A program made the translations under genes and the position numbers. From contig JABGZQ010000042.1 of assembly GCA_018674655.1 (NCBI GenBank), forward strand, positions 1 through 64,000: a DNA stretch of 64,000 nt, written 5' to 3'. Of this stretch, positions 1 through 64,000 are shown in pieces; the stretch's first letter is position 1, and every line of letters starts with the position of its first letter. The stretch comes from Fidelibacterota bacterium (GTDB lineage: Bacteria; Fidelibacterota; Marinisomatia; Marinisomatales; TCS55). The notes under the pieces are model-generated. The model was not told where the DNA came from, searched no databases, and saw nothing but the letters and a program-made list of their open reading frames with translations.

Positions 1-138
1 ATAGATCAGCCTTTCATTCTCGATTTTCTGAACGGTTTCTGCCTTCATATGCTGTATTTTACTCGAATCCTTTTTGCTTTGACAAGCGGTGAGCCCGAAT
101 AAAATACCCAGTGTTATTATGATAATACCTTTTTTCAT
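1..138 (-). CDS. Lipoprotein, N-terminal fragment (cut by window edge)
   Basis: Reading leftwards from an ATG at 138, 46 codons stay open to base 1. They begin with MKKG, a run of Ile/Leu/Gly, and the lipobox LTAC (Cys at residue 19), followed by a hydrophilic QSKKDSS stretch. This is a clear signal-peptidase-II lipoprotein N-terminus. It starts 23 bases after the cusA-like stop on the same strand, so it is probably the last visible gene of the metal-efflux operon. The domain part lies outside the window and its function cannot be read. A periplasmic metal-binding or accessory protein would fit the context, but that is only a guess. Confidence 0.7.
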   Translation of the reverse strand, partial: MKKGIIIITLGILFGLTACQSKKDSSKIQHMKAETVQKIENERLIY

Positions 139-161
139 AATTATCCTCTATTTCTTTTTGT

Positions 162-3100
162 TTATTTAAGTTCTTTTTCTCTAATAATAGAATAAATGAT
201 GGGTACAACGAATGTGGTCAAAATGGCAAATACCATTCCACCAAATGATGGAATAGCCATGGGCACCATCACGTCCGCACCCCGACCTGTGGACATGAGA
301 ACCGGAATCAATGCCAAAATAGTGGTGGCCACCGTCATCATCGCCGGACGAATTCTACGTTTCCCCGCATGAATCACGGCTTCCCGAACGGCTTTAATTG
401 AATTGGGTTTTCTATCTTCGAATGTTTGATCAAGATATGTACTAATAATAACACCATCATCCGTGGCAATTCCGAATAATGCCAAGAATCCCACCCAAAC
501 AGCTACACTTAAATTCACCGGATGCATTTGGAATAAATTTCGAATATTTTCACCAAATAAATTGAAATTAAAAAACCAATCTTGGCCATATAGCCAGAGC
601 ATCACAAAACCACCGGACCATGCAACAAATACGCCGCTAAATACTATTATAGTTGTAGATACTCTCTTGAATTGAAAGTATAAGATTAAGAATATAATCG
701 CCAAAGCAAGGGGCAAAACAACGGCCAGTTTTTTAGAGACACGAATTTGATTTTCATAACTCCCAGCAAAGGTATAACTCACCCCATTGGGGACAATCAA
801 TTCGCCACTCTGAATCAGTGAATTCAAATAGGTCTGGGCAGATTCAACCACATCCACTTCTGCCCAATCATTTTGCTTATCAAAAAGAACATAACCCATT
901 TTAAACGTATCTTCACTTTTAATGACTTGCGGCCCTCGGACATAATTAATCTTCGCCAACTGAATCAGGGGAATCTGGGCACCGCCCTGAGCCGGAATGA
1001 ATATTTTTTCTAATGATTCAATTTTATCACGGAATTCCCGCATGTATCGTACACGGACAGGATACCGTTCACGACCTTCCACAGTCGTAGTGATTGGCAT
1101 GCCCCCCACTGCAACTTCGATGGCGTGCTGCACCTGCCATAGTGCAATACCGTATCGCGCCGACGCTCTCCGGTCAATATCAATCTCCAAGTAAGGTTTG
1201 CCCACAATACGATCGGCAAAAACCATTTCTGATTTTACGCCCGGGGCATTTTTCAAATGTTTTTCCAAGGCCAATCCAAATGATTCGATTGTCTTTAAAT
1301 CCGGTCCTTTTACTTTAATCCCCATGGGCGCACGCATGCCGCTTTGGAGCATGACCAACCGCGCTGATATCGGCTGTAGTTTTGGTGCTGAGGTGGTACC
1401 GGGAATCTGAGCGACTTTCACCAATTCATCCCATATGTCATCGGAAGATCGTATATGGTCCCGCCACAAACGAATCGTTTCCCCATTCGAATCCATACCA
1501 TATTCAGGCTTGTAGGCCACAATCGATTCCACCATACTGAGTGGTGCCGGATCTAACGGAGAATCGACGCGACCAATTTTCCCAACCACTGATGCCACTT
1601 CCGGCACGGAATACAATGCTTTATCCAATGTTTGGAGGACATCAATCGATTCTTCCATCCCTGCATGGGGCATGGTGGTTGGCATATATAAAAATGATCC
1701 TTCATCTAATGGTGGCATAAACTCTTTCCCTAACCCAGGAAATGCGTGATTCATGGCAACCATGGGCCGTGAAGACCGAATAAAATTGGGCATCCACTCG
1801 GTGAATGTGTCAAAACCCAACCAAATGACTAACCCAAATGCCGTCAAGAACGCCGGTAAGGATAATGCTTGTTTTTTGTGGTCCAACCCCCACGTTAACA
1901 TTTTCGGATACAATTTTGTAAAACCGGAGACAGCACCCATGATAGTTGCAATAATAAACACTGCAAATATTAGGTTTAGGAAGATTCCTTTTTGGAAACC
2001 CACCGGTGCCCAAGTAAATGAAAGAATAATGACGACCAATGAAATCACCAACCCATTCGCCAGCCATGGAATTCGTTTAAATATATCCGGTGTTTTCAAG
2101 GAAAATAACTGTCGTTTACGGCCAAGTAGCACATGCGCCATAACTGGTAAAACAGTAAGTGCAATAATCACCGAAGCGATTAAAGCAAATGTCTTAGTAT
2201 AGGCTAAGGGTTTAAATAGCTTTCCTTCTGCACCAATCATGGTAAATACAGGTAAAAAGCTGATAACAGTGGTAGACACTGCAGTCACCACAGCGCCACT
2301 CACCTCAGACACTGCTTTGAAGATCACCTCTTTTGTATTGCCTGTCGCCTTATCCAAATGTTTCAAAATATTTTCCATCACAACAATACCCATATCCACA
2401 ATCGTACCAATGGCGATGGCTATCCCGGAGAGAGCTACAATATTGGCATCCACTTTGAATAGTTTCATCCCAATAAAAACTACGAGAACTGTTAATGGAA
2501 GCATACTGGAAATGAGTAAAGATGTTCTAAAATGCATCACCATAACTAAAATCACGATGATGGTAATCAAAATTTCATCCCGCAATGCATGATTCAATGT
2601 GCCTAATGTTTCATAAATTAGCCCTGTACGGTCATAGAATGGTACCACTGTCACTTGGCTCTCAGTTCCGTCTGACAAGGTTTTTTTGGGCAACCCTGGC
2701 GAAATTTCTTTTATTTTTGCTTTGACACTTTTAATCGTTGCCAATGGATTCACGCCATATCGAGCGACCACAACACCACCAACTGCTTCTGCCCCTTCTT
2801 TATCTAACACACCTCTCCGCAATGCAGGCCCCAATGCCACATGCGCCACATCTTTGATATAGATGGGGACATTGTTGCGTGATTTCACCACCGTATATTC
2901 AATATCTTCTAAAGATTTAATAAAACCCAATCCACGAACCATATACTCCACTCGATTGACTTCAATTGTCCGGGCACCCACATCCAAGTTGGATTGTCGC
3001 ACGGCATTGAATACATCTGTCAATTGAATGCCATGTTCTCGCATGGCCAATGGATTCACATCAATTTGATACTCTTTAACATATCCACCAATGGATGCCA

Positions 3101-3683
3101 CTTCTGAGACACCATCAGCTGACTGTAATGCATAGCGCACTGTCCAATCTTGGATACTCCTTAATTCCTGCAAATCCCAACCGCCAGTAGGATTTCCTTC
3201 TGAATCCTGTCCTTCTAAAGTATACCAAAACACTTGGCCTAATGCAGTTGCATCAGGACCCAAGGTAGGCTGGACTTCTTTTGGCAATGTACCGGATGGA
3301 AGCGAATTCAATTTTTCAAGAATACGTGATCTTGACCAATAAAATTCCACTTGTTCATTAAAAATGACATAAATGGTTGAAAATCCAAACATAGAAAAAG
3401 ATCGAACCGTTTTTACATCAGGTAATCCCAACAATGCAGTCGTTAACGGATAGGTGACTTGATCCTCAATATCCTGGGGACTTCTGCCTACCCATTTTGT
3501 AAAAACGATTTGTTGATTTTCTCCAATATCGGGTATGGCATCTACAGGAATCGGATCTCTGGGTAAAGCACCCAAATGCCAATCGAATGGTGCCACCATC
3601 ATGCCCCAAACAACTATGGCGGTTAAAAATATTCCGACCACAAGTTTATTGTTTAGACAGTATTGAATAAGTTTATCTATCAT
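162..3683 (-). CDS. cusA: Cu(I)/Ag(I)-type RND efflux pump, inner-membrane subunit (CusA/CzcA family)
   Basis: Proton-driven inner-membrane pump of a tripartite heavy-metal exporter. The 1173 residues show the family layout: an N-terminal transmembrane helix, periplasmic porter domain, helix bundle with GIAIAIGTIVDMGIVV, second porter domain and C-terminal bundle. Methionines equivalent to the three substrate-binding Met of E. coli CusA are all present: M667 in LYMPTTMP, M717 in APLSMVES and M778 in LVMLQSG. This supports monovalent Cu/Ag rather than Zn/Co/Cd. It is longer than E. coli CusA (1047 aa). An extra hydrophobic section around residues 540-640 and a Phe/Trp-rich insert (near FNFNLFGENIRN) account for much of this. 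It lies 21 bases after the cusB-like gene, in operon with it and the tolC-like gene. Metal specificity is inferred from the Met triad. Confidence 0.93.
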   Translation of the reverse strand: MIDKLIQYCLNNKLVVGIFLTAIVVWGMMVAPFDWHLGALPRDPIPVDAIPDIGENQQIVFTKWVGRSPQDIEDQVTYPLTTALLGLPDVKTVRSFSMFGFSTIYVIFNEQVEFYWSRSRILEKLNSLPSGTLPKEVQPTLGPDATALGQVFWYTLEGQDSEGNPTGGWDLQELRSIQDWTVRYALQSADGVSEVASIGGYVKEYQIDVNPLAMREHGIQLTDVFNAVRQSNLDVGARTIEVNRVEYMVRGLGFIKSLEDIEYTVVKSRNNVPIYIKDVAHVALGPALRRGVLDKEGAEAVGGVVVARYGVNPLATIKSVKAKIKEISPGLPKKTLSDGTESQVTVVPFYDRTGLIYETLGTLNHALRDEILITIIVILVMVMHFRTSLLISSMLPLTVLVVFIGMKLFKVDANIVALSGIAIAIGTIVDMGIVVMENILKHLDKATGNTKEVIFKAVSEVSGAVVTAVSTTVISFLPVFTMIGAEGKLFKPLAYTKTFALIASVIIALTVLPVMAHVLLGRKRQLFSLKTPDIFKRIPWLANGLVISLVVIILSFTWAPVGFQKGIFLNLIFAVFIIATIMGAVSGFTKLYPKMLTWGLDHKKQALSLPAFLTAFGLVIWLGFDTFTEWMPNFIRSSRPMVAMNHAFPGLGKEFMPPLDEGSFLYMPTTMPHAGMEESIDVLQTLDKALYSVPEVASVVGKIGRVDSPLDPAPLSMVESIVAYKPEYGMDSNGETIRLWRDHIRSSDDIWDELVKVAQIPGTTSAPKLQPISARLVMLQSGMRAPMGIKVKGPDLKTIESFGLALEKHLKNAPGVKSEMVFADRIVGKPYLEIDIDRRASARYGIALWQVQHAIEVAVGGMPITTTVEGRERYPVRVRYMREFRDKIESLEKIFIPAQGGAQIPLIQLAKINYVRGPQVIKSEDTFKMGYVLFDKQNDWAEVDVVESAQTYLNSLIQSGELIVPNGVSYTFAGSYENQIRVSKKLAVVLPLALAIIFLILYFQFKRVSTTIIVFSGVFVAWSGGFVMLWLYGQDWFFNFNLFGENIRNLFQMHPVNLSVAVWVGFLALFGIATDDGVIISTYLDQTFEDRKPNSIKAVREAVIHAGKRRIRPAMMTVATTILALIPVLMSTGRGADVMVPMAIPSFGGMVFAILTTFVVPIIYSIIREKELK

Positions 3684-3704
3684 GATTATCTCAATGTTGG
3701 TGTA

Positions 3705-5150
3705 TTATGGTTTCACTATATCCAGATCGGGACTGCCATTCATCATACTGGGCTTTGCCGAAATTTGCATGGCACTATCAATTTTAAAATTGCCTTTCAT
3801 AACCACTTCTTCTCCTTCGGAAAGTCCAGATTTGACTACATAGGCATCGCCAACACGAACACCCAAAACAATTTCGCGCCCCTCAAAGGTCGGTTCGACT
3901 CCGGAGATCTTTATGTAAACAATTGCACGTTCACCTGTTTTTAATACTGCACTCGCCGGTACAAGTAAACTCTCGTGGCGATGCCCCGGTTTATACACAA
4001 TACCCATAGATTCAGACTTGACCAAATCCATCCCGCATACACGGCAACTACCTGGCGAATCTTGTATCACTTCTGGATGCATAGGACACACCCACTTATT
4101 GGCCAATTCCGGGTTAATTGCCTTATCTTCACTACCAACAGACGCATGAATCGTACCGTGAACGAACATACCCGGTTTCAATTCACCATCCGGATTGGCA
4201 ACATTGATACGTACTTTTACGGTTCGGGTCTTCTCATCAACTATCGGATCAATAAATATGACTCTTCCCATAAATGTCTTCCCGGGAATTCCGCTTGTGG
4301 TAAAGGATACATCCTGTCCGAAGGCCAACCACGGCAGATCGGTTTCATAGGCCTCCAAGATGACCCAAACCCTGTCCAAATCGGCAATGGTATATATATT
4401 GGTGCCCGTTTTTACATAGGCACCTTCAACACTATTTTTTTCTATCACCACGCCGGACATCGGACTATAGACTGTAACTACATCGGAGGGCATTTCACCC
4501 ATTTCAATGGCTTTGATTTGTTCATCCACCAACCCCATTAGACGGAGTTTTTCCCGCACCGCTAACAAATTTGATTTTATAGATTTTTGATATGAAGCGG
4601 ATTGAGATGAACCAGTACCAACTAATTTTCGCGCTTGAATCAATTCCTCTTGTGCTGCATACAGATCCGGACTGTAGAGTTCGATCATGTGATCCCCTTT
4701 ATTCACTGTGATACCTGTATAATCCACAAACATCCTTTCTACGCGACCCGGGACCCAAGCAGTGATATTCCCGATTCTGGATTCATCGTAAACCACTTTT
4801 CCGGATAATTGAATGTCCATTTCTGCTTTACCATATGAGATGGCCACGGTTTCGATATTGGCTAACTTTACTGCATCTTCTGACATGGATAATTGATTCG
4901 GCTTTAATCCACCCCCAGTACGTTCTAATGGAATCAAGTCCATAAAGCAAATGGGACACTGACCTTTTGCAGGCAATTGCACATTTGGATGCATCGAGCA
5001 GATCCACATTCGGGTTGAAGTGCTATGAGTACTATGAGTGTCACTTTCAGAGGCAGAACTACCGCCTGTTATCCATGATCCCAATAAAAAGGCGATTAAT
5101 ACCAATCCGATGGTCAATTTGTTGTCTTTAAAAATTTGTTTCAAATTCAT
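3705..5150 (-). CDS. cusB: RND efflux periplasmic adaptor with two heavy-metal-binding domains (CusB-like)
   Basis: Membrane-fusion protein linking the inner-membrane pump to the outer-membrane channel. Residues 10-28 form a membrane anchor or uncleaved signal. Residues 48-75 form a Cys/Met/His metal-binding domain (WICSMHP...CPICFMDL), the HMBD type found in Cu exporters. The central part has lipoyl/barrel-like sequence (VYSPMSGVVIEKN). A second HMBD copy (WVCPMHP...CRVCGMDL) sits at about residues 352-380 in the C-terminal half, so one protein carries two metal-capture modules. Its ATG overlaps the stop of the tolC-like gene by 4 bases (ATGA), implying translational coupling. The family assignment is firm; Cu/Ag specificity is inferred. 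Confidence 0.92.
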   Translation of the reverse strand: MNLKQIFKDNKLTIGLVLIAFLLGSWITGGSSASESDTHSTHSTSTRMWICSMHPNVQLPAKGQCPICFMDLIPLERTGGGLKPNQLSMSEDAVKLANIETVAISYGKAEMDIQLSGKVVYDESRIGNITAWVPGRVERMFVDYTGITVNKGDHMIELYSPDLYAAQEELIQARKLVGTGSSQSASYQKSIKSNLLAVREKLRLMGLVDEQIKAIEMGEMPSDVVTVYSPMSGVVIEKNSVEGAYVKTGTNIYTIADLDRVWVILEAYETDLPWLAFGQDVSFTTSGIPGKTFMGRVIFIDPIVDEKTRTVKVRINVANPDGELKPGMFVHGTIHASVGSEDKAINPELANKWVCPMHPEVIQDSPGSCRVCGMDLVKSESMGIVYKPGHRHESLLVPASAVLKTGERAIVYIKISGVEPTFEGREIVLGVRVGDAYVVKSGLSEGEEVVMKGNFKIDSAMQISAKPSMMNGSPDLDIVKP

Positions 5151-6409
5151 GATTGTTTCTCCCCTGTCAATACAGACAATTTCGATTTTGCTTTTAAATA
5201 ATCTACCACCGCTTTTTCATACTTCATTTGGAACTGCAGCAAACGCCGTTGTGCATCCACCAAGGAAATAAATCCAATCTTATCTCCCCGATAAGCGATT
5301 TCTGATGCACTTAGTGATTCCAGCCCTTTTGGAATGAGAATATCTTTATATAAACGAATCTGGCGGCTAGATTCATCCAAATCGAATAAAACCATCTCCA
5401 ATTCTGACCTTAGTTCATTTTGTATGGATTCTGCCCGAGCTTCAGCGCCAGTCAACGTATAATTTGCCGATGTAATTTCTGAATTCGTTTTTCTGAACCA
5501 AATGGGAATATCCATAGAAAGTTTCGCCACTAGTGGATCCTTTCCACTGATGGAACTACCATCTTTTTCGCCTGTACCGATTAATTCTACACCCAAACCA
5601 ATATCCGGCATTCTATTCAATTTTGATCGCTTGACTTTCGTCCTTTCCATTTCAATGGCTGCTTTAACGCCTAAGATATTAGGGTTGTTTTTCAAAATTT
5701 GGCCTTGAATGATTGATTTGTCTGATTGACCCAATTCGAAAGCCAGCGAGTCCGGCACTACAATATCTATCAGAGATGGATCATTTAGCAGGGTTCTAAA
5801 TCGTTCAAGAATGGGTATCTTTTTATTTTCTAATGTGAATAATTCATCTTCGAGCTGAATAAGTTCAATCTGGGTTTTGATCAAATCGGGATGACCGGTC
5901 CGTGCTGTCACATATTTGGAACGAATCACTCCATCCCAATTTTGAATCAGTTTGAAATTTTGGACTGTTAATTCCGTGACTCGCGCTAAGTAGTAATAAT
6001 CATACCAGGTTAACCGCACTTCATGATCAAGCTTTAATTGATGGAATACATAATTGAAATAGGAAGTCTCTGCTTTTGATGCCTGGATTTTTCCCTGCAA
6101 TTTCCGTTTACCGAGGAAAGGAAATTTTTGCGTGAGACCTATTTTATACTGCTGGGGACCGGCGGCTGTTTCAACACTTTCCAAAAAGTAACCCACACTG
6201 ACAGTTGGATTAGCCAATCCTTTGGCAACGGCAATATTGACTTCGGCCGATTGCCACTGGGTTTTGGCACGTTTTAAGGAAGGATTATTTTCCCGCGCCT
6301 TTTGAATATAGATGCCCAAATCACTCTGAAATGCCATCAGGGTAGTCGAACTAATCATTAAAATGATCAGCGATTTAATATTGTTTTGTTGTCTTATAAA
6401 AAGGTTCAT
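5147..6409 (-). CDS. Outer-membrane efflux channel protein (TolC/CusC family)
   Basis: 420 residues with an N-terminal hydrophobic signal (about residues 12-27, ending MAFQS) and long amphipathic helices typical of outer-membrane factors. Duplicated TolC-like repeats include the N-P-S-L-K-R-A segment near the start and its counterpart NPNILGVKAAIEMERTKVK in the second half. It completes the tripartite pump with the two genes that follow, the first overlapping by 4 bases. No N-terminal lipobox is visible, unlike E. coli CusC. The family call is strong; the substrate follows from the operon. Confidence 0.9.
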   Translation of the reverse strand: MNLFIRQQNNIKSLIILMISSTTLMAFQSDLGIYIQKARENNPSLKRAKTQWQSAEVNIAVAKGLANPTVSVGYFLESVETAAGPQQYKIGLTQKFPFLGKRKLQGKIQASKAETSYFNYVFHQLKLDHEVRLTWYDYYYLARVTELTVQNFKLIQNWDGVIRSKYVTARTGHPDLIKTQIELIQLEDELFTLENKKIPILERFRTLLNDPSLIDIVVPDSLAFELGQSDKSIIQGQILKNNPNILGVKAAIEMERTKVKRSKLNRMPDIGLGVELIGTGEKDGSSISGKDPLVAKLSMDIPIWFRKTNSEITSANYTLTGAEARAESIQNELRSELEMVLFDLDESSRQIRLYKDILIPKGLESLSASEIAYRGDKIGFISLVDAQRRLLQFQMKYEKAVVDYLKAKSKLSVLTGEKQS

Positions 6410-6439
6410 AATTATCCTTATTATTGAATGGAATTAATA

Positions 6440-6480
6440 GATCCGAGACATACGGATCCCAAAAATGGACGCAATCGTCC
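6440..6480. promoter_or_regulatory. Two adjacent inverted repeats upstream of the tolC-like gene
   Basis: The 86-base gap between the Cys-rich gene and the tolC-like gene holds two perfect small dyads: GATCCG-N7-CGGATC (6440-6458) and GGACG-CAAT-CGTCC (6467-6480). They could be an operator for a metal-responsive regulator, or hairpins in the mRNA that set the ratio of the upstream gene to the pump genes. No T-tract follows, so a simple terminator is unlikely. The function is inferred only. Confidence 0.4.
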
Positions 6481-6495
6481 TAGGTCAGGATAATA

Positions 6496-6861
6496 TTATA
6501 AGCGGAGCGGGAGAGAAAATTTCGCCTGGGAATCAGACGGTTGGCTTTGAAAAGCTGTTTTTTCGGAAAATTGACATTTGGGCGAATCTGTTTTCATAGA
6601 ATAGATTGGTTTATCCATGTCAACTTGGGCGGATTTGCTTTCTGTTTTTGGCCCGGAAACGATAGGAATAAACTGATTATGATCACATTTTTGTTTCCGT
6701 ATAGCGCTTTTACTTGAGGCTTCTCCTGTCTTGGCTTTCTCACAACAGAATTTTTCTTTTATCTCGCAACAAGGCATATCGCAATTAATATGCAACATAG
6801 GTGCCGCCATGGAAAAAGCCATGATCAGCAGCAATCCGATGGAAATGGTGCGTTTAAGCAT
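6496..6861 (-). CDS. Small secreted Cys/Met-rich protein, possible metal-binding
   Basis: 121 residues beginning with a hydrophobic signal (residues 5-22). A cysteine-dense section follows: INCDMPCCEIKEKFCCEKA, then KCDHN and KCQF. The rest is rich in Lys, Ser and Gln and has low complexity. I recognise no named family. Cys pairs just after export, immediately upstream of a Cu/Ag efflux operon, suggest a periplasmic metal sensor, buffer or chaperone, analogous in role (not sequence) to CusF. It lies 38 bases after the barrel gene and 86 bases before the tolC-like gene. The reading frame is supported by its signal peptide and tight operon placement; the function is a hypothesis. Confidence 0.65.
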   Translation of the reverse strand: MLKRTISIGLLLIMAFSMAAPMLHINCDMPCCEIKEKFCCEKAKTGEASSKSAIRKQKCDHNQFIPIVSGPKTESKSAQVDMDKPIYSMKTDSPKCQFSEKTAFQSQPSDSQAKFSLPLRL

Positions 6862-6899
6862 GCTTGAATTTACCCATGAATGACCAATTTGTTCTATTT

Positions 6900-7925
6900 T
6901 TAATAACGCTGTGGCTTATGGGTTCCCAATGCCCAATTTAACTGAATCACCCCTTTCAATAATGAATCAGATTCATTAATAATTTTTCCTCTGATTACCC
7001 AACTATCACCACGAGGAGCATATGCAAAATATATTGCTGCTGAATTACCACTGGTTGATTTTAAATGGTATGCCCATTGATTCGCTAACACACCTAAATG
7101 GAATTTTTTATTAAACTGTCGACCCAAAAGAATATAAGCGGTGTTTAGTTCCTCATCAGGATGGAAAGAAATTCCATAATGTGAATCAGATATATCGCCT
7201 TTCAAATACTCCCCTTTGATGATCCATGAGCGGTAAGGATCATTTTTATATTTCCACTGAATCGCCAATCCTTGCAATTTTTTTGACCGCCCCGATAGTG
7301 TACCGGCTTTGAGAGTTATGGTCCCATGTGAAATGGGCGTAAATGAATGGGTGGTAGAAATTCCACTGACCATGCCCTGTCGCAATGAATCTGATATGGT
7401 TATCCCATGACTATGGCCATCTTGTATGTCCACCTCACCAAAATGATTATTAAACAATTGAGCGGATATTTTGCTTTTCCATGGCAATGGCAAGGATTTC
7501 CCGGCGACGGCACCAAGGGAAGCCCAATGAGCTTCTCCCATTAACAAGCGATATCCTCTGGGTGAAGAAATAAAATTATAGGTATGAAAATGGGCTTTAT
7601 TCATCCATCCAATATTCGGACGAAAATATCCCACCTTTATTTGATGGGCACCATTATAATCCACAAAAACTTCTTCTACCATAGGTGAACCATTTAATGG
7701 ACTGTGCAAGTAAGCCATCACCATTGTTTGTGTACCCAACTTTCCCATTGACACCAATTCAAGACCACTGGAACGAAAAGCCGAATCTTCGAATGAATAG
7801 GAAAAATCACTCAGGATACTTATAGAAAACGGATGTTTATTTTCCGCAATTGATATGCCAGTCCATAGAATAAAGCATAAAGAAAATTTTAAAGTCGAAT
7901 TTTTACTCACCAAAAATTTTTTCAT
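6900..7925 (-). CDS. Predicted outer-membrane beta-barrel protein
   Basis: 341 residues from the ATG at 7925, giving MKKFLVSKN followed by a hydrophobic signal ending near SIAEN. The frame remains open to 7952, but only the later ATG gives a normal signal peptide. The mature part is a run of alternating polar and hydrophobic segments with many aromatic ends (for example QIKVGYFRPNIGW, KGEYLKGDISDSHYGISF), as expected for beta strands of a porin-like barrel. A His-containing patch (DGHSHGI) is present. The start overlaps the 2H phosphoesterase stop by 23 bases. No specific family is recognised. Its place before the Cys-rich protein and the Cu/Ag pump suggests a metal-related or small-solute channel. 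Confidence 0.6.
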   Translation of the reverse strand: MKKFLVSKNSTLKFSLCFILWTGISIAENKHPFSISILSDFSYSFEDSAFRSSGLELVSMGKLGTQTMVMAYLHSPLNGSPMVEEVFVDYNGAHQIKVGYFRPNIGWMNKAHFHTYNFISSPRGYRLLMGEAHWASLGAVAGKSLPLPWKSKISAQLFNNHFGEVDIQDGHSHGITISDSLRQGMVSGISTTHSFTPISHGTITLKAGTLSGRSKKLQGLAIQWKYKNDPYRSWIIKGEYLKGDISDSHYGISFHPDEELNTAYILLGRQFNKKFHLGVLANQWAYHLKSTSGNSAAIYFAYAPRGDSWVIRGKIINESDSLLKGVIQLNWALGTHKPQRY

Positions 7926-8436
7926 AAATATTCTCCCAATCAGTAACTGCACCTATTGTATTTACTATAGATATACTTCCAAATAATAATGACTTAATCT
8001 GCGGTAAATTACGGATGATTTCTTTTCTGTCGTCTGTGGTTAATTTTTTATAGATTAAACTGATATGGGGTTGAAAGTCGTACGCTTCCTCAAACGCTTG
8101 AGCAAATAAATAATTCAATAAAAATAAATGCGGATTGGTTTCCAAATTAATGAAGACGGTTTTCCAAATATTGTCCGATTGATTAAGTCCAATAGATGGA
8201 ACCTGGAATGGGTTCATCTTAAATTTATGAATAATATTTTTCGCTATTTCTATATCATATACAGGACTGAAAAGTGTACAATGGGGCTGGAATAATGGAG
8301 AATTATATGCTTTAGATAATTCATCTATCTTATTATATATTAGATTATAGTCATCTTCATATGGTAGTAGCCAAATGGAATATTTTCCACGGTTTGGCTG
8401 TTGGATCTTGTCATCCTGACTTCTGGAGAATGACAT
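7903..8436 (-). CDS. 2H phosphoesterase, cyclic-phosphodiesterase-like
   Basis: 177 residues with both signature motifs of the 2H superfamily: PHCTLFSP (H-x-T) in the N-terminal half and PHISLIYK (H-x-S) near residue 130. The opening YSIWLLP and overall size match the cyclic phosphodiesterase-like branch, which hydrolyses 2',3'- or 1'',2''-cyclic phosphates, more than the longer ThpR ligase type. It is probably cytoplasmic, as no signal is seen. The first ~16 codons lie inside a TGTCAT...ATGACA palindrome (8409-8435), so the N-terminal tail may come from a repeat insertion; no later Met exists before YSIWLLP. A damaged paralogue lies at 8992-9302. Substrate unknown. Confidence 0.8.
   Translation of the reverse strand: MSFSRSQDDKIQQPNRGKYSIWLLPYEDDYNLIYNKIDELSKAYNSPLFQPHCTLFSPVYDIEIAKNIIHKFKMNPFQVPSIGLNQSDNIWKTVFINLETNPHLFLLNYLFAQAFEEAYDFQPHISLIYKKLTTDDRKEIIRNLPQIKSLLFGSISIVNTIGAVTDWENIYEKIFGE
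8409..8435. repeat. REP-like palindrome (TGTCAT...ATGACA type)
   Basis: A 27-base element with inverted ends, TGTCAT at 8409-8414 mirrored by ATGACA at 8430-8435, overlaps the start codon of the 2H phosphoesterase. A diverged relative sits at 9314-9338 beside the paralogue remnant, and a comparable element at 51469-51509. Such short palindromes with GTCAT/ATGAC ends occur as dispersed repeats in many bacterial genomes. Copy number elsewhere cannot be seen from this window. Confidence 0.45.
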
Positions 8437-8457
8437 TATTTTACCCTGAAATGAAAG

Positions 8458-8871
8458 TTACTTTGGAACAACCAATACGGGGCAATCCACACTATTCATG
8501 ATACCTTCGTCAACGGAATCAAAAAAGTTTTTCTTAAAAATATTCTGTTTCCGATGACCTAAAACCAATATATCTTGCCCTTCGGCGGCGGCGCTAATGG
8601 CTTTTGGGATTGACTCGCTTTTTATAATAGTGATTGTAGATGAATTGGCCGATGCTTCATCAATGGCACTCACCCTGTCATAAATATCACTTTCTGTATA
8701 TTTGGGCGGGAGTGCATTCATCATCATAGACATCTCACCAGCATGGGGTTCATTTACATGGATAAATGTCAAATTCCCGTTATTGGCTTTTGCCATTTTT
8801 ATGCTGGCTTCGATGACCTTTTTTTCATCACCGCGACCACAGAGACTGACTAATATATTTTTGTATGCCAT
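8458..8871 (-). CDS. Universal stress protein (UspA family)
   Basis: 137 residues with the Usp fold pattern: an opening strand KNILVSLCG, a middle strand LTFIHVNEP, and the C-terminal strand-turn-helix-strand ILVLGHRK...DCPVLVVPK. The usual ATP-binding loop G-x2-G-x9-G-(S/T) is degenerate here (GHRKQN without the following glycines), so nucleotide binding of the common type is doubtful. It starts what may be the long minus-strand operon leading to the metal pump, 21 bases before the 2H phosphoesterase. The role in stress response is inferred from family membership. Confidence 0.85.
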   Translation of the reverse strand: MAYKNILVSLCGRGDEKKVIEASIKMAKANNGNLTFIHVNEPHAGEMSMMMNALPPKYTESDIYDRVSAIDEASANSSTITIIKSESIPKAISAAAEGQDILVLGHRKQNIFKKNFFDSVDEGIMNSVDCPVLVVPK

Positions 8872-8923
8872 AGCTATCCAATCGATATTGTAATTATGAA
8901 TCGAATTTAAACTATCTTAATGG

Positions 8924-8937
8924 AAGGATTCATCCTT
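8924..8937. promoter_or_regulatory. Perfect small palindrome upstream of the uspA-like gene
   Basis: AAGGAT-TC-ATCCTT lies 53 bases upstream of the uspA-like start. It could be an operator for the long minus-strand operon. No convincing -35/-10 pair is visible around it and no T-run follows, so this is a low-confidence site. Confidence 0.25.
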
Positions 8938-8991
8938 TATTGATCGTCAAAAAAGTTTCAATTGTTTCGTCTTTTTTTGTATCCCACAATA

Positions 8992-9302
8992 TGGTCAAAC
9001 GCTTGAGCAAATAAATAATTCATTAAAATTAAATGCAGATTGGTTTCCAAATTAATGAAGACGATTTTTCATATGTTGTCCGATTGACTTAATCCACTCA
9101 GAGCCACTTTAAATGGCTTGAAGTTCAGTTGAGCAATAATGATTCTGGCAGATTCAAGATCAGTGAAAGGACTAAATAGTGTACAGTGTGGATCGAACGC
9201 AGGTGCCTCGTATTTTTCTCCCAATGATTGAATGGTTGGAGACAAATATGATTGATCTAATTCTGTAGGTAAAAGCCAAATGAAATATTTTGTTTGATTC
9301 AT
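8992..9302 (-). pseudogene. Truncated paralogue of the 2H phosphoesterase (premature stop, missing second half)
   Basis: From ATG 9302 the frame reads MNQTKYFIWLLP and contains the first 2H motif, DPHCTLFSP, matching the intact gene at 7903-8436. At the SQSDNIW segment the Trp codon is TGA instead of TGG, ending translation at 9069. Beyond it the same frame still encodes FINLETNLHL..MNYLFAQAF, nearly identical to the intact copy. Homology then stops near 8992 and the second H-x-S motif is missing. The 93 bases around 8995-9087 are about 90% identical to 8090-8182, while the 5' half is much less similar. TGA ends many good genes here, so recoding is unlikely. This is a decayed tandem duplicate. 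Confidence 0.8.
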
Positions 9303-9313
9303 ATTTTTAATCT

Positions 9314-9413
9314 TGTCATACTGAACCCTACAGAATGCACGGACAAAGGATCGCAATGTAACGATGATTCCATCATAATTGGTTGAGAATCTTCACTCCC
9401 CCGATGAATCGGG
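9314..9413. repeat. Degenerate palindromic repeats beside the paralogue remnant
   Basis: TGTCATACTGAACCCTACAG at 9314-9333 resembles the REP-like element at 8409. At 9400-9413 there is a perfect CCCGAT-GA-ATCGGG palindrome. Together they fill the gap between the pseudogene and the DUF5916 gene. They mark a spot where small repeats accumulated, consistent with the duplication and decay there. Confidence 0.4.
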
Positions 9414-9437
9414 ATCATTTAGAAAAACAGATTAATA

Positions 9438-11618
9438 TTATAACGCAAAAAGCTTTGTGAATTTCAATGCGATCATGCCATTATCCTTCTCATCTCCTTT
9501 TAGGTCCGAAATATTGGAATAGACTAAAAAGAGATCACTCAAAGGCGCATGGATCAAATTCATCCGGAAATTACTCACCAATTTTTCATCAGCAGCATTG
9601 TACTGGAAATAAAGTTTATTCAACAACCTTACCGAATGATTATATTTTATTTTCAATGTATAAATATCCGCATTCACGGTGGCATCGGGAAACTTTACGA
9701 CATTTTTATTTAAACCAAAATCGACACTAAATCGGTATCCCCGTTTAATCGTAGCAGAAATCCCCACTGAATTCCGCGTCCCATGAAAATAACTTCCGAA
9801 ATTTGCATTTCCGTTGATGGTGATAAATTTCGTTCGATCACCACGATAATATAGATTCACATTATTAAAAGAATAATGATCCGCCGGCACTTCTGCCCCA
9901 TATAAAGTAAAAGGTATTTTGATTATTTCTTCCGTCCGAGTTACGCTGGAAAAAAGCATGGCACCACTCATAAACTGAACATCCAATCCTGCCTTTACTG
10001 CACGGCTTTCCAAATATCCATCCAGATTATCAAATTGATTGATAAATACATAAGGGTTCACACTCAGAAATGGACCGGAGGAATACCGTTTATGCATCCC
10101 GGCAGTTACAAAGGTTTCTCCAACATTTGTCCTCTGAATAAATCCAACAGATGGTGTAAAGTTCGCCCCCACTTTTTTATAATAGGCTGCAAGATCCCAT
10201 TTATTATCCCGCCATGCCATCACCACACGGCCGGCTAAATTATCACCATCTGCATCCGAGTTCTCGGTTTGAGCGATATAAGAATAAATGAGAAGCTTAT
10301 TAATATTGAAATTCAAATCCACACCCATGGATCGATGATCTCTATCTTCTCCATTGGCATTTCGATTAACTAGAATGGCACCAATATTAGATTTCTTCAG
10401 AAAATTGCCTCGTATCCGGGACACATTGTATTGGGTGCGAGGCACATTTTCCGTACCCTCTTCCGTCATGTTGAGATATCCTACATCAAAATTCCCAACC
10501 TTTCCACTGAGTCGCGCACCACCGGTTATTGGAATTTGCTGTCCATCTTCCAAACCAATTCGTCTGCTGTGAAACATGGTAAAGGATCGACTGTATCTAC
10601 TGGGGCCCATTCGGTATATATAGTTAGATATATCTCCAAATTCAAATAGACTGGCATTCTCCATGAAAAAATCCCGTTTTTCCGGAAAGAATAAAGGGAA
10701 TCGTGTAAGGTTTACCCGCTCTTCATCCGCATCAACTTGAGAAAAATCGGTGTTGTAGGTTGCATCCAGAGTGAGACTTGGTGTTATACTATATTTTATA
10801 TCTAATCCAACGTCAGTATTGTTGGTCTTCTCTTCGGATGAAATACGATTGCCCATACCAAATGGCTTCACCTGGAGGTTCCGACCGGGCTGAATATCCC
10901 TAAGTCCTTTTAGCGTTCCTCCTTTGGATACAGAAATCAACTTTTCAAATGGTTCAATAGGACTCCAGTACAAATCTTCTCTTTTCCGCCGTACACGTCT
11001 CAGAAAATTGATGCCCCAATCTTGCTCCCCATCACTGGAGTTAAACCGTAAACTGGTCAGAGGAAAAGCCAATTCAAGTTCCCATCCATAGTCATGTATT
11101 GACGTCTTGGGATAAACAATACCTTCCCATGCACGGTTCAGGCTTGTACCGTCATTATTAATATACATGTCCTTGATAGCGCCAGCAGGATTGAATAAAA
11201 ATGCATAACCGCTTTTATCATCATTAAATGTATCCAGCATGATGGCAAAAGCATCCGAACTCTGTGAATCGAAATCCTGCTCCAGGCTTTCGATTATTAT
11301 TTTATTCGGTTCAGAATCGTAAAGAATGGCGGACACATACAGAAAGTCCTTATCATATAAAACGCGAACCACTGTTCTTTCTGTAGGAAGATACCCTGGA
11401 TTGGGTTGGGACTGGTAAAATTCTGTTATAGAATCCGCTGCCATCCATGCCGATTCATTCACATGACCGTCAATGAGAATTTCACCGGGTGATTCAACTG
11501 CATTCATGGTTGGCCGGGGAAATGTTTTTAAGTCAATAGCGGATTCATTTCCAAATAAGAGGGGATATGTAAAGAAAAGAATTTGAAGAAAATAACGGCG
11601 GATAATAAAATACTCCAT
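9438..11618 (-). CDS. CBM9-like / DUF5916 outer-membrane protein
   Basis: 726 residues. The N-terminus is a hydrophobic signal (residues 1-24). Residues about 45-235 resemble a carbohydrate-binding module family 9-type sandwich (IDGHVNESAW at the start, WELELAFPLTSLRF near its end). From about residue 240 the sequence is the DUF5916 beta-barrel type, with the conserved FFPEKRDFFMENASLFEFG section and many alternating strands to the end. This two-part architecture is widespread in FCB bacteria and is usually annotated as hydrolase or carbohydrate-binding family 9-like protein, with no proven activity. It is probably an outer-membrane protein with a periplasmic or surface binding domain. It is followed by 119 non-coding bases towards the thioredoxin-like gene. 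Confidence 0.85.
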   Translation of the reverse strand: MEYFIIRRYFLQILFFTYPLLFGNESAIDLKTFPRPTMNAVESPGEILIDGHVNESAWMAADSITEFYQSQPNPGYLPTERTVVRVLYDKDFLYVSAILYDSEPNKIIIESLEQDFDSQSSDAFAIMLDTFNDDKSGYAFLFNPAGAIKDMYINNDGTSLNRAWEGIVYPKTSIHDYGWELELAFPLTSLRFNSSDGEQDWGINFLRRVRRKREDLYWSPIEPFEKLISVSKGGTLKGLRDIQPGRNLQVKPFGMGNRISSEEKTNNTDVGLDIKYSITPSLTLDATYNTDFSQVDADEERVNLTRFPLFFPEKRDFFMENASLFEFGDISNYIYRMGPSRYSRSFTMFHSRRIGLEDGQQIPITGGARLSGKVGNFDVGYLNMTEEGTENVPRTQYNVSRIRGNFLKKSNIGAILVNRNANGEDRDHRSMGVDLNFNINKLLIYSYIAQTENSDADGDNLAGRVVMAWRDNKWDLAAYYKKVGANFTPSVGFIQRTNVGETFVTAGMHKRYSSGPFLSVNPYVFINQFDNLDGYLESRAVKAGLDVQFMSGAMLFSSVTRTEEIIKIPFTLYGAEVPADHYSFNNVNLYYRGDRTKFITINGNANFGSYFHGTRNSVGISATIKRGYRFSVDFGLNKNVVKFPDATVNADIYTLKIKYNHSVRLLNKLYFQYNAADEKLVSNFRMNLIHAPLSDLFLVYSNISDLKGDEKDNGMIALKFTKLFAL

Positions 11619-11736
11619 AATAAAAGAGGAAGACTACCTCATTAATCTATACTTAAAGTGAATTGAGTTTACTTAGAAATGACTAACACTGTGCATGTAG
11701 CTGTATTGACAATTCCTTAGTCTTTTGTCAGTATTA

Positions 11737-12342
11737 TTACTTTTCTGCGAATTTAATCCCACAACCTAATGCACGGGTTTCTGCAACTGTTATCGTTTGA
11801 CCATTCCCCACTGCCTGGATTGCATCCATCAAATAGGTCTTTTTTACTTTTTTTGGTTTCCGGGCATTGTCATCAATCGCGCCTCGGTAAACCAGTTTAC
11901 CTTTTCCATCAAACAAATAAATATGCGGTGTTTTAGTGGCGCCAAAAGCGGTGGCTAATTTGGCCCCCTTGTCAACTGTGTAAAGAAAATCGTGGCCGTA
12001 TTTTTTGGAAAATTCACGCATATCATCTAGTCCTTCACCAATCTTAGCTCTATTTTTTGTATTGGGATTGATCGTAATAAAGCCAATCTTATTCTTATTG
12101 CTCGCTTCGGACAGAGAATTGTAACGATCCTGCCAGGCTATAACCCATGGACATGTATTACATGAAAAATTCACCAGTAAGCCGTTTTCCATTTTGACAT
12201 CGTTTAAGGTCACCGTCTTTCCTGAAATATCGGTCATTTTAATATCTCCCAAGGGAATCGAAGCTCCGAGTTCCAATTCACCGGCAAACGAAAATGATAG
12301 TATAAACGTTAATATTATTGTTTGTTTAAGGTACTTAATCAT
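11737..12342 (-). CDS. Secreted thioredoxin-family (redoxin/AhpC-TSA-like) protein
   Basis: 201 residues with a signal peptide (residues 8-21, FSFAGE). A thioredoxin-like fold follows with the active-site sequence FSCNTCPWV (C61-x-x-C64), the form seen in redoxin-domain proteins annotated as thiol:disulfide oxidoreductases, and the strand GFITINPNTK. The C-terminus has a conserved TPHIYLFD cis-Pro segment and a final Cys (LGCGIKF). It likely acts in the periplasm as a thiol-disulfide exchange protein. It is 71 bases downstream of the cyclodeaminase-like gene on the same strand, so it may be co-transcribed. The precise partner is unknown. Confidence 0.85.
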   Translation of the reverse strand: MIKYLKQTIILTFILSFSFAGELELGASIPLGDIKMTDISGKTVTLNDVKMENGLLVNFSCNTCPWVIAWQDRYNSLSEASNKNKIGFITINPNTKNRAKIGEGLDDMREFSKKYGHDFLYTVDKGAKLATAFGATKTPHIYLFDGKGKLVYRGAIDDNARKPKKVKKTYLMDAIQAVGNGQTITVAETRALGCGIKFAEK

Positions 12343-12413
12343 GATGAAACTCCCATTTTAACGTAGGTCATATTACGATATATTTTACGACTTCACAAAG
12401 GATCGGGAGGCAT

Positions 12414-13352
12414 TTAAAGTAAATACTTCAGAACCGCTTTTGAAATTTGTATATCCTGAACAGCCACGCCGGTTAAATCTGCAATCGTAATCTGAGAATC
12501 AGACGTTCTCCCTGTTGTTTTTCCAGATAAAACCTCTCCAAGTTCCACCACATCATCCATGGAAAAATCGTTCGATTTCAATGCTTGATAAATTTCACCC
12601 CGAACTTCACATTGGGATTTACTATCCGCGACCACCAAATCCGCCTTCATTAAAATGGATGTCACCAGTTCCTGTTTCGTTAAAGTATCGGAACCCATGG
12701 CGGTTATATGCGTCCCGGGATTAACATGGTTTATTAAGGGAGTTTCACTGGATGTACACGTTACAATCAATTGGCAGTTATTGATCACATCGTTTATGTT
12801 GGTGGTGGTGATAATCTTATAGTCGGTATCAATCATATTCGATTGATACTTTAACAAGGATGTTTCACTCCTTCCCCACACAAACACATTATTACAATCA
12901 ATTATTTTTTTGAGATAGTTCAATTGCATTTTTGCTTGAAGACCTGTACCTACAATTCCAATATTACTTACGATTTTGGGCGATAAATATTTCGCACAAA
13001 TGGCACCAGCCACTGCAGTCCTCACATCGGTGAGGTGTGCTTCATCTTTCAGGATGGCCATGGGCTCGCCGGTTTTCTGGTTAAATACCAGCATCATGCC
13101 ATTCCCGTTTGGTATTCCCCTATCTGAATTCCGTGGAAAACCAGACGCAATTTTGATTACATACACATCATCATTTTTGATATATCCATATTTGATATGT
13201 ACATCTCCAGGCGGCGATTCGAATTGCAATTCTCCCACAGGCGGTACCACCACATCTCCCCGGGTATAGGCCACAAACCCCACTTCAATCTCTTTCATAA
13301 GATCAACCTTCGGGAGAACAGATTTAATTTCAACCAAGTTGATAATTCGCAT
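12414..13352 (-). CDS. Ornithine cyclodeaminase / mu-crystallin family protein
   Basis: 312 residues, NAD(P)-binding enzyme of the OCD/mu-crystallin family. The family pattern is clear: VIKIASGFPRN with the conserved Lys, LTDVRTAVAGA, the Rossmann motif GIVGTGLQA (about residues 124-132), VTCTSSETPL, and LVVADSKSQCEVRGE. Members include ornithine cyclodeaminase, alanine dehydrogenase, pyrroline-2-carboxylate reductase, iminosuccinate reductase (BhcD) and EutC of ectoine use, and sequence alone does not decide between them. Its start codon overlaps the stop of the dehydratase gene by one base (TAATG). Coupling to a PLP dehydratase suggests a reductase or dehydrogenase acting on the imine or keto acid formed there. 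Confidence 0.88.
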   Translation of the reverse strand: MRIINLVEIKSVLPKVDLMKEIEVGFVAYTRGDVVVPPVGELQFESPPGDVHIKYGYIKNDDVYVIKIASGFPRNSDRGIPNGNGMMLVFNQKTGEPMAILKDEAHLTDVRTAVAGAICAKYLSPKIVSNIGIVGTGLQAKMQLNYLKKIIDCNNVFVWGRSETSLLKYQSNMIDTDYKIITTTNINDVINNCQLIVTCTSSETPLINHVNPGTHITAMGSDTLTKQELVTSILMKADLVVADSKSQCEVRGEIYQALKSNDFSMDDVVELGEVLSGKTTGRTSDSQITIADLTGVAVQDIQISKAVLKYLL

Positions 13353-14305
13353 TATAGTATGCTCTTTAATACTTCAGAACTGATATTACCACCGCACATG
13401 ACGATTACGACCGTCTGGCCATTGAGTTTATCTTTTTGTTTCATGAATCCAGCGATTGCAGCCCCTGCCGCTCCCTCAATCAGTTGATGATGTTTTTCCA
13501 AACCCATGCGGATACCATCCGCGATTTCATCTTCAGAAATCAACACAAAATCATCTATAATATTTTGACACAATTCAAAGGTGATCGATCCCATTTCCAC
13601 ACCACCGGCAGTGCCGTCCGAAAGAGTGTCCTCAGAAGGTAAATCGAGTTGTACACCTGCTTTTAAGGATTCATACATAACGCAGGAATTTTGGGGTGAG
13701 ACACCAACCATACTGACATTTTCATTCATGGATTTAAGATAGCCGCCCACACCGGAAATCAATCCGCCGCCACCAACAGAAATAATAACTGAATCTACGG
13801 TAGCCAGATCATTCCATATCTCTACCCCCATGGTCCCTTGGCCGCAAATAATGTCCGAATCATTATAGGGTGAAATGTAAGTGGCGCCGGTAGTATTTGA
13901 AATTTCTTGTGCACGCTCTTCCGCATTAATACAGTCATTGCCAAAATATTCTACTTCGCCACCTAAATTGAGAATATTCTCAACCTTATTTTTGTGCACA
14001 TTTTCAGGAACAACGATCTTGCCCTTAATACCAAGGATGGACATGGCCAAAGAACAGGCAGCCCCATGATTTCCTGTGGAAGCGGTTACCACACCTTTGG
14101 ATTTTTGTTCGTCGGTCAAAGCAGTCATTTTACTGATAGCGCCACGGAATTTAAATGATCCTGTTTTCTGGATATTGTCCAGTTTCAGATAAACATCACC
14201 ATCAATGAGATTACTCAAGTAGGGCGAATGTTCTAGGGGTGTATGTCGGAGATGGGATTTGGACCGTTCATGAGCACCTCCTACATCCTTGGGAAATGAG
14301 ATCAT
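13352..14305 (-). CDS. Threonine dehydratase-like PLP enzyme (fold type II)
   Basis: 317 residues. The PLP lysine is K52 in TGSFKFRGA, and the phosphate-binding glycine loop is SVGGGGLISG. There is no C-terminal ACT regulatory domain, so it is of the short catabolic type that includes threonine/serine ammonia-lyases, serine racemase, beta-hydroxyaspartate dehydratase (BhcB) and EutB. Reaction by family: beta-elimination from a hydroxy-amino acid to a 2-oxo acid or imine. It overlaps the aminotransferase stop by 4 bases (ATGA) and the cyclodeaminase-like start by one base. The BhcB/BhcD-like or EutB/EutC-like pairing is suggestive, but no aldolase (BhcC) or ectoine hydrolase gene is present here. 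Confidence 0.9.
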   Translation of the reverse strand: MISFPKDVGGAHERSKSHLRHTPLEHSPYLSNLIDGDVYLKLDNIQKTGSFKFRGAISKMTALTDEQKSKGVVTASTGNHGAACSLAMSILGIKGKIVVPENVHKNKVENILNLGGEVEYFGNDCINAEERAQEISNTTGATYISPYNDSDIICGQGTMGVEIWNDLATVDSVIISVGGGGLISGVGGYLKSMNENVSMVGVSPQNSCVMYESLKAGVQLDLPSEDTLSDGTAGGVEMGSITFELCQNIIDDFVLISEDEIADGIRMGLEKHHQLIEGAAGAAIAGFMKQKDKLNGQTVVIVMCGGNISSEVLKSIL

Positions 14306-15414
14306 AATGAATTGAAAACGGGTGTAATGCGTTCTAAAGCTGCTTCAAGATCAGTTTTCTTTGCTCCATAGCCAAAACGCAGATAATGATCCATGCCGTA
14401 CCAATCACCAGCCACCAGCATAACACTGGCTTCATTTCGAACTTTTTCTACTAGTTCAGACGAATTGATGTCCCAGTCATATCTTGCAAATGCCATTGCC
14501 CCTGCATCCGGTGGAATAAAATTGAATTTTCCATGAAATGATTCTACCCATGCCTGGAACAGAGCCAGGTTTTTGGTAAGTGCATCCCGAGTACGGTTTA
14601 ATGTTTTCATACGATTTTCCGGAAGGAGTACGTGGGCGGCAATCATATCACTCAATCGGCCAATGGCAATGGATGTATAATCATGAGTGGCCCAACATTT
14701 TTGGATATAATCCTTGTTAGCCAATGACCATCCCAGTCGCAATCCGGGCAAACCGTAGGCCTTGGATAAGCCACAGTTCACGATGGTCTTGTCATAATCT
14801 ATTTCCCAGATTGAGGTGCACTCTTCTCGATTGAGTTCCGCCCCGCGGTAAACCTCATCAGCCAAAATCCATGCACCCACACTTTGAGCAATCTCACCAA
14901 TGGCATGAACTGTCTCCTTTGGTAAAACAGAACCGGTGGGATTATTGGGATTGCAGATACATATCAGTTTTGTCTTATCAGTAACAAGGCTTCTTAATTC
15001 ATCTAAATCAGGCTGCCAATTCAAGGATTCATGAAGGGCAAATGTTTTTACATCCACACCCAATCCTCGGGAGAAACCGTAGATCTGGAGATAATTGGGC
15101 ATCATATAAACCATTTCATCACCTTTTTCTAGCAAGGACATAATAGCGACCATATTGGCTTCAGCAGAACCGTTGAAGGCTTGGACATTTTCAGGGATAG
15201 CACCCGGATAAATAGAAGCGATAGACTGCCTCAATTCTGGGGATCCTTCTGTAAATCCATATGTGAGTTCTGTATTCTCGATCTTTTCGATGAAATTGCT
15301 TGAAAATAGTGATTTTAATGTACCGGGATGAACGCCACTCTCAGATAAATTATAATCTACCTTGTTCTCCCAAATAGATTGCTGACGCTCTAACTGGAAT
15401 GGTTCAAATTTCAT
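14302..15414 (-). CDS. PLP-dependent aminotransferase, class I/II
   Basis: 370 residues of the aspartate-aminotransferase fold. Visible landmarks are the NPNNPTG turn (residues 155-161), the cofactor-binding ADEVY (Asp186), the Schiff-base lysine K218 in LSKAYGLPGLRLGW, and the substrate carboxylate Arg near YLRFGYG at the end. It resembles unassigned aminotransferases related to capreomycidine-synthase-like and MalY-like groups more than AspC. Start and stop both overlap neighbours by ATGA (TlpA-like upstream, dehydratase downstream), so it is translated as part of a coupled unit. The amino donor is unknown. Confidence 0.9.
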   Translation of the reverse strand: MKFEPFQLERQQSIWENKVDYNLSESGVHPGTLKSLFSSNFIEKIENTELTYGFTEGSPELRQSIASIYPGAIPENVQAFNGSAEANMVAIMSLLEKGDEMVYMMPNYLQIYGFSRGLGVDVKTFALHESLNWQPDLDELRSLVTDKTKLICICNPNNPTGSVLPKETVHAIGEIAQSVGAWILADEVYRGAELNREECTSIWEIDYDKTIVNCGLSKAYGLPGLRLGWSLANKDYIQKCWATHDYTSIAIGRLSDMIAAHVLLPENRMKTLNRTRDALTKNLALFQAWVESFHGKFNFIPPDAGAMAFARYDWDINSSELVEKVRNEASVMLVAGDWYGMDHYLRFGYGAKKTDLEAALERITPVFNSL

Positions 15415-15896
15415 GATTCAATTGCTTTCTTTATGGCTGATTCAAAACGGGTCTTATCCTTTTCCATTTCCCAATGATCTGTTATATTGCCATTTTTATC
15501 AAAAACAATCGTGAATGGAAGTGCCCCTGACCAATCATCATTTATGGCACGAATGAAATTATTATCGTTCCCTTCCTCTTTGATAAAGGTTACCCCTTTC
15601 ACACCTTGTTTTTCAAGAAAGGCAATGGCTCTATCTTTATAGTCCGTCCAATCGGTTGTAACAAAATAAATTTTTATTCCGTTATCTTTATATTTATTCG
15701 ACAGTTCGACAATCATTGGAAATTCTTTCAAACATGGGGCACAAGTGGTGGCCCAAAAATTAACTAAGACAGCTTCCTTTCCTTTATGGGTTGCGATCTG
15801 TTTATGCAGCGCCGCCGCATTAACTGTTTTCAGTTGGAAATCCGATTGACTGCACCCCAAAAGAGCGATAAATAATATGGTTAATATTTTTTTCAT
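15411..15896 (-). CDS. TlpA/ResA-like thioredoxin-fold lipoprotein
   Basis: 161 residues. A lipobox (IALLGC, Cys15) follows a short hydrophobic signal, so it should be membrane-anchored and face the periplasm. The thioredoxin active site is NFWATTCAPC (C52, C55), and a cis-Pro segment is seen in GALPFTIVFD. TlpA/ResA proteins reduce disulfides, for example in cytochrome c maturation. Here it precedes three cytoplasmic amino-acid enzymes and is coupled to the first by an ATGA overlap, an unusual pairing. It lies 44 bases after the M14 peptidase. Confidence 0.9.
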   Translation of the reverse strand: MKKILTILFIALLGCSQSDFQLKTVNAAALHKQIATHKGKEAVLVNFWATTCAPCLKEFPMIVELSNKYKDNGIKIYFVTTDWTDYKDRAIAFLEKQGVKGVTFIKEEGNDNNFIRAINDDWSGALPFTIVFDKNGNITDHWEMEKDKTRFESAIKKAIES

Positions 15897-15940
15897 TTTT
15901 TTATTATTTAGAGCCGCAATTATTCGTGACTCTACATGAA

Positions 15941-18469
15941 TTAATTTCCAACGATAAAAACAGCATTCCCAAACAATAATTTTCCATTACGCCAGAATGC
16001 TCTGAACAAAGGGTTATCGGCTAAATACACCACGTTACCCCGGCCCATACTTTCAACACCAAACACCATGGATTCCCGAAAATTCTCCTGAGCCTTAATT
16101 CCCACAAATCCGCTGACCAATGCAGTGGAATCATGGGTGACTCCCACATTCCAACCATCGGGTAAAAATGCATAATGATGATTCCGAATTCTTAAGGAAA
16201 AATAATCATCTCCATATCCAAACGCCAGTGGATGGGACGGGTCCATTTCAATTTTTACGATGGAACCGTAGGCATTTTCACTAAGACGGTCCCGCTGTCT
16301 ATCTTTATAGGATTTTAACCGTTCAGTCAATTTCCGATTTTTATTTTTTTCCTCAGATGCTTTCTTTTCATCTTCTGTTGCGAATCTTTTTAATCCGAAT
16401 CCATCCTTATCCACAAATTGGTCCATGGCCGAATCCATCAGAATTAATCGCCCGCCTTTCTTCACCCAGCCGCGCAGTTCATTCACTGTTTCCTTATTTA
16501 CATAACCATGACTGCCTGAGGAAAGAATAATGACATCAAAATCATGTTTGGGAATACGGTTAAAATAGTCACTATCAATGACGGTAATAGGGAACTCAAT
16601 TTGCCGCTCAAAGAAATGCCACACTTCGCCATAACGGTAACTGCTTACACCCTCCCCGGAAACCAATCCAATTTTCGGCGCTTTCACCACCCGCATAGAT
16701 GACGAGCCAAAATCTTTTCCTTTTGTCACAAACCCTGTACTTGCCACTGTCAAATTCCGATGTTTTTCCAAAGCCGCTTTTTGGATAATATGATCAAAAT
16801 TCTTTCCCAGTTTTTCATTCCCTTTTCGCGTAATGACCAACGTACCACTATCAAAAGTTTTACCGTTTAATTCGAAAGGTTCTTCTGTTACCCGAACAAC
16901 TACATCATTTTTAAATAGAACTGATAAAAATTTAACATCCCAAATTCCCTTCCAGGGAAGGATATAGGCATAGGGAACACCTGAAGATTTTTCAGTTTTT
17001 GAGACCAATCGTTTCGCTGTGGACATTTTGACATCACTTTTAACTGCAACCGCATCCAAGCCGTAAACATAGGGTATGGCCCATGCGGTGAGATCATAAG
17101 TCAATGTATCCCTTAAGGTTGTTTGGGGTTCAAACAAAACCTGAACGAGTACGGATTTCGATTGGTTGGCAGAAATAACCAAATCGCCCACATTTATTTT
17201 TACAGAACCGGTTTCCCCCGTTTTATAATTAAATCCTTTATAGGATCGACTGGCACTGGCTGTACCATACTGGATTCCATTTTTATCCAACCAACTCTGG
17301 AGGTCATTCAGTTTATCTATATGATTGGATTTTGAAATAATATACGTGTTGTATTCACCCTTTGGATTATTCTTCCCTTCCGAGAAAAACTTCACAAATT
17401 CGTCTACAATGCGATTGACATTTTGAGACGCTACCTCAACAGTGGACAATCCTGTTGTATAATGATGGGTGATCCGATCCAATAGAGACAGGGTATCTCC
17501 GTCTTCCGTTTCAATCGCAAGGCCGCCGCGACTGTGGCCTGCCTGTTCGTAAGTCATCCCAATGGCACCGTTATATGTGGGATAAGTATCACCGTAACTG
17601 GGGTAAAGAAGATCAAAAACTTCTTTTGTGAAATAGAGCCAATTGTTCTTGTCAAAATACTTGGCGTGATTTTTTCCAATCATGGTTTGGAGTTCCCGCT
17701 GCCAATCCGTGATATATTCATGGTATGGTTCTGCCGCCGGCGCAAAATAATAGGGGCTGTTTATTCCTTGTTCGTGAAAGTCCACATGGATATGGGGCAG
17801 CCACTGGTTATACAATTTGATCCGCGAATCTGATTCCGTTTGCGTCTGCCATGCCCAATCCCGGTTCAGATCAAAATAATAATGATTGGTTCGTCCTCCC
17901 GGCCAAGGTTCCATATGCTCTCTGGATACTGGATCTGCATCGGGCCAGCGGTTTCCGGTCATGCGAAACCAATGGGTATATCTGTCTCGTCCATCAGGAT
18001 TAATACATGGATCAAGGATTACCACGGTATTCTCCAGCCACTTTTGCGTGTCTCGATTGGTTGGGTCTGCCAAAGCGTGAAGTGTTTTCATGGCTGCTTC
18101 CGTGGAATTGGCTTCATTTCCGTGCACATTATAGCTGAGCCAGACAATACCAACCTTTTTCCCCGAAGGCTTTCCTTTCAGCATACCAGCCCGTTTTAGG
18201 TTATCCATGCGAATCTGGTCCAGATTCGCCATATTTTCCGGACTGGAAATAATCGCCACCAACAGGGGACGCTGCTCATATGTTTTTCCGTAATGTTGAA
18301 GGGTTACATTCGAACGGGATGCCACTACATGTTCGACATAAGATACCACTCGATGGTGATAGGTAAATTGATCTCCCAGGTTATAACCCAGAAATTCCCC
18401 GGGTGATTTGAGATCACCTGCAAACAGAATAGAAAAAACGAAGAAAATATTGATTGACGCTTTAGGCAT
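15941..18469 (-). CDS. M14-family zinc carboxypeptidase, secreted
   Basis: 842 residues from the ATG at 18469. This follows an AGGAG site at good spacing, while the GTG two codons upstream is too close to it. A signal peptide covers residues 1-18. The N-terminal catalytic domain has zinc ligands H116 and E119 in NVHGNEA and H232 in HVDFHEQG, the substrate residue Arg in INPDGRDRY, and a likely catalytic Glu in AIETEDGD. The C-terminal ~300 residues contain a glutamine-amidotransferase-like segment (VIILSSGSHGYVN), common in large bacterial M14 proteins. It probably degrades peptides in the periplasm or at the surface. Same strand as the downstream amino-acid enzymes. Confidence 0.9.
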   Translation of the reverse strand: MPKASINIFFVFSILFAGDLKSPGEFLGYNLGDQFTYHHRVVSYVEHVVASRSNVTLQHYGKTYEQRPLLVAIISSPENMANLDQIRMDNLKRAGMLKGKPSGKKVGIVWLSYNVHGNEANSTEAAMKTLHALADPTNRDTQKWLENTVVILDPCINPDGRDRYTHWFRMTGNRWPDADPVSREHMEPWPGGRTNHYYFDLNRDWAWQTQTESDSRIKLYNQWLPHIHVDFHEQGINSPYYFAPAAEPYHEYITDWQRELQTMIGKNHAKYFDKNNWLYFTKEVFDLLYPSYGDTYPTYNGAIGMTYEQAGHSRGGLAIETEDGDTLSLLDRITHHYTTGLSTVEVASQNVNRIVDEFVKFFSEGKNNPKGEYNTYIISKSNHIDKLNDLQSWLDKNGIQYGTASASRSYKGFNYKTGETGSVKINVGDLVISANQSKSVLVQVLFEPQTTLRDTLTYDLTAWAIPYVYGLDAVAVKSDVKMSTAKRLVSKTEKSSGVPYAYILPWKGIWDVKFLSVLFKNDVVVRVTEEPFELNGKTFDSGTLVITRKGNEKLGKNFDHIIQKAALEKHRNLTVASTGFVTKGKDFGSSSMRVVKAPKIGLVSGEGVSSYRYGEVWHFFERQIEFPITVIDSDYFNRIPKHDFDVIILSSGSHGYVNKETVNELRGWVKKGGRLILMDSAMDQFVDKDGFGLKRFATEDEKKASEEKNKNRKLTERLKSYKDRQRDRLSENAYGSIVKIEMDPSHPLAFGYGDDYFSLRIRNHHYAFLPDGWNVGVTHDSTALVSGFVGIKAQENFRESMVFGVESMGRGNVVYLADNPLFRAFWRNGKLLFGNAVFIVGN

Positions 18470-18539
18470 AAACACTCCTGCTTAAATTAAGAGCAGAACT
18501 TAGGGTTAGTTCTTATAAGACAGAAAATAAAATCATGAT

Positions 18540-18572
18540 AAAAAAAAGCCCCTCATCTTTCGATGAAGGGCT
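18540..18572 (-). terminator. Rho-independent terminator after rpmB
   Basis: Reading leftwards, AGCCC pairs with GGGCT around a stem that continues GATGA/TCATC with one mismatch and a 4-base loop, followed by eight T. It sits 39 bases beyond the rpmB stop and separates rpmB from the M14 peptidase gene. Confidence 0.9.
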
Positions 18573-18610
18573 ATAACAAAGGAGGATCTTTCGATCGTAT
18601 AAAAAGTTTT

Positions 18611-18847
18611 TTAGACTTTTTTCCCGTCAGCTCTCATTCGATTCAACACTTTACGAATACCGATTTTATCAATCAGCCGTAAGCCCTGTGTCGATACATT
18701 GAGGGTAATCCAGCGATTTTCATCCGCCAGCCAAAATCTTTTTTTCTGAAGATTAATATCAAACCGACGACGAGACTTATTGTGAGCATGGCTCACATTG
18801 TTCCCGAACATGGGTTTTCTTCCTGTTACATCACATTGTCTACTCAT
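18611..18847 (-). CDS. rpmB: 50S ribosomal protein L28
   Basis: 78 residues with the complete L28 pattern: [21 protein letters not shown], then [16 protein letters not shown] and the C-terminal [14 protein letters not shown]. The length equals the E. coli protein. The Cys and zinc-ribbon-like pairs seen in some L28 forms are not present beyond the single Cys5. It is monocistronic as far as can be seen, with a strong terminator right after it and 145 non-coding bases before it. Confidence 0.97.
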
Positions 18848-18992
18848 AATTTCCTGAAAACCTGTTTTTATTATCTATTAAAGCCCGCAAATATAATTCA
18901 TTATTTGAGAGACATCAAATATTATAATTGGGGATATTTTGTACTATTATAGGTAGATATTCACAATTAGGACAATCAAGAGGGTTACCACT

Positions 18993-20618
18993 TTATTTCT
19001 TTTTCTCAAACGCCGCTTCCATTAGCACCCATAAATTAGGATCCAAGACAATCTTTTTTGGCTCAGTATCTACTTTAATCGTGAAGGAATTCCTTTTCTT
19101 ATTCACCTGAATCGTTTCAATTACAGGCGTCGTCTCACCCGGTTTATAAATACCAATCTGTAATGGCATATTGAATAAATAGCCATCATTTTGTACCTGG
19201 TCCAATATGATTTTTACCGTACCATTTTTGTATTGCCAACTGCCTGCATATTCTAAGGTACCGCCACCATTGAGCCATTGTTTGAAAAATACAGATAAAT
19301 CCATGCCGGAGGCTTCTTCCATTTCTCGGCGGAAATCATCCGTGGTGGCATTGAGATTTTGATACTTGGCATAATAGGATTGTATCCCTTTCCAAAAATT
19401 GTCAGTACCCATAATGCCACGCAGCATGTGCAAAATCCAACTTCCTTTCTGATAAGTCTGACCCGTGGTAACTTTGGCCATGTCCTTTAAATTGTCATGA
19501 ACTATCGTGTAGTCGGGGTGCTTTTTATAAAATGCGTTTATGCGTTTTTGGCTTGATTTCAAGCCATCAACAAAAGCGTCCCGTCCATATTGGTGTTCGA
19601 TAAAAAGCAAGGTGAAATAGGTGGCAAAACCTTCACTCAGCCAAATATCATCCCAATCATATTCCGTTACTGCATTGCCAAACCACTGATGGGCAATTTC
19701 ATGAATGATAACGTTTCGCCACCGCACAGACCTTTTTCCCGTAACGGATTTATCACCGTAAAATATTGCTGTTGCAGATTCCATGCCGCCGCCCACACTA
19801 TTGGACTGAATATTGGCGAGCTTTTCATAGGCAAATGGACCTACATAATCTGTATAAAATTCTAATACCTGTTTCGTCGGTTCAGCAAAATCATAAAACC
19901 CCGCGTCCCTATCCTGCTCATACACCCAGGTCTGAATTGATTTACCATCAAAGGTATCCACATATTGAACCGCAAAATGAGCGACGCCAAGGACAAAAAG
20001 CCATGGTGCGATGGGTACAGATTGTTTCCAATGGGTCAGCCGTTTACCATTAGGACCATCCGTTTCTTCTATTAATAATCCGTTGGAGATGACCTGATAA
20101 TGGTCCGGAGCCGTGACCACAAATTCGCACATGGATTTATCATAGGGATGGTCAATGAGCGGCAACCAATGCCGGGCTTTATTGGGCCAGTTGTCACTAA
20201 AAAATGTTCGATCACCATATTTATTATCGGCAATTTTAAATCCATCCGCAGGAACTCCTCTGTAAGAAATTGTGTACTGACTGCGCTGATTCACCGATGA
20301 TGGCACCGGCAGTTTAATATACAATTCATCATTTTTATGTTTAAAAGTCAAGGCATCACCATTGAATGTTACCCGGCTGACTTTCATGCCTTTTTCCTTC
20401 TGCACATTTATCAGATCAAGGCGAAGTTCCTTAATTCCTTTTTCCAAGTAACGAACATCCACCTTCGATTCACAAATAATCTCATCGGTTTCGTCGGATA
20501 ATTCAATGTTGAAAATATAGTTTATGGCATCAATCTTTGGATTTTTTGGATAATTGTCTATGGGGGCGGAAATTCCGGCAGAAAAAGTGCCGATGATTAT
20601 GATAAGAATAAATTTCAT
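18993..20618 (-). CDS. M1-family metallopeptidase, secreted
   Basis: 541 residues with a signal peptide (residues 1-17, FSAGISAP). The zinc site HEIAHQWFG (H306, E307, H310) is followed 18 residues later by E329 in WLSEGFATYF. The exopeptidase motif GAMEN appears as GGGMES. The N-terminal part is the beta-sandwich domain of M1 aminopeptidases; the protein ends soon after the catalytic domain (LDPNLWVLMEAAFEKKK), so the long C-terminal helical domain is short or absent. It likely removes N-terminal residues from peptides in the periplasm. A 153-base divergent gap separates it from dusB. Confidence 0.93.
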   Translation of the reverse strand: MKFILIIIIGTFSAGISAPIDNYPKNPKIDAINYIFNIELSDETDEIICESKVDVRYLEKGIKELRLDLINVQKEKGMKVSRVTFNGDALTFKHKNDELYIKLPVPSSVNQRSQYTISYRGVPADGFKIADNKYGDRTFFSDNWPNKARHWLPLIDHPYDKSMCEFVVTAPDHYQVISNGLLIEETDGPNGKRLTHWKQSVPIAPWLFVLGVAHFAVQYVDTFDGKSIQTWVYEQDRDAGFYDFAEPTKQVLEFYTDYVGPFAYEKLANIQSNSVGGGMESATAIFYGDKSVTGKRSVRWRNVIIHEIAHQWFGNAVTEYDWDDIWLSEGFATYFTLLFIEHQYGRDAFVDGLKSSQKRINAFYKKHPDYTIVHDNLKDMAKVTTGQTYQKGSWILHMLRGIMGTDNFWKGIQSYYAKYQNLNATTDDFRREMEEASGMDLSVFFKQWLNGGGTLEYAGSWQYKNGTVKIILDQVQNDGYLFNMPLQIGIYKPGETTPVIETIQVNKKRNSFTIKVDTEPKKIVLDPNLWVLMEAAFEKKK

Positions 20619-20747
20619 ATATTGTCAGCCTTCATTGAATTCATTTATTAAGGGGCAACGACAGATTCCTAAACTTACTGATAAAAATAATTAAAAAGCA
20701 GAAAAAGTGGAAAAATTTGTTTGTTCAATCTGCAATGACTCATTCTT

Positions 20748-20759
20748 TTCAATATTGAA
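20748..20759. promoter_or_regulatory. 12-base perfect palindrome before dusB
   Basis: TTCAATATTGAA lies 12 bases upstream of the dusB start within the 153-base divergent gap 20619-20771. This is a possible operator position for the plus-strand genes. AT-rich palindromes arise by chance easily, so confidence is low. Nothing else distinct is seen in this gap. Confidence 0.25.
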
Positions 20760-20771
20760 TTAAATTTAACC

Positions 20772-21731
20772 ATGCAAATCGGAAGTATAAAAATAGATAT
20801 ACCCATCCTCCTCGCCCCCATGGCGGGCGTAACCGATTATCCTTTTCGGGTTTTATGCAAAGAACAAGGCGCCGGTGTCGTGTATTCTGAATTTGTTTCT
20901 GCTCATGGGATTATTCGTGAGAATATCAAAACATGGCAGATGATTCGATTTACCGATTTTGAACGACCCATTGGTATCCAAATTTTTGGTGATTCACCAG
21001 AAGTCATGGGCAAAGCTGCTCGGATGGTGGTGGATAAATTTTCTCCCGACATTTTAGATATTAATTATGGCTGTCCCGTACCCAAAGTTACCAAACGTGG
21101 GGCTGGTTCTGCCGCCCTTCGAGATCTATGCCTCATGGACGATATCACTACCGCTGTGGTGGAATCGGTATCGGAAGTGCCAGTCACAGTAAAAATGCGT
21201 GCGGGCTGGGATTCAAAGTCAATCGTCGTACCAGAAGTTGGACCCAGATTAGAAAAGATTGGCGTAAAAGCCATTACCCTTCATCCACGTACTACTAAAG
21301 AAAGATATAAAGGATCCGCAAATTGGTCATTAATTAAAGCACTGAAAGAATCCGTTTCCATACCAGTCATTGGAAATGGAGATGTAAAAGAACCCAAAGA
21401 TGTTATACGAATGTTTGAAGAAACGGACTGTGATGGTGTAATGATTGGCCGTAGTGCTTTAGGGAATCCCTGGTTTTTTAAGGAGGCTATTGCCATTTAT
21501 AAAGGAGAGTCATTACCTGTTTCTCCCAATATAAATGAACGAGCAGAGAAATGTTTGAGCCATTTAAATCAGATGGTAGAATTTCATGGTGAACGGGTGG
21601 GTATCAACCTGATGCGAAAACATTATGGTTGGTATATTCGCGGTTTTAATGGTGCCAGTGCCATTCGTAAAGCATTGGTTACGGCTTCTGATAAGGATGA
21701 AATGGTTGATATTTTGGAAACGATTAATTAA
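20772..21731 (+). CDS. dusB: tRNA-dihydrouridine synthase (DusB type)
   Basis: 319 residues, FMN-dependent reduction of uridine to dihydrouridine in tRNA. The start APMAGVTDYPFR, the catalytic cysteine C101 in DINYGCPVPKV, KMRAGWDS, HPRTTKERYKG and GNGDVKEP match the family, and size is close to E. coli DusB (321 aa). The C-terminal RKHYGWYIRGFNGASAIRK belongs to the RNA-binding helical domain. First gene of a plus-strand run; 192 bases with no distinct feature separate it from pruA. Confidence 0.95.
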   Translation: MQIGSIKIDIPILLAPMAGVTDYPFRVLCKEQGAGVVYSEFVSAHGIIRENIKTWQMIRFTDFERPIGIQIFGDSPEVMGKAARMVVDKFSPDILDINYGCPVPKVTKRGAGSAALRDLCLMDDITTAVVESVSEVPVTVKMRAGWDSKSIVVPEVGPRLEKIGVKAITLHPRTTKERYKGSANWSLIKALKESVSIPVIGNGDVKEPKDVIRMFEETDCDGVMIGRSALGNPWFFKEAIAIYKGESLPVSPNINERAEKCLSHLNQMVEFHGERVGINLMRKHYGWYIRGFNGASAIRKALVTASDKDEMVDILETIN

Positions 21732-21923
21732 TAAGCATTTATTAACTTTCGTAATGATTTCATATTTTCAATCACTTTTCCATAATCCATTTCTCATCAC
21801 CCATTTTCCATACCCAACGGAGGTGGGCCAAACATTCCTTTTCCAATCCTTGAATCCTCCCTTTTTCCCCAATAAATTCACAAGCTTTTTTTGATCTTAA
21901 AATTTTAATTAAAGGAGTCAAAT

Positions 21924-23561
21924 ATGCAAAATGCAAAAGCCATTGTTCCAAAGCCCATCAATGAACCGGTATTATCTTATGCACCCGGCACACCGGAGCG
22001 GGCCAGACTCAAATCCAGAATAAAGGAATTAAAATCTCAAGAGATTGAAGTGCCCATCATTATTGGTGGCCAAGAAATTAAAACGGGCGATATGGGTGAA
22101 ATGCGTGTCCCCCATGATCACAGTCATTTACTGGGTCGTTTTCACAAAGCCGGGAAAAAAGAAATAAAAATGGCCATTGAATCGGCCATGGATGCCTGGA
22201 GTTCATGGTCCAAAATGCCATGGGAATCCCGTGCGGCCATCTTTAATAAAATGGCCTCAATTCTTCAGCGCCATGGTGAACAAACTATTAATGCATCCAC
22301 CATACTTTGCCAGAGCAAAAATGCCTACCAGGCGGAGATAGATGCATCCTGCGAAATGATTGATTTTTTGAATTTCAATAGCTGGTATGCCCAACAATTA
22401 TATAGTCAACAACCCACCTATTCTCCAGACGGAATGTGGAATCGTCTTGAACATCGCCCATTGGAAGGATTTGTTTTTGCCGTATCGCCTTTCAACTTTA
22501 CATCTATAGGAGGGAACCTAACGGCTGCACCGGCACTTATGGGCAATGTCGTCTTATGGAAGCCCGCCTCCAGTGCGGTTTACAGTTCACACTTTATGAT
22601 GAATTTATTTCGTGAAGCGGGTGTGCCCGATGGTGTCATCAATTTTATTCCCGGTTCTGGCCGTGATGTGGGTCCAAATGTATTGAAAGATCCAAACCTT
22701 GCAGGTATTCATTTTACAGGGTCTACAGCAGTGTTCCAGGGGATGTGGAAAACGGTTGGGGAAAATATTTCTAATTATAAATCTTACCCAAGAATTGTAG
22801 GAGAAACAGGCGGAAAAGATTTCTGTATTGCTCATGAATCATCCGATGTGGATGCCTTAGCTACAGCCATGGTTCGGGGTGCCTTTGAATATCAAGGACA
22901 AAAATGTTCAGCCCTATCACGAACGTATATTCCAACAACTATCTGGTCGGAACTAAAAGAAAAATACCTCGCCCAAGTTGAAGCAATAAAAATGGGTGAT
23001 CCAGAGGATTTTTCTAACTTTATGAATGCGGTAATCGATCAGTCTGCATTCGACTCGATCACTGCCTATATAGATGGGGCAAAAGAAGCAACCGATGCAG
23101 AAATTATCACCGGTGGTAATTATGATGGTTCAAAGGGATATTTTATTGAGCCCACCACTATTTTGACCGATAATCCTAAATATATCACCATGTGTGAAGA
23201 AATATTTGGTCCGGTTTTAACGATTTATCTTTACGACCCAAAAGATTGGGAAGCGACACTTGAATTGGTGGATTCCACCTCTCCATACGCCCTCACCGGT
23301 TGTGTATGGGGACAAGATCGGGAAGCAGTTAATGAGGCGACAGAAAAACTCACCCACGCCGCCGGGAATTTTTATATCAATGATAAACCCACTGGCGCAG
23401 TGGTCGGTCAGCAACCCTTTGGTGGTAGTCGCGCTTCCGGAACGAATGACAAAGCGGGATCCATGTTCAATCTAATTCGATGGATATCCATGCGAACCAT
23501 TAAAGAAACATTTGATCCTCCCAAAAATTTTACATATCCATTTATGGATGATGATGAATAA
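21924..23561 (+). CDS. pruA: L-glutamate gamma-semialdehyde (1-pyrroline-5-carboxylate) dehydrogenase
   Basis: 545 residues, aldehyde dehydrogenase fold. It oxidises glutamate-5-semialdehyde to glutamate with NAD+, the second step of proline breakdown. Catalytic residues are E294 in GETGGKD and C328 in QGQKCSALSR. The form is the stand-alone enzyme similar to mitochondrial ALDH4A1, not the PutA fusion; no proline dehydrogenase lies in the window. A good AAAGGAGT ribosome site precedes ATG 21924. The C-terminus GQQPFGGSRASGTNDKAGS is typical. It is followed 31 bases later by sucC, linking amino-acid breakdown to the TCA cycle. Confidence 0.95.
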   Translation: MQNAKAIVPKPINEPVLSYAPGTPERARLKSRIKELKSQEIEVPIIIGGQEIKTGDMGEMRVPHDHSHLLGRFHKAGKKEIKMAIESAMDAWSSWSKMPWESRAAIFNKMASILQRHGEQTINASTILCQSKNAYQAEIDASCEMIDFLNFNSWYAQQLYSQQPTYSPDGMWNRLEHRPLEGFVFAVSPFNFTSIGGNLTAAPALMGNVVLWKPASSAVYSSHFMMNLFREAGVPDGVINFIPGSGRDVGPNVLKDPNLAGIHFTGSTAVFQGMWKTVGENISNYKSYPRIVGETGGKDFCIAHESSDVDALATAMVRGAFEYQGQKCSALSRTYIPTTIWSELKEKYLAQVEAIKMGDPEDFSNFMNAVIDQSAFDSITAYIDGAKEATDAEIITGGNYDGSKGYFIEPTTILTDNPKYITMCEEIFGPVLTIYLYDPKDWEATLELVDSTSPYALTGCVWGQDREAVNEATEKLTHAAGNFYINDKPTGAVVGQQPFGGSRASGTNDKAGSMFNLIRWISMRTIKETFDPPKNFTYPFMDDDE

Positions 23562-23592
23562 TAAAATAATCTAACATGTTAGGAATCAACAT

Positions 23593-24771
23593 ATGAAAAT
23601 TCATGAATATCAGGGGAAAAATATATTTAAAAGCTATGGCATCCCTATCCAAGACGGGTATGTCATAGAAGAAATAGAAGATGCATCCAGCACTATAAAA
23701 AAGGTACAAAAGGAATTCAACTCTGATGCAGTGGTGGTCAAGGCACAAATCCATGCCGGTGGCCGAGGAAAAGGTGGCGGTGTCAAATATTCTCCCACTG
23801 CAGAAGAAGCATTAACCAATGCAACCAACATGTTAGGCATGAATCTGGTTACACATCAAACCGGTCCCGAAGGCCAAAAAGTACGTAAAGTATATATCAC
23901 AGAAGCCTTAGATATAAAAAATGAATATTATTGTGCCATCACCCTCGACCGGGCAAAAACCAAAGATGTGTTTATGGTTTCGTCAGAAGGCGGTGTGGAA
24001 ATTGAGAAAGTTGCAGCCGAAACACCTGAAAAAATTATTAAGGTATGGATTGATCCATTGGTGGGTATGAAATCATTCCAAGCCAGAAAACTGGCATTTG
24101 GATTGGGACTTACAGGCACACCATTTAAAACAGCTGTTAAAGTATTTATGAAATTATATGAATGCTATCAAGGAACGGATGCATCTCTCGTTGAAATAAA
24201 TCCACTTATCTTATCAGAAGATGACCGGGTAATTGCATTGGATTCCAAATTTAACTTTGACGATAATGCCATATACCGTCATCCAGATATTTCAGACCTT
24301 CGAGATAAAAATGAAGAAGACCCGACGGAAGTAGAAGCCAGCGAATATGATCTCAATTATATCAAACTGGATGGTAATGTGGGCTGTATGGTGAACGGTG
24401 CCGGTCTCGCAATGGCCACCATGGACATTATTAAACTGGCGGGTGGAGAACCAGCTAACTTTTTAGATGTGGGTGGCGCAGCCAGTGCAGAAAGTGTAAA
24501 AAATGGATTTAAAATCATTCTATCCGATGAGCATGTAAAGGCAATCTTGATCAATATTTTCGGTGGAATCGTTCGGTGTGATCGCGTGGCCAATGGTGTC
24601 ATTCAAGCGGTTAAGGAATTGGGATTAAAAGTACCGGTTGTTGTCAGATTAGAGGGAACAAATGCCGAAGAAGCCAAAACAATTCTATCGGAATCAGGAT
24701 TGGCTATTATTCCGGCAAATGATATGAAAGATGCTGCTCAAAAAGTTGTTAGTGCAGCATTGAAAGATTAG
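23593..24771 (+). CDS. sucC: Succinyl-CoA ligase (ADP/GDP-forming), beta subunit
   Basis: 392 residues. ATP-grasp N-terminal domain ([33 protein letters not shown]) and C-terminal CoA-ligase domain with FLDVGGAAS and [10 protein letters not shown]. Catalyses succinyl-CoA + NDP + Pi to succinate + CoA + NTP together with SucD. It is followed by sucD after 12 bases and then ndk, a logical grouping since NDK equalises ATP and GTP. Length matches E. coli SucC (388 aa). Confidence 0.97.
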
Positions 24772-24783
24772 GGAATATATATT

Positions 24784-25662
24784 ATGTCTATATTAGTAAA
24801 TAAAAATTCACGTGTGGCAGTACAAGGAATTACGGGCTCAGAAGGAACGTTTCATGCCACACAAATGCTTGAATATGGCACCAATGTGGTGGCTGGCGTC
24901 ACCCCGGGCAAAGGTGGACAAACAGTATTAAATGGGAAAGTACCTGTTTTTAACTCGGTTGAAGAAGCCAGAATTGAGACAAACGCCAATGTTTCAATCA
25001 TTTTTGTGCCACCGCCCTTCGCAGCAGAAGCCATCATTGAAGCTTCCGAAGCCGGGATCGAATTGGTTGTTTGTATTACGGAAGGTGTTCCCGTTCAGGA
25101 TATGGTAAAAGCCAAACGTATAATTGACCAAAATAATACGCGATTGGTTGGACCTAACTGCCCCGGTATCATCACCGTTGATGAATGTAAGTTGGGTATT
25201 ATGCCTGGCTTTATTTGTCAAAAAGGAAATATCGGCGTCGTATCTAAATCTGGTACATTAACTTACGAGGCAATTGGACAATTGGTTAATGTAGGGTTAG
25301 GCCAAACAACCGCAATCGGTATTGGGGGAGATCCCATTATTGGCACCACAATGATTGATGTGTTCGCACTATTTGAAAATGACCCTGATACTGCAGGGGT
25401 GGTGATGATTGGCGAGATTGGCGGTCAAATGGAAAACGAAGCTGCGCGATGGGCTAAAGAAAATATGACCAAACCCATCGTTGGCTTTATTGCCGGTCAA
25501 ACCGCGCCTCCTGGCCGTCGAATGGGCCATGCCGGTGCCATTGTTTCGGGTGGGGATGATACGGCAGAAGCAAAAATGCGAATATTAACCGAAAATGGTA
25601 TCGCAGTTTGCGAATCTGTGGCGGATATTGGTGAAAAAATGAATAAAGCTTTAAACAATTAA
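24784..25662 (+). CDS. sucD: Succinyl-CoA ligase, alpha subunit
   Basis: 292 residues. The N-terminal CoA-binding Rossmann domain begins [17 protein letters not shown]. The phospho-histidine is H249 in [20 protein letters not shown] and the KSGTLTYEA loop are also conserved. It forms the catalytic heterodimer or heterotetramer with SucC. Length matches the family (E. coli 289 aa). Spaced 13 bases from ndk. Confidence 0.97.
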
Positions 25663-25675
25663 GGGATACAATAGA

Positions 25676-26101
25676 ATGAATAATCGAACATTTGCCATGA
25701 TTAAACCGGATGCGGTACGCAATGGACATATGGGTAAAATTCTGGATCGAATCATTGATGCGGAATTCAATATTTTAGGTGCGAAATTGATTCGGATGAC
25801 AAAAGCACAGGCTGAAGGTTTTTATGCCGTCCATTCCGAACGACCGTTTTTCCAAGAACTCACTGCGTTTATGTCATCGGGAAAAACCATGGTCATTGCC
25901 CTGGAGAAAAATGATGCTGTCTCTGCATGGCGCGACACCATTGGTGCAACCAATCCAGAAGAAGCGGCTGAAGGTACAATTCGTAAAGATTTTGCCACTT
26001 CATTAGGTGAGAATGCAGTTCATGGTGCTGATAGCGACGAAAATGCCACTATCGAGATTGGCTTCTTTTTCACGAATAGCGAATTAATTTCGAATCAATA
26101 G
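25676..26101 (+). CDS. ndk: Nucleoside diphosphate kinase
   Basis: 141 residues with the complete NDK core: [18 protein letters not shown], the kpn-loop region [15 protein letters not shown], and the phosphorylated histidine H116 in [13 protein letters not shown]. Transfers the gamma phosphate between NTPs and NDPs. Adjacent to sucCD and probably co-transcribed, so GTP made by succinyl-CoA ligase, if the enzyme is GDP-specific, could be converted to ATP. Confidence 0.97.
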
Positions 26102-26189
26102 CGCTTTTTGAAAAACCTCCAGTAATGGTTGCATTTTCCATCCCGCTCCTTCAAATTCCAAGACAGGCATTGACCCTTCCATTAACATA

Positions 26190-27062
26190 ATGGCAAAAAT
26201 AATAACCATATTCACTATCTTTACCCTGTTGGTCATAACCGGCTGCGGAAAAAGCAACCCCACAGCCACTGTGGGCGATTATATTACTGTTAATGCGGAA
26301 ATTCCAGAGGAAAGCCAAGATCTCGATTTCATTTGGGAATTGACAAATATTCCTAATGGTAGCGAATTGGATAATTCTCAACTTACGTCTGGCGAATTCA
26401 ATGCATCTGTCATGTTTATTCCCGATGTATCCGGACCATATAGTATTGAAGTTTCTGTATTTCAATACAATGACGAGATCAGCACGCAATCCTTTTCTTA
26501 TGATGTAATTGACAGAGAATCATCTCGAGAAGTTGAACAAGCGATCGAAGATGAATATCCGAAAGAAGCACATGAGGCGGTAGCTGAATTAATGGTGAAC
26601 GACGATGAACCAAAATGGTATGAGTCTGAATCTGTCGCTCAAGTGGTAGAAGAAGCTTCTCAAGAAATGCCCGAGCCCATTGTTGACGTCGTGGAACCGA
26701 AGCCGATTGTTGAAAAAAAACCAGATCCCATACCGCCGCCGCCACCTTCAAAGAAAAAGAAAATGGCAAAGCCCAAACCCAATACTCGTGGCATGTCAAT
26801 TCCTTTTGATAAAGAAAGATTTACAATCCAAGTTGCATCCAAAAAAGTTTTAGAAGATGCTAAAAGTGTAGCAGCTACGTTAATTGACGCTGGCTATGAC
26901 GCCTATATTCAAAAAGCCGTCTTTAAAGAAACAAATGAAATATGGTATCGAGTTCGTGTCGGTAGCTATGATAATCGTGATACCGCAGTTGCAGTGGCAG
27001 AATCCTTATCCAAGACACGGTCGGAGAAAGCCTGGGTGGATTTTGTTCGTTATGAATTTTAG
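26190..27062 (+). CDS. SPOR-domain lipoprotein with PKD/Ig-like N-terminal domain
   Basis: 290 residues. Lipobox VITGC (Cys19) after a hydrophobic signal. Residues about 28-106 look like a PKD/Ig-type sandwich (FIWELTNIPNGSEL, YSIEVSVFQYND). A highly acidic linker (about 110-175) and a Pro/Lys stretch (PIPPPPPSKKKKM) follow. The last ~80 residues (RFTIQVASKK...YRVRVGSYDN) are a SPOR domain, which binds denuded peptidoglycan glycans at division sites. It is probably an outer-membrane lipoprotein that reaches to the cell wall. The upstream gap of 88 bases shows nothing distinct. The membrane-protein gene follows 33 bases later. Confidence 0.88.
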   Translation: MAKIITIFTIFTLLVITGCGKSNPTATVGDYITVNAEIPEESQDLDFIWELTNIPNGSELDNSQLTSGEFNASVMFIPDVSGPYSIEVSVFQYNDEISTQSFSYDVIDRESSREVEQAIEDEYPKEAHEAVAELMVNDDEPKWYESESVAQVVEEASQEMPEPIVDVVEPKPIVEKKPDPIPPPPPSKKKKMAKPKPNTRGMSIPFDKERFTIQVASKKVLEDAKSVAATLIDAGYDAYIQKAVFKETNEIWYRVRVGSYDNRDTAVAVAESLSKTRSEKAWVDFVRYEF

Positions 27063-27095
27063 TTTTTTAACCAAACCGAAAAAACAGGGGTAATT

Positions 27096-28352
27096 ATGGA
27101 ACCAATGAACCTTCATTTTGATGTCAGAGATATTTTTCGTTCACCTCGCCTCGCACTGAGCGGGAAAAAAATAGGGATATTTTTATTTGCCAATATTATT
27201 GGTTACAGTGCATATTTTATTTTGAATTACATTGCACTCGCTTTGTCCGGTGTATCCTTTGGCGAAACGTGGACAACACAAGGACTGTACCCATGTATAT
27301 ACACCACTGATGCATCCTGGGTTGCATGCACTCTGTTTTGGATTGGGTCCATTGTGTGGATCATTGCCATTCATTTAGCTTGTACAGCTGTGGCGAGGGT
27401 GACCTATAAACAATTAAAAGGAGATGAGTTCTACTCATCTGGTGACGCTTGGAAATACGTACGCAAGCATTGGCATCCTGTTATTTTTACTTCTATATCT
27501 ATGGTGCTTATTTTGGTTTTCTTTATCGGAATGGCTGCTGTATTTGCGCTGTTTGGTAAAATACCCTATGTTGGAGAATTCTTTTTTGCCCTCCCCTATT
27601 TACTTTATTTCTTTGGTGCTGTTTTCACAGTTTATACTGCAGTTGTTTTCTTGGTTTCTCTTATTTATACCCCTACCATTGTGGGAACGATAGAAGAAGA
27701 TACAATGGGCGCAGTTTTTAACAGTTACTCTATTACGTGGAGTCAACCATGGCGAGTGATATTATACCATATGATTCTGCTACCTCTCGCCGCCCTTTCT
27801 GTTGGGCTCTTTAAAGCGATACTTTTCTGCGGTTTTAAACTTGTTAATATGGTTTTTGGTCATGAAATGCTTATGGGCCAAAAGCTAACGAATATCATGG
27901 GGTCAGCTGCCCAGGCAGTTTGGCCACAAGATTTTTTCACATCCATTACCAACGCATATGTAAATGCATGTGCCAATTCCGGATCTTGCTGTGGATCATG
28001 TTCCATTGGTAGTGAAATGTTAAACGATTTTTATGCCTGTTTTATACCGGTGTCTTCCGGAAGTTTATCTGGAACCGAATCTATAGCCACATTTATAGTT
28101 GGTGTGTTTTTGTTCCTGATCACGCTTTCATTCTTCTCATATTTCCTTTCAATATTATCTGTGGGTGAAACAATTATGTTCACCATCTTCCGAAAAAAAT
28201 CTGATGATGATAACATACTCGATAGAAAAGATGAAGAAGAGTTGGAAGATGAAGATGATGATGATGATGGTTTGAATTTCGACAATGATGATCCAGGTGA
28301 ATCTGAATCTAACGATTCTGAATCTGAAGATAAAACACCGACTTTAGAATAG
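27096..28352 (+). CDS. Uncharacterised multi-pass membrane protein with acidic C-terminal tail
   Basis: 418 residues, no family recognised. About six long hydrophobic segments are visible: near residues 29-52, 85-103, 130-155, 160-195, 220-245 and 330-360. Between the fifth and sixth lies a Cys cluster (CANSGSCCGSCS, about residues 287-298), probably outside the membrane. The last ~50 residues are almost only Asp, Glu, Ser and Asn (from about DDDNILDRKDEEELEDEDD), a disordered acidic tail likely in the cytoplasm. Start ATG follows a GGGGTAATT site. It sits between the SPOR lipoprotein and the yceD cluster. An envelope function is plausible from the neighbour; no activity can be named. Confidence 0.75.
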   Translation: MEPMNLHFDVRDIFRSPRLALSGKKIGIFLFANIIGYSAYFILNYIALALSGVSFGETWTTQGLYPCIYTTDASWVACTLFWIGSIVWIIAIHLACTAVARVTYKQLKGDEFYSSGDAWKYVRKHWHPVIFTSISMVLILVFFIGMAAVFALFGKIPYVGEFFFALPYLLYFFGAVFTVYTAVVFLVSLIYTPTIVGTIEEDTMGAVFNSYSITWSQPWRVILYHMILLPLAALSVGLFKAILFCGFKLVNMVFGHEMLMGQKLTNIMGSAAQAVWPQDFFTSITNAYVNACANSGSCCGSCSIGSEMLNDFYACFIPVSSGSLSGTESIATFIVGVFLFLITLSFFSYFLSILSVGETIMFTIFRKKSDDDNILDRKDEEELEDEDDDDDGLNFDNDDPGESESNDSESEDKTPTLE

Positions 28353-28435
28353 ATTAATACCCATTTTTCAATGAATTTCAACGCTGAAATAGCATTGGTA
28401 GGGTGTAATAATAAAGAGTAAATTTCCCGGCTAAA

Positions 28436-28933
28436 ATGAAGCTGTTCAGGACGGATTTAGAAAAACTTATTTCCAACCGGCTATTTGAAATCTCGACAGA
28501 GTCTCTTAATTTGGAAGATGTTCAAGTGGCCAGCGATAAATTATCCTGCACCCTATCTGTGGATCATGCGCCAAATGGATACAGAATTCATGGGTCATTG
28601 TGTGTGGTATTTTTGGAAAAATGCGATCGTTGCCTTCGCTCATTTGAAGAAAAACGAGAAACGAATATGGATATAATCCTGACAAATAATGTGGAATTAC
28701 TCAATAATGAAAATATTGATGTGATCCATTTTTCTGATTCTGATGAGTTTATTGATTTAAGTTCCATCGTTCATGACCTCATTCTATTGGAAGAACCAAT
28801 AAAAAGATTATGTGGTGATTCATGCGAAGGCTTGTGCCTAGAGTGCGGTGTGAACCTGAACGAATCTAAATGCAATTGCGGTCCGAGAGATGTTGATTCT
28901 CAATGGGGACCATTAAAAGAGTTAAAAAATTAA
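28436..28933 (+). CDS. yceD: YceD-family protein (DUF177)
   Basis: 165 residues with the DUF177 pattern: CDRCLRSFE in the middle and the Cys-rich C-terminus CGDSCEGLCLECGVNLNESKCNC. The gene almost always precedes rpmF, as it does here, 15 bases upstream. In plants and bacteria the family has been linked to 23S rRNA maturation. The Cys set suggests a zinc-binding site. First gene of the rpmF-fab cluster. Confidence 0.93.
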   Translation: MKLFRTDLEKLISNRLFEISTESLNLEDVQVASDKLSCTLSVDHAPNGYRIHGSLCVVFLEKCDRCLRSFEEKRETNMDIILTNNVELLNNENIDVIHFSDSDEFIDLSSIVHDLILLEEPIKRLCGDSCEGLCLECGVNLNESKCNCGPRDVDSQWGPLKELKN

Positions 28934-28948
28934 AAATTCGGAGTAATT

Positions 28949-29128
28949 ATGGCATTACCAAAAGGTAGACAATCGAAAGCACGCGGAAGAAAACGTCGCA
29001 CACATTATAAAACTGCAAGTGTGAGTACATCCCTATGTCCACAGTGTAGCCAACAAAAAATGCCCCATCGGGCTTGCCCAAATTGCGGTTATTATCGTGG
29101 GCGTCCCATCCTTTCTGCAACGGAATAA
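28949..29128 (+). CDS. rpmF: 50S ribosomal protein L32
   Basis: 59 residues: MALPKGRQSKARGRKRRTH at the start and a zinc-ribbon pair CPQC...CPNCGYYRGR. A GGAG site lies 5 bases before ATG 28949. Length matches the family (E. coli 57 aa). It is the Cys-containing (zinc-binding, C+) form. The canonical position between yceD and plsX confirms the call. Confidence 0.97.
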   Translation: MALPKGRQSKARGRKRRTHYKTASVSTSLCPQCSQQKMPHRACPNCGYYRGRPILSATE

Positions 29129-29143
29129 TATACCCCTTTTAAA

Positions 29144-30148
29144 ATGAAAATCGTTTTGGATGCCATGGGGGGAGATCTGGCCCCTCGGGCTACCGTGCAG
29201 GGTGCCATCAATGCTTTGAAAATATCAACGAATGATATTCACATCATTCTTGTAGGTGATGAAGCTCAAATCAAAGTTGAGCTGGGCAACGAAATACCGG
29301 ATCAAATCTCAATTCATCCAACCACACAGATTGTCACAATGAATGACAAAGGCTCAAAGGTAATCAAATCTAAGCCTGATTCATCCATTGTTCAGGGGAT
29401 TAAACTTGTAAAGGATCAAAAAGCAGATGCATTTATCAGTGCAGGCCATACAGGTGCAGTCATGGCCACATCATTATTCCTACTCGGTAGAATCCCTCAC
29501 GTTAAACGACCAGCACTGGGTGCATTCATTCCAACCCAGAAAGGTGGCAAAATTCTTTGTGATGTGGGCGCCAATCCTGATGCAAAACCAAAACATTTAT
29601 TACAATTCGCTATTATGGCTTCAATGTATTTAGATCATGTAGAAGATATTAAAGAGACGAAAGTCGGGCTGATTAATATCGGCGAAGAGCCATCAAAAGG
29701 ATCAGAAATGTATCTTGAAACCCATCAATTGTTAGATAAAGAACTTCCCAATTTCATTGGAAATGTAGAGAGCAGGAACTTATTTGAGAGTGAAGCCAAT
29801 GTCCTAGTTTGTGATGGCTTTGTTGGAAATACATTAATCAAGTTCGCGGAGGGATGGACCACTACATTTTCCAATATGATTAAAGATAAGATAAAAGATA
29901 AAATACGTTATAAAGCAGGTGCATGGTTAATAAAACCCGCATTAGATGATATCCAAAATCAGTATGACTATGAAGAGCATGGTGGCTCTCCTCTTTTAGG
30001 CATAAATGGTATTTCTATTGTGGCACACGGCAGTTCAACACCCAAAGCAATTATGAATTCTATTCTATTGGCCAAAAAATCAAGCAAGCAAAACTTAATT
30101 CGTGATATATCTAAAGGAATTAATAAACATTTAGGTGCCATCAATTGA
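29144..30148 (+). CDS. plsX: Phosphate acyltransferase PlsX
   Basis: 334 residues. Starts KIVLDAMGGDLAPRATVQGA, with ISAGHTGAVMA, CDVGANPD and VCDGFVGNTLIKF typical of PlsX. Converts acyl-ACP to acyl-phosphate, the first step of bacterial phospholipid synthesis with PlsY. Peripheral membrane enzyme. Its TGA stop overlaps the TTG start of fabH by 3 bases. Confidence 0.96.
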   Translation: MKIVLDAMGGDLAPRATVQGAINALKISTNDIHIILVGDEAQIKVELGNEIPDQISIHPTTQIVTMNDKGSKVIKSKPDSSIVQGIKLVKDQKADAFISAGHTGAVMATSLFLLGRIPHVKRPALGAFIPTQKGGKILCDVGANPDAKPKHLLQFAIMASMYLDHVEDIKETKVGLINIGEEPSKGSEMYLETHQLLDKELPNFIGNVESRNLFESEANVLVCDGFVGNTLIKFAEGWTTTFSNMIKDKIKDKIRYKAGAWLIKPALDDIQNQYDYEEHGGSPLLGINGISIVAHGSSTPKAIMNSILLAKKSSKQNLIRDISKGINKHLGAIN

Positions 30149-31131
30149 AAGCAAAGGTTACAGCTACTGCTCGGTATTTACCCGAACGAGTCTTGACTAA
30201 TTTTGATCTAGAAAAGATGGTAGACACCAATAATGAATGGATTCGATCTCGTACCGGTATTGAGACACGACATTTAGTTAGTGAAGGTGAAGCCACCTCG
30301 GATATGGGAACAAATATTGCAATGCAACTTTTGGAAAAAACCGGGAAATCACCTGAAGATATAGATTTGATTTTAGTTGCAACCAGTACACCCGACTACC
30401 TTGTATGTGCCACCGCAGCCTTAATTCAGAATAATATTGGTGCAAAAAATGCATGGGGGTTTGATATTGCCGCAGCCTGTAGCGGGTTTATTTATGCCAT
30501 GGAAACAGGTACGAAAATGGTGGAATCTGGTCGTTATAAAAATGCGATTGTTATTGGAGCGGATACTATGAGTTCTATTATTGACTATACAGACCGAAAT
30601 ACATGTGTCATCTTTGGTGATGGCGGCGGTGGTGTTCTTTTAGAACAGTCTGATGATGAAATAGGTATTTTAGACTCAATCCTACATACAGATGGGAGCG
30701 GTAGCCAATATTTAAATGTTCCTGCAGGCGGAAGTGCCCACCCAGCGTCAAAAGATACCATTGAGAACAGAATGCATTATGTGCATCAGGATGGAAAAAC
30801 AGTATTTAAATTTGCTGTTAAAAACATGGCCGATGTGAGTAAACAGATTTTAGATCAAAATAACCTTACTGGTGACGACCTAAAACTGTTTATCCCTCAC
30901 CAAGCCAATCGCCGCATTATAGATGCCGCTGCAAAACGGTGCGGTTTAGCGGAAGATAAAGTTTTAATCAATATCAATAAATATGGAAATACAACAGCGG
31001 GGACTATTCCCATTGCTTTAGACGAAGCAGTGGAAACCAATCGTTTACAAAAAGGTGATTTGTTACTATTGGCTGCATTTGGCGGCGGTTTTACTTGGGG
31101 CAGCATGCTGATTCGATGGGGTGATGCCTGA
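30145..31131 (+). CDS. fabH: 3-oxoacyl-ACP synthase III (FabH)
   Basis: 328 residues, initiating condensation of acetyl-CoA with malonyl-ACP. Catalytic C112 in DIAAACSGF, the His in LFIPHQANRR and the Asn in YGNTTAGTIP form the known Cys-His-Asn triad. The only start that keeps the conserved KAKVTATARYLPE N-terminus is TTG at 30145, overlapping the plsX stop (TTGA). The TGA stop shares one base with fabD (TGATG). Confidence 0.96.
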   Translation: MKAKVTATARYLPERVLTNFDLEKMVDTNNEWIRSRTGIETRHLVSEGEATSDMGTNIAMQLLEKTGKSPEDIDLILVATSTPDYLVCATAALIQNNIGAKNAWGFDIAAACSGFIYAMETGTKMVESGRYKNAIVIGADTMSSIIDYTDRNTCVIFGDGGGGVLLEQSDDEIGILDSILHTDGSGSQYLNVPAGGSAHPASKDTIENRMHYVHQDGKTVFKFAVKNMADVSKQILDQNNLTGDDLKLFIPHQANRRIIDAAAKRCGLAEDKVLININKYGNTTAGTIPIALDEAVETNRLQKGDLLLLAAFGGGFTWGSMLIRWGDA

Positions 31132-32051
31132 TGGGGATTGGATTTTTATGCCCGGGACAAGCATCTCAGAAGGTGGGGATGGGGCTCGATTTATATGAAA
31201 ATTCAACTTTGGGCAAACAATTCTTTGACACCGCAAACGATATCATGGGTGTTGATATTCAGCATATAATTTTTAATGGTCCAGAAGAAGAACTGAAGCA
31301 AACCCAATTTACCCAACCAGCTATTTATATCGTCAGTGTAATTATCGGTATGCTCATGCTTGAGAATGGGATCCAACCATCTTGTGCTGCAGGCCACAGT
31401 TTGGGAGAATATTCCGCACTTACATTGGCAAAATCTTTTGACTTTGAAACTGGACTTAATTTGGTAAAAGTACGTGCCGAAGGCATGCAATTCGCCGGAA
31501 CTCAGAATCCAGGCACAATGGCGGCAGTCATAGGATTGGATGATGAAACGACTCAAAATATTTGCAATCAATATTCTAATGGTATTGTTGTTGCCGCAAA
31601 TTTTAACGCCAAAGGGCAAGTTGTTATCTCTGGTGAAGTGGATGCGGTTCATGCGGTGATGCCACTATTGAAAGATGCTGGGGCGATGAAAGTGATCGAA
31701 CTCAATGTGAGTGGTGCATTTCATTCCCCTTTGATGACACCTGCAAAAGAAATGCTTTCTGAAATGCTTTTATCCATCGAAATTCGGGATAGTGAAATAC
31801 CCGTTTATGCCAATGTTACTGCCTCCCCTGTTTCAAATAAAGATGAAATAAGACAATCATTGATTGACCAATTGGAAAATCCAGTTCGATGGCATGAGTC
31901 CATTACTCGCATGATCAAAGATGGCATGAACCATGGGGTGGAAATCGGGCCAGGACGTGTACTTCAAGGATTATCTCGAAGGATTGACCGTTCTTTTGAT
32001 ATGAGTGGTGTGGAATCTCTTGAACAAATTGTAAATTTCGACTATGTTTAA
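31131..32051 (+). CDS. fabD: Malonyl-CoA:ACP transacylase
   Basis: 306 residues. The nucleophile S90 is in AGHSLGEYSAL, the oxyanion Gln lies in LCPGQASQKVGMG, and the catalytic His is in VSGAFHSPLM. Loads malonyl units on ACP. Overlaps fabH by one base and fabG by 8 bases, so the cluster is tightly coupled. Length matches E. coli FabD (309 aa). Confidence 0.96.
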   Translation: MGIGFLCPGQASQKVGMGLDLYENSTLGKQFFDTANDIMGVDIQHIIFNGPEEELKQTQFTQPAIYIVSVIIGMLMLENGIQPSCAAGHSLGEYSALTLAKSFDFETGLNLVKVRAEGMQFAGTQNPGTMAAVIGLDDETTQNICNQYSNGIVVAANFNAKGQVVISGEVDAVHAVMPLLKDAGAMKVIELNVSGAFHSPLMTPAKEMLSEMLLSIEIRDSEIPVYANVTASPVSNKDEIRQSLIDQLENPVRWHESITRMIKDGMNHGVEIGPGRVLQGLSRRIDRSFDMSGVESLEQIVNFDYV

Positions 32052-32790
32052 ATTATCAAAAAAGATTGCTGTCGTAACCGGCGCATCACGTGGTATCGGA
32101 AAAGCCATGGCAGAAACATATGCACAAGCCGGTGCCCATGTGATTTGTGTGAGTCGGAATGAGGATGCACTTAATGGGGTTGCCGATTTGATTCGCAGTA
32201 ACGGTGGATCTGCATCAGTTGCTGCTTGCAATGTTTCGGATTTAGAAAATTTTCAAAAATTAATCAAAGATACAGCCGATAATTATGGGTCTGTTGACAT
32301 ATTGGTCAATAATGCGGGTATCACCCGAGATACCCTTATTATGCGAATGTCCGAAGATGATTGGGATACCGTTATTGATATTAATCTAAAAGGTGCATTT
32401 AACGGCATTAAGGCTGTCACGCGAACCATGATGAAACAAAAATCCGGTCGTATTATTAATATATCATCTGTTGTGGGTCTCACTGGGAATGCAGGCCAGG
32501 TGAATTATGCCGCTTCTAAAGCAGGGCTAATTGGTCTTACAAAATCAGCCGCAAAAGAGATAGGATCTCGTGGCATTACTGTTAATTGTATTGCGCCGGG
32601 TTACATCGCAACAGATATGACTGATCAATTAGACGATCAGGCAAAAGATTTACTCATTTCACAAATACCATTAGGACGAATAGGAAGTCCTGATGACATT
32701 GCCGCTACTGCCCTATTCTTGGCTTCGGATGAAGCAGGATATATCACGGGTCAAACCTTCACGGTTGATGGCGGCATGGTCATGATCTAA
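32044..32790 (+). CDS. fabG: 3-oxoacyl-ACP reductase
   Basis: 248 residues, short-chain dehydrogenase. NADPH-binding TGASRGIGKA, NNAGITRD, and the catalytic Ser141/142, Y155 and K159 in ISSVVGL...YAASKAG are present. The C-terminus ITGQTFTVDGGMVM is classical FabG. Reduces 3-oxoacyl-ACP. It is followed after 15 bases by acpP behind an AAAGGAGG site. Confidence 0.96.
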   Translation: MFKLSKKIAVVTGASRGIGKAMAETYAQAGAHVICVSRNEDALNGVADLIRSNGGSASVAACNVSDLENFQKLIKDTADNYGSVDILVNNAGITRDTLIMRMSEDDWDTVIDINLKGAFNGIKAVTRTMMKQKSGRIINISSVVGLTGNAGQVNYAASKAGLIGLTKSAAKEIGSRGITVNCIAPGYIATDMTDQLDDQAKDLLISQIPLGRIGSPDDIAATALFLASDEAGYITGQTFTVDGGMVMI

Positions 32791-32805
32791 CTAAAGGAGG
32801 CAATA

Positions 32806-33036
32806 ATGTCCACAATCGATAAAGTAAAAGAAGTCGTGATTGACAAACTGGGTGTTGAAGAAGATAAAATCGTAGCTGATGCATCTTTCATTGATGATCT
32901 CGGTGCAGATTCATTAGATACTGTAGAATTAATCATGCAACTCGAAGAAGAATTTGGAATTGAAATTCCAGATGAAGATGCTGAAACTATCACCACAGTT
33001 CAAAAAGCTGTCGATTATATCGAAGCCAATCAATAG
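32806..33036 (+). CDS. acpP: Acyl carrier protein
   Basis: 76 residues, strongly acidic, with the phosphopantetheine serine S36 in [15 protein letters not shown]. An excellent Shine-Dalgarno (AAAGGAGGCA) precedes the ATG, fitting the very high expression of ACP. Sits between fabG and fabF as usual. Confidence 0.98.
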
Positions 33037-33042
33037 AACTCA

Positions 33043-34287
33043 ATGAATAAACGTCGTGTTGTTATAACGGGTTTAGGTGTATTAGCACCGAATGGAAACT
33101 CACTTTCAGAATACTGGGATGCTCTCATCGCTGGGAAGAGTGGCATTGGACCTATAAAAGGATTTGATGCAGAAGATTTAAGCGTAAGGATTGCAGGTGA
33201 ACTTTCTGATTTTAATCCAGAAAATCATTTCAATCGAAAAGAAGTGGGTAAGTTGGATCCATTTTCCATCTACGCTTTGGTCACCGCTAAAGAGGCCATT
33301 TCCCAAGCCGGATTAGACAATGGCGACGTAAACAAGGAGCGAGTTGGTGTCATTATTGGAACGGGTGTTGGGGGAATACAAACGTTAGAAAGTCAACATA
33401 GTGTTCTTATGACTCGCGGTCAACGCCGCGTTACCCCCTACTTCGTCCCGAAATTTATTGCCAATATTGCCGCTGGCCAAATTGCCATCCAGCATGGATT
33501 TCAAGGAACTAACCATACGGTTATTTCCGCCTGTGCATCTGGTACAGATGCCATTGGTACTGCCGCTCGGACCATCCAATATGGCGATGCAGATGTTGTT
33601 ATCACTGGCGGTACCGAAGCCAGTGTTACACCATTAACTATTTCCGGATTTGCAAATATGAGAGCACTATCCACACGGAATGATGACCCCACTGCAGCCA
33701 GTAGACCTTTTGATCTGGATCGAGATGGGTTTGTCTTAGGTGAAGGTGCTGCCAGCCTTATACTAGAAGATGCTGAGCATGCCAAAGCCAGGGGTGCAAC
33801 TATTTTGGCTGAATTGGCTGGATACGGCGCCACAGACGATGCATACCATATAACCCAACCTTCTGAAGGCGGAAAAGGTGCAATTCGCGCCATGAAAAAT
33901 GCATTAATAAATGCGGGACTCTCTGTTGAAGATGTGGATTACGTGAATGCACATGGTACGTCCACACCATTTAATGACAAAACAGAATCGGCAGGAATTA
34001 TTTCATTATTTGGCGAACATGCGGAAAAATTAAAAGTAAGCTCAACCAAATCAATGACAGGACATTCTCTGGGTGCCAGTGGGGCACTTGAGGCCGTCGC
34101 TTGCGTTCAAGCAATTCAGGATAACATAATCCCACCAACAATTAACTATACCACACCAGATCCTGAATGCACATTGGATTACGTTCCAAATAAAGCACAA
34201 AAAGCCAATGTAAATGTTACCATGTCAAATTCATTTGGTTTTGGTGGCCATAATGGTGTCATTGTAATTAAACGCTGGAATGACTAG
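33043..34287 (+). CDS. fabF: 3-oxoacyl-ACP synthase II
   Basis: 414 residues. Catalytic C164 in SACASGTDAIG and the two His of NAHGTSTPFNDKTE and SMTGHSLGASGA. Elongation condensing enzyme. Starts 6 bases after acpP. Length matches E. coli FabF (413 aa). The TAG stop is followed by the GTG start of rnc after three bases. Confidence 0.97.
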   Translation: MNKRRVVITGLGVLAPNGNSLSEYWDALIAGKSGIGPIKGFDAEDLSVRIAGELSDFNPENHFNRKEVGKLDPFSIYALVTAKEAISQAGLDNGDVNKERVGVIIGTGVGGIQTLESQHSVLMTRGQRRVTPYFVPKFIANIAAGQIAIQHGFQGTNHTVISACASGTDAIGTAARTIQYGDADVVITGGTEASVTPLTISGFANMRALSTRNDDPTAASRPFDLDRDGFVLGEGAASLILEDAEHAKARGATILAELAGYGATDDAYHITQPSEGGKGAIRAMKNALINAGLSVEDVDYVNAHGTSTPFNDKTESAGIISLFGEHAEKLKVSSTKSMTGHSLGASGALEAVACVQAIQDNIIPPTINYTTPDPECTLDYVPNKAQKANVNVTMSNSFGFGGHNGVIVIKRWND

Positions 34288-34290
34288 GGC

Positions 34291-34995
34291 GTGGCTTTTT
34301 TTGACTATCTATTTAACCTATTCAACCCACATACTTTATCTGATCTAGAAAAAATATGTAATTACCGATTTCGAAATCGGAATTATCTTTATCAAGCATT
34401 TACCCATAGATCGATTTCCAGCGAACCAAAACAAAATTATGAACGACTTGAATTTTTAGGCGATGCTGTAATTGATATTGTGGTAAGTCGGGAACTTATG
34501 CGAGAGTTTCCCGAAGGCGATGAAGGGATTCTCACCCAAAAGAGATCTGCCCTCGTTCAAAAATCATTCCTCGCAACAATGGGAAATCTATTAACCCTTT
34601 TAGATTATATCAAAATTGAAGAAACGGTTGATTTGAAACAGGAAAAAATTGCGATTAAACAATCAGCTAACTTATACGAAGCCCTAGTGGGTGCCATTTT
34701 TCTTGATGGGGGTATGAAACCGACAAAACAACTGATTCTTAATTCCATTTGGTCCCATCGACATGAGGCTTGGAAATCCGTCAACCACAAGGGTCAATTA
34801 ATAGAACTTTGCCATATGAAGCAAATGGAAAATCCTAAATTTTTGGTCACAAATGTATCAGGGCCCGATCACCAAAAATTATTTGAGGTCCATGTTAAAA
34901 TTGGTGATATTATTTACCATAGTGGTATTGGTACAAATAAAAAAGCCGCAGAACAATATGCGGCACAAAACGCCATGGAGGCACTTCAGGTTTAA
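34291..34995 (+). CDS. rnc: Ribonuclease III
   Basis: 234 residues from a GTG start at 34291; no ATG is available before the conserved NYRFRNRNYLYQAFTHRS. The signature ERLEFLGDAVIDIVVS and the second acidic site EALVGAIFLDGG supply the metal ligands. A C-terminal dsRNA-binding domain ends GIGTNKKAAEQYAAQNAM. Processes rRNA and structured mRNA. Its last four bases overlap the end of the convergent bifunctional-nuclease gene. Confidence 0.96.
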   Translation: MAFFDYLFNLFNPHTLSDLEKICNYRFRNRNYLYQAFTHRSISSEPKQNYERLEFLGDAVIDIVVSRELMREFPEGDEGILTQKRSALVQKSFLATMGNLLTLLDYIKIEETVDLKQEKIAIKQSANLYEALVGAIFLDGGMKPTKQLILNSIWSHRHEAWKSVNHKGQLIELCHMKQMENPKFLVTNVSGPDHQKLFEVHVKIGDIIYHSGIGTNKKAAEQYAAQNAMEALQV

Positions 34996-35534
34996 TTATC
35001 TATTTTATTAATCTTATCTCGAATACGGGCAGCCATTTCATATTCTTCTTTATCAATCGCCTTTTCAAGCTGACGCTCCAATAACTCAACTTTGGGTTCT
35101 TTCTGAATATCTTCTTCAATATTTTCTAAATCTTCTTCCCAGACAATTGCCTCACCCATGACTTCCTCGGCAACCATGATAGGTGAATGCATTCGAAGGG
35201 CAACCGCCAATGCGTCACTGGGCCGTGAATCAATTTGAAAATTTCCAAGTTTTTCAACCTGTAAATCTAAAATTGAATAGAAAACACCGTTTTCCAGTTT
35301 TGTTATTTTTACCGCTGATAATTTGCCACCCACACCATGAACTGTATTCACGATCAAATCGTGAGTTAACGGACGGGGCGTTTCCATATATTCCATGGCC
35401 ATTGCAATGGCTTGTGCTTCATAAGCACCGACTAAAACTGGGAGTCTTCGTTCGCCGGATAATTCCTTTAAAATAACAGCATAACTACGGTTAGGATGAT
35501 AATAGGATATTTTTTGTACTTTAACAGGAATCAT
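34992..35534 (-). CDS. Bifunctional nuclease family protein (DUF151) with UVR motif
   Basis: 180 residues. Residues 1-130 are the BFN/DUF151 domain (VLVGAYEAQAIAMAMEY, RPLTHDL, DSRPSDALAVALRM). Residues about 143-178 form a UvrB/UvrC-type helical hairpin (LERQLEKAIDKEEYEMAARIRDKI). The combined architecture is common in bacteria. Nuclease activity on RNA and DNA was reported for plant members; the role in bacteria is unclear. Converges on rnc with a 4-base overlap of the ends. Upstream of it 41 bases separate it from the PGI/PMI gene stop. Confidence 0.9.
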   Translation of the reverse strand: MIPVKVQKISYYHPNRSYAVILKELSGERRLPVLVGAYEAQAIAMAMEYMETPRPLTHDLIVNTVHGVGGKLSAVKITKLENGVFYSILDLQVEKLGNFQIDSRPSDALAVALRMHSPIMVAEEVMGEAIVWEEDLENIEEDIQKEPKVELLERQLEKAIDKEEYEMAARIRDKINKIDN

Positions 35535-35575
35535 GATTAATTCTCAAGAGAACTTATGCTTCCAGAGGTTAATGT

Positions 35576-36622
35576 TCAACTTTTTTCAGATAATATTTCT
35601 TTTAATTGGTCAATCTTTTTTACGGGTGTCGGATCCGTATTGTGTAAAACTGCACACCAATAACTCACCCAATCTCCAAAATGGATTAAATGTAAATATC
35701 GTTCAACCAATGCATTCCCCCCAACAGAAACTATTTCTTGGTTCTCAGCGAGACTCCCAATAATTTTTTGGGTAGATTGTTGTCGAATGCTTGTGCGTGG
35801 ATGATCACCATCATCTTTTAACCAGATAATCGATAGTTGTTGGATCAATTCTTTATTATTCTCCCATCCGACAATTTCATTGTGGTTCATTTCTGGTAAT
35901 TCATTATAATAAGCCAACATTTTTGAATTTTCACTCAACTGCCCTTTCCACCTTACGGCCATAATTGATGTGGCTTCCGTTTCACCATAAATCACGGGGA
36001 TAGTTTTATATATGCGATTGGCTAAAGCATAAGTTGGGTTTTCATTTGACTCAAGACCATAATTATCTCTGGATGCGGTAATTAGCGAAATGGCATTCGA
36101 TAATTGACTTACCGAAGATTCACCAATAATTCCCAAGGTCTTTAACAAATACATCATCGGTACAAACGACAATGCTAACGCAGCTCGCGGTTGCAATCCG
36201 CTGGGTATAGACACAACGTCTAAATCAAGACTATGCATTAATTCTGTTAATTTCCCACCGGTAGAAATACCAATTATTTGGGCATTTTTTTCTCGAGCCT
36301 GATCAAATGCAGCCAATGTTTCTTCAGTATTTCCGGAATATGATGAACATATAACCAACGTATGACCATTCACCCATTTCGGAAGTGTATAGTTCCGAGA
36401 GACAACCATTGGGACCTGTAATTCATCTTTTACAAGCGTTCGAACAACATCGCCACCAATGGCAGATCCACCCATGCCTGCAACCACAATATTACGAATA
36501 TCTGAATATTCATTTTTTAATGAGACATTATGGCCAATTTTTGCTGCTGTGACCATATGATCAGGAAAATCATAAATGGATTTATACATGTCATCGGGGT
36601 CTAACTTGGGTAATACTGTCAT
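35576..36622 (-). CDS. Bifunctional phosphoglucose/phosphomannose isomerase
   Basis: 348 residues with two SIS domains of the archaeal-type PGI/PMI family: VAGMGGSAIGGDVVR, SYSGNTEETLAAF, and in the second half the NHNEIVGWE motif with the conserved Glu and His. Interconverts glucose-6-P and fructose-6-P, and mannose-6-P and fructose-6-P. The start codon shares one base with the stop of the polyprenyl synthase gene (TAATG). With the phosphohexomutase two genes upstream it can make mannose-1-P or glucose-1-P for cell-surface sugars. Confidence 0.92.
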   Translation of the reverse strand: MTVLPKLDPDDMYKSIYDFPDHMVTAAKIGHNVSLKNEYSDIRNIVVAGMGGSAIGGDVVRTLVKDELQVPMVVSRNYTLPKWVNGHTLVICSSYSGNTEETLAAFDQAREKNAQIIGISTGGKLTELMHSLDLDVVSIPSGLQPRAALALSFVPMMYLLKTLGIIGESSVSQLSNAISLITASRDNYGLESNENPTYALANRIYKTIPVIYGETEATSIMAVRWKGQLSENSKMLAYYNELPEMNHNEIVGWENNKELIQQLSIIWLKDDGDHPRTSIRQQSTQKIIGSLAENQEIVSVGGNALVERYLHLIHFGDWVSYWCAVLHNTDPTPVKKIDQLKEILSEKS

Positions 36623-37572
36623 TAATAGGTCCTATTTAAAATCATGGTTGTAAATTGATTTAAGTGCGCGCGATTTCTCTCGGGAATCACATTGAGCCCA
36701 TCCTGAGCTTTTTGGATATAATGTTGAATAATTGTCTCCGTCTCCGCTTTGATTCCATTTGATTCAAAGAATGCTTTATAAGCAGAAATAGAATCATTTT
36801 TTTGGATGAATTCCAGCCATTTGTCACGGTGGTTTTCTCGAGCCAATATAGATAAAGCTGTCTGCTTTCCAGCGCGAATATCACTGCCTAAACTTTTACC
36901 CATGGTTGATTCGTCTCCGTAAATCTCTAAATAATCATCTTGAATTTGAAAAGCCAATCCAAGGTTTAAACCATACTCGAATAGTTGATGACCGTCGGAT
37001 TTTGAATCATTGCCAATAAGACTACCTAATTCCGCACACAACCCCAGCAATGCACCCGTTTTTTTTCCAATCATTACGAGATAATTCCCCATGGTAATTG
37101 AATCATCATTTTCAAATTCCTTGTCCATGCCCTGCCCTTCGCAAATAGCCAAGGTCACTTCATTAAACCGTTGGTGAATATATTTCGATAAACCAGTTAT
37201 TATGGAATGGGATAAGACAAATAATCCATCACCAGCCAAAGTTGCAGTGGCATTATCCCACTTTTTATGAACAGATGGTTGTCCATGTCGGACATCATCC
37301 TCATCCATAATATCATCATGAACCAACGAAAAATTATGGAGTAATTCCACTGAAATAGCTGCTTTCATTATTTTTTCTGGTGCCGAGGAATACACATCTC
37401 CAACCAAATGGACTAAAATCGGGCGGAATCTTTTCCCTTTACCATTTAGTACATATTTTATGGGATCATAAAAGTAGGCTGGTGTCTTCTCTAAAGGAAT
37501 TTGATGAATGGCATTTTCAATCTCATTCTTCAAAAATTGGATATGATCCGAAAAGGGTTTAGTGGCCTTCAT
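36622..37572 (-). CDS. Trans-polyprenyl diphosphate synthase
   Basis: 316 residues from ATG 37572 (the TTG one codon upstream is less likely). Both Asp-rich motifs are present: LVHDDIMDED (first) and FQIQDDYLEIYGD (second), with GKGKRFRP near the N-terminus. Adds isopentenyl units to allylic diphosphate. The two residues before the first Asp motif are small or polar rather than bulky aromatics, so product length (FPP, GGPP or longer quinone side chains) is not decided by eye. Overlaps the phosphohexomutase stop by 14 bases. Confidence 0.92.
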   Translation of the reverse strand: MKATKPFSDHIQFLKNEIENAIHQIPLEKTPAYFYDPIKYVLNGKGKRFRPILVHLVGDVYSSAPEKIMKAAISVELLHNFSLVHDDIMDEDDVRHGQPSVHKKWDNATATLAGDGLFVLSHSIITGLSKYIHQRFNEVTLAICEGQGMDKEFENDDSITMGNYLVMIGKKTGALLGLCAELGSLIGNDSKSDGHQLFEYGLNLGLAFQIQDDYLEIYGDESTMGKSLGSDIRAGKQTALSILARENHRDKWLEFIQKNDSISAYKAFFESNGIKAETETIIQHYIQKAQDGLNVIPERNRAHLNQFTTMILNRTY

Positions 37573-38929
37573 CAAGCTTTAGTTTTCCAATTGTCTGAAG
37601 TTTATCCATTACAATGGATTGAATTTCTTCCATACGTTCCGGTGTATTGGCTTCGAACCGGCAAACAATTACGGGTTGCGTATTGGAAGATCTAACGAGT
37701 CCCCAACCATCGCCGAATTGAATGCGTACACCATCAACTATACTGCAATTATAATTTTCAGTAAAATAATCCACAGCTTCTTTGGCGATCCTAAATTTTT
37801 CTTCGTCAGATTCTGCTTCAAAACGCATTTCAGGTGTTGAATAATAGGTCGGCAGTTCCGCTTTCAGTTGGGATAATGTTTTATCGGTTCTGGACAATGT
37901 TTGAACAATTCTTGCTGCAACATAAATGGCATCATCATAACCGTAATAATCATCGGCAAAAAATATATGACCACTCATTTCACCACCTAATTTACAATTC
38001 AGTTCTCCCATTCTTTGTTTAATGAGCGAATGACCTGTTTTCCACATGATGGGTTTGCCGCCATACTTAACAATCATTTCTTCCAGAGCTTGAGAACATT
38101 TAACATCGTACAGGATCTCATCTCCTTCTTCTAAAACTTCCGGCAGAAAAATGGCCATTAACTGGTCTGCCCAAATGATATCACCTGTTTCATCGACCAC
38201 ACCCACACGATCCGCATCACCGTCAAAAGCGAGGCCAATATCATATTGCCCAGTTTTCATTAAAGAAATTAAGTCAGCTAAGTTTGCTTCTACTGTAGGG
38301 TCAGGATGGTGATTGGGAAAAGTGCCATCCACATCACAATATAATTCTGTTAAATCTACATTCAGATTTTTGAAGACTTCGGGCCCGCAGATTGCACCGG
38401 CGGCATTTCCACAATCCATAACGACTTTCAATCGCTTTTGAATATCTATTTTAGAGGAAATCATTTGTTTGTATTTCGTAAGAATATCATAGGAGGCTTC
38501 AGAACCTTCCCCTGCTTCGAAATCTTGTTTTTCAATAATGGCACGAATATCTTGAATTGATTCGCCGAATACAGCCTTCTGATTTCGGGACATTTTAAAA
38601 CCATTAAATTCTGGGGGATTATGGCTTCCCGTAATTTGAACGGCGCCAGCCACATCTAACTTAAACATGGAATAATAATTAGCAGGTGTGGGTAAAATAC
38701 CAATATTTATCACATCCACACCGGTGGAAAGAATCCCCGTTTTAAATTGTTCAATTAAATCCGGTGTCGTGAGGCGTACATCTCCACTCAGTGTAATTTC
38801 CTGACCGCCACCACGCTTAATATATGTGCCAAATCCTTTGCCCAGGCTTTCTACCACATCGGGTGGAAAATCATCAGATACTTTCCCACGAATATCATAT
38901 TCACGAAATATATACTTATTGAGATTCAT
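37559..38929 (-). CDS. Phosphomannomutase/phosphoglucomutase
   Basis: 456 residues of the alpha-D-phosphohexomutase superfamily. Phosphoserine S102 in ITGSHNPPEFNG, the metal loop DGDADRVG, the sugar loop GGEMSGHIFF and the phosphate-binding C-terminal RSSNTQP are all visible. Starts IFREYDIRGKV. Moves phosphate between C6 and C1 of mannose or glucose. First gene of a three-gene overlapping unit with the polyprenyl synthase and the PGI/PMI. Confidence 0.94.
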   Translation of the reverse strand: MNLNKYIFREYDIRGKVSDDFPPDVVESLGKGFGTYIKRGGGQEITLSGDVRLTTPDLIEQFKTGILSTGVDVINIGILPTPANYYSMFKLDVAGAVQITGSHNPPEFNGFKMSRNQKAVFGESIQDIRAIIEKQDFEAGEGSEASYDILTKYKQMISSKIDIQKRLKVVMDCGNAAGAICGPEVFKNLNVDLTELYCDVDGTFPNHHPDPTVEANLADLISLMKTGQYDIGLAFDGDADRVGVVDETGDIIWADQLMAIFLPEVLEEGDEILYDVKCSQALEEMIVKYGGKPIMWKTGHSLIKQRMGELNCKLGGEMSGHIFFADDYYGYDDAIYVAARIVQTLSRTDKTLSQLKAELPTYYSTPEMRFEAESDEEKFRIAKEAVDYFTENYNCSIVDGVRIQFGDGWGLVRSSNTQPVIVCRFEANTPERMEEIQSIVMDKLQTIGKLKLDEGH

Positions 38930-38985
38930 CGGTTCCTTTCTTGAGAATAATTAACGGTAAAAATTAAGGATAATATATCAGGTCT

Positions 38986-39005
38986 TAAACCAATGAATTG
39001 GTTTA
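38986..39005. repeat. Perfect 9-base-arm palindrome at the end of the release-factor-like gene
   Basis: TAAACCAAT-GA-ATTGGTTTA spans the stop codon of the release-factor-like gene and lies 57 bases upstream of the phosphohexomutase start. No T-run follows on either strand, so it may be an mRNA 3' hairpin or an operator for the phosphohexomutase operon rather than an intrinsic terminator. Function unknown. Confidence 0.4.
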
Positions 39006-39350
39006 TTCGTCTGTTTTTGGCTTTTGGCGATATTCTTTTTTTTGAGATTGTTTCTTTTTGGCCCGCATTCGCCTTTCCTTAGCTGCAAAGGTAATTTTAG
39101 TGGGGACCCTTTTTTTCGGTTTATGGTTCAATACGATCAATTTTTTTCGAAGCCGATCTAATGCGATGTATTTGTTTCGGCGTTGGCTCCTTTCGTCTTG
39201 GCAAGTGACGACAATACCTGTGGGTAAATGGGTTAAGCGTACGGCACTGTCTGTTTTATTTACGTGCTGACCGCCTTTACCACTGGCACGAAAAGTATCA
39301 ATGCGACACTCTTTCAATAGACCTTCATTTGATTCAGGTATTCTAATCAT
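39003..39350 (-). CDS. Release-factor-domain (GGQ) protein, ArfB-like
   Basis: 115 residues consisting almost only of a catalytic release-factor domain: the GGQ motif is at residues 26-28 ([18 protein letters not shown]), followed by [10 protein letters not shown], and a basic C-terminal tail ([15 protein letters not shown]). No codon-recognition domain exists. Such proteins hydrolyse peptidyl-tRNA on stalled ribosomes; the basic tail of ArfB senses the empty mRNA channel. Whether this is ArfB itself or the related short RF-like group is unclear, but ribosome rescue is the likely role. Confidence 0.88.
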
Positions 39351-39456
39351 TAAATCAGTATTTAATTATTGGTTCTAACTTTTGAATAATCGGGTTCATT
39401 ATATTCCCTGTCTAAAATATGTATTTAAACCTATGAAAGCCAGAAACTATTCACCT

Positions 39457-40851
39457 ATGAAAAAACACATTATTTTCCTCCTACTATTTTTGTTTTCCAC
39501 ATCTTGCGAAAAACAAAGCACGCTCCTCAAAGATTATGTCCAAAAACCCGACCCTGCTTTTCGATATGAAATTAAAAAGGTTGTAAATGGGGATTCATGG
39601 AAAGAATATATTATAAAGATGGTATCTCAAACTTGGCTCACTTCGAATGAAGTGGAAGAAACAGAATGGTGGCATTACTTAACCATTGTCATCCCAGATG
39701 AAGTGATAGAAACCGAAGCATTATTGATTATCGGCGGTGGCAATCATACAAATGAATTACCTGAATCGGCAGACCCAGCATTTATACAGGTGGCATTGGC
39801 AACACAATCCATCGTTTCGAGTATTTCTAATATCCCATTTCAATCTCTTGTATTTAAAAATGATTCTTTAGACGAACGCTATGAAGATGATTTGATTGCA
39901 TTTGGATGGCGTAAGTTTTTAGAAGGTGGTGCCAAAGATGAAGATGCGGATTGGCTTGCTCGGTTTCCAATGGCTAAAGCAGTTTCCCGAGGTATGGATG
40001 TGGTTCAGGAGGTTGCGACTTCAAAAGGGCATCCAGTTGATCATTTTGTCACGACCGGGGCTTCAAAACGCGGTTGGACGACTTGGGCCACGGCAATGGT
40101 TGATGATCGTGTTATGGCTATTATTCCTATCGTAATAGATGTGCTGAACGTGGTTCCATCTTTTGACCACCATTGGAAATGCTATGGTGAATGGTCTTAT
40201 GCTGTGGATAGTTATGTCAATGAAGGCATAATGGAATGGATGGGTTCCAAAGAGTTTAATCGAATGTTAACTATCGTAGAACCTTACAATTATGTCGATC
40301 AACTTAGTCTTCCGAAATTTCTGATTAATGCCACGGGAGATGAATTTTTTGCTACCGATTCCTGGCAGTTTTACTGGAATGAGTTGAAAGGTGAAAAACA
40401 CCTCCAGTATATTCCCAATACGAGTCATGGACTAAAAAATACTGAAGGCGAGTACGATTTGAAAAGTCTAACTGCTTTTTATAAAGCAACAATTTCGAAT
40501 GCTGATATACCCAAATATGATTGGCATGTCAGCAATGATTCTATATATTTACAAATTGACCATGACAATTATATCGTTAAACAATGGGAAGCCATAAATG
40601 AAAAAACGCGAGATTTTCGTGTAGATACAATCGATAGAGTCTGGGTATCAAAACAATTACAACCATCTAATGATGGGTCATATGCTGTAAAAATAACTCA
40701 GCCAGAAACGGGTTATAAAGCAGGATTATTGGAAATCACATTTAATCCCGATTCAGATATTCCCTATATATTTACCACAGGAACAGTGGTCTCTCCCAAC
40801 ACATTTCCTTTTGGCGATTTTAAGAGTGAAAATCCGAAGGGTACGCGATAA
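39457..40851 (+). CDS. PhoPQ-activated pathogenicity-related (PqaA-type) lipoprotein
   Basis: 464 residues from ATG 39457, chosen because it gives MKKHIIFLLLFLFSTSC, a textbook lipoprotein signal (Cys17); upstream in-frame starts would bury it. The body is the PhoPQ-regulated/PqaA family, an alpha/beta-hydrolase-like fold: IIGGGNHTNE, FVTTGASKRGWTTWATA (nucleophile-elbow position), IPIVIDVLNV and the late HGL of NTSHGLKN. Biochemical function in the family is not established. Divergent from the release-factor-like gene. Converges on murQ with nine bases between stops and no visible terminator. Confidence 0.88.
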   Translation: MKKHIIFLLLFLFSTSCEKQSTLLKDYVQKPDPAFRYEIKKVVNGDSWKEYIIKMVSQTWLTSNEVEETEWWHYLTIVIPDEVIETEALLIIGGGNHTNELPESADPAFIQVALATQSIVSSISNIPFQSLVFKNDSLDERYEDDLIAFGWRKFLEGGAKDEDADWLARFPMAKAVSRGMDVVQEVATSKGHPVDHFVTTGASKRGWTTWATAMVDDRVMAIIPIVIDVLNVVPSFDHHWKCYGEWSYAVDSYVNEGIMEWMGSKEFNRMLTIVEPYNYVDQLSLPKFLINATGDEFFATDSWQFYWNELKGEKHLQYIPNTSHGLKNTEGEYDLKSLTAFYKATISNADIPKYDWHVSNDSIYLQIDHDNYIVKQWEAINEKTRDFRVDTIDRVWVSKQLQPSNDGSYAVKITQPETGYKAGLLEITFNPDSDIPYIFTTGTVVSPNTFPFGDFKSENPKGTR

Positions 40852-40860
40852 TAAGAATAA

Positions 40861-41760
40861 TTATTTAATTACTTTCCGCAAGAATCCGCCATTTTTATCT
40901 AATAATTCTTTCGCTTCCTCTTTCGAACATTTTTTTTCAATCATCACTACCGCCGTTTTGACGGATTTATCTGCAGCGTAGAGTGCTTTTTCAGATTCTT
41001 TCGGCTCTAGTTCTGTCAATTGGCTAATGATACGTGCCCCTCGATCCACAAGTTTATCATTAACAGCCATGAGGTCCACCATGAGATTGCCGTAAACTTT
41101 TCCCAGCCGAACCATGGTGGCAGTAGAAATCATGTTTAGTACCATTTTGGTGGCAGTGCCTGCTTTCATCCGGGTAGATCCTGTAATCACTTCCGGACCT
41201 GTATCCACTTTAATTAAGACATCAGAATCTGCGGCTAAATAGGGCTTTGCATTACAAATTAAATAAACTGTTTTTGCATCGATAGATTGACCATATTCGA
41301 TGGCCGATTTTACATAAGCAGCTGCACCACTGGTGCTAATACCAATCACCACATCGCCAGCTGATAAGCCAAAATGCTTTAAATCTGTTACAGCCCTATC
41401 CGGTTGATCCTCTGCCCCTTCTATAGATTTTCGCAATGCTTCATCCCCGCCTGCGATAATTCCATTGAACCAATCCCGTGGCACCGAATAAGTTGGTGGC
41501 ATTTCTGAAGCATCCAATACACCCAATCTGCCTGATGTACCGGCACCTACATAATAAATATGATTCCCATTTTGAATTGCTTCTGTGGTCAGTTTTACAG
41601 TTTGCGCAATTTCTGGAATAGCAGATCTCACCTTTTCTGCGATGGATTGATCTTCGTGATTAATTATACCTAATATTTCGGATATGGATTTTTGATCAAT
41701 ATTTTGCGATTTCTCATTTTGTTTCTCAGTCGAAAGGCTTTTTCTGTCGATAGTTTTCAT
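40861..41760 (-). CDS. murQ: N-acetylmuramic acid 6-phosphate etherase
   Basis: 299 residues, SIS-fold enzyme that cleaves the lactyl ether of MurNAc-6-P to GlcNAc-6-P. Conserved blocks: YYVGAGTSGRLGVLDASEMPPTY, IAGGDEAL, GISTSGAAAYV, TGSTRMKAGTATKMVLNM. Length matches E. coli MurQ (298 aa). No kinase or transport partner (AmgK, MurP, AnmK) is in the window. The following minus-strand gene upstream is a symporter, 38 bases away, so co-transcription with it is possible. Confidence 0.96.
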   Translation of the reverse strand: MKTIDRKSLSTEKQNEKSQNIDQKSISEILGIINHEDQSIAEKVRSAIPEIAQTVKLTTEAIQNGNHIYYVGAGTSGRLGVLDASEMPPTYSVPRDWFNGIIAGGDEALRKSIEGAEDQPDRAVTDLKHFGLSAGDVVIGISTSGAAAYVKSAIEYGQSIDAKTVYLICNAKPYLAADSDVLIKVDTGPEVITGSTRMKAGTATKMVLNMISTATMVRLGKVYGNLMVDLMAVNDKLVDRGARIISQLTELEPKESEKALYAADKSVKTAVVMIEKKCSKEEAKELLDKNGGFLRKVIK

Positions 41761-41798
41761 GTTTAAAATTACAAAAACGAATGCTTTGGATATTTATT

Positions 41799-43157
41799 TT
41801 AATTTAGATTTGCAAAATATCGTCTAGCTTCGACCATCACTTTAGGCGAAAGCATTACAGATCCTATAATTGTGGGTATGGCCATAATTGCATACATACC
41901 ATCGATAAAGTTAATCACAACTTCTATCGAAATCATGGCGCCCACCACTATGGTGAACACATAGAAACATCGATAATAAAAAATACTTTTTGTACCAAAT
42001 AAGTAACCACTGCATTTACTCCCGTAGTATGAATAGCTCATCATCGTAGAAAGACTAAAGGTGAGTACCGCAGTTAATAGTAACCAAAACCCAAATCCAC
42101 CTAATTCCTTTACAAATGCTGTGGTAGTCAACGTTACGCCATTTAATCCCTCTTGCTCCCAAACACCAGAAGCCAAAATAACAATTGCAGTAATGGTACA
42201 CACAACTATGGTATCGATAAATGGTTCAATCATGGCCACGAGACCTTCTCGAACCGGTTCTTTGGTCATGGCTGCACCGTGGGCCATATCTGACGTACCC
42301 AAACCGGCTTCATTAGAGAATAGAGCCCGGCGGACACCGGCAATAATAACAGATCCTACGGCACCGCCCATCACTGCATCACCAGTAAAAGCATCATGTA
42401 TAATTAATCCAAATATAGAAGGGATTTCGGCAAGGTGATTAAACACGACTAATAAACCTGCAAACATGTACAGCACAACCATTACAGGGACCATGTAGGT
42501 TGCCACTTGTCCAATTCTTTTTATACCGCCAAAAATAACCAGAGATGTTATAAATGCCATGATGAGGCCCTGAATCAGGTTTCCAGTCTCGATAGATTCT
42601 ATAAACCATCCATTGGGTGTCAGAACCTGATTGCGAATAATATCGGCCAATTGATTGGACTGAAAAATCACTGTACATCCAAATAATCCGGCAATACTAA
42701 ATAGTATGGATAGGGGTTTAAATTTTTTCCCTAAACCATTTTCTATATAGTACATGGGGCCCCCTTGAATATTTCCTTGATCATCCTTCCCACGAAATAA
42801 GATTGATAGGGTACAGGAGAAAAACTTTGTGGACATCCCCACCACGGCACTCACCCACATCCAGAAGAGTGCGCCAGGGCCACCCATTTGGATGGCAATG
42901 GCCACACCGCTGATATTCCCCAAGCCAACTGTACTGGCTAAAGCGCTGGATAATGCTTGAAAATGGGTAATTTCTCCCGGATCATTTGGGTCATTATATC
43001 GCCCGAAGAGAATATCAACACCATGACGAAAATACTTAAATGGAATAAAACGACTATAAATGGAAAAATATAAACCACCGCCCAAAAGCAAGATCAGTAA
43101 GGGTGGTCCCCACATAAAACTTGCAAAGGCACCCATGAAATCATTGATTAAATCCAT
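41799..43157 (-). CDS. Alanine/glycine:cation symporter (AGCS family)
   Basis: 452 residues from ATG 43157, preceded by GAGGAAGA; the ATG four codons earlier lies on that ribosome site itself. Around ten hydrophobic helices. Family signatures: LSSALASTVGLGNISGVA, GGPGALFWMW, GGPMYYIENGLG, SNEAGLGTSDMAHGAA. Imports alanine or glycine with Na+ or H+. Upstream of murQ on the same strand. Fits the amino-acid-consuming profile of the window. Confidence 0.95.
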   Translation of the reverse strand: MDLINDFMGAFASFMWGPPLLILLLGGGLYFSIYSRFIPFKYFRHGVDILFGRYNDPNDPGEITHFQALSSALASTVGLGNISGVAIAIQMGGPGALFWMWVSAVVGMSTKFFSCTLSILFRGKDDQGNIQGGPMYYIENGLGKKFKPLSILFSIAGLFGCTVIFQSNQLADIIRNQVLTPNGWFIESIETGNLIQGLIMAFITSLVIFGGIKRIGQVATYMVPVMVVLYMFAGLLVVFNHLAEIPSIFGLIIHDAFTGDAVMGGAVGSVIIAGVRRALFSNEAGLGTSDMAHGAAMTKEPVREGLVAMIEPFIDTIVVCTITAIVILASGVWEQEGLNGVTLTTTAFVKELGGFGFWLLLTAVLTFSLSTMMSYSYYGSKCSGYLFGTKSIFYYRCFYVFTIVVGAMISIEVVINFIDGMYAIMAIPTIIGSVMLSPKVMVEARRYFANLN

Positions 43158-43182
43158 ATTCTTCCTCATTTACTAAAAAAAG

Positions 43183-43200
43183 TTTCGGATTATACCGAAA
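43183..43200. promoter_or_regulatory. Palindrome in the divergent gap between the symporter and lptG-like genes
   Basis: TTTCGG-N6-CCGAAA sits in the 72-base divergent gap between the symporter start (43157) and the lptG-like start (43230), 29 bases from the latter. The location suits a shared operator. No regulator gene is nearby to pair it with. Confidence 0.35.
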
Positions 43201-43229
43201 TTCACTGCTTAATTACTACCGTTAAATCC

Positions 43230-44321
43230 ATGAAAAAGTTAGATTTATATCTCATCCGCCAATTTATTGTCACATTAACCATGACGTTAATGGGGTTTCT
43301 TTGTGTTATCATCGTGGTAGATCTTATCGAAAACCTAGATCGGTTTATCGATAATGCTATCCCCATGGAAATCACCTTAAAATATTACATATATGCAATC
43401 CCATGGTTCTTGAATATTGGTTTGCCTATGTCTATGATGATTTCAACTGTGTTCAGTATCGGTCTCTTAGCCAAGCGGAACGAACTCACGGCAATGAAAG
43501 CCACGGGAATAAGCCTTTACCGAATTGCAGTCCCAATCACAACGATTGGTCTCATTGTCAGTTTTATTTCATTTGAATTGGATAATACATGGGTCAGTAA
43601 GGGCAATCAAGTTCGATATAATATCGAAAGAGAATACATGAAACGCAGGTCCAGAATAAAACACCAAAAAGACCTTCGGAATGTATTTCTACAAAAAAAT
43701 GAAAAAACCCATATATCCATTGGGCGTTATAAAGTAAGCACAACAGTTGGACGAAGTATCACAGCCATATCTTTAGAAGAGGGTACTGTTTCCAAACGGT
43801 TGGATGCAAGAGGCATCGCATGGAATGATTCTTTAACATTATGGCTGGCCACAGATTATTCCATACGGGAGTTCAACAATTTTGGTGAAGTTAAAAAAAC
43901 GGCTATTTCCAAAGGAGATACATTAATCAATCTCAATTTCACACCTCAAGATATCACCCAACAGTCCAAAACACCGGATGAAATGAGTTTTGCAGATTTA
44001 ACACTGCGGATTGATCAATTAAAAAAAAATGGCGTGGACACGACCAAATGGGAAGTCGATCGACTTTTTAAGATATCTTTTGCTTTTACAAATTTGATTG
44101 TGGTTTTGTTTGGCTTACCCCTGGTTGTGATGAAATCCAAAGGCGGTCTATCTTTCGGTGCGGGAATGGGGATATTTGTTATTTTTGTATATTACGCATT
44201 TATCAAGTTTGGCATGTCCATGGGATATAAAGGGATTATGTCACCCTTGGTTGCGGCGTGGTTGGGAAATGTTATATTTACGATTGGTGGCGGTTTACTT
44301 TTGGTCTTTTCCCGGAAGTGA
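43230..44321 (+). CDS. LptG/LptF-type lipopolysaccharide export permease
   Basis: 363 residues. Three helices near the N-terminus (the first in FIVTLTMTLMGFLCVIIVV), a periplasmic jellyroll-type domain (about residues 125-265) and three C-terminal helices (ALVVLFGLPLVVMKSKGG-type segment onward). The start LDLYLIRQFIVT is typical of YjgP/YjgQ proteins. With LptB and its partner it extracts LPS from the inner membrane. Confirms an LPS-type outer membrane. Its last 27 bases overlap the end of the convergent barrel gene. Confidence 0.92.
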   Translation: MKKLDLYLIRQFIVTLTMTLMGFLCVIIVVDLIENLDRFIDNAIPMEITLKYYIYAIPWFLNIGLPMSMMISTVFSIGLLAKRNELTAMKATGISLYRIAVPITTIGLIVSFISFELDNTWVSKGNQVRYNIEREYMKRRSRIKHQKDLRNVFLQKNEKTHISIGRYKVSTTVGRSITAISLEEGTVSKRLDARGIAWNDSLTLWLATDYSIREFNNFGEVKKTAISKGDTLINLNFTPQDITQQSKTPDEMSFADLTLRIDQLKKNGVDTTKWEVDRLFKISFAFTNLIVVLFGLPLVVMKSKGGLSFGAGMGIFVIFVYYAFIKFGMSMGYKGIMSPLVAAWLGNVIFTIGGGLLLVFSRK

Positions 44322-45719
44322 CTCTTTTGGCGCGTTAGCCTTTTTCTTCTCCGGGACGGGAGAAGGTCCCCCATTCCCAGATTTTACTTTTTCTTTCCGA
44401 CCTTTAAAACTTGTCATTGTAAAACCCAAAGACAAATTTAGTCCTTTCATAGAATGAATCCACAAGCCGCTTTTAAAAGAAAAACCCAAATCAATCATGA
44501 TCGGACCACCATGAAATCCGGCGCCAAATCCTAATTCAGTTCGATCCAATCCCTCCCAAGCGAAACCAAGCCTGAGCGGTGTATTGGGAAACCGATATAA
44601 TTCCGCACCAACGGCCCATCGCCATCGAGAATGGGCGAACAGTCGATTTTCGAATCCAGTCGTTAAATCGGAACTGATAAGTAAATCTTCTTTTCTGTAT
44701 GAAACACCGAGTCGAAAAACTGCGGGGTAACGAAGATTAAATTCCTTCGGTTTTCCGTTTTCATCTACATTTTTAACGATCGTGGAACTGCTGGTAAATA
44801 TTGACCCCGATGATAGGTTATCCGCTCTTAAGGAATCGATGGAATAGGTGTATAAAACCGCGACAGAATCTGAGAGTGACTCCCCACCCCACGTTAAGGG
44901 ATATTTCATGATATCTTTGATGAAAGATGGTTTATTCCAAGCAATACTTCCCAATGCGTTTATCAGAGAAACACCGAACCGCATTCCGTTAAATTCTTTC
45001 GTGGCAATCCCAATATCCAAGCCATACCCTGCACCACCAAAGCCCTGCCTTAAATAATAGGTACCCGATCCATACACGGCTTGGGGTGTGGTAATAAAAT
45101 TGGCTGAACTAGAATCTGGATCAACGCCCATATAAAATAATCCCTGTAGGTATTTCAATGAAAACCCCAGTGCAAAAGATTCAAAAGGAACAGCAAAGGA
45201 ATACCCCAATTCGTGGACTGCCATTATTTCATATTCCAATGTCATATCAATAACAGGATTCTTGGCATTGCCTTCTAGCATGAGGCGCGCCATACCTGCC
45301 GGCAGACTATAGGAACTCATATATAAAATATTGGATGTTACCGCCATATTACCGGAAGAATAATTCATACCGGGTGTCGCAATTTGGATATTCATATCAA
45401 AATTCAATCCACCTCGATTATCCAATCGGTTGATGATTGTTCCTTTTTCATCTTGGTCCAACGTATCTCCGCTCAAAGTCCGCAATGCAGCCATAGAAAA
45501 ATAGTTATTCCCAATATCAAAGTCTAATCCCCCCACCTGCAACATAAATGGCCGATCAATCTGAAATGCAATTAATGCTGGATTGAATCCCACTGAATAG
45601 ATTCCATCTGCAATTGTTGTGGTTGCGCCCGCCATGGCTACAGCACGAGGATCTCGTTTTTGACCATGAGAAATGGCCATTATTAGCATGAGGGCAATTA
45701 TGAGATTCGACCGTTTCAT
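44295..45719 (-). CDS. Outer-membrane barrel protein (PorV/TraF/DUF5723-like)
   Basis: 474 residues from ATG 45719, which overlaps the stop of the giant lipoprotein gene as ATGA. Signal peptide ends near ISHGQ. Then DPRAVAMAGATTTIADGIYSVGFNPA, the opening typical of FadL/PorV/TraF-like barrels where an N-terminal segment plugs the pore, followed by many amphipathic strands. The final ~35 residues are a Pro/Lys/Glu-rich extension (PSPVPEKKKANAPKE), unlikely to be part of the barrel. Coupled translation with the lipoprotein suggests they act together. Exact family uncertain. Confidence 0.75.
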   Translation of the reverse strand: MKRSNLIIALMLIMAISHGQKRDPRAVAMAGATTTIADGIYSVGFNPALIAFQIDRPFMLQVGGLDFDIGNNYFSMAALRTLSGDTLDQDEKGTIINRLDNRGGLNFDMNIQIATPGMNYSSGNMAVTSNILYMSSYSLPAGMARLMLEGNAKNPVIDMTLEYEIMAVHELGYSFAVPFESFALGFSLKYLQGLFYMGVDPDSSSANFITTPQAVYGSGTYYLRQGFGGAGYGLDIGIATKEFNGMRFGVSLINALGSIAWNKPSFIKDIMKYPLTWGGESLSDSVAVLYTYSIDSLRADNLSSGSIFTSSSTIVKNVDENGKPKEFNLRYPAVFRLGVSYRKEDLLISSDLTTGFENRLFAHSRWRWAVGAELYRFPNTPLRLGFAWEGLDRTELGFGAGFHGGPIMIDLGFSFKSGLWIHSMKGLNLSLGFTMTSFKGRKEKVKSGNGGPSPVPEKKKANAPKESLPGKDQK

Positions 45720-48643
45720 CGTTGCGTTAACTTTCCCTCCCATCGAACATAATTTGATGTATTACTAATTTTTCCACTACCCGAACTGATGGTGAAATAC
45801 CACCCGTTCATATCTCGTACTGATCCACCGGATGATTGCACCCGAATTCGAATACTATCCCGTAAAGATGCACTTAAAGATGAAATCCCCGAAGTTGAAC
45901 TGGGTGTCCAATTAAATGAATCTACATTGGCCAATTCTGTGGTGATATCCGTCCAACCATCATCCAAATTCACATTAGGATTGGATCCGGCAAAATAGGC
46001 CAAATCAACCTGAGAAATGGTACCGAATGTTTTCCAGGCAATCGTGACTTCCGTATCCTGATCCAATGATTGATTTCCGTTTGGATATTTAACCACAATC
46101 TCATCGGGTGCTTCGCTGGTCATTCCTGTACTGCTGAGACTAAATGTGAGACTCGAATTGATATCGATATAGTCCAAAGTGGTTAGATAAACTTTTTGTC
46201 CATCCGAACCATTTAATTGAAATCGAGGTGCCATATAGGGTTGTCCAGGGTTTGTCATAAGCCGGATTCGAGAGGTGGGTATTGGACTACTATAAACGGC
46301 AACCCCAGCCTCTTTCACTTGGCCCACATGGGCGCCTGCATTCGTAGCCGGATAAAAACTCACAGGATCCGGTAATGGAATTTTCATTAATGTATCCACA
46401 TAAGAAAAAACTGTATCCAAACCCGCACCTGTGGTTTTTACTATATAAGCCATGCCATCGACACAGTCGGCAATATCATCCATCACGTCAAAAATAAAGA
46501 AGTTACCTATCTCGGGGTTTAAACTATCACAATTGGATACAATGTAAACGCTATCTGTAACGACCCAATTATTTTTTACGACCATAGAATCTTTAAATGC
46601 TGATAGCGCACTCATGGTGGTATCCAACGGAAAAAAACCAATGTTTGACATAAGCATGGCCAACTCACCACCGGATGGAATTTTATTTTCCACTGTTAAG
46701 TCTAAACTGGCAGATTGTAGTGTGGCCCGAATACGGTTTCGGTTACTATGGTTCATTTCTTGCACCGGCGTGTTTGTCACTGATATAAAAGTCATGGGCG
46801 CCATAATAACCTCAAATGGGGCCAACATTCTATACTTTCCGCCAATGCTCATGCCCGATTCCAGCGTACCGCGGCCATCAATCCTGGCGCGTGAATTCAC
46901 CTTAAAAACGGAAGGATTCGAAGACATGAGTTCCACAATAGTCGTTTCATTGATTCCCGGAGCCACTGTTACACTATCAAAATAGGCAACAGAAGTGGGA
47001 GCCTTGTACTTTAATGTTGTGGTGCCATCTTTAGATAATCGAATAATGGTTTTCATCGTATCCCCCGCAGTAGTGGGGCTGGCTAAAGTGGACAATGCCT
47101 TCACCAACATGGTATCTCCCGCCTGATTAACTGAAATCATATCAAAGTCTAAAACAACCGGTAAGCGAATGGTATTTAACATTTCAATTTCTAATTGGGT
47201 ATCTACGAACTGCATTCCGGAAAATCCCAATGGCATACCCGCAATACTGATTTCAGTCGGTGGAAATTCCTGAATAATATTGGCTTCTAATGATTCAAAG
47301 TGAAGTTTTTTCATGGAAATATTCAATGAAACGGATCCTATGTCTGATCCATCCAATGGGATTTTAGCCGATTGTGCAGGAATGGCGGCTGATAGATCTA
47401 AATTCAATTGTGTTAAGGCAGAATCTTTTCCCGCTGGATTCGAAAATGTATACCCATCTAAATCATAAGTTTTGTTTATAGTGACACCATTTTTTAATAC
47501 CGTATCCAGTTTTGTAGCGTCTTTGCCTGCGGGGGGTACAAAATTTTGAAAATTCATCATAAAATCAACATTCAATGGATAGGTACTGGAAACATCCGTT
47601 AAGTTGATTTCATTCACTTCAAATCCACTGTTCGTTTTTAACAGACCGGAAAATATTTCAATTTCAGTTGGGAATTCAATGCTGGGCAATGTGATGGGTA
47701 AATCTGTTTTTGTCACTTGAACGATGGCTGAATCCAAACCCGCGATTCGAAGTTGAATGGCCACATTCACCTGGACACTGTCGCCTGCGTTGATGGTGAC
47801 GGTTGCATCAGAAGTACTGGCAATCCCAAAACCAATATCCATCCGGATGGCACCCCCAAGGCTATCTTGACTTAAAGATGTTATCTCCGGACCGAAAGTA
47901 TTATCCTTCGTTAAAGATGACTGGGTATGATTAGCCAATGTCATGGCCGGTGTTGTTATATCCGTAATGAGAGAAACAGTTGGATTCGTCACATCGGTGG
48001 GCAATCCTTTATTACTGATAGTGGTATTAAAATCGCTGACACTTGCCCCTGCATCGGCTTGAATGACCATGCCATCTACCGACTGTACAAAACTGGGTAA
48101 TTGGCTTGCGGGTATGGTGGGGAGTATCAATGTGATTTGAATTATTTCATTGATGGCTGAGGCAATGGCATTCCAAACGGCACTGGTCACAGTCTGATCG
48201 CTGGATGGAGGTACCGTAAATACAACGCCTGAGCTATTGGTTAATTGTCCGCCCGGTGCAATGGGAATCGCCAAATTAATTGTGGTATCTAAGGAAAAAT
48301 CTAATTGTGGTGCAGATACGGGGGCTGAAGCATATTCAATATTTTGATTGAGTTCAATTTCCAGAATATCCGTCCCAATCGATGTATCTGGCAATTCTCC
48401 TTCAAACATCAATTGCATCCCAATGGAATCAGGTGTAGAAAATATTTGTTTATTATCCACCATACCTTCCAAGGAATACTTTTGTTGAACCAATGGGAAT
48501 GTTAATTCAAAAAACCAAGTGGGCATTTCAAAAGCCAATGGATTTTGAAAATCACAACTCAATGTAAATAGAGAAAGGGCTCCAATCAGATATTTGGAAA
48601 CCCGTTTTTTTATTGTTGGTTTAGAATTCCTCGGATTATTCAT
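45716..48643 (-). CDS. Very large lipoprotein of unknown function
   Basis: 975 residues from ATG 48643 (MNNPRNSKPT). A start further upstream would lie inside the ahcY terminator and hide the signal. Lipobox: SLFTLSCDFQ (Cys30). The body (about residues 60-830) is a long series of beta-rich segments with low charge, many Thr, Ser, Asp and Ile, recalling adhesion or stalk proteins but with no recognised repeat family. The last ~110 residues have an Ig-like Ser/Thr-rich fold pattern (VVKYPNGNQSLDQDTEVTIAWK...IRIRVQSSGG). Its stop is coupled by ATGA to the barrel gene. Probably at the outer membrane or surface. Confidence 0.75.
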   Translation of the reverse strand: MNNPRNSKPTIKKRVSKYLIGALSLFTLSCDFQNPLAFEMPTWFFELTFPLVQQKYSLEGMVDNKQIFSTPDSIGMQLMFEGELPDTSIGTDILEIELNQNIEYASAPVSAPQLDFSLDTTINLAIPIAPGGQLTNSSGVVFTVPPSSDQTVTSAVWNAIASAINEIIQITLILPTIPASQLPSFVQSVDGMVIQADAGASVSDFNTTISNKGLPTDVTNPTVSLITDITTPAMTLANHTQSSLTKDNTFGPEITSLSQDSLGGAIRMDIGFGIASTSDATVTINAGDSVQVNVAIQLRIAGLDSAIVQVTKTDLPITLPSIEFPTEIEIFSGLLKTNSGFEVNEINLTDVSSTYPLNVDFMMNFQNFVPPAGKDATKLDTVLKNGVTINKTYDLDGYTFSNPAGKDSALTQLNLDLSAAIPAQSAKIPLDGSDIGSVSLNISMKKLHFESLEANIIQEFPPTEISIAGMPLGFSGMQFVDTQLEIEMLNTIRLPVVLDFDMISVNQAGDTMLVKALSTLASPTTAGDTMKTIIRLSKDGTTTLKYKAPTSVAYFDSVTVAPGINETTIVELMSSNPSVFKVNSRARIDGRGTLESGMSIGGKYRMLAPFEVIMAPMTFISVTNTPVQEMNHSNRNRIRATLQSASLDLTVENKIPSGGELAMLMSNIGFFPLDTTMSALSAFKDSMVVKNNWVVTDSVYIVSNCDSLNPEIGNFFIFDVMDDIADCVDGMAYIVKTTGAGLDTVFSYVDTLMKIPLPDPVSFYPATNAGAHVGQVKEAGVAVYSSPIPTSRIRLMTNPGQPYMAPRFQLNGSDGQKVYLTTLDYIDINSSLTFSLSSTGMTSEAPDEIVVKYPNGNQSLDQDTEVTIAWKTFGTISQVDLAYFAGSNPNVNLDDGWTDITTELANVDSFNWTPSSTSGISSLSASLRDSIRIRVQSSGGSVRDMNGWYFTISSGSGKISNTSNYVRWEGKLTQR

Positions 48644-48710
48644 TCTAAATGGTTCATCTAACAAATGATACGCTGTAGAAATTGACCTTAAATAGGGTCC
48701 TTTTTCTACA

Positions 48711-48745
48711 AAAAAAAAGAGCACCGAAAATTCGGTGCTCTTTTC
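48711..48745 (-). terminator. Rho-independent terminator after ahcY
   Basis: GAGCACCGAA pairs perfectly with TTCGGTGCTC over a two-base loop, followed on the minus strand by a run of ten T. It lies 26-60 bases past the ahcY stop and before the giant lipoprotein gene, ending the metK-ahcY transcript. An A-run on the other side of the stem makes it look bidirectional, but no plus-strand gene needs it. Confidence 0.93.
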
Positions 48746-48770
48746 TCATTTTTCAGTGCAAAGATGATGA

Positions 48771-50096
48771 TTAATATCGATACTGTTCCGGTTTGAATGG
48801 CCCTTTTACACCTACACCGATATATTCAGCTTGGTCTGACCTTAATTCCGTTAATTCAACACCGAGTTTATCCAAATGAAGCGCGGCCACTTTTTCATCC
48901 AAATGTTTGGGCAACACATAAACATCATTGCCGTATTGTTCTTTATTCGTCCATAATTCAATTTGGGCCAATGTCTGGTTAGAAAATGAATTACTCATGA
49001 CAAATGATGGATGTCCCGTGGCACATCCTAGATTAACCAATCTGCCTTCGGCTAAAATTATCAAATCTTTTCCGTCAATAGTATACATATCCACTTGGGG
49101 TTTGATGGTATTTTTTGTAGAACCGTGGTTTTCATTCAGCCATGCCATATCTATTTCATTATCAAAGTGACCAATATTACATACGATGGTTTTATCTTTC
49201 ATGGCTTCAAAATGATGCCCCTGTACAATATCTTTATTACCTGTGGCTGTAACGATGATATCTGCTTCCGGAATGGCAGTTTCCATTCGCTTCACAGGAA
49301 AGCCATCCATGGCTGCTTGCAATGCACAAATGGGGTCGATTTCAGTCACAATTACACGGGCACCTGCGCCGCGTAACGAAGCCGCAGACCCTTTGCCCAC
49401 ATCGCCATATCCAGCAACGATCGCCACTTTACCCGCCATCATGACATCTGTAGAACGACGAATGGCATCGACTAAGGATTCTTTACAACCATACTTATTA
49501 TCAAATTTTGACTTGGTGACAGAATCATTCACATTAATAGCCGGCATGGTTAATGTTCCGTTTTTAACCCGTTCATATAGACGATGAACGCCGGTTGTGG
49601 TTTCTTCTGATAACCCATTGATGCCAGCCACCAATTCCGGAAAATCATCCAATACCATATTGGTTAAATCGCCACCATCATCTAAAATCAAATTCAATGG
49701 TTTGCCATCTTCAAAGGCAAATAATGTTTGCGCAATGCACCAATCGAATTCTTCTTCATTCATACCTTTCCAAGCATACACAGGGACCCCTGTATCTGCG
49801 ATTGCGGCGGCGGCATGATCCTGGGTCGAAAAAATATTACAGGAAGACCATGTTACTTCTGCACCCATTTCTGTTAATGTTTCGATTAAAACAGCAGTTT
49901 GAACCGTCATATGCAGACAGCCGGCAATCCGTGCACCCGCTAAGGGTTTAGAGGGGCCATATTCTTTTCGAATGGCCATCAGGCCGGGCATTTCTGCTTC
50001 GGCTAAGGTGATTTCTTTTCTCCCCCATTCAGCGAGAGAAATATCTTTAACCTTATAAGGCAATTTTTCTGTTTGAGTCATTTCTGCTAAAGCCAT
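48771..50096 (-). CDS. ahcY: S-adenosylhomocysteine hydrolase
   Basis: 441 residues. NAD-binding [20 protein letters not shown], substrate residues in [14 protein letters not shown] and [13 protein letters not shown], and the C-terminal KPEQYRY ending that is diagnostic for the family. Splits S-adenosylhomocysteine to adenosine and homocysteine. It follows metK by two bases, so the methyl-donor cycle enzymes are co-transcribed. Confidence 0.98.
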
Positions 50097-50098
50097 GT

Positions 50099-51292
50099 TT
50101 AATTCCTTTCGGATACAGCTGATTTCAATGCATCAACCATATCTGTTTTTTCCCACGTAAATAAATCATCTTCCCGTCCAAAATGGCCATTAGCTGCTGT
50201 GGGGAGATATCGCGGGTGTTTTAATTTTAAGTGATGAATAATGCCACCTGGTTTCAAGGGAAATACCGATTGCGCAATTTCCGTTAATGCTTCGTCTGAT
50301 AAAGATCCAGTGCCAAATGATTTCACATAAAAAGAAGTGGGTTCAGCCACACCAATACTGTAAGAAAATTGCACTTCACATTTATCGGCCAATCCTGCAG
50401 CCACAATATTTTTAGCAATATAACGTGCCATATAAGCAGCCGACCGATCCACTTTAGATGGATCTTTTCCGGAGAACGCACCACCACCATGTGGGGCATA
50501 ACCTCCGTAGGTATCCACAATAATTTTTCGCCCTGTTAACCCTGTATCTGCTTCGGGACCGCCAAATACAAATCGACCGGTGCCATTCACTATAAATGAA
50601 TCATCATAGGGCATACCACAATCATCTAATACAGGTTTGATTATTTTTTCGATCATTTCACTTTCAACAAAATCATGTTCTGCCGCTTCTGTGCCAAATT
50701 GACCTAACATATCATCATGCTGTGTGGCAATGACCACATTCGTAATCGATACAGGTTTACCATCTTCATAGGCCACGGACACTTGAGATTTGCTATCAGG
50801 TCTCAACCATGGAATGGTGCCATCTTTACGCAGTTCAGACATTCGTTCTACCAACCGATGAGATAGATGTATGGGTAAGGGCATGAGTTCTTTTGTTTCA
50901 TTGCATGCGAATCCAAACATAAGTCCCTGATCTCCTGCGCCCTGCTCTTCATGGAGGCCAGACCCTTCATCTACACCTTGGGCAATTTCTGGGCTTTGTT
51001 TATCCAACATGGACATCACCTTCACCGTATCATTGTCCATACCGTATGCTTTATCCGTATAACCAATATCCCCCAATGTATCTTTCACCACACGTTCAAC
51101 ATCCACAAACCCTTTAGAGGTGACTTCTCCGGATACCACAACAGTGCCTGTCGTAGCCAATGTTTCGCAGGCCACCCGAGAATTGGGGTCCTGGGCCAAA
51201 AGATTATCTAAAATCGCATCGGAAATCGCATCACAGACTTTATCTGGATGCCCTTCAGATACTGATTCAGACGTAAAAATATATTTGCTCAT
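50099..51292 (-). CDS. metK: S-adenosylmethionine synthase
   Basis: 397 residues. Signatures: [30 protein letters not shown], the P-loop-like [19 protein letters not shown], and [15 protein letters not shown]. Makes SAM from ATP and methionine. First gene of the metK-ahcY operon, with a ~300-base untranslated region before it that may carry control elements. Size similar to E. coli MetK (384 aa). Confidence 0.98.
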
Positions 51293-51591
51293 TTGTATTC
51301 CTAATGATTATTGATTTTCAAGCGCAGAAATTACGCGCTTTGGTAAATAGACTCCAAACGATTGGGAGATATTTTTTTTGAAAAAAAAGTAGGAACCGCT
51401 CAGTTGCCCTATCCCGCATTAGAGGAAATATATTAGTAAAAAGATAAATACTAATTCTCCAGATTTGAGAATGTGACGTAGCGCATAATAGCAAAACGCG
51501 AAGTCATTCCATTGAAGTTTGTTTTGAGTTACAACAATGATGTAGCCTTAAAAATAATATAACGAATCCTAATTCGATTTAAATAAGAGAT
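51293..51591 (-). promoter_or_regulatory. 299-base non-coding region upstream of metK, possible structured leader
   Basis: No reading frame of note is present between the hpf stop and metK. It holds a REP-like palindrome at 51469-51509, a perfect ATTAGTA-N10-TACTAAT hairpin at 51432-51455, and a GC-richer section at about 51392-51418 (minus strand GCGGGATAGGGCAACTGAGCGG-like), followed by a stretch of eight T. Together this could be a promoter plus 5' leader controlling metK. I do not see the conserved cores of SAM-I or SAM-II riboswitches. A dyad TTGAA..TTCAA or start-proximal hairpin (GCGCGTAA..TTCTGCGC) near 51322-51342 lies just before metK. Confidence 0.4.
51469..51509. repeat. REP-like imperfect palindrome
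   Basis: GAATG-TGAC at the left end mirrors GTCATTC at the right end, with inner GCGC/CGCG arms and an AT-rich loop. The GTCAT/ATGAC ends resemble the element at 8409-8435. It lies between hpf and the metK leader and could act as a transcript-end hairpin. Confidence 0.45.
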
Positions 51592-51882
51592 TTACCGATG
51601 TTTTTTCCACTGATCAACAATTTTGACCATTTGCGTTAAAATTTTATCAACACAATCATCGATGGATTTAAACCCATTAGGATCAGATGATTTTGCATGC
51701 AAGTTATGTTGAGGTATATGGAGATTGATTTCGGTAATAAACATACTTTTTTCATGTAACATTACAATTTCACATTGGCTGATTCGATCAAAATGTTTTT
51801 CGAATCGTGCGACTCCTTCTTCCGCATAATCTTTTAAATCATCCGGGGCTTGAAAATGACGTGCTGTAAAATTAATCGTCAT
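51592..51882 (-). CDS. hpf: Ribosome hibernation promoting factor, short form
   Basis: 96 residues of the HPF/RaiA beta-alpha-beta-beta-beta-alpha type: NFTARHFQAPDDLKDYAEEGVARFEKHFDRI, then EINLHIPQHNLHAKSSDPNGFKSIDDCVDKI. No C-terminal dimerisation domain, so it is the short type. Binds the 30S decoding region in stationary phase. An AAGGAGAT site precedes the ATG. Last gene of the ileS operon, 16 bases after pckA. Confidence 0.92.
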   Translation of the reverse strand: MTINFTARHFQAPDDLKDYAEEGVARFEKHFDRISQCEIVMLHEKSMFITEINLHIPQHNLHAKSSDPNGFKSIDDCVDKILTQMVKIVDQWKKHR

Positions 51883-51898
51883 TCTTATCTCCTTTATT

Positions 51899-53521
51899 CT
51901 ATTGTTCTAATGTAGGACCAGCATCCCGTATTTCAGAATGTCCCAAATCATACTGTTCGAAGTTTTTCTGGAATTTTCGTACCAATATCTTGGCAATGCC
52001 ATGATATGCCTCCGAATCTGTCCATGCTTTTTCGGGAATGAGTATATTTGGATCGATATCCCCTAAACTTTGGGGAACCATGATACCAAAATATGGGTCA
52101 GTTTCGAAGGTGGCATTATTAATACTACCATCTAAGGTTGCATGAATTATTTGACGCGTTACCGGTAACGAAATACGTTTAGCACCGGATTGGGCGCTGG
52201 CACCGACCCAGCCCGTATTCACCAAATAGGCCGGTACCTGATGTTTATTCATTTTTTGCTTGAGCAATTCCGCATATTTCAACGGATGCAGTGTTAAAAA
52301 CGGCCCACCAAAACAGGGTGAGAATGTGGCCACAGGTTCGGTAATGCCTCGTTCGGTTCCCGCCACTTTAGCTGTATATCCACTAATAAAATGATACATG
52401 GCTTGTTCCGTGGTTAATTTTGAAACCGGGGGCAGTACACCATAGGCATCACAGGTCAGGAATATAATGGTATTTGGATGGCCGCACATGGACGGTTTCC
52501 CTAGGCCATTCACTGAATTATCTATATAATTGATGGGATAAGAAACGCGAGTATTTTCTGTTTTTGATCCATCTGTAAAGTCAATGACTCGGGTCCGTTC
52601 ATCGTAAACCACATTTTCGAGCAAGGCACCATGGCGAATGGCATTATAAATATCTGGCTCATGTTCTCGGTTCAAATCAATTACTTTTGCATAGCATCCA
52701 CCTTCAAAGTTGAAAATACCATCGTCGGACCAGCCATGTTCGTCGTCCCCGATTAAGGGTCTTTCCGGATCCGTACTTAAGGTTGTTTTTCCTGTGCCGG
52801 ATAGACCAAAAAAGATAGCGGGATTTTCTCCATTTTTATCCACATTCGCCGAACAGTGCATGGCCAATACACCTTGAAGCGGCAGCATATAATTCATGAC
52901 AGAAAAAATACCTTTTTTCATTTCGCCGCCATATTCGGTTCCCCCAATAATGGCAATCCGTTTGGCCATATGAAAAATAATGAATGTTTTAGAATTCATG
53001 CCGTATTCTTCAAATTTCTGGTTAAAGACGTCCGATGCATTAATGATGGTGAAATCAGGAGAGAAACCATCTAAGTCTCCCTTCTCCGGACGAATGAACA
53101 TATTATGGGCGAAATGCGCTTGCCATGCTTTTTTGGCAATAATTCTCACATTGAGTCTATAGGCCGAATCTGCGCCGGCAAACCCATCAAAAACATAGGT
53201 GTTAGAATCGTCTGCATGATTATAATAATCTGCCACCTGTCCATATAAATCATCAAAAATGGTTTCATCTACTTTGGCATTGACCGGCCCCCACCATAGA
53301 TGCTCATTTGAGGAATCTTCATCCACAAAATACTTATCTTTGGGAGATCGACCTGTGTACTTCCCTGTGTCAACCATGACAGCTCCATTCATACCCATTT
53401 TACCTTCTTTATGTAAAATGATATCTTCGATAATGCCTTCGACGGGCAAGTTTCGGATAATGCGGTCAACTTGGTCTAAACCAATTTTATCTAATGCTAA
53501 TTCTTTCCCTGTTATTGTCAT
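51899..53521 (-). CDS. pckA: Phosphoenolpyruvate carboxykinase (ATP)
   Basis: 540 residues, the same length as E. coli PckA. The P-loop [14 protein letters not shown] is at residues 239-247, with [22 protein letters not shown] (metal and substrate), RISLP and VNTGWVGAS conserved. Converts oxaloacetate to PEP with ATP, the gateway to gluconeogenesis, which fits growth on peptides. Starts 14 bases after xerD behind a GGGGGAAA site. Confidence 0.97.
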
Positions 53522-53535
53522 GCTTTCCCCCTATT

Positions 53536-54438
53536 TTAGTCACCATGCGGGTGAGCCTGTTTATATATTTTTTTCATTTTTTCCGGTTTAATATGCGTAT
53601 AAACCTGGGTTGAGGATAAGCTATTATGCCCCAATAAATCTTTGACGGCGCGGATATCGGCACCGCGATCCATCAAATGTGTTGCAAAGGTATGGCGCAA
53701 AATATGAGGGCCTAACCTTTCCCCTTCAGCCACGAGTTTAATATAATTGCGGATTCTTCTCTGAACAGTACTTTTGGGAATGCGCTTTTCTTTCTCATTT
53801 ACAAATAATGGGTTGTGGGCTGAAGTAGAATTGAATGATAATGCACGATTTTTCAAGTAATTCTCTACCCAAAATTTCGCTCTGTTTCCAAAGGGAATCA
53901 ACCGTTCTTTATCTCCTTTGCCATGTACCTTCGCCAATTGGTTTATGGGATCAATTGAACCAATATTCAATTCAATTAATTCACTGAGTCGAATGCCGGT
54001 GCTATAGAATAATTCAAGGATGGCTCGATCGCGTACGCCTTTTTTTGTGGAAACATCCGGACTTTCCATCAATATATCGATCACTTTTTCGTCAATAAAA
54101 TTCGGGAGGGTTTGAGATATTTTGGGTGATTTCACATGAATGGCAGGATTGTCTTTCAATTGTTCGGACTGCATTAAATATTTAAATAAAGATTTAACAG
54201 ACGCCAAACGGCGTGCCACGGTTTTACTGGATAAACCCTGATCGAATTCCACCCCTAAATAGTTTCGGATTGTATGGCGATTTACAGCCATAAAATTTGA
54301 TATTTTTTCTTCTTCGGATAGAAATGAAATAAATCGATTTAAATCTGTATGATACGCTTTGATGGTATGGGTTGAAAATCCTCTTTCTTTTTCGAGATAG
54401 GATAAAAATTCCGAAAGTATTGTTTTTAGGTTAGCCAT
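53536..54438 (-). CDS. xerD: Tyrosine recombinase XerC/XerD
   Basis: 300 residues with all catalytic residues of the tyrosine recombinase family: R150 (TGIRLSEL), K174 (HGKGDKER), H245 and R248 (HILRHTFATH), H271 (LLGHNS), Y280 (QVYTHI). The N-terminal SAM-like DNA-binding domain is complete (about residues 4-90). E. coli XerD is 298 aa. The operon context with ileS, lspA and rluD marks it as chromosome-dimer resolution machinery rather than a phage or integron enzyme. XerC versus XerD cannot be told apart with certainty. Overlaps rluD by 8 bases. Confidence 0.92.
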   Translation of the reverse strand: MANLKTILSEFLSYLEKERGFSTHTIKAYHTDLNRFISFLSEEEKISNFMAVNRHTIRNYLGVEFDQGLSSKTVARRLASVKSLFKYLMQSEQLKDNPAIHVKSPKISQTLPNFIDEKVIDILMESPDVSTKKGVRDRAILELFYSTGIRLSELIELNIGSIDPINQLAKVHGKGDKERLIPFGNRAKFWVENYLKNRALSFNSTSAHNPLFVNEKEKRIPKSTVQRRIRNYIKLVAEGERLGPHILRHTFATHLMDRGADIRAVKDLLGHNSLSSTQVYTHIKPEKMKKIYKQAHPHGD

Positions 54439-55399
54439 TCAGCAAATGCATCGCTTGAATAATGAGAGTCAAATCTTCTGGAATGGGGGCGGAAACGGCC
54501 ACCTCTTCTTGCGTGGATGGATGTTGAAAAGTAATTTTCCTGGCATGGAGCGCATGTCGATTAATTTTCTTAAGCAATTGGGTTAACACTTTGGTTATTT
54601 CAGGGACAAACCCTTTGGTTCGCTTCACCCCACCGCCATATTTATCATCTCCGAATATTGGATGATGCATACTGGCAGCATGAACACGCAATTGGTGTGT
54701 TCGACCTGTTTTTGGGAAAAACGAAATTTGGCTCAACACCGATCCGTCAACTTCCACTTGGTACTGCGTAAGTGCATGCCGTCCTGATTCATTCACCTCG
54801 TACGCCGTTGGATCAGATCGTTTCCTTTTAATAGACCCATCGATGATGCCATTTGGCGCTGTCCAATTGCCCCAAGTAAACCCAGTATATTCCTTTTGAA
54901 TTTTTCGCTTTTCGAATTGCGACGCAAGGTCAGCATGGGCTTGATTATTTTTGGCCACCAATATCACACCGGACGTATTTTGATCTAATCGATGGACAAT
55001 CCCCGGTCGAAGCTGCCCATTTACATTTGATAATTGACTAAAATGATAGGTAAGTGCATGAACCAATGTACCGCTTTTTTGGCCCACACCGGGATGAACG
55101 ACCAATCCTGGCGGTTTATTAATGGCAATGATATCATCATCTTCAAATAATACGTCTAATGGAATATTTTCCGGTTCGATATGTTCAATTTCCGGTTCAA
55201 TTTCGGGAATGGTATAGACGATGGTTTCGCACCCATTCAATTTCCACCCCGCTTTAGAAGGCTGCCCATCTACCAAGACCAAACCGTCTTTAATCATTTT
55301 TTGAATTTGGGTCCGACTGAGGTCGGAAAGGATGGTAGAAAGAAATTTATCCAGGCGGCTATTCTCTCCACCGGTGGCGATGATTGTCTTTGGATTCAA
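54431..55399 (-). CDS. rluD: 23S rRNA pseudouridine synthase, RluD type
   Basis: 322 residues. An S4 RNA-binding domain lies at residues 12-65, then the RluA-family catalytic core with the nucleophile D139 in GIVHRLDQNTSGV. Makes pseudouridines in helix 69 of 23S rRNA in E. coli. Length and Asp position match RluD. Start codon overlaps the lspA stop by 4 bases (ATGA). Confidence 0.94.
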   Translation of the reverse strand: MNPKTIIATGGENSRLDKFLSTILSDLSRTQIQKMIKDGLVLVDGQPSKAGWKLNGCETIVYTIPEIEPEIEHIEPENIPLDVLFEDDDIIAINKPPGLVVHPGVGQKSGTLVHALTYHFSQLSNVNGQLRPGIVHRLDQNTSGVILVAKNNQAHADLASQFEKRKIQKEYTGFTWGNWTAPNGIIDGSIKRKRSDPTAYEVNESGRHALTQYQVEVDGSVLSQISFFPKTGRTHQLRVHAASMHHPIFGDDKYGGGVKRTKGFVPEITKVLTQLLKKINRHALHARKITFQHPSTQEEVAVSAPIPEDLTLIIQAMHLLNG

Positions 55400-55866
55400 T
55401 CCGTTTGTGGGGTTCTCTTTCGTTCCAAAATAAGTGAATCATATAATACAAACCCCATACCCACGGTGACACAGGAATCGGCAATATTGAAAATGTACCA
55501 ATGGTAGTTTCCAATCATAAAATCAAGAAAATCAACAACAGATCCAAGAAATACACGGTCAATCAAATTACCGATAGCGCCGGCTAAGATGAGGGCAATC
55601 CCAGTGCGGATAACCAGTCCTTGGTCGTGAATCGTCCATAGATACCAAAATAGAAAACCGGTGAATACAATCGATATAGTTGAGAATACATAAATGCCAA
55701 AGGGGAAATTAATGCCAAAGGCCATTCCATCATTTCTCACATAAGTTAAATTGAAAAAATTGGTAATGATCGGAATGGATTCATACAAAGACATGGTATT
55801 CCGAACAATTGCCTTTGTAATTTGGTCTGCGACTACCAGCGTGGCACTCACAAACAATATTCTCAT
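55396..55866 (-). CDS. lspA: Lipoprotein signal peptidase
   Basis: 156 residues, four hydrophobic segments. Catalytic aspartates lie in GNLIDRVFLGSVVDFLDF and FNIADSCVTVG (D130). The conserved Asp14 in VVADQITKAI and N-rich YVRNDGMAFG are also present. Removes signal peptides from lipoproteins; several lipobox proteins in the window would be substrates. The N-terminus is short: only the first few residues before VVADQ are present, so the first helix is a little short but acceptable. Confidence 0.94.
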   Translation of the reverse strand: MRILFVSATLVVADQITKAIVRNTMSLYESIPIITNFFNLTYVRNDGMAFGINFPFGIYVFSTISIVFTGFLFWYLWTIHDQGLVIRTGIALILAGAIGNLIDRVFLGSVVDFLDFMIGNYHWYIFNIADSCVTVGMGFVLYDSLILERKRTPQTD

Positions 55867-55867
55867 G

Positions 55868-56257
55868 TTATAGCCCGAGTTTTTCTGTTTCCTTGCAACT
55901 CACACATTTAGTGGCACAAGGCACTTCAACTAACCGTTCTTCTACAATGAGTTCTTCACATATTTTACAAATACCGTATGACCCATCTTTAACTCTAACC
56001 AGGGCCACCTCAAGGTTTTTAAAATAGTCACTCCCACGGTTCATGAGCATAAAGTTCTTTTCTTGTTCGTGTGAATCTGTCCCCGCATCCGCCATATGTA
56101 AACTATAAATAGCATCAGGTGTGTTGCCACCTTGTTTATTCGATGCAGAGCCCATATTGTCTTTAATTGCATCGACATCTTCTGTGACAACGCCCATTTT
56201 TTCTTCAATGATTTTTTGGAACATTTTCAATTTTGTTTTTGAGTATTTTTTTACCAC
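55868..56257 (-). CDS. DksA/TraR-family zinc-finger protein
   Basis: 129 residues. N-terminal coiled coil of charged residues (about 1-75), then a four-cysteine zinc finger CKICEELI...CATKCVSCKE near the end. Family members bind the RNA polymerase secondary channel and modulate transcription with ppGpp. The usual coiled-coil tip DxxDxA motif of true DksA is replaced by DAGTDSHEQE, so this may be a DksA-like rather than a DksA protein. One base from lspA, 13 bases after ileS. Confidence 0.88.
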   Translation of the reverse strand: MVKKYSKTKLKMFQKIIEEKMGVVTEDVDAIKDNMGSASNKQGGNTPDAIYSLHMADAGTDSHEQEKNFMLMNRGSDYFKNLEVALVRVKDGSYGICKICEELIVEERLVEVPCATKCVSCKETEKLGL

Positions 56258-56270
56258 TTTACATTTCCTT

Positions 56271-59200
56271 TCAAATTATTACACGTTGTAAACCGAAGTG
56301 AACCTCTTGATCGCCTATATTGAAGGATTCACTAAAATCACCAGATTGATAATCTTCGATAAGATCAACGGCCAATACTTCATTTTTAAAAAATTCTTCG
56401 AATGATCGAATTGCTTCACCCACTACACCGTCAACCATTCCATAAATAATGATCCGATCTTCGACCGAGAAGTTAGCATTTTTTCGCATAGTTTGCACCT
56501 GCCGAATTACATCACGAACAATCCCTTCTTGAACCAATTCTTCCGTCAAATTTGTGGTTAATCCTACCGTCACATGATCGTCACCGGCGGCTGTATATCC
56601 ATCGGCAGATTCAGTCTCAATCAATAAATCTTCCCTACTTAAAACGATAGCCTCTCCATTTATATCAAATGAATAATTCTTTTTTGTTCGAATATCATTC
56701 AATATCTGATCCCCGTCTGCATCATTTAAATAATTTCGGATTTGAGGCAAGGTTTTGCCAAATTTTTGTCCCAATAAAGGCAGATTCGGCTTCACAATAA
56801 ACCGAATTAAATCCGTTTCTGAATTGGCACGTTGAAGCACTTTTACATTCAATTCATCCAACACCACATTTTGCTGATCAAAAATAAAATCTGCAACACC
56901 ATCGTCTTTCACCGAAAAGGCTAACTCAGCCAAGGGTTGTCTAATTTTTAAATTGGCTTTATTTCTGGAAGATCGTCCCAATTCTACCACCCGGCGAAGT
57001 GCATCAACATTATCCATGAGATCTGAATCGATTTTACTTTCATCCGCCGCTGGATAATCACATAGATGGACACTTTCCGGTGCATCACTGTCCATATTCC
57101 TAACCAAATTCTGATAGATATTTTCCGTGACGAATGGCAATATGGGTGCCAAAACTGTGATGACTTTTGCCAAAACTTCGTATAATACTAAATAGGCCGC
57201 TTGTTTATCATCATCATCTTCACTTTTCCAAAACCGGCGGCGGCTACGGCGAATATACCAGTTGGATAATTCGTCTAAAAATAAATCAAACTTTTTCATG
57301 AGTTGATCCGAGCGAAACCCATCCATGGCTTCTCTGGCATCTTTAATAAATAAATGCAGTTTGGATAAAATCCATTCATCCATAATATTCAAATCTGCAT
57401 CATCAATATTCCCCTTACTGGGATCAAATCCATCTACAGCGGCGTAGGTGGCAAAAAAGGAATATGAATTCCAAAGTTGAATCAACTTTTTACGCACATC
57501 ATCCCCATGGTGGTAACCGAATAATAGATTATGTTCCGGATTTTGAGATGCATACATCCACCGCATCACATCCACACCCATTTCTTCCGCCGCATCGTCA
57601 AACCAGATCGCATTCCCCCAGGATTTATGCATATCGCGGCCATCTTCGGCTTTGACCAAGGCATGGCCCAATAAATTCTTAAAGGGTGCTTTTTCTTCCA
57701 GCATGGCAGACATGGCCAATAATGAATAAAACCAATTTCTAAATTGTCCCGGGAAAGATTCCACCACGAATTCGGCTGGAAACCAATCTTTCCAATATGC
57801 TTTATCGTTATTATAGCCCAACGTAGAAAAAGGTACAATGCCTGCATCTAACCATGGGTTACCCACATCCAATACACGGGTGCCAATGAGGCCCGTATCC
57901 GGATGTTTAATTTTTACGTTATCAATCCAAGGCCGGTGAGGGCTATTTCCCTCAAATTCATCCCATCCCTCTACAGCCAATGCTTTTAATTCTTCTTTGG
58001 ATCCCACCACATAATAAGAATCATCTTCGAAAGTCCAGATGGGCAGGGCCAATCCCCAGAACCGTTTTTTGGATATCATCCAGTCGCCCATATTATCCAA
58101 CCATTCATGTTCCCTTTCGCCACCCCATTCGGGAATCCAATTAATATCATCCACGATCTTTTTAATCTTATCCCGCCAATCCATATTGATATACCATTCA
58201 TCCACCAGACGGAAAACCAATTCATCTCCTGACCGCCAGCAATGGGGATAGATATGGGGGTATGCTTCTACATAAACCAAGAAATCACGTTCTTTTAAAT
58301 CATCTAAAATGGCTTGAACGGTTTCTATATCTGTGGCACTTTTTCCCGAAAGCCAGCCAAACTTATCAGTGAATTTAGATTCCGCATCTAAGGGTGCAAC
58401 ATTCACCAATCCTAATTTTTTACCAATTTTATTATCAATGTCACCACAACCGGGGGCCATGTGTACGATGCCCGTTCCTTCGCCGCCAACTACAATATCA
58501 TTACCCATATTGTCTTTACCCGGGTTCACCACTTGATGCTGGGATTTCGCAGAAGCACCCGCCTCGGCCAATGCCTCATCCACATAAGGCGTCCCACCCA
58601 ATTCAGATTGGCCATCCAAATGGTCAAAAGGACCATCGTAGGTCCACCCCACCATTTCGTCGCCTTTAACCGTTCCAAGGATTTCGTAACCACCCCGTTC
58701 TTTAAATATTTGGGCAATGGTTTTGAGTTTCGGTACACCTTCGATCCATTGCTTCTTTTCTTTAAACTGTTTATCCAGACGTTGGAATTCTAAATTTTCT
58801 TCAGCGAAATAATAAATAGACCCGTCTGCAGCTTTGAGTTTTACATAATCCAGATTGCCATTGACGCCCGCCACCACATTCGAGGTTAAGGTCCATGGGG
58901 TGGTGGTCCATACCAATAAATATTCATTCGCTCTATCCCGAAGGGGAAACCGGACAAATACGGCTTGATGGGCCACGAGTTTTCGACCTTCAATAATCTC
59001 CATTTGTGAATAAGAAGTGCCAGACCGCCCGGACCAAGGAACCACATCGGATCCACGGTATATTTTACCTTCTTCAAATAATTTTTTCAGAAAACCCCAG
59101 ATGGTATAATTATTTTCGTCTGACATGGTGTAATAAGAATTATCCCAATCCATCCAATAACCGAGACGTTTCGACTGTTCCGTTTGGACCGCCGAATATT

Positions 59201-59576
59201 TATGCACCCGCTCTTTGCACATATTTATAAATTTTTCAATTCCAAATTCTTCCACGTCTCGTTTGGACTTAAAACCCAGTTCTTTTTCCACTTCCACTTC
59301 GATCCAAAGGCCTTGACAATCAAAACCGTTTTGATATCTTAATTCGTGGCCATCCATGGCTTTATAACGATTATATAAATCTTTGAGGGTACGGCCCCAG
59401 GCATGGTGAACGCCCATGGGATTGTTGGCCGTAATGGGCCCATCAATAAAGGACCATTTGGGTTTACCTGCATTGGCATCCCGCCGTTTCTGGAAAATAT
59501 CCTTCTCTTTCCAGAAATCCAGGACTTCGTGCTCAATGGCAATGAAGTCAGCTTGGGGATTTACGCGTTGTATCAT
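56271..59576 (-). CDS. ileS: Isoleucyl-tRNA synthetase with atypical signature motifs
   Basis: 1101 residues, longer than E. coli IleRS (938 aa), in the range of type-2 IleRS enzymes. The class I HIGH motif appears as PMGVHH at residues 53-58, and the KMSKS loop as D648-M-H-K-S652 followed by WGN. The CP1 editing domain is present (WTTTPWTLTSNVVAG, VHMAPGCGD), and a C-terminal anticodon-binding domain with RxxRxxANLKIRQPL. Attaches Ile to tRNA-Ile. First gene of a seven-gene operon. The altered motifs are shared within some bacterial IleRS groups as I recall, but this should be checked. Confidence 0.93.
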   Translation of the reverse strand: MIQRVNPQADFIAIEHEVLDFWKEKDIFQKRRDANAGKPKWSFIDGPITANNPMGVHHAWGRTLKDLYNRYKAMDGHELRYQNGFDCQGLWIEVEVEKELGFKSKRDVEEFGIEKFINMCKERVHKYSAVQTEQSKRLGYWMDWDNSYYTMSDENNYTIWGFLKKLFEEGKIYRGSDVVPWSGRSGTSYSQMEIIEGRKLVAHQAVFVRFPLRDRANEYLLVWTTTPWTLTSNVVAGVNGNLDYVKLKAADGSIYYFAEENLEFQRLDKQFKEKKQWIEGVPKLKTIAQIFKERGGYEILGTVKGDEMVGWTYDGPFDHLDGQSELGGTPYVDEALAEAGASAKSQHQVVNPGKDNMGNDIVVGGEGTGIVHMAPGCGDIDNKIGKKLGLVNVAPLDAESKFTDKFGWLSGKSATDIETVQAILDDLKERDFLVYVEAYPHIYPHCWRSGDELVFRLVDEWYINMDWRDKIKKIVDDINWIPEWGGEREHEWLDNMGDWMISKKRFWGLALPIWTFEDDSYYVVGSKEELKALAVEGWDEFEGNSPHRPWIDNVKIKHPDTGLIGTRVLDVGNPWLDAGIVPFSTLGYNNDKAYWKDWFPAEFVVESFPGQFRNWFYSLLAMSAMLEEKAPFKNLLGHALVKAEDGRDMHKSWGNAIWFDDAAEEMGVDVMRWMYASQNPEHNLLFGYHHGDDVRKKLIQLWNSYSFFATYAAVDGFDPSKGNIDDADLNIMDEWILSKLHLFIKDAREAMDGFRSDQLMKKFDLFLDELSNWYIRRSRRRFWKSEDDDDKQAAYLVLYEVLAKVITVLAPILPFVTENIYQNLVRNMDSDAPESVHLCDYPAADESKIDSDLMDNVDALRRVVELGRSSRNKANLKIRQPLAELAFSVKDDGVADFIFDQQNVVLDELNVKVLQRANSETDLIRFIVKPNLPLLGQKFGKTLPQIRNYLNDADGDQILNDIRTKKNYSFDINGEAIVLSREDLLIETESADGYTAAGDDHVTVGLTTNLTEELVQEGIVRDVIRQVQTMRKNANFSVEDRIIIYGMVDGVVGEAIRSFEEFFKNEVLAVDLIEDYQSGDFSESFNIGDQEVHFGLQRVII

Positions 59577-59646
59577 ATTTGGTTTTTACCCTTTTTGGGG
59601 TGCAAAAATTAATCTTTTCACCATCTTGAAACAAAAGGAATAGATA

Positions 59647-59680
59647 ATAAAAAAAGGGCCATGTTGCCATGACCCTTTTA
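59647..59680 (-). terminator. Rho-independent terminator after the degP-like gene
   Basis: On the minus strand AAGGGTCATG pairs with CATGGCCCTT around a GCAA loop (one G-T pair), followed by seven T. It lies 21-54 bases beyond the degP-like stop and separates that operon from ileS. Confidence 0.93.
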
Positions 59681-59700
59681 TCATAAAATATTATTAATAA

Positions 59701-61104
59701 TTAATCGTCTAACTCAAGGGTCATATAGCGGGCTACACCATCTCGCTTCATATGAAGCATAATCATATTTTTTTTCTGCGTTTCTTTAATAAGGGCTGCA
59801 AACCCTCGGGGTGAATTGCATTTTTTTGTACCCACCCGAGTAATAAGGTCACCAATTCGAATTCCTGCCTCTGCCGCAATGCTTCCTTCAACTACAGCAA
59901 TTACAATGACACCTTCTTCACCTTTACTTATATCGTATTCTCGTATGACTGATTGGCTGAGGGAGGAAACCTGGATGCCCAATTCATTTGTCTGGGCAGG
60001 TGGCCGACTCACGGTCGCCAGAGCATCATCGCCAGGCATTTCTTCTAATGTGACTTTAAGTGTCTTTTTTCTACTATCACGAATAACAATCAAATCATAT
60101 CTTTTATTCGGCTTCGATGCGGATACTGTATTTCTAAGATGATCAACATTCTTCACCTGCACATGATTGAATTCTATAATCACATCTCCTGTTTTTAGAC
60201 CGGCCTTTTTAGCGGGACCATCTTTAACCACATCCGAAACCAATGCACCATCTGGAGATTTTAACCCCATGGCACTGGCAGAGGCATTATCCAATGGCTG
60301 GATTTGAACACCAATCCAAGATCGTAATACTTTACCATGTTCAATCAAATCCGCCATGACCCGCTTCACCATATTGGACGGAATGGCAAACCCCACCCCT
60401 TTGTTGCTTCGATCAAAACTGTTGGTATAAATGGCTGTGTTAATGCCAATCAAGTCACCGGCGGAATTCAAAAGGGCTCCCCCACTGTTCCCCGGGTTAA
60501 TAGCTGCATCAGTTTGGATAAAATCTTCATACACATCACCTTGAATGATATTCCCCCTGCCTTTGGCAGAAACAATTCCTGCAGTTACCGTATGACTTAA
60601 ATTAGCCGAAAATGGGCTCCCTACTGCAATGACCCATTCGCCTACCCTGAGTTTATCCGAATTGCCAAAATCTAAATCTGTAAGGCCCCGTGCATCAATT
60701 TGCAATACGGCCAAATCTGATTTGGGATCACGGCCAACCACCGTTGCTTTATACTCTGTCTTGTCCAATAATCGCACGGTGATTTCATCCATATCGTCCA
60801 CCACATGGTTATTGGTAATCACATATCCTTTCCGGGAATTAACAATTACACCGGATCCAAGAGCCGTTGATTTATATTCACGTTGTCTGGGCATACGTGG
60901 GGCAAAAAACTTAAAGAAATCATTATCCTGAGGCAACTGACCGTGGAGTCGACTGAGATCCACTTTTTTCTCAGTTAAAATGGTTACAACGGTTGGGTTT
61001 GCTTTTTCTGCAATATCGGCAAATTGGTCACTAAATTGTTTTAAAATTGAATTCTGGGCGGAAAGTGTTCCAACCATGAATATAAGTAAGCATATTTTTT
61101 TCAT
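59701..61104 (-). CDS. Periplasmic serine protease/chaperone, DegP/HtrA type
   Basis: 467 residues from ATG 61104, which gives a normal signal peptide MKKICLLIFMVGTLSAQN; the frame is open further upstream into the neighbouring gene but without a signal. The catalytic triad is H100 (TNNHVVDD), D130 (DPKSDLAVL) and S207 (INPGNSGGAL). Two PDZ domains follow (about residues 255-350 and 370-465). Degrades or refolds damaged envelope proteins, including outer-membrane barrels. It starts 58 bases after the M1-barrel fusion gene, same strand, probably same operon. Confidence 0.95.
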   Translation of the reverse strand: MKKICLLIFMVGTLSAQNSILKQFSDQFADIAEKANPTVVTILTEKKVDLSRLHGQLPQDNDFFKFFAPRMPRQREYKSTALGSGVIVNSRKGYVITNNHVVDDMDEITVRLLDKTEYKATVVGRDPKSDLAVLQIDARGLTDLDFGNSDKLRVGEWVIAVGSPFSANLSHTVTAGIVSAKGRGNIIQGDVYEDFIQTDAAINPGNSGGALLNSAGDLIGINTAIYTNSFDRSNKGVGFAIPSNMVKRVMADLIEHGKVLRSWIGVQIQPLDNASASAMGLKSPDGALVSDVVKDGPAKKAGLKTGDVIIEFNHVQVKNVDHLRNTVSASKPNKRYDLIVIRDSRKKTLKVTLEEMPGDDALATVSRPPAQTNELGIQVSSLSQSVIREYDISKGEEGVIVIAVVEGSIAAEAGIRIGDLITRVGTKKCNSPRGFAALIKETQKKNMIMLHMKRDGVARYMTLELDD

Positions 61105-61162
61105 CGGTTTCCTTTTCTGCATAATGTTCAATCTAATGCAATCCATTCTGAAAGGTTCCATA

Positions 61163-64000
61163 TCATATACTTTTTTGAAAACTGAATACCCAGTCATTCA
61201 TTCCTTCGATTGATTCTCCATCAATAGTAGCCTTCATCGGTTTATCAATTCGTAAGTATAAGGGTTGCCCGAAAACGGTTTTGGATAATCGGATTCCCAA
61301 ACCATAATCCACAAGAGATGTATTGCTGAATCCATAATCACCAACAGTAAACTTTGATCCTGTGAGTGTCCCTGCATCCAGGAATGCGGCCAATTCAAAT
61401 TTAATTCCTAAAATGGATTTGGTTAAATAGCCTTCGAAAGTCGTTGTGAATACATTTTCTACGCCTACAAATCCTTGATTTCCAAAAGCGCGGAGGTTGG
61501 CATCACCGGCTAAATGATATTGATCCCTTAAATCTGTGTCACCATAAAAACTGGATGCATCTCGAAGATATGGTTTCTCGTACATGGTGCCGGATCCGGC
61601 CCCTTCTACGGTATATCTTTCTTGATTCGGAATGCCTTTATCATCAGCCCAAATTTTTCCATAAATGCCTCTAAACCTTGCACCAAACAACCCAAAACTT
61701 TGATCAAATGATTCTGTAATAGTTAAACGACTGAAAGTCCAATCTGAGATTCCACCCGGTGCAAAATCAAAAACGATTTGGTTAGAAATAGGCCCTAAGT
61801 AAGCATTTAGTTTGGTGAAGAAAACAACAGTTTTACCAATATCATATAAATTGGTTCTGCTCGTATCAACAGCATTGGTCACATAAAAACCCGATTCAAC
61901 GTTATTAATACCATAGATCGGGTTGGTGGCATTGAGTATTTTTTCAGAGTTCAATCCATATCCACTCACACCACCCAAATTGTATGCATGAAAATAATTT
62001 TTGTCCATTCCTTTAAATAAGTCTCGATTCCAACCGGAGACTTTCCAAAATACTTTACCTGTTTCAGTCCCAACATTAATATCGGTCATAACACTTTCTA
62101 ATAACCCATATGATTTCCGCAATCTGAGTCCGGGCATGACTTCATCTTTTGCGAGATAATGGACGGTTGGATGCCATTGTTTTACCATTCGATTTCGAGG
62201 TTGGTATCGCATCCCTGGGTAATAAAACATTTTTTCTGACTGCATTTTACCCGTGGAATTATTTCTGAAATCGATATCCATTGTTTGGGCATCGGGATCC
62301 AGCATAGCCGATTGTGGCTCACTGGGTACATTATATGTAAAGGAGTCACTGGTCCGGAATTTATGGTTTGTCCACCAAACACGATGGGCCGCCCCATCTT
62401 TCAATTTTGTTTCCACCAGTTGGGGCATGTCTCGTTTCCCATTGCGGACAATGTTCAATGTCACATCCCAAGTGCCATCCGACTTTTTCTTCTTTTCCCA
62501 ACCTTTAATGCCGTAATCCAAGAGACGCGTATCATGGAGCCATGGACGGAAGAACCAATCTAAATCCTGACCGCTCACATCTTCCATGGCATCAACAAAT
62601 CGTTTTTCATTGGTATGCTTTAGATTCCAACGATGGAAATATTCCTGCATCCCTTGGGTAAATGTTTCTTCACCCAAAATATACTTTAATTCATCCAACA
62701 TGAGAGATGGCTTTGTATAGGCATTGGCACCTGCAGCACGGCTCCCCTTAAACATATAAGTGGATCGGCTGATAGGCTCATCCTGACCACTGGCCATAAA
62801 ACTGATCATTCCCCATTGGGAATTTCCCAAACTGCTGTTAAAGCGCCAGTGTTTTTTCTGCCAATCTTTATAGCGTTTACCACCTTCCAGATCAAACCCG
62901 TGATCACCATACCGATCCATCATATACCACCGCGTTTGAAATGATGTAAATCCCTCGTCCATCCACGCTTCCCGCACTTCATTATTGGCAAGGATGCCGT
63001 AAAACAAAATGTGACCCACTTCGTGGAGGATCAATCCTTCAGATTCGCTACCATCCATGACTAGCATAGGATATTCCATACCGCCCCCGGCGAGGCGATC
63101 TGTATTGGTCACTTGTGGATAAGGATACATGCCGAATTGTGTACTAAGCCATTGGATGGCACGCTCGGTCCGGGCTACCGCTTTTTGGGTCCACTTTTTA
63201 CCATTTTTTTGATTGAAAAGAGCATGGACCGCAACCCCATTCCACTCTCCACTTTCGTATAAAAAATTAGGTGTGGTGACCCAGGCAAAGTCATGAACAT
63301 TTTCTGCATGAAAAGACACTACCCGTCTTTCGGTGGAATCATATTCCATACGGTTCTTCTTGAATTCTTTCAGCCAATCTGAAAATTGTTGACTCGTATC
63401 CACCTGCACTTCTTCCCATCCAGGATCCCCATTTGAAACCACACCTGTGGCACCAATGATGTACCCTTTGGGTACATCCATGGTTACATCAAATGTGCCA
63501 AATTCTCCATAGAATTCTCCCTCAGCATGGAAAGGTTCATCGAACCAGCCATTTTCATCATAGACCACCATTTTCGGATACCAATGGGCAAAATTATATT
63601 GTTCACCGATTCGGCCAGCTCTTTCTGCAAATTCACCTACATGGTGTACCCAATCCAGTTCAATGACTAAAGAATCACCAGATGCCAATGCCATTGCCAG
63701 TTTGGAGGTAAGTATCGTATCGTCGATACGAAATGAATCTGCCAATGCAACATCATTCTGGTTAATAGTGAAATTGGTAATATCATATTGACTAAGATAT
63801 GGATCCATTCCTTTTTTAAATTTAGTCCCTCTACTGGCACGACCTAACCCGGCTAAATATTCACGATGTTTCACCGTCCCCTCTTGAAAGGAATTGGCAT
63901 ATAGATTAATATGGATTCGATCTAAAATGTCGGGAGAATAGTTCACATATTTTATGGTGGAATGGCCACTTATGGTATGGGCTGCGGTATCCAGTTTTAC
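61163..64000 (-). CDS. M1-family metallopeptidase fused to a C-terminal Omp85-like barrel (5' end outside window)
   Basis: The frame is open to base 64000 and upstream codons (LDTAAHTISGH) belong to the M1 N-terminal sandwich, so the gene continues past the window; the GTG at 63946 is not the start. The peptidase part has GGGMEYPML (GAMEN-like) and the zinc motif HEVGH (63011-63025) with the third ligand Glu in WMDEGFTSFQ. After about 62190 the last ~340 residues change character: amphipathic strands, LRAFGNQGFVG matching the (V/I)RG(F/Y)-type motif of Omp85 proteins, FLDAGT, YGLGIRLSKTVFGQPLYLRIDKPM and a strand-like end WVFSFQKSI. I infer a C-terminal outer-membrane barrel anchoring the peptidase. 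No POTRA domain is evident. Confidence 0.85.
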   Translation of the reverse strand, partial: VKLDTAAHTISGHSTIKYVNYSPDILDRIHINLYANSFQEGTVKHREYLAGLGRASRGTKFKKGMDPYLSQYDITNFTINQNDVALADSFRIDDTILTSKLAMALASGDSLVIELDWVHHVGEFAERAGRIGEQYNFAHWYPKMVVYDENGWFDEPFHAEGEFYGEFGTFDVTMDVPKGYIIGATGVVSNGDPGWEEVQVDTSQQFSDWLKEFKKNRMEYDSTERRVVSFHAENVHDFAWVTTPNFLYESGEWNGVAVHALFNQKNGKKWTQKAVARTERAIQWLSTQFGMYPYPQVTNTDRLAGGGMEYPMLVMDGSESEGLILHEVGHILFYGILANNEVREAWMDEGFTSFQTRWYMMDRYGDHGFDLEGGKRYKDWQKKHWRFNSSLGNSQWGMISFMASGQDEPISRSTYMFKGSRAAGANAYTKPSLMLDELKYILGEETFTQGMQEYFHRWNLKHTNEKRFVDAMEDVSGQDLDWFFRPWLHDTRLLDYGIKGWEKKKKSDGTWDVTLNIVRNGKRDMPQLVETKLKDGAAHRVWWTNHKFRTSDSFTYNVPSEPQSAMLDPDAQTMDIDFRNNSTGKMQSEKMFYYPGMRYQPRNRMVKQWHPTVHYLAKDEVMPGLRLRKSYGLLESVMTDINVGTETGKVFWKVSGWNRDLFKGMDKNYFHAYNLGGVSGYGLNSEKILNATNPIYGINNVESGFYVTNAVDTSRTNLYDIGKTVVFFTKLNAYLGPISNQIVFDFAPGGISDWTFSRLTITESFDQSFGLFGARFRGIYGKIWADDKGIPNQERYTVEGAGSGTMYEKPYLRDASSFYGDTDLRDQYHLAGDANLRAFGNQGFVGVENVFTTTFEGYLTKSILGIKFELAAFLDAGTLTGSKFTVGDYGFSNTSLVDYGLGIRLSKTVFGQPLYLRIDKPMKATIDGESIEGMNDWVFSFQKSI

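Follow-up and report, generated by a model that had tools for sequence, protein, structure and literature searches.

The window, the 64,000 nt stretch of DNA analysed here, contains four consecutive open reading frames on the minus strand, which were re-read at the positions given in a preliminary description: a TlpA/ResA-like thioredoxin lipoprotein (15411..15896), a fold-type-I pyridoxal phosphate (PLP) enzyme of aminotransferase class I/II from the PRK07324/GntC/VioD neighbourhood (AT, 14302..15414), a threonine-dehydratase-like fold-type-II PLP dehydratase of the PRK06815 type (TD, 13352..14305) and a PRK06823-like member of the ornithine-cyclodeaminase/mu-crystallin family (OCD, 12414..13352). 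These assignments rest on NCBIfam and Pfam for AT, on NCBIfam and a tree for TD, and on NCBIfam, a tree and the predicted fold for OCD, and the Pfam families of the four products (Redoxin/AhpC-TSA, Aminotran_1_2, PALP and OCD_Mu_crystall) uphold those proposed earlier. The junctions overlap, reading ATGA, ATGA and TAATG in gene order, from which it had been deduced that the products are likely made in fixed ratio. However, of 47 pairs of adjacent ORFs on the same strand of the window 14 overlap, and in 10 of these, the three at this locus included, the overlap is 1–8 nt, with starts taken as the first possible ones so that larger overlaps may be start errors; since overlaps are common in the window, the junctions are weak evidence. 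A further minus-strand gene (RDX2, 11737..12342) encodes an AhpC/TSA-type redoxin (Pfam AhpC-TSA 42 bits, Redoxin 39 bits) with a signal peptide apparent by eye. Elsewhere in the window, an extra-conserved 78-aa ORF lies at 18611-18847, which resembles ribosomal protein bL28, and a check for an RNA at this position found none.

The TlpA-like protein carries, by eye, an LLGC lipobox and a CAPC motif, and scores 59 bits with the ResA subfamily model (cut-off 170). The three genes AT, TD and OCD (or AT-TD) sit between TlpA and RDX2 in the window and in 15 loci of its family, but in 7/46 loci (L044, L243, L248, L249, L264, L265 and L266) TlpA adjoins or overlaps RDX2 with no such trio between them. 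The periplasmic lipoprotein, earlier placed as the first member of the pathway, was therefore rejected as such; its gene belongs with RDX2 to a thiol-redox pair and overlaps the conserved trio from outside. In four loci (L034 and L037-L039) two further genes separate OCD from RDX2; these are UmuD-UmuC in L037, with genes of the same size in the other three, and were set aside as lineage-specific and of no bearing. The upstream M14 peptidase had likewise been put forward as a possible feeder of the route, but a relative of it adjoins TlpA in 13/23 AT loci, all within the window's family, while in the same four loci another gene takes its place beside TlpA, and no M14 relative was matched in the remaining loci whose neighbours were labelled. 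One gene that bears an M14 metallopeptidase annotation, on a plasmid of Paraburkholderia, precedes a lone TD; it has an AstE/AspA domain and represents another kind of enzyme.

The co-occurrence of AT and OCD is conserved beyond chance: among 61 genomes searched for both, which from their numbering we took as part of a larger set of 245, 21 contained both genes, 37 neither, and the remainder a single one, AT in 2 and OCD in 1 (Fisher p 4e-13, relatedness of the genomes being ignored). At the 23 AT loci of the 61 relatives (≥47% identity), TD adjoins AT in 21, OCD in 20 and all three genes are contiguous in 19, one miss being a contig end; weak AT matches L047-L049 (33–34%), for which the stretch examined contained neither TD nor OCD, were excluded from these counts. 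OCD was detected in 53/245 genomes, and at the best 30 OCD loci from these genomes AT is adjacent in 30/30 and TD in 26/30, so that the conservation of gene neighbourhood sought in the preliminary description was found for AT, TD and OCD. The gene order varies (AT-TD-OCD, TD-OCD-AT, or OCD-AT without TD), with the trio kept together in shuffled order not only within the phylum of the window but also among Bacteroidota (TD-OCD-AT in Aquimarina, AT-TD-OCD in Roseivirga), and gene pairs recurring in other phyla. Six genomes lack a TD next to AT; four of these (G036, G132, G126 and G709) have a close one elsewhere, and none was found in the other two (G133 and G728), where OCD-AT is present. Two genomes, 86–87% complete, keep AT-TD with no OCD found at E 1e-60 (G016 and G023), hence OCD is either dispensable in some genomes or was missed. 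Plasmids of Pararhizobium and Mesorhizobium carry AT and OCD with no TD beside them, a regulator gene lying between the two in Pararhizobium, and on S. meliloti pSymA a close OCD instead adjoins a thrC-like PLP enzyme. At greater distance, 15/21 AT relatives (L054-L074) have neither TD nor OCD beside them, some being at contig ends, and 12/20 genomes of that scan contain only more distant TDs; the same scan also returned more distant aminotransferases (L075-L133) lacking an adjacent TD or OCD. The conserved module is AT, TD and OCD, and TlpA is not part of it.

AT matches Pfam Aminotran_1_2 with 155 bits, in agreement with the class I/II assignment made earlier, and also Aminotran_5 (36 bits, cut-off 21.5), whereas none of its best NCBIfam models reached the cut-off (PRK07324 318 of 476 bits, GntC 256 of 415, VioD 200 of 390.9). 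Its nearest solved chains are 3op7 and GntC (8fft). The PLP residues are kept, with K218, D186, N158, Y189, R226 and R346 invariant in eight aligned sequences. GntC (the guanitoxin cyclodehydratase) and VioD are PLP cyclases acting on hydroxylated arginine, and their place as second and third best families raises the alternative that AT is a similar lyase, cyclase or oxidase of a hydroxylated amino acid, with OCD intercepting an imine made by AT and TD serving a side branch. The roles of the GntC active-site residues are described in PMC10367076. In a profile alignment with columns counted by hand, GntC E9, S25, K219, R346 and the PLP set have counterparts in the window AT (Glu9 and Ser26 for the first two), but N52, T84 and H250 are replaced by Tyr, Ala and Ile, and S26 by Gly. 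The occurrence of AT and OCD without adjacent TD in Mesorhizobium and Pararhizobium would suit such an activity, as would an OCD-family gene that precedes AT in Sulfitobacter pontiacus (unmatched there by the trio OCD profile at 1e-20) and the precedent of a reductase intercepting imino acids from a partner oxidase, a paper on which is among the references of PMC11876095. With the GntC residues replaced and both scores below the cut-offs, we consider a GntC/VioD-like role of AT unlikely.

TD exceeds the threshold of PRK06815, a model that bears the name threonine/serine dehydratase (396.5 bits, cut-off 371), and may therefore perform plain serine/threonine deamination, which is the main rival to the reading that we prefer. 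In such ordinary amino acid catabolism TD would be an L-serine/L-threonine ammonia-lyase, OCD would use the 2-oxo acid and ammonia so released in the manner of an alanine dehydrogenase, AT would be a general aminotransferase, and the genes would be clustered for peptide use. Peptidases do occur nearby (M14 and M1 in the window, M28 in Aquimarina), as does, in L040, an HPPD gene (tyrosine degradation) close to the trio, and amino-acid-transporter-like genes, both under their cut-offs, lie beside the trio in one genome (G186) and beside AT in another (G709). Against this, the window's genome already contains a second Ser/Thr-dehydratase-like gene (G000:C36:1479-2417).

OCD is closest to PRK06823, the best of 13 families, yet stays below its cut-off (367.6 bits, cut-off 438), and was further from the cut-offs of EutC (235 bits, cut-off 471.65), TIGR02371 (216 of 409), BhcD (163 of 500) and SbnB of 2,3-diaminopropionate synthesis (98 of 327). 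The predicted model (pLDDT 91.3) matched the archaeal alanine dehydrogenase 1omo best (Z 39.6, 304 aligned, rmsd 2.1, 34% identity), followed by 6rqa (Z 38.9, 307 aligned, rmsd 2.2), and the top 25 entries were all of the OCD/mu-crystallin kind (Z 31–40), led by alanine dehydrogenase and iminosuccinate reductase; OCD is probably an NAD(P)H-dependent imine reductase. The closeness to 1omo speaks for ordinary catabolism, but position 52, which by hand count aligns with R52 of 1omo, which we take to be a substrate ligand, is His in 32/32 trio OCDs. In the tree these form a clade of their own (SH-aLRT 95) next to an EutC-type clade, which also speaks against an alanine-dehydrogenase-like role, and we regard ordinary catabolism as a possibility of limited though real weight. 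Left out of the TD and OCD trees were duplicates (L172, L173, L195, L196, L222 and L164), ten close relatives (L028-L034, L037, L038 and L050), loci repeating one already used and fragments of less than about 250 aligned residues, while L224_12158, an OCD on a long branch, stayed in the tree and was excluded from the residue counts.

The preliminary description noted that the enzymes recall those of the beta-hydroxyaspartate cycle and of ectoine use while fitting neither, and scores, trees and genome searches agree with it on this. In the beta-hydroxyaspartate cycle a dehydratase (BhcB), an imine reductase (BhcD) and a class V aminotransferase (BhcA) act together, and the trio has the same three reaction types; in Aquimarina, a BhcB-like gene (422 bits, cut-off 550) even lies directly downstream of it. 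Membership of this cycle is nevertheless largely refuted and highly improbable, as TD reaches only 219 of 550 bits for BhcB, the tree sets OCD a long way from 12 BhcD references and the two differ at positions 41 and 52 (Glu41 and His52 in OCD), AT is of class I/II, and the domain of the BhcC-type aldolase (PF14031) had no match in the 90.8%-complete genome, with matches in 2/14 control genomes. For EutB and EutC of hydroxyectoine use, dehydration followed by imine reduction is a published proposal, set out in PMC5924519. Here too a fold-II dehydratase adjoins an OCD-family reductase (a TD-family gene being adjacent in 12/12 EutC-type loci), the EutC-type clade is the nearest known to OCD, and TD has Thr77 and a GG at 234-235 in common with EutB-type rows. 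The TD tree does not join them, however, but parts the trio TDs from the EutB-type rows with SH-aLRT 98, and TD stays below both EutB cut-offs (250 of 413 for TIGR02991, 280 of 413 for PRK07476), as OCD does for EutC. Moreover, position 52 of OCD is Asp in 12/12 EutC-type rows against the invariant His of the trio, the partner is a class I/II aminotransferase of the GntC/VioD neighbourhood, and the EutD ectoine hydrolase had no match in the genome at E 0.001 (14/14 control genomes match, none above cut-off), which leaves hydroxyectoine use with a very low probability. The phylogenies proposed earlier thus place TD and OCD apart from the EutB and EutC types and OCD far from BhcD, and the reported absence of BhcC aldolase and ectoine hydrolase genes extends from the window to the genome searched.

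The genes surrounding the trio hint that the substrate is an amino acid of a basic or N-acylated kind, with no single neighbour being constant. N-acyl hydrolases of the M20 (L224 and L226) and AstE/AspA (L171 and L225) kinds are found nearby, and the neighbours include a lysine/arginine/ornithine-type binding protein and a YfcC-like transporter, each under its cut-off. In 7/19 loci of one related family (f7), the trio or its TD has a threonine aldolase nearby, which may supply beta-hydroxy amino acids; the one scanned scores above two NCBIfam cut-offs, and none was seen in nine labelled loci of other families. YheO-like PAS/HTH regulators, a kind also named DauR, lie beside or near TD, OCD or AT in six loci (L054, L165, L166, L171, L224 and L226); as a universal partner this regulator was rejected, the candidate of similar size in the window's phylum (L045) being an outer-membrane barrel.

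As the trio passes the tests of neither the Bhc nor the Eut system, the best reading is the one offered earlier, an unassigned amino acid conversion route. Building on the family memberships, conserved linkage, separate clades, AT PLP residues and predicted OCD fold, all directly supported, we propose, with the chances about evenly balanced, that a beta-hydroxy-alpha-amino acid is processed by AT, TD and OCD as a three-enzyme module. The PLP enzyme TD would remove water to give a 2-enamine/2-imino acid, OCD would reduce the imine to an L-amino acid with NAD(P)H before it hydrolyses, so that the nitrogen would be kept, and AT would then transfer the amino group of this product to a 2-oxo acid. 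We infer this reaction order and the hand-over of the imine by analogy with BhcB-BhcD-BhcA and with the proposed EutB-EutC pair. A more far-reaching version is put forward tentatively, and is on balance doubtful: the module could be a third, previously undescribed route for beta-hydroxy amino acids, a parallel of the beta-hydroxyaspartate cycle made of non-orthologous parts, in which a threonine-aldolase-type enzyme would, in some lineages, join glycine and an aldehyde before dehydration by TD, reduction by OCD and transamination by AT, with a hydroxy amino acid that is not dicarboxylic, and perhaps basic, as substrate and the module or its gene pairs present in at least five phyla.

No description of the trio was found in titles or abstract openings of the open-licence literature. 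If the three-enzyme reading is true, the combination of dehydratase, imine reductase and aminotransferase would represent a reusable building block of metabolism, with the beta-hydroxyaspartate cycle, the proposed hydroxyectoine route and this trio as three cases. It would also give a defined function to three clades now named generically as threonine/serine dehydratase, ornithine cyclodeaminase family protein and aminotransferase, and would illustrate a way for some bacteria to exploit hydroxylated amino acids while retaining the nitrogen.

The four genes lie on the minus strand where the preliminary description had placed them, as ORFs encoding a TlpA/ResA-like thioredoxin lipoprotein (TlpA, 15896-15411), a class I/II aminotransferase-fold enzyme (AT, 15414-14302), a threonine-dehydratase-like PLP enzyme (TD, 14305-13352) and an ornithine-cyclodeaminase-family reductase (OCD, 13352-12414), and the junctions described along them (ATGA, ATGA and TAATG) are present. 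By themselves these overlapping junctions say little about the grouping, as overlaps are frequent in the window: among its 47 pairs of neighbouring ORFs on one strand, 14 overlap, 10 of them by 1-8 nt, and three of those 10 are the junctions in question. A 78-aa ORF between two peptidase genes (18611-18847, minus strand), which we take to resemble ribosomal protein bL28, is near-identical in three relatives (99%) and gave no RNA family match.

The trio of AT, TD and OCD is a conserved unit, and the comparison of gene neighbourhoods across relatives that had been suggested bore this out. Of 61 relatives (own genome counted), 26 had AT at E 1e-50, and of the 23 of these loci with at least 47% identity, 21 had an adjacent TD, 20 an adjacent OCD and 19 an uninterrupted trio, one of the misses (L051) being a contig end. 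Of 245 genomes searched within the phylum, 53 had OCD (E 1e-60); among the best-scoring 30 OCD loci AT adjoins in 30/30, several of these AT genes being cut off at the locus edge, and TD in 26/30. Presence of AT and OCD was concordant in 58 of the 61 shared genomes, taken as a subset of the 245 from the numbering of their handles (21 both, 37 neither, two AT only, one OCD only; Fisher p 4e-13, a statistic that ignores relatedness). Gene order was AT-TD-OCD at the majority of loci in f1, the family to which the window belongs, and at the locus of family f20, TD-OCD-AT in families f8, f13 and some of f7, and OCD-AT at the remaining f7 loci and in genome G036. Among genomes without TD beside AT, six were checked for it, with a close TD elsewhere in four (G036, G132, G126 and G709, the last having AT on the same contig but away from TD-OCD) and no close TD found in G133 and G728. 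In G016 and G023 AT-TD is kept, and OCD was not found at E 1e-60. At one locus (genome G028, L040:424-8045) a 4-hydroxyphenylpyruvate dioxygenase gene (457 bits, cut-off 277) lies ~4.5 kb away from the trio, amid genes that look by eye like a tyrosine-degradation cluster.

TlpA is a weak ResA-like thioredoxin (59/170, NCBIfam scores being given here as bits obtained/cut-off). Together with an AhpC/TSA-type redoxin gene (RDX2, 11737-12342) it flanks the trio in the window and at 15 further f1 loci (L027-L039, L041 and L042), the flanked genes at L041-L042 being AT-TD rather than the trio. The two are directly adjacent, with no trio between them, in 7/46 loci (L044, L243, L264 and L265 in f8, L248 and L249 in f7, L266 in f1), with a four-base overlap at those of f8, and TlpA is therefore most plausibly the upstream member of a thiol-redox gene pair, here with the trio lying between the two genes. 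The lipoprotein had been considered an odd, periplasmic pathway member; since the pair exists without the trio, we rejected TlpA as a sign of a periplasmic step. At L037 (11898-13603, plus strand) UmuD-UmuC genes lie between OCD and RDX2, and same-sized genes occupy that place at L034, L038 and L039.

For AT the top NCBIfam family was PRK07324 (318/476), followed by GntC (256/415) and VioD (200/391), all under cut-off, and the closest solved chains were 3op7 and 8fft (GntC). In an alignment with columns counted by hand, E9, S25, K219 and R346 of GntC are matched in AT, and its N52, S26, T84 and H250 are without counterpart (residue roles after PMC10367076). The strongest doubt about a dedicated pathway concerns TD, which may do no more than deaminate serine or threonine; it passes the cut-off of PRK06815 (396.5/371) and its closest solved chain is the catabolic threonine dehydratase 2gn0. 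Since the genome has a second Ser/Thr-dehydratase-like gene (G000:C36:1479-2417), the housekeeping role need not fall to TD. OCD scored under cut-off for its top family, PRK06823 (368/438), and for the lower-ranked PRK08291 (284/408), EutC (235/472), archaeal AlaDH (216/409) and BhcD (163/500). Its closest solved chains were AlaDH 1omo, iminosuccinate reductase 6rqa and pyrroline-2-carboxylate reductase 6t3e; the predicted structure (pLDDT 91.3) aligned over 304 residues with 1omo (rmsd 2.1, Z 39.6) and over 307 with 6rqa (rmsd 2.2, Z 38.9), rows no more than 1 Z apart counting as tied.

In phylogenies of the kind suggested, OCD and TD are separate from their counterparts in ectoine use (Eut), and OCD is far from that of the beta-hydroxyaspartate cycle (Bhc). 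In a quick OCD tree (62 rows, SH-aLRT, midpoint-drawn), trio OCDs and five related plasmid OCDs lie on one side of a branch (95), 12 EutC-type rows (six over and six under the EutC cut-off) are separate (96), and 12 BhcD references form a third, far-off group (99). The TD tree (57 rows) splits trio TDs and four related plasmid TDs from EutB-type rows, generic dehydratases and a BhcB-like row from Aquimarina (98), and does not unite them with EutB-type TDs, themselves grouped at 97. Nevertheless, trio TDs share with EutB-type rows Thr77 (24/25 and 11/11) and GG at 234-235 (25/25 and 11/11; a gap in about half of generic dehydratases). Trio OCDs have His52 (32/32) and Glu41 (31/32), EutC-type Asp52 and Ser41 (both 12/12), and BhcD Gly52 and Arg41 (both 12/12). 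Should position 41 face the side chain, Glu for Arg would argue against a dicarboxylate and for a basic or neutral substrate. A TD-family gene adjoins OCD in 12/12 EutC-type loci. The earlier remark that the BhcC aldolase and ectoine hydrolase are missing holds for the 90.8%-complete genome, where neither PF14031 (BhcC) nor EutD was found.

Beyond the phylum, a named scan for AT (best 80 loci kept) included 21 relatives at 34-50% identity (L054-L074). Among these the trio was contiguous in Aquimarina (TD-OCD-AT) and Roseivirga (AT-TD-OCD), and AT and OCD occurred together in Woeseia, Acidobacteria (L061) and Zixibacteria MAGs and at L066, from a MAG bearing the two labels Acidimicrobiaceae and Acidobacteriota; in the remaining 15/21, some at contig ends, neither TD nor OCD adjoined AT. 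A close TD (E 1.9e-90 or better) was present in 8/20 of these genomes searched, beside AT in two and on another contig in six (G247, G260, G254, G256, G257 and G245, with OCD in G247 and G245), the other 12 having more distant TDs only. Sampling at class level around Woeseia found AT (E 1e-90) in 3/229 genomes, and sampling at family level around Aquimarina in 4/249 (centre genomes counted), and the distribution of the module is therefore patchy; one of these genomes, G269, shows AT-TD-OCD, and G569 shows TD-OCD-AT. In all, the trio or pairs of its genes occur in at least five phyla. Plasmids carry AT-regulator-OCD (Pararhizobium), OCD-AT (Mesorhizobium), regulator / TD-OCD / M20 hydrolase (Rhizobium sp. 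BG4) and AT / M20 / regulator / OCD-TD (Sulfitobacter sp. DSM 110093), and S. meliloti pSymA (L165:8995-11463, plus strand) has an OCD 53% identical to that of the window with a thrC-like PLP enzyme in place of TD.

Several of these loci have further neighbours. Genes for an amino-acid ABC transporter and for a YheO-like PAS/HTH regulator also adjoin the pSymA OCD, and a urease operon follows the Sulfitobacter cluster (L226:11806-16903). In Aquimarina, an M28 peptidase gene overlaps TD upstream, and a BhcB-like hydroxyaspartate dehydratase (422 bits, cut-off 550) lies directly downstream of the trio (L055:7340-8275, plus strand). Rhizobium sp. BG4 carries another OCD-TD pair, highly divergent, ~2-3 kb from its trio-like TD-OCD (L224:12212-14203, plus strand), and the OCD of this other pair has the longest branch of the OCD tree. 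A Streptomyces sp. NBC_01216 plasmid (L169:2006-11451, plus strand) encodes a 2OG-Fe dioxygenase, DapF-like epimerase, molybdopterin oxidoreductase, AT, and OCD- and TD-family genes, a stretch that may be a cluster for biosynthesis of a hydroxylated amino acid.

The trio is thus a real, conserved set of known enzyme kinds, of which we found no description in the open-licence literature searched. In the BhcB-BhcD pair the imine is handed from one enzyme to the next. For EutB-EutC, elimination of water followed by NADH-dependent reduction is a published proposal that had not yet been tested biochemically in that source (PMC5924519). By analogy with both pairs we infer, with confidence evenly balanced, a reaction, order, hand-over and substrate class in which TD would convert a beta-hydroxy-alpha-amino acid to a 2-imino acid, OCD would reduce this to an L-amino acid and AT would yield the 2-oxo acid. 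In f7, 7/19 loci have a threonine aldolase gene within the fetched stretch, in three or more arrangements. Nine loci from other families showed no such gene, the stretches compared being 7-20 kb long and some of the contigs short. The one at L245 scored 480 bits for the GntG family (cut-off 230) and 340 for low-specificity threonine aldolase (cut-off 312), and at L247 the aldolase gene is near a TD that is apart from OCD-AT. This aldolase could supply or remove beta-hydroxy amino acids in f7, and if it has that role, a set analogous to BhcC-B-D-A would be complete.
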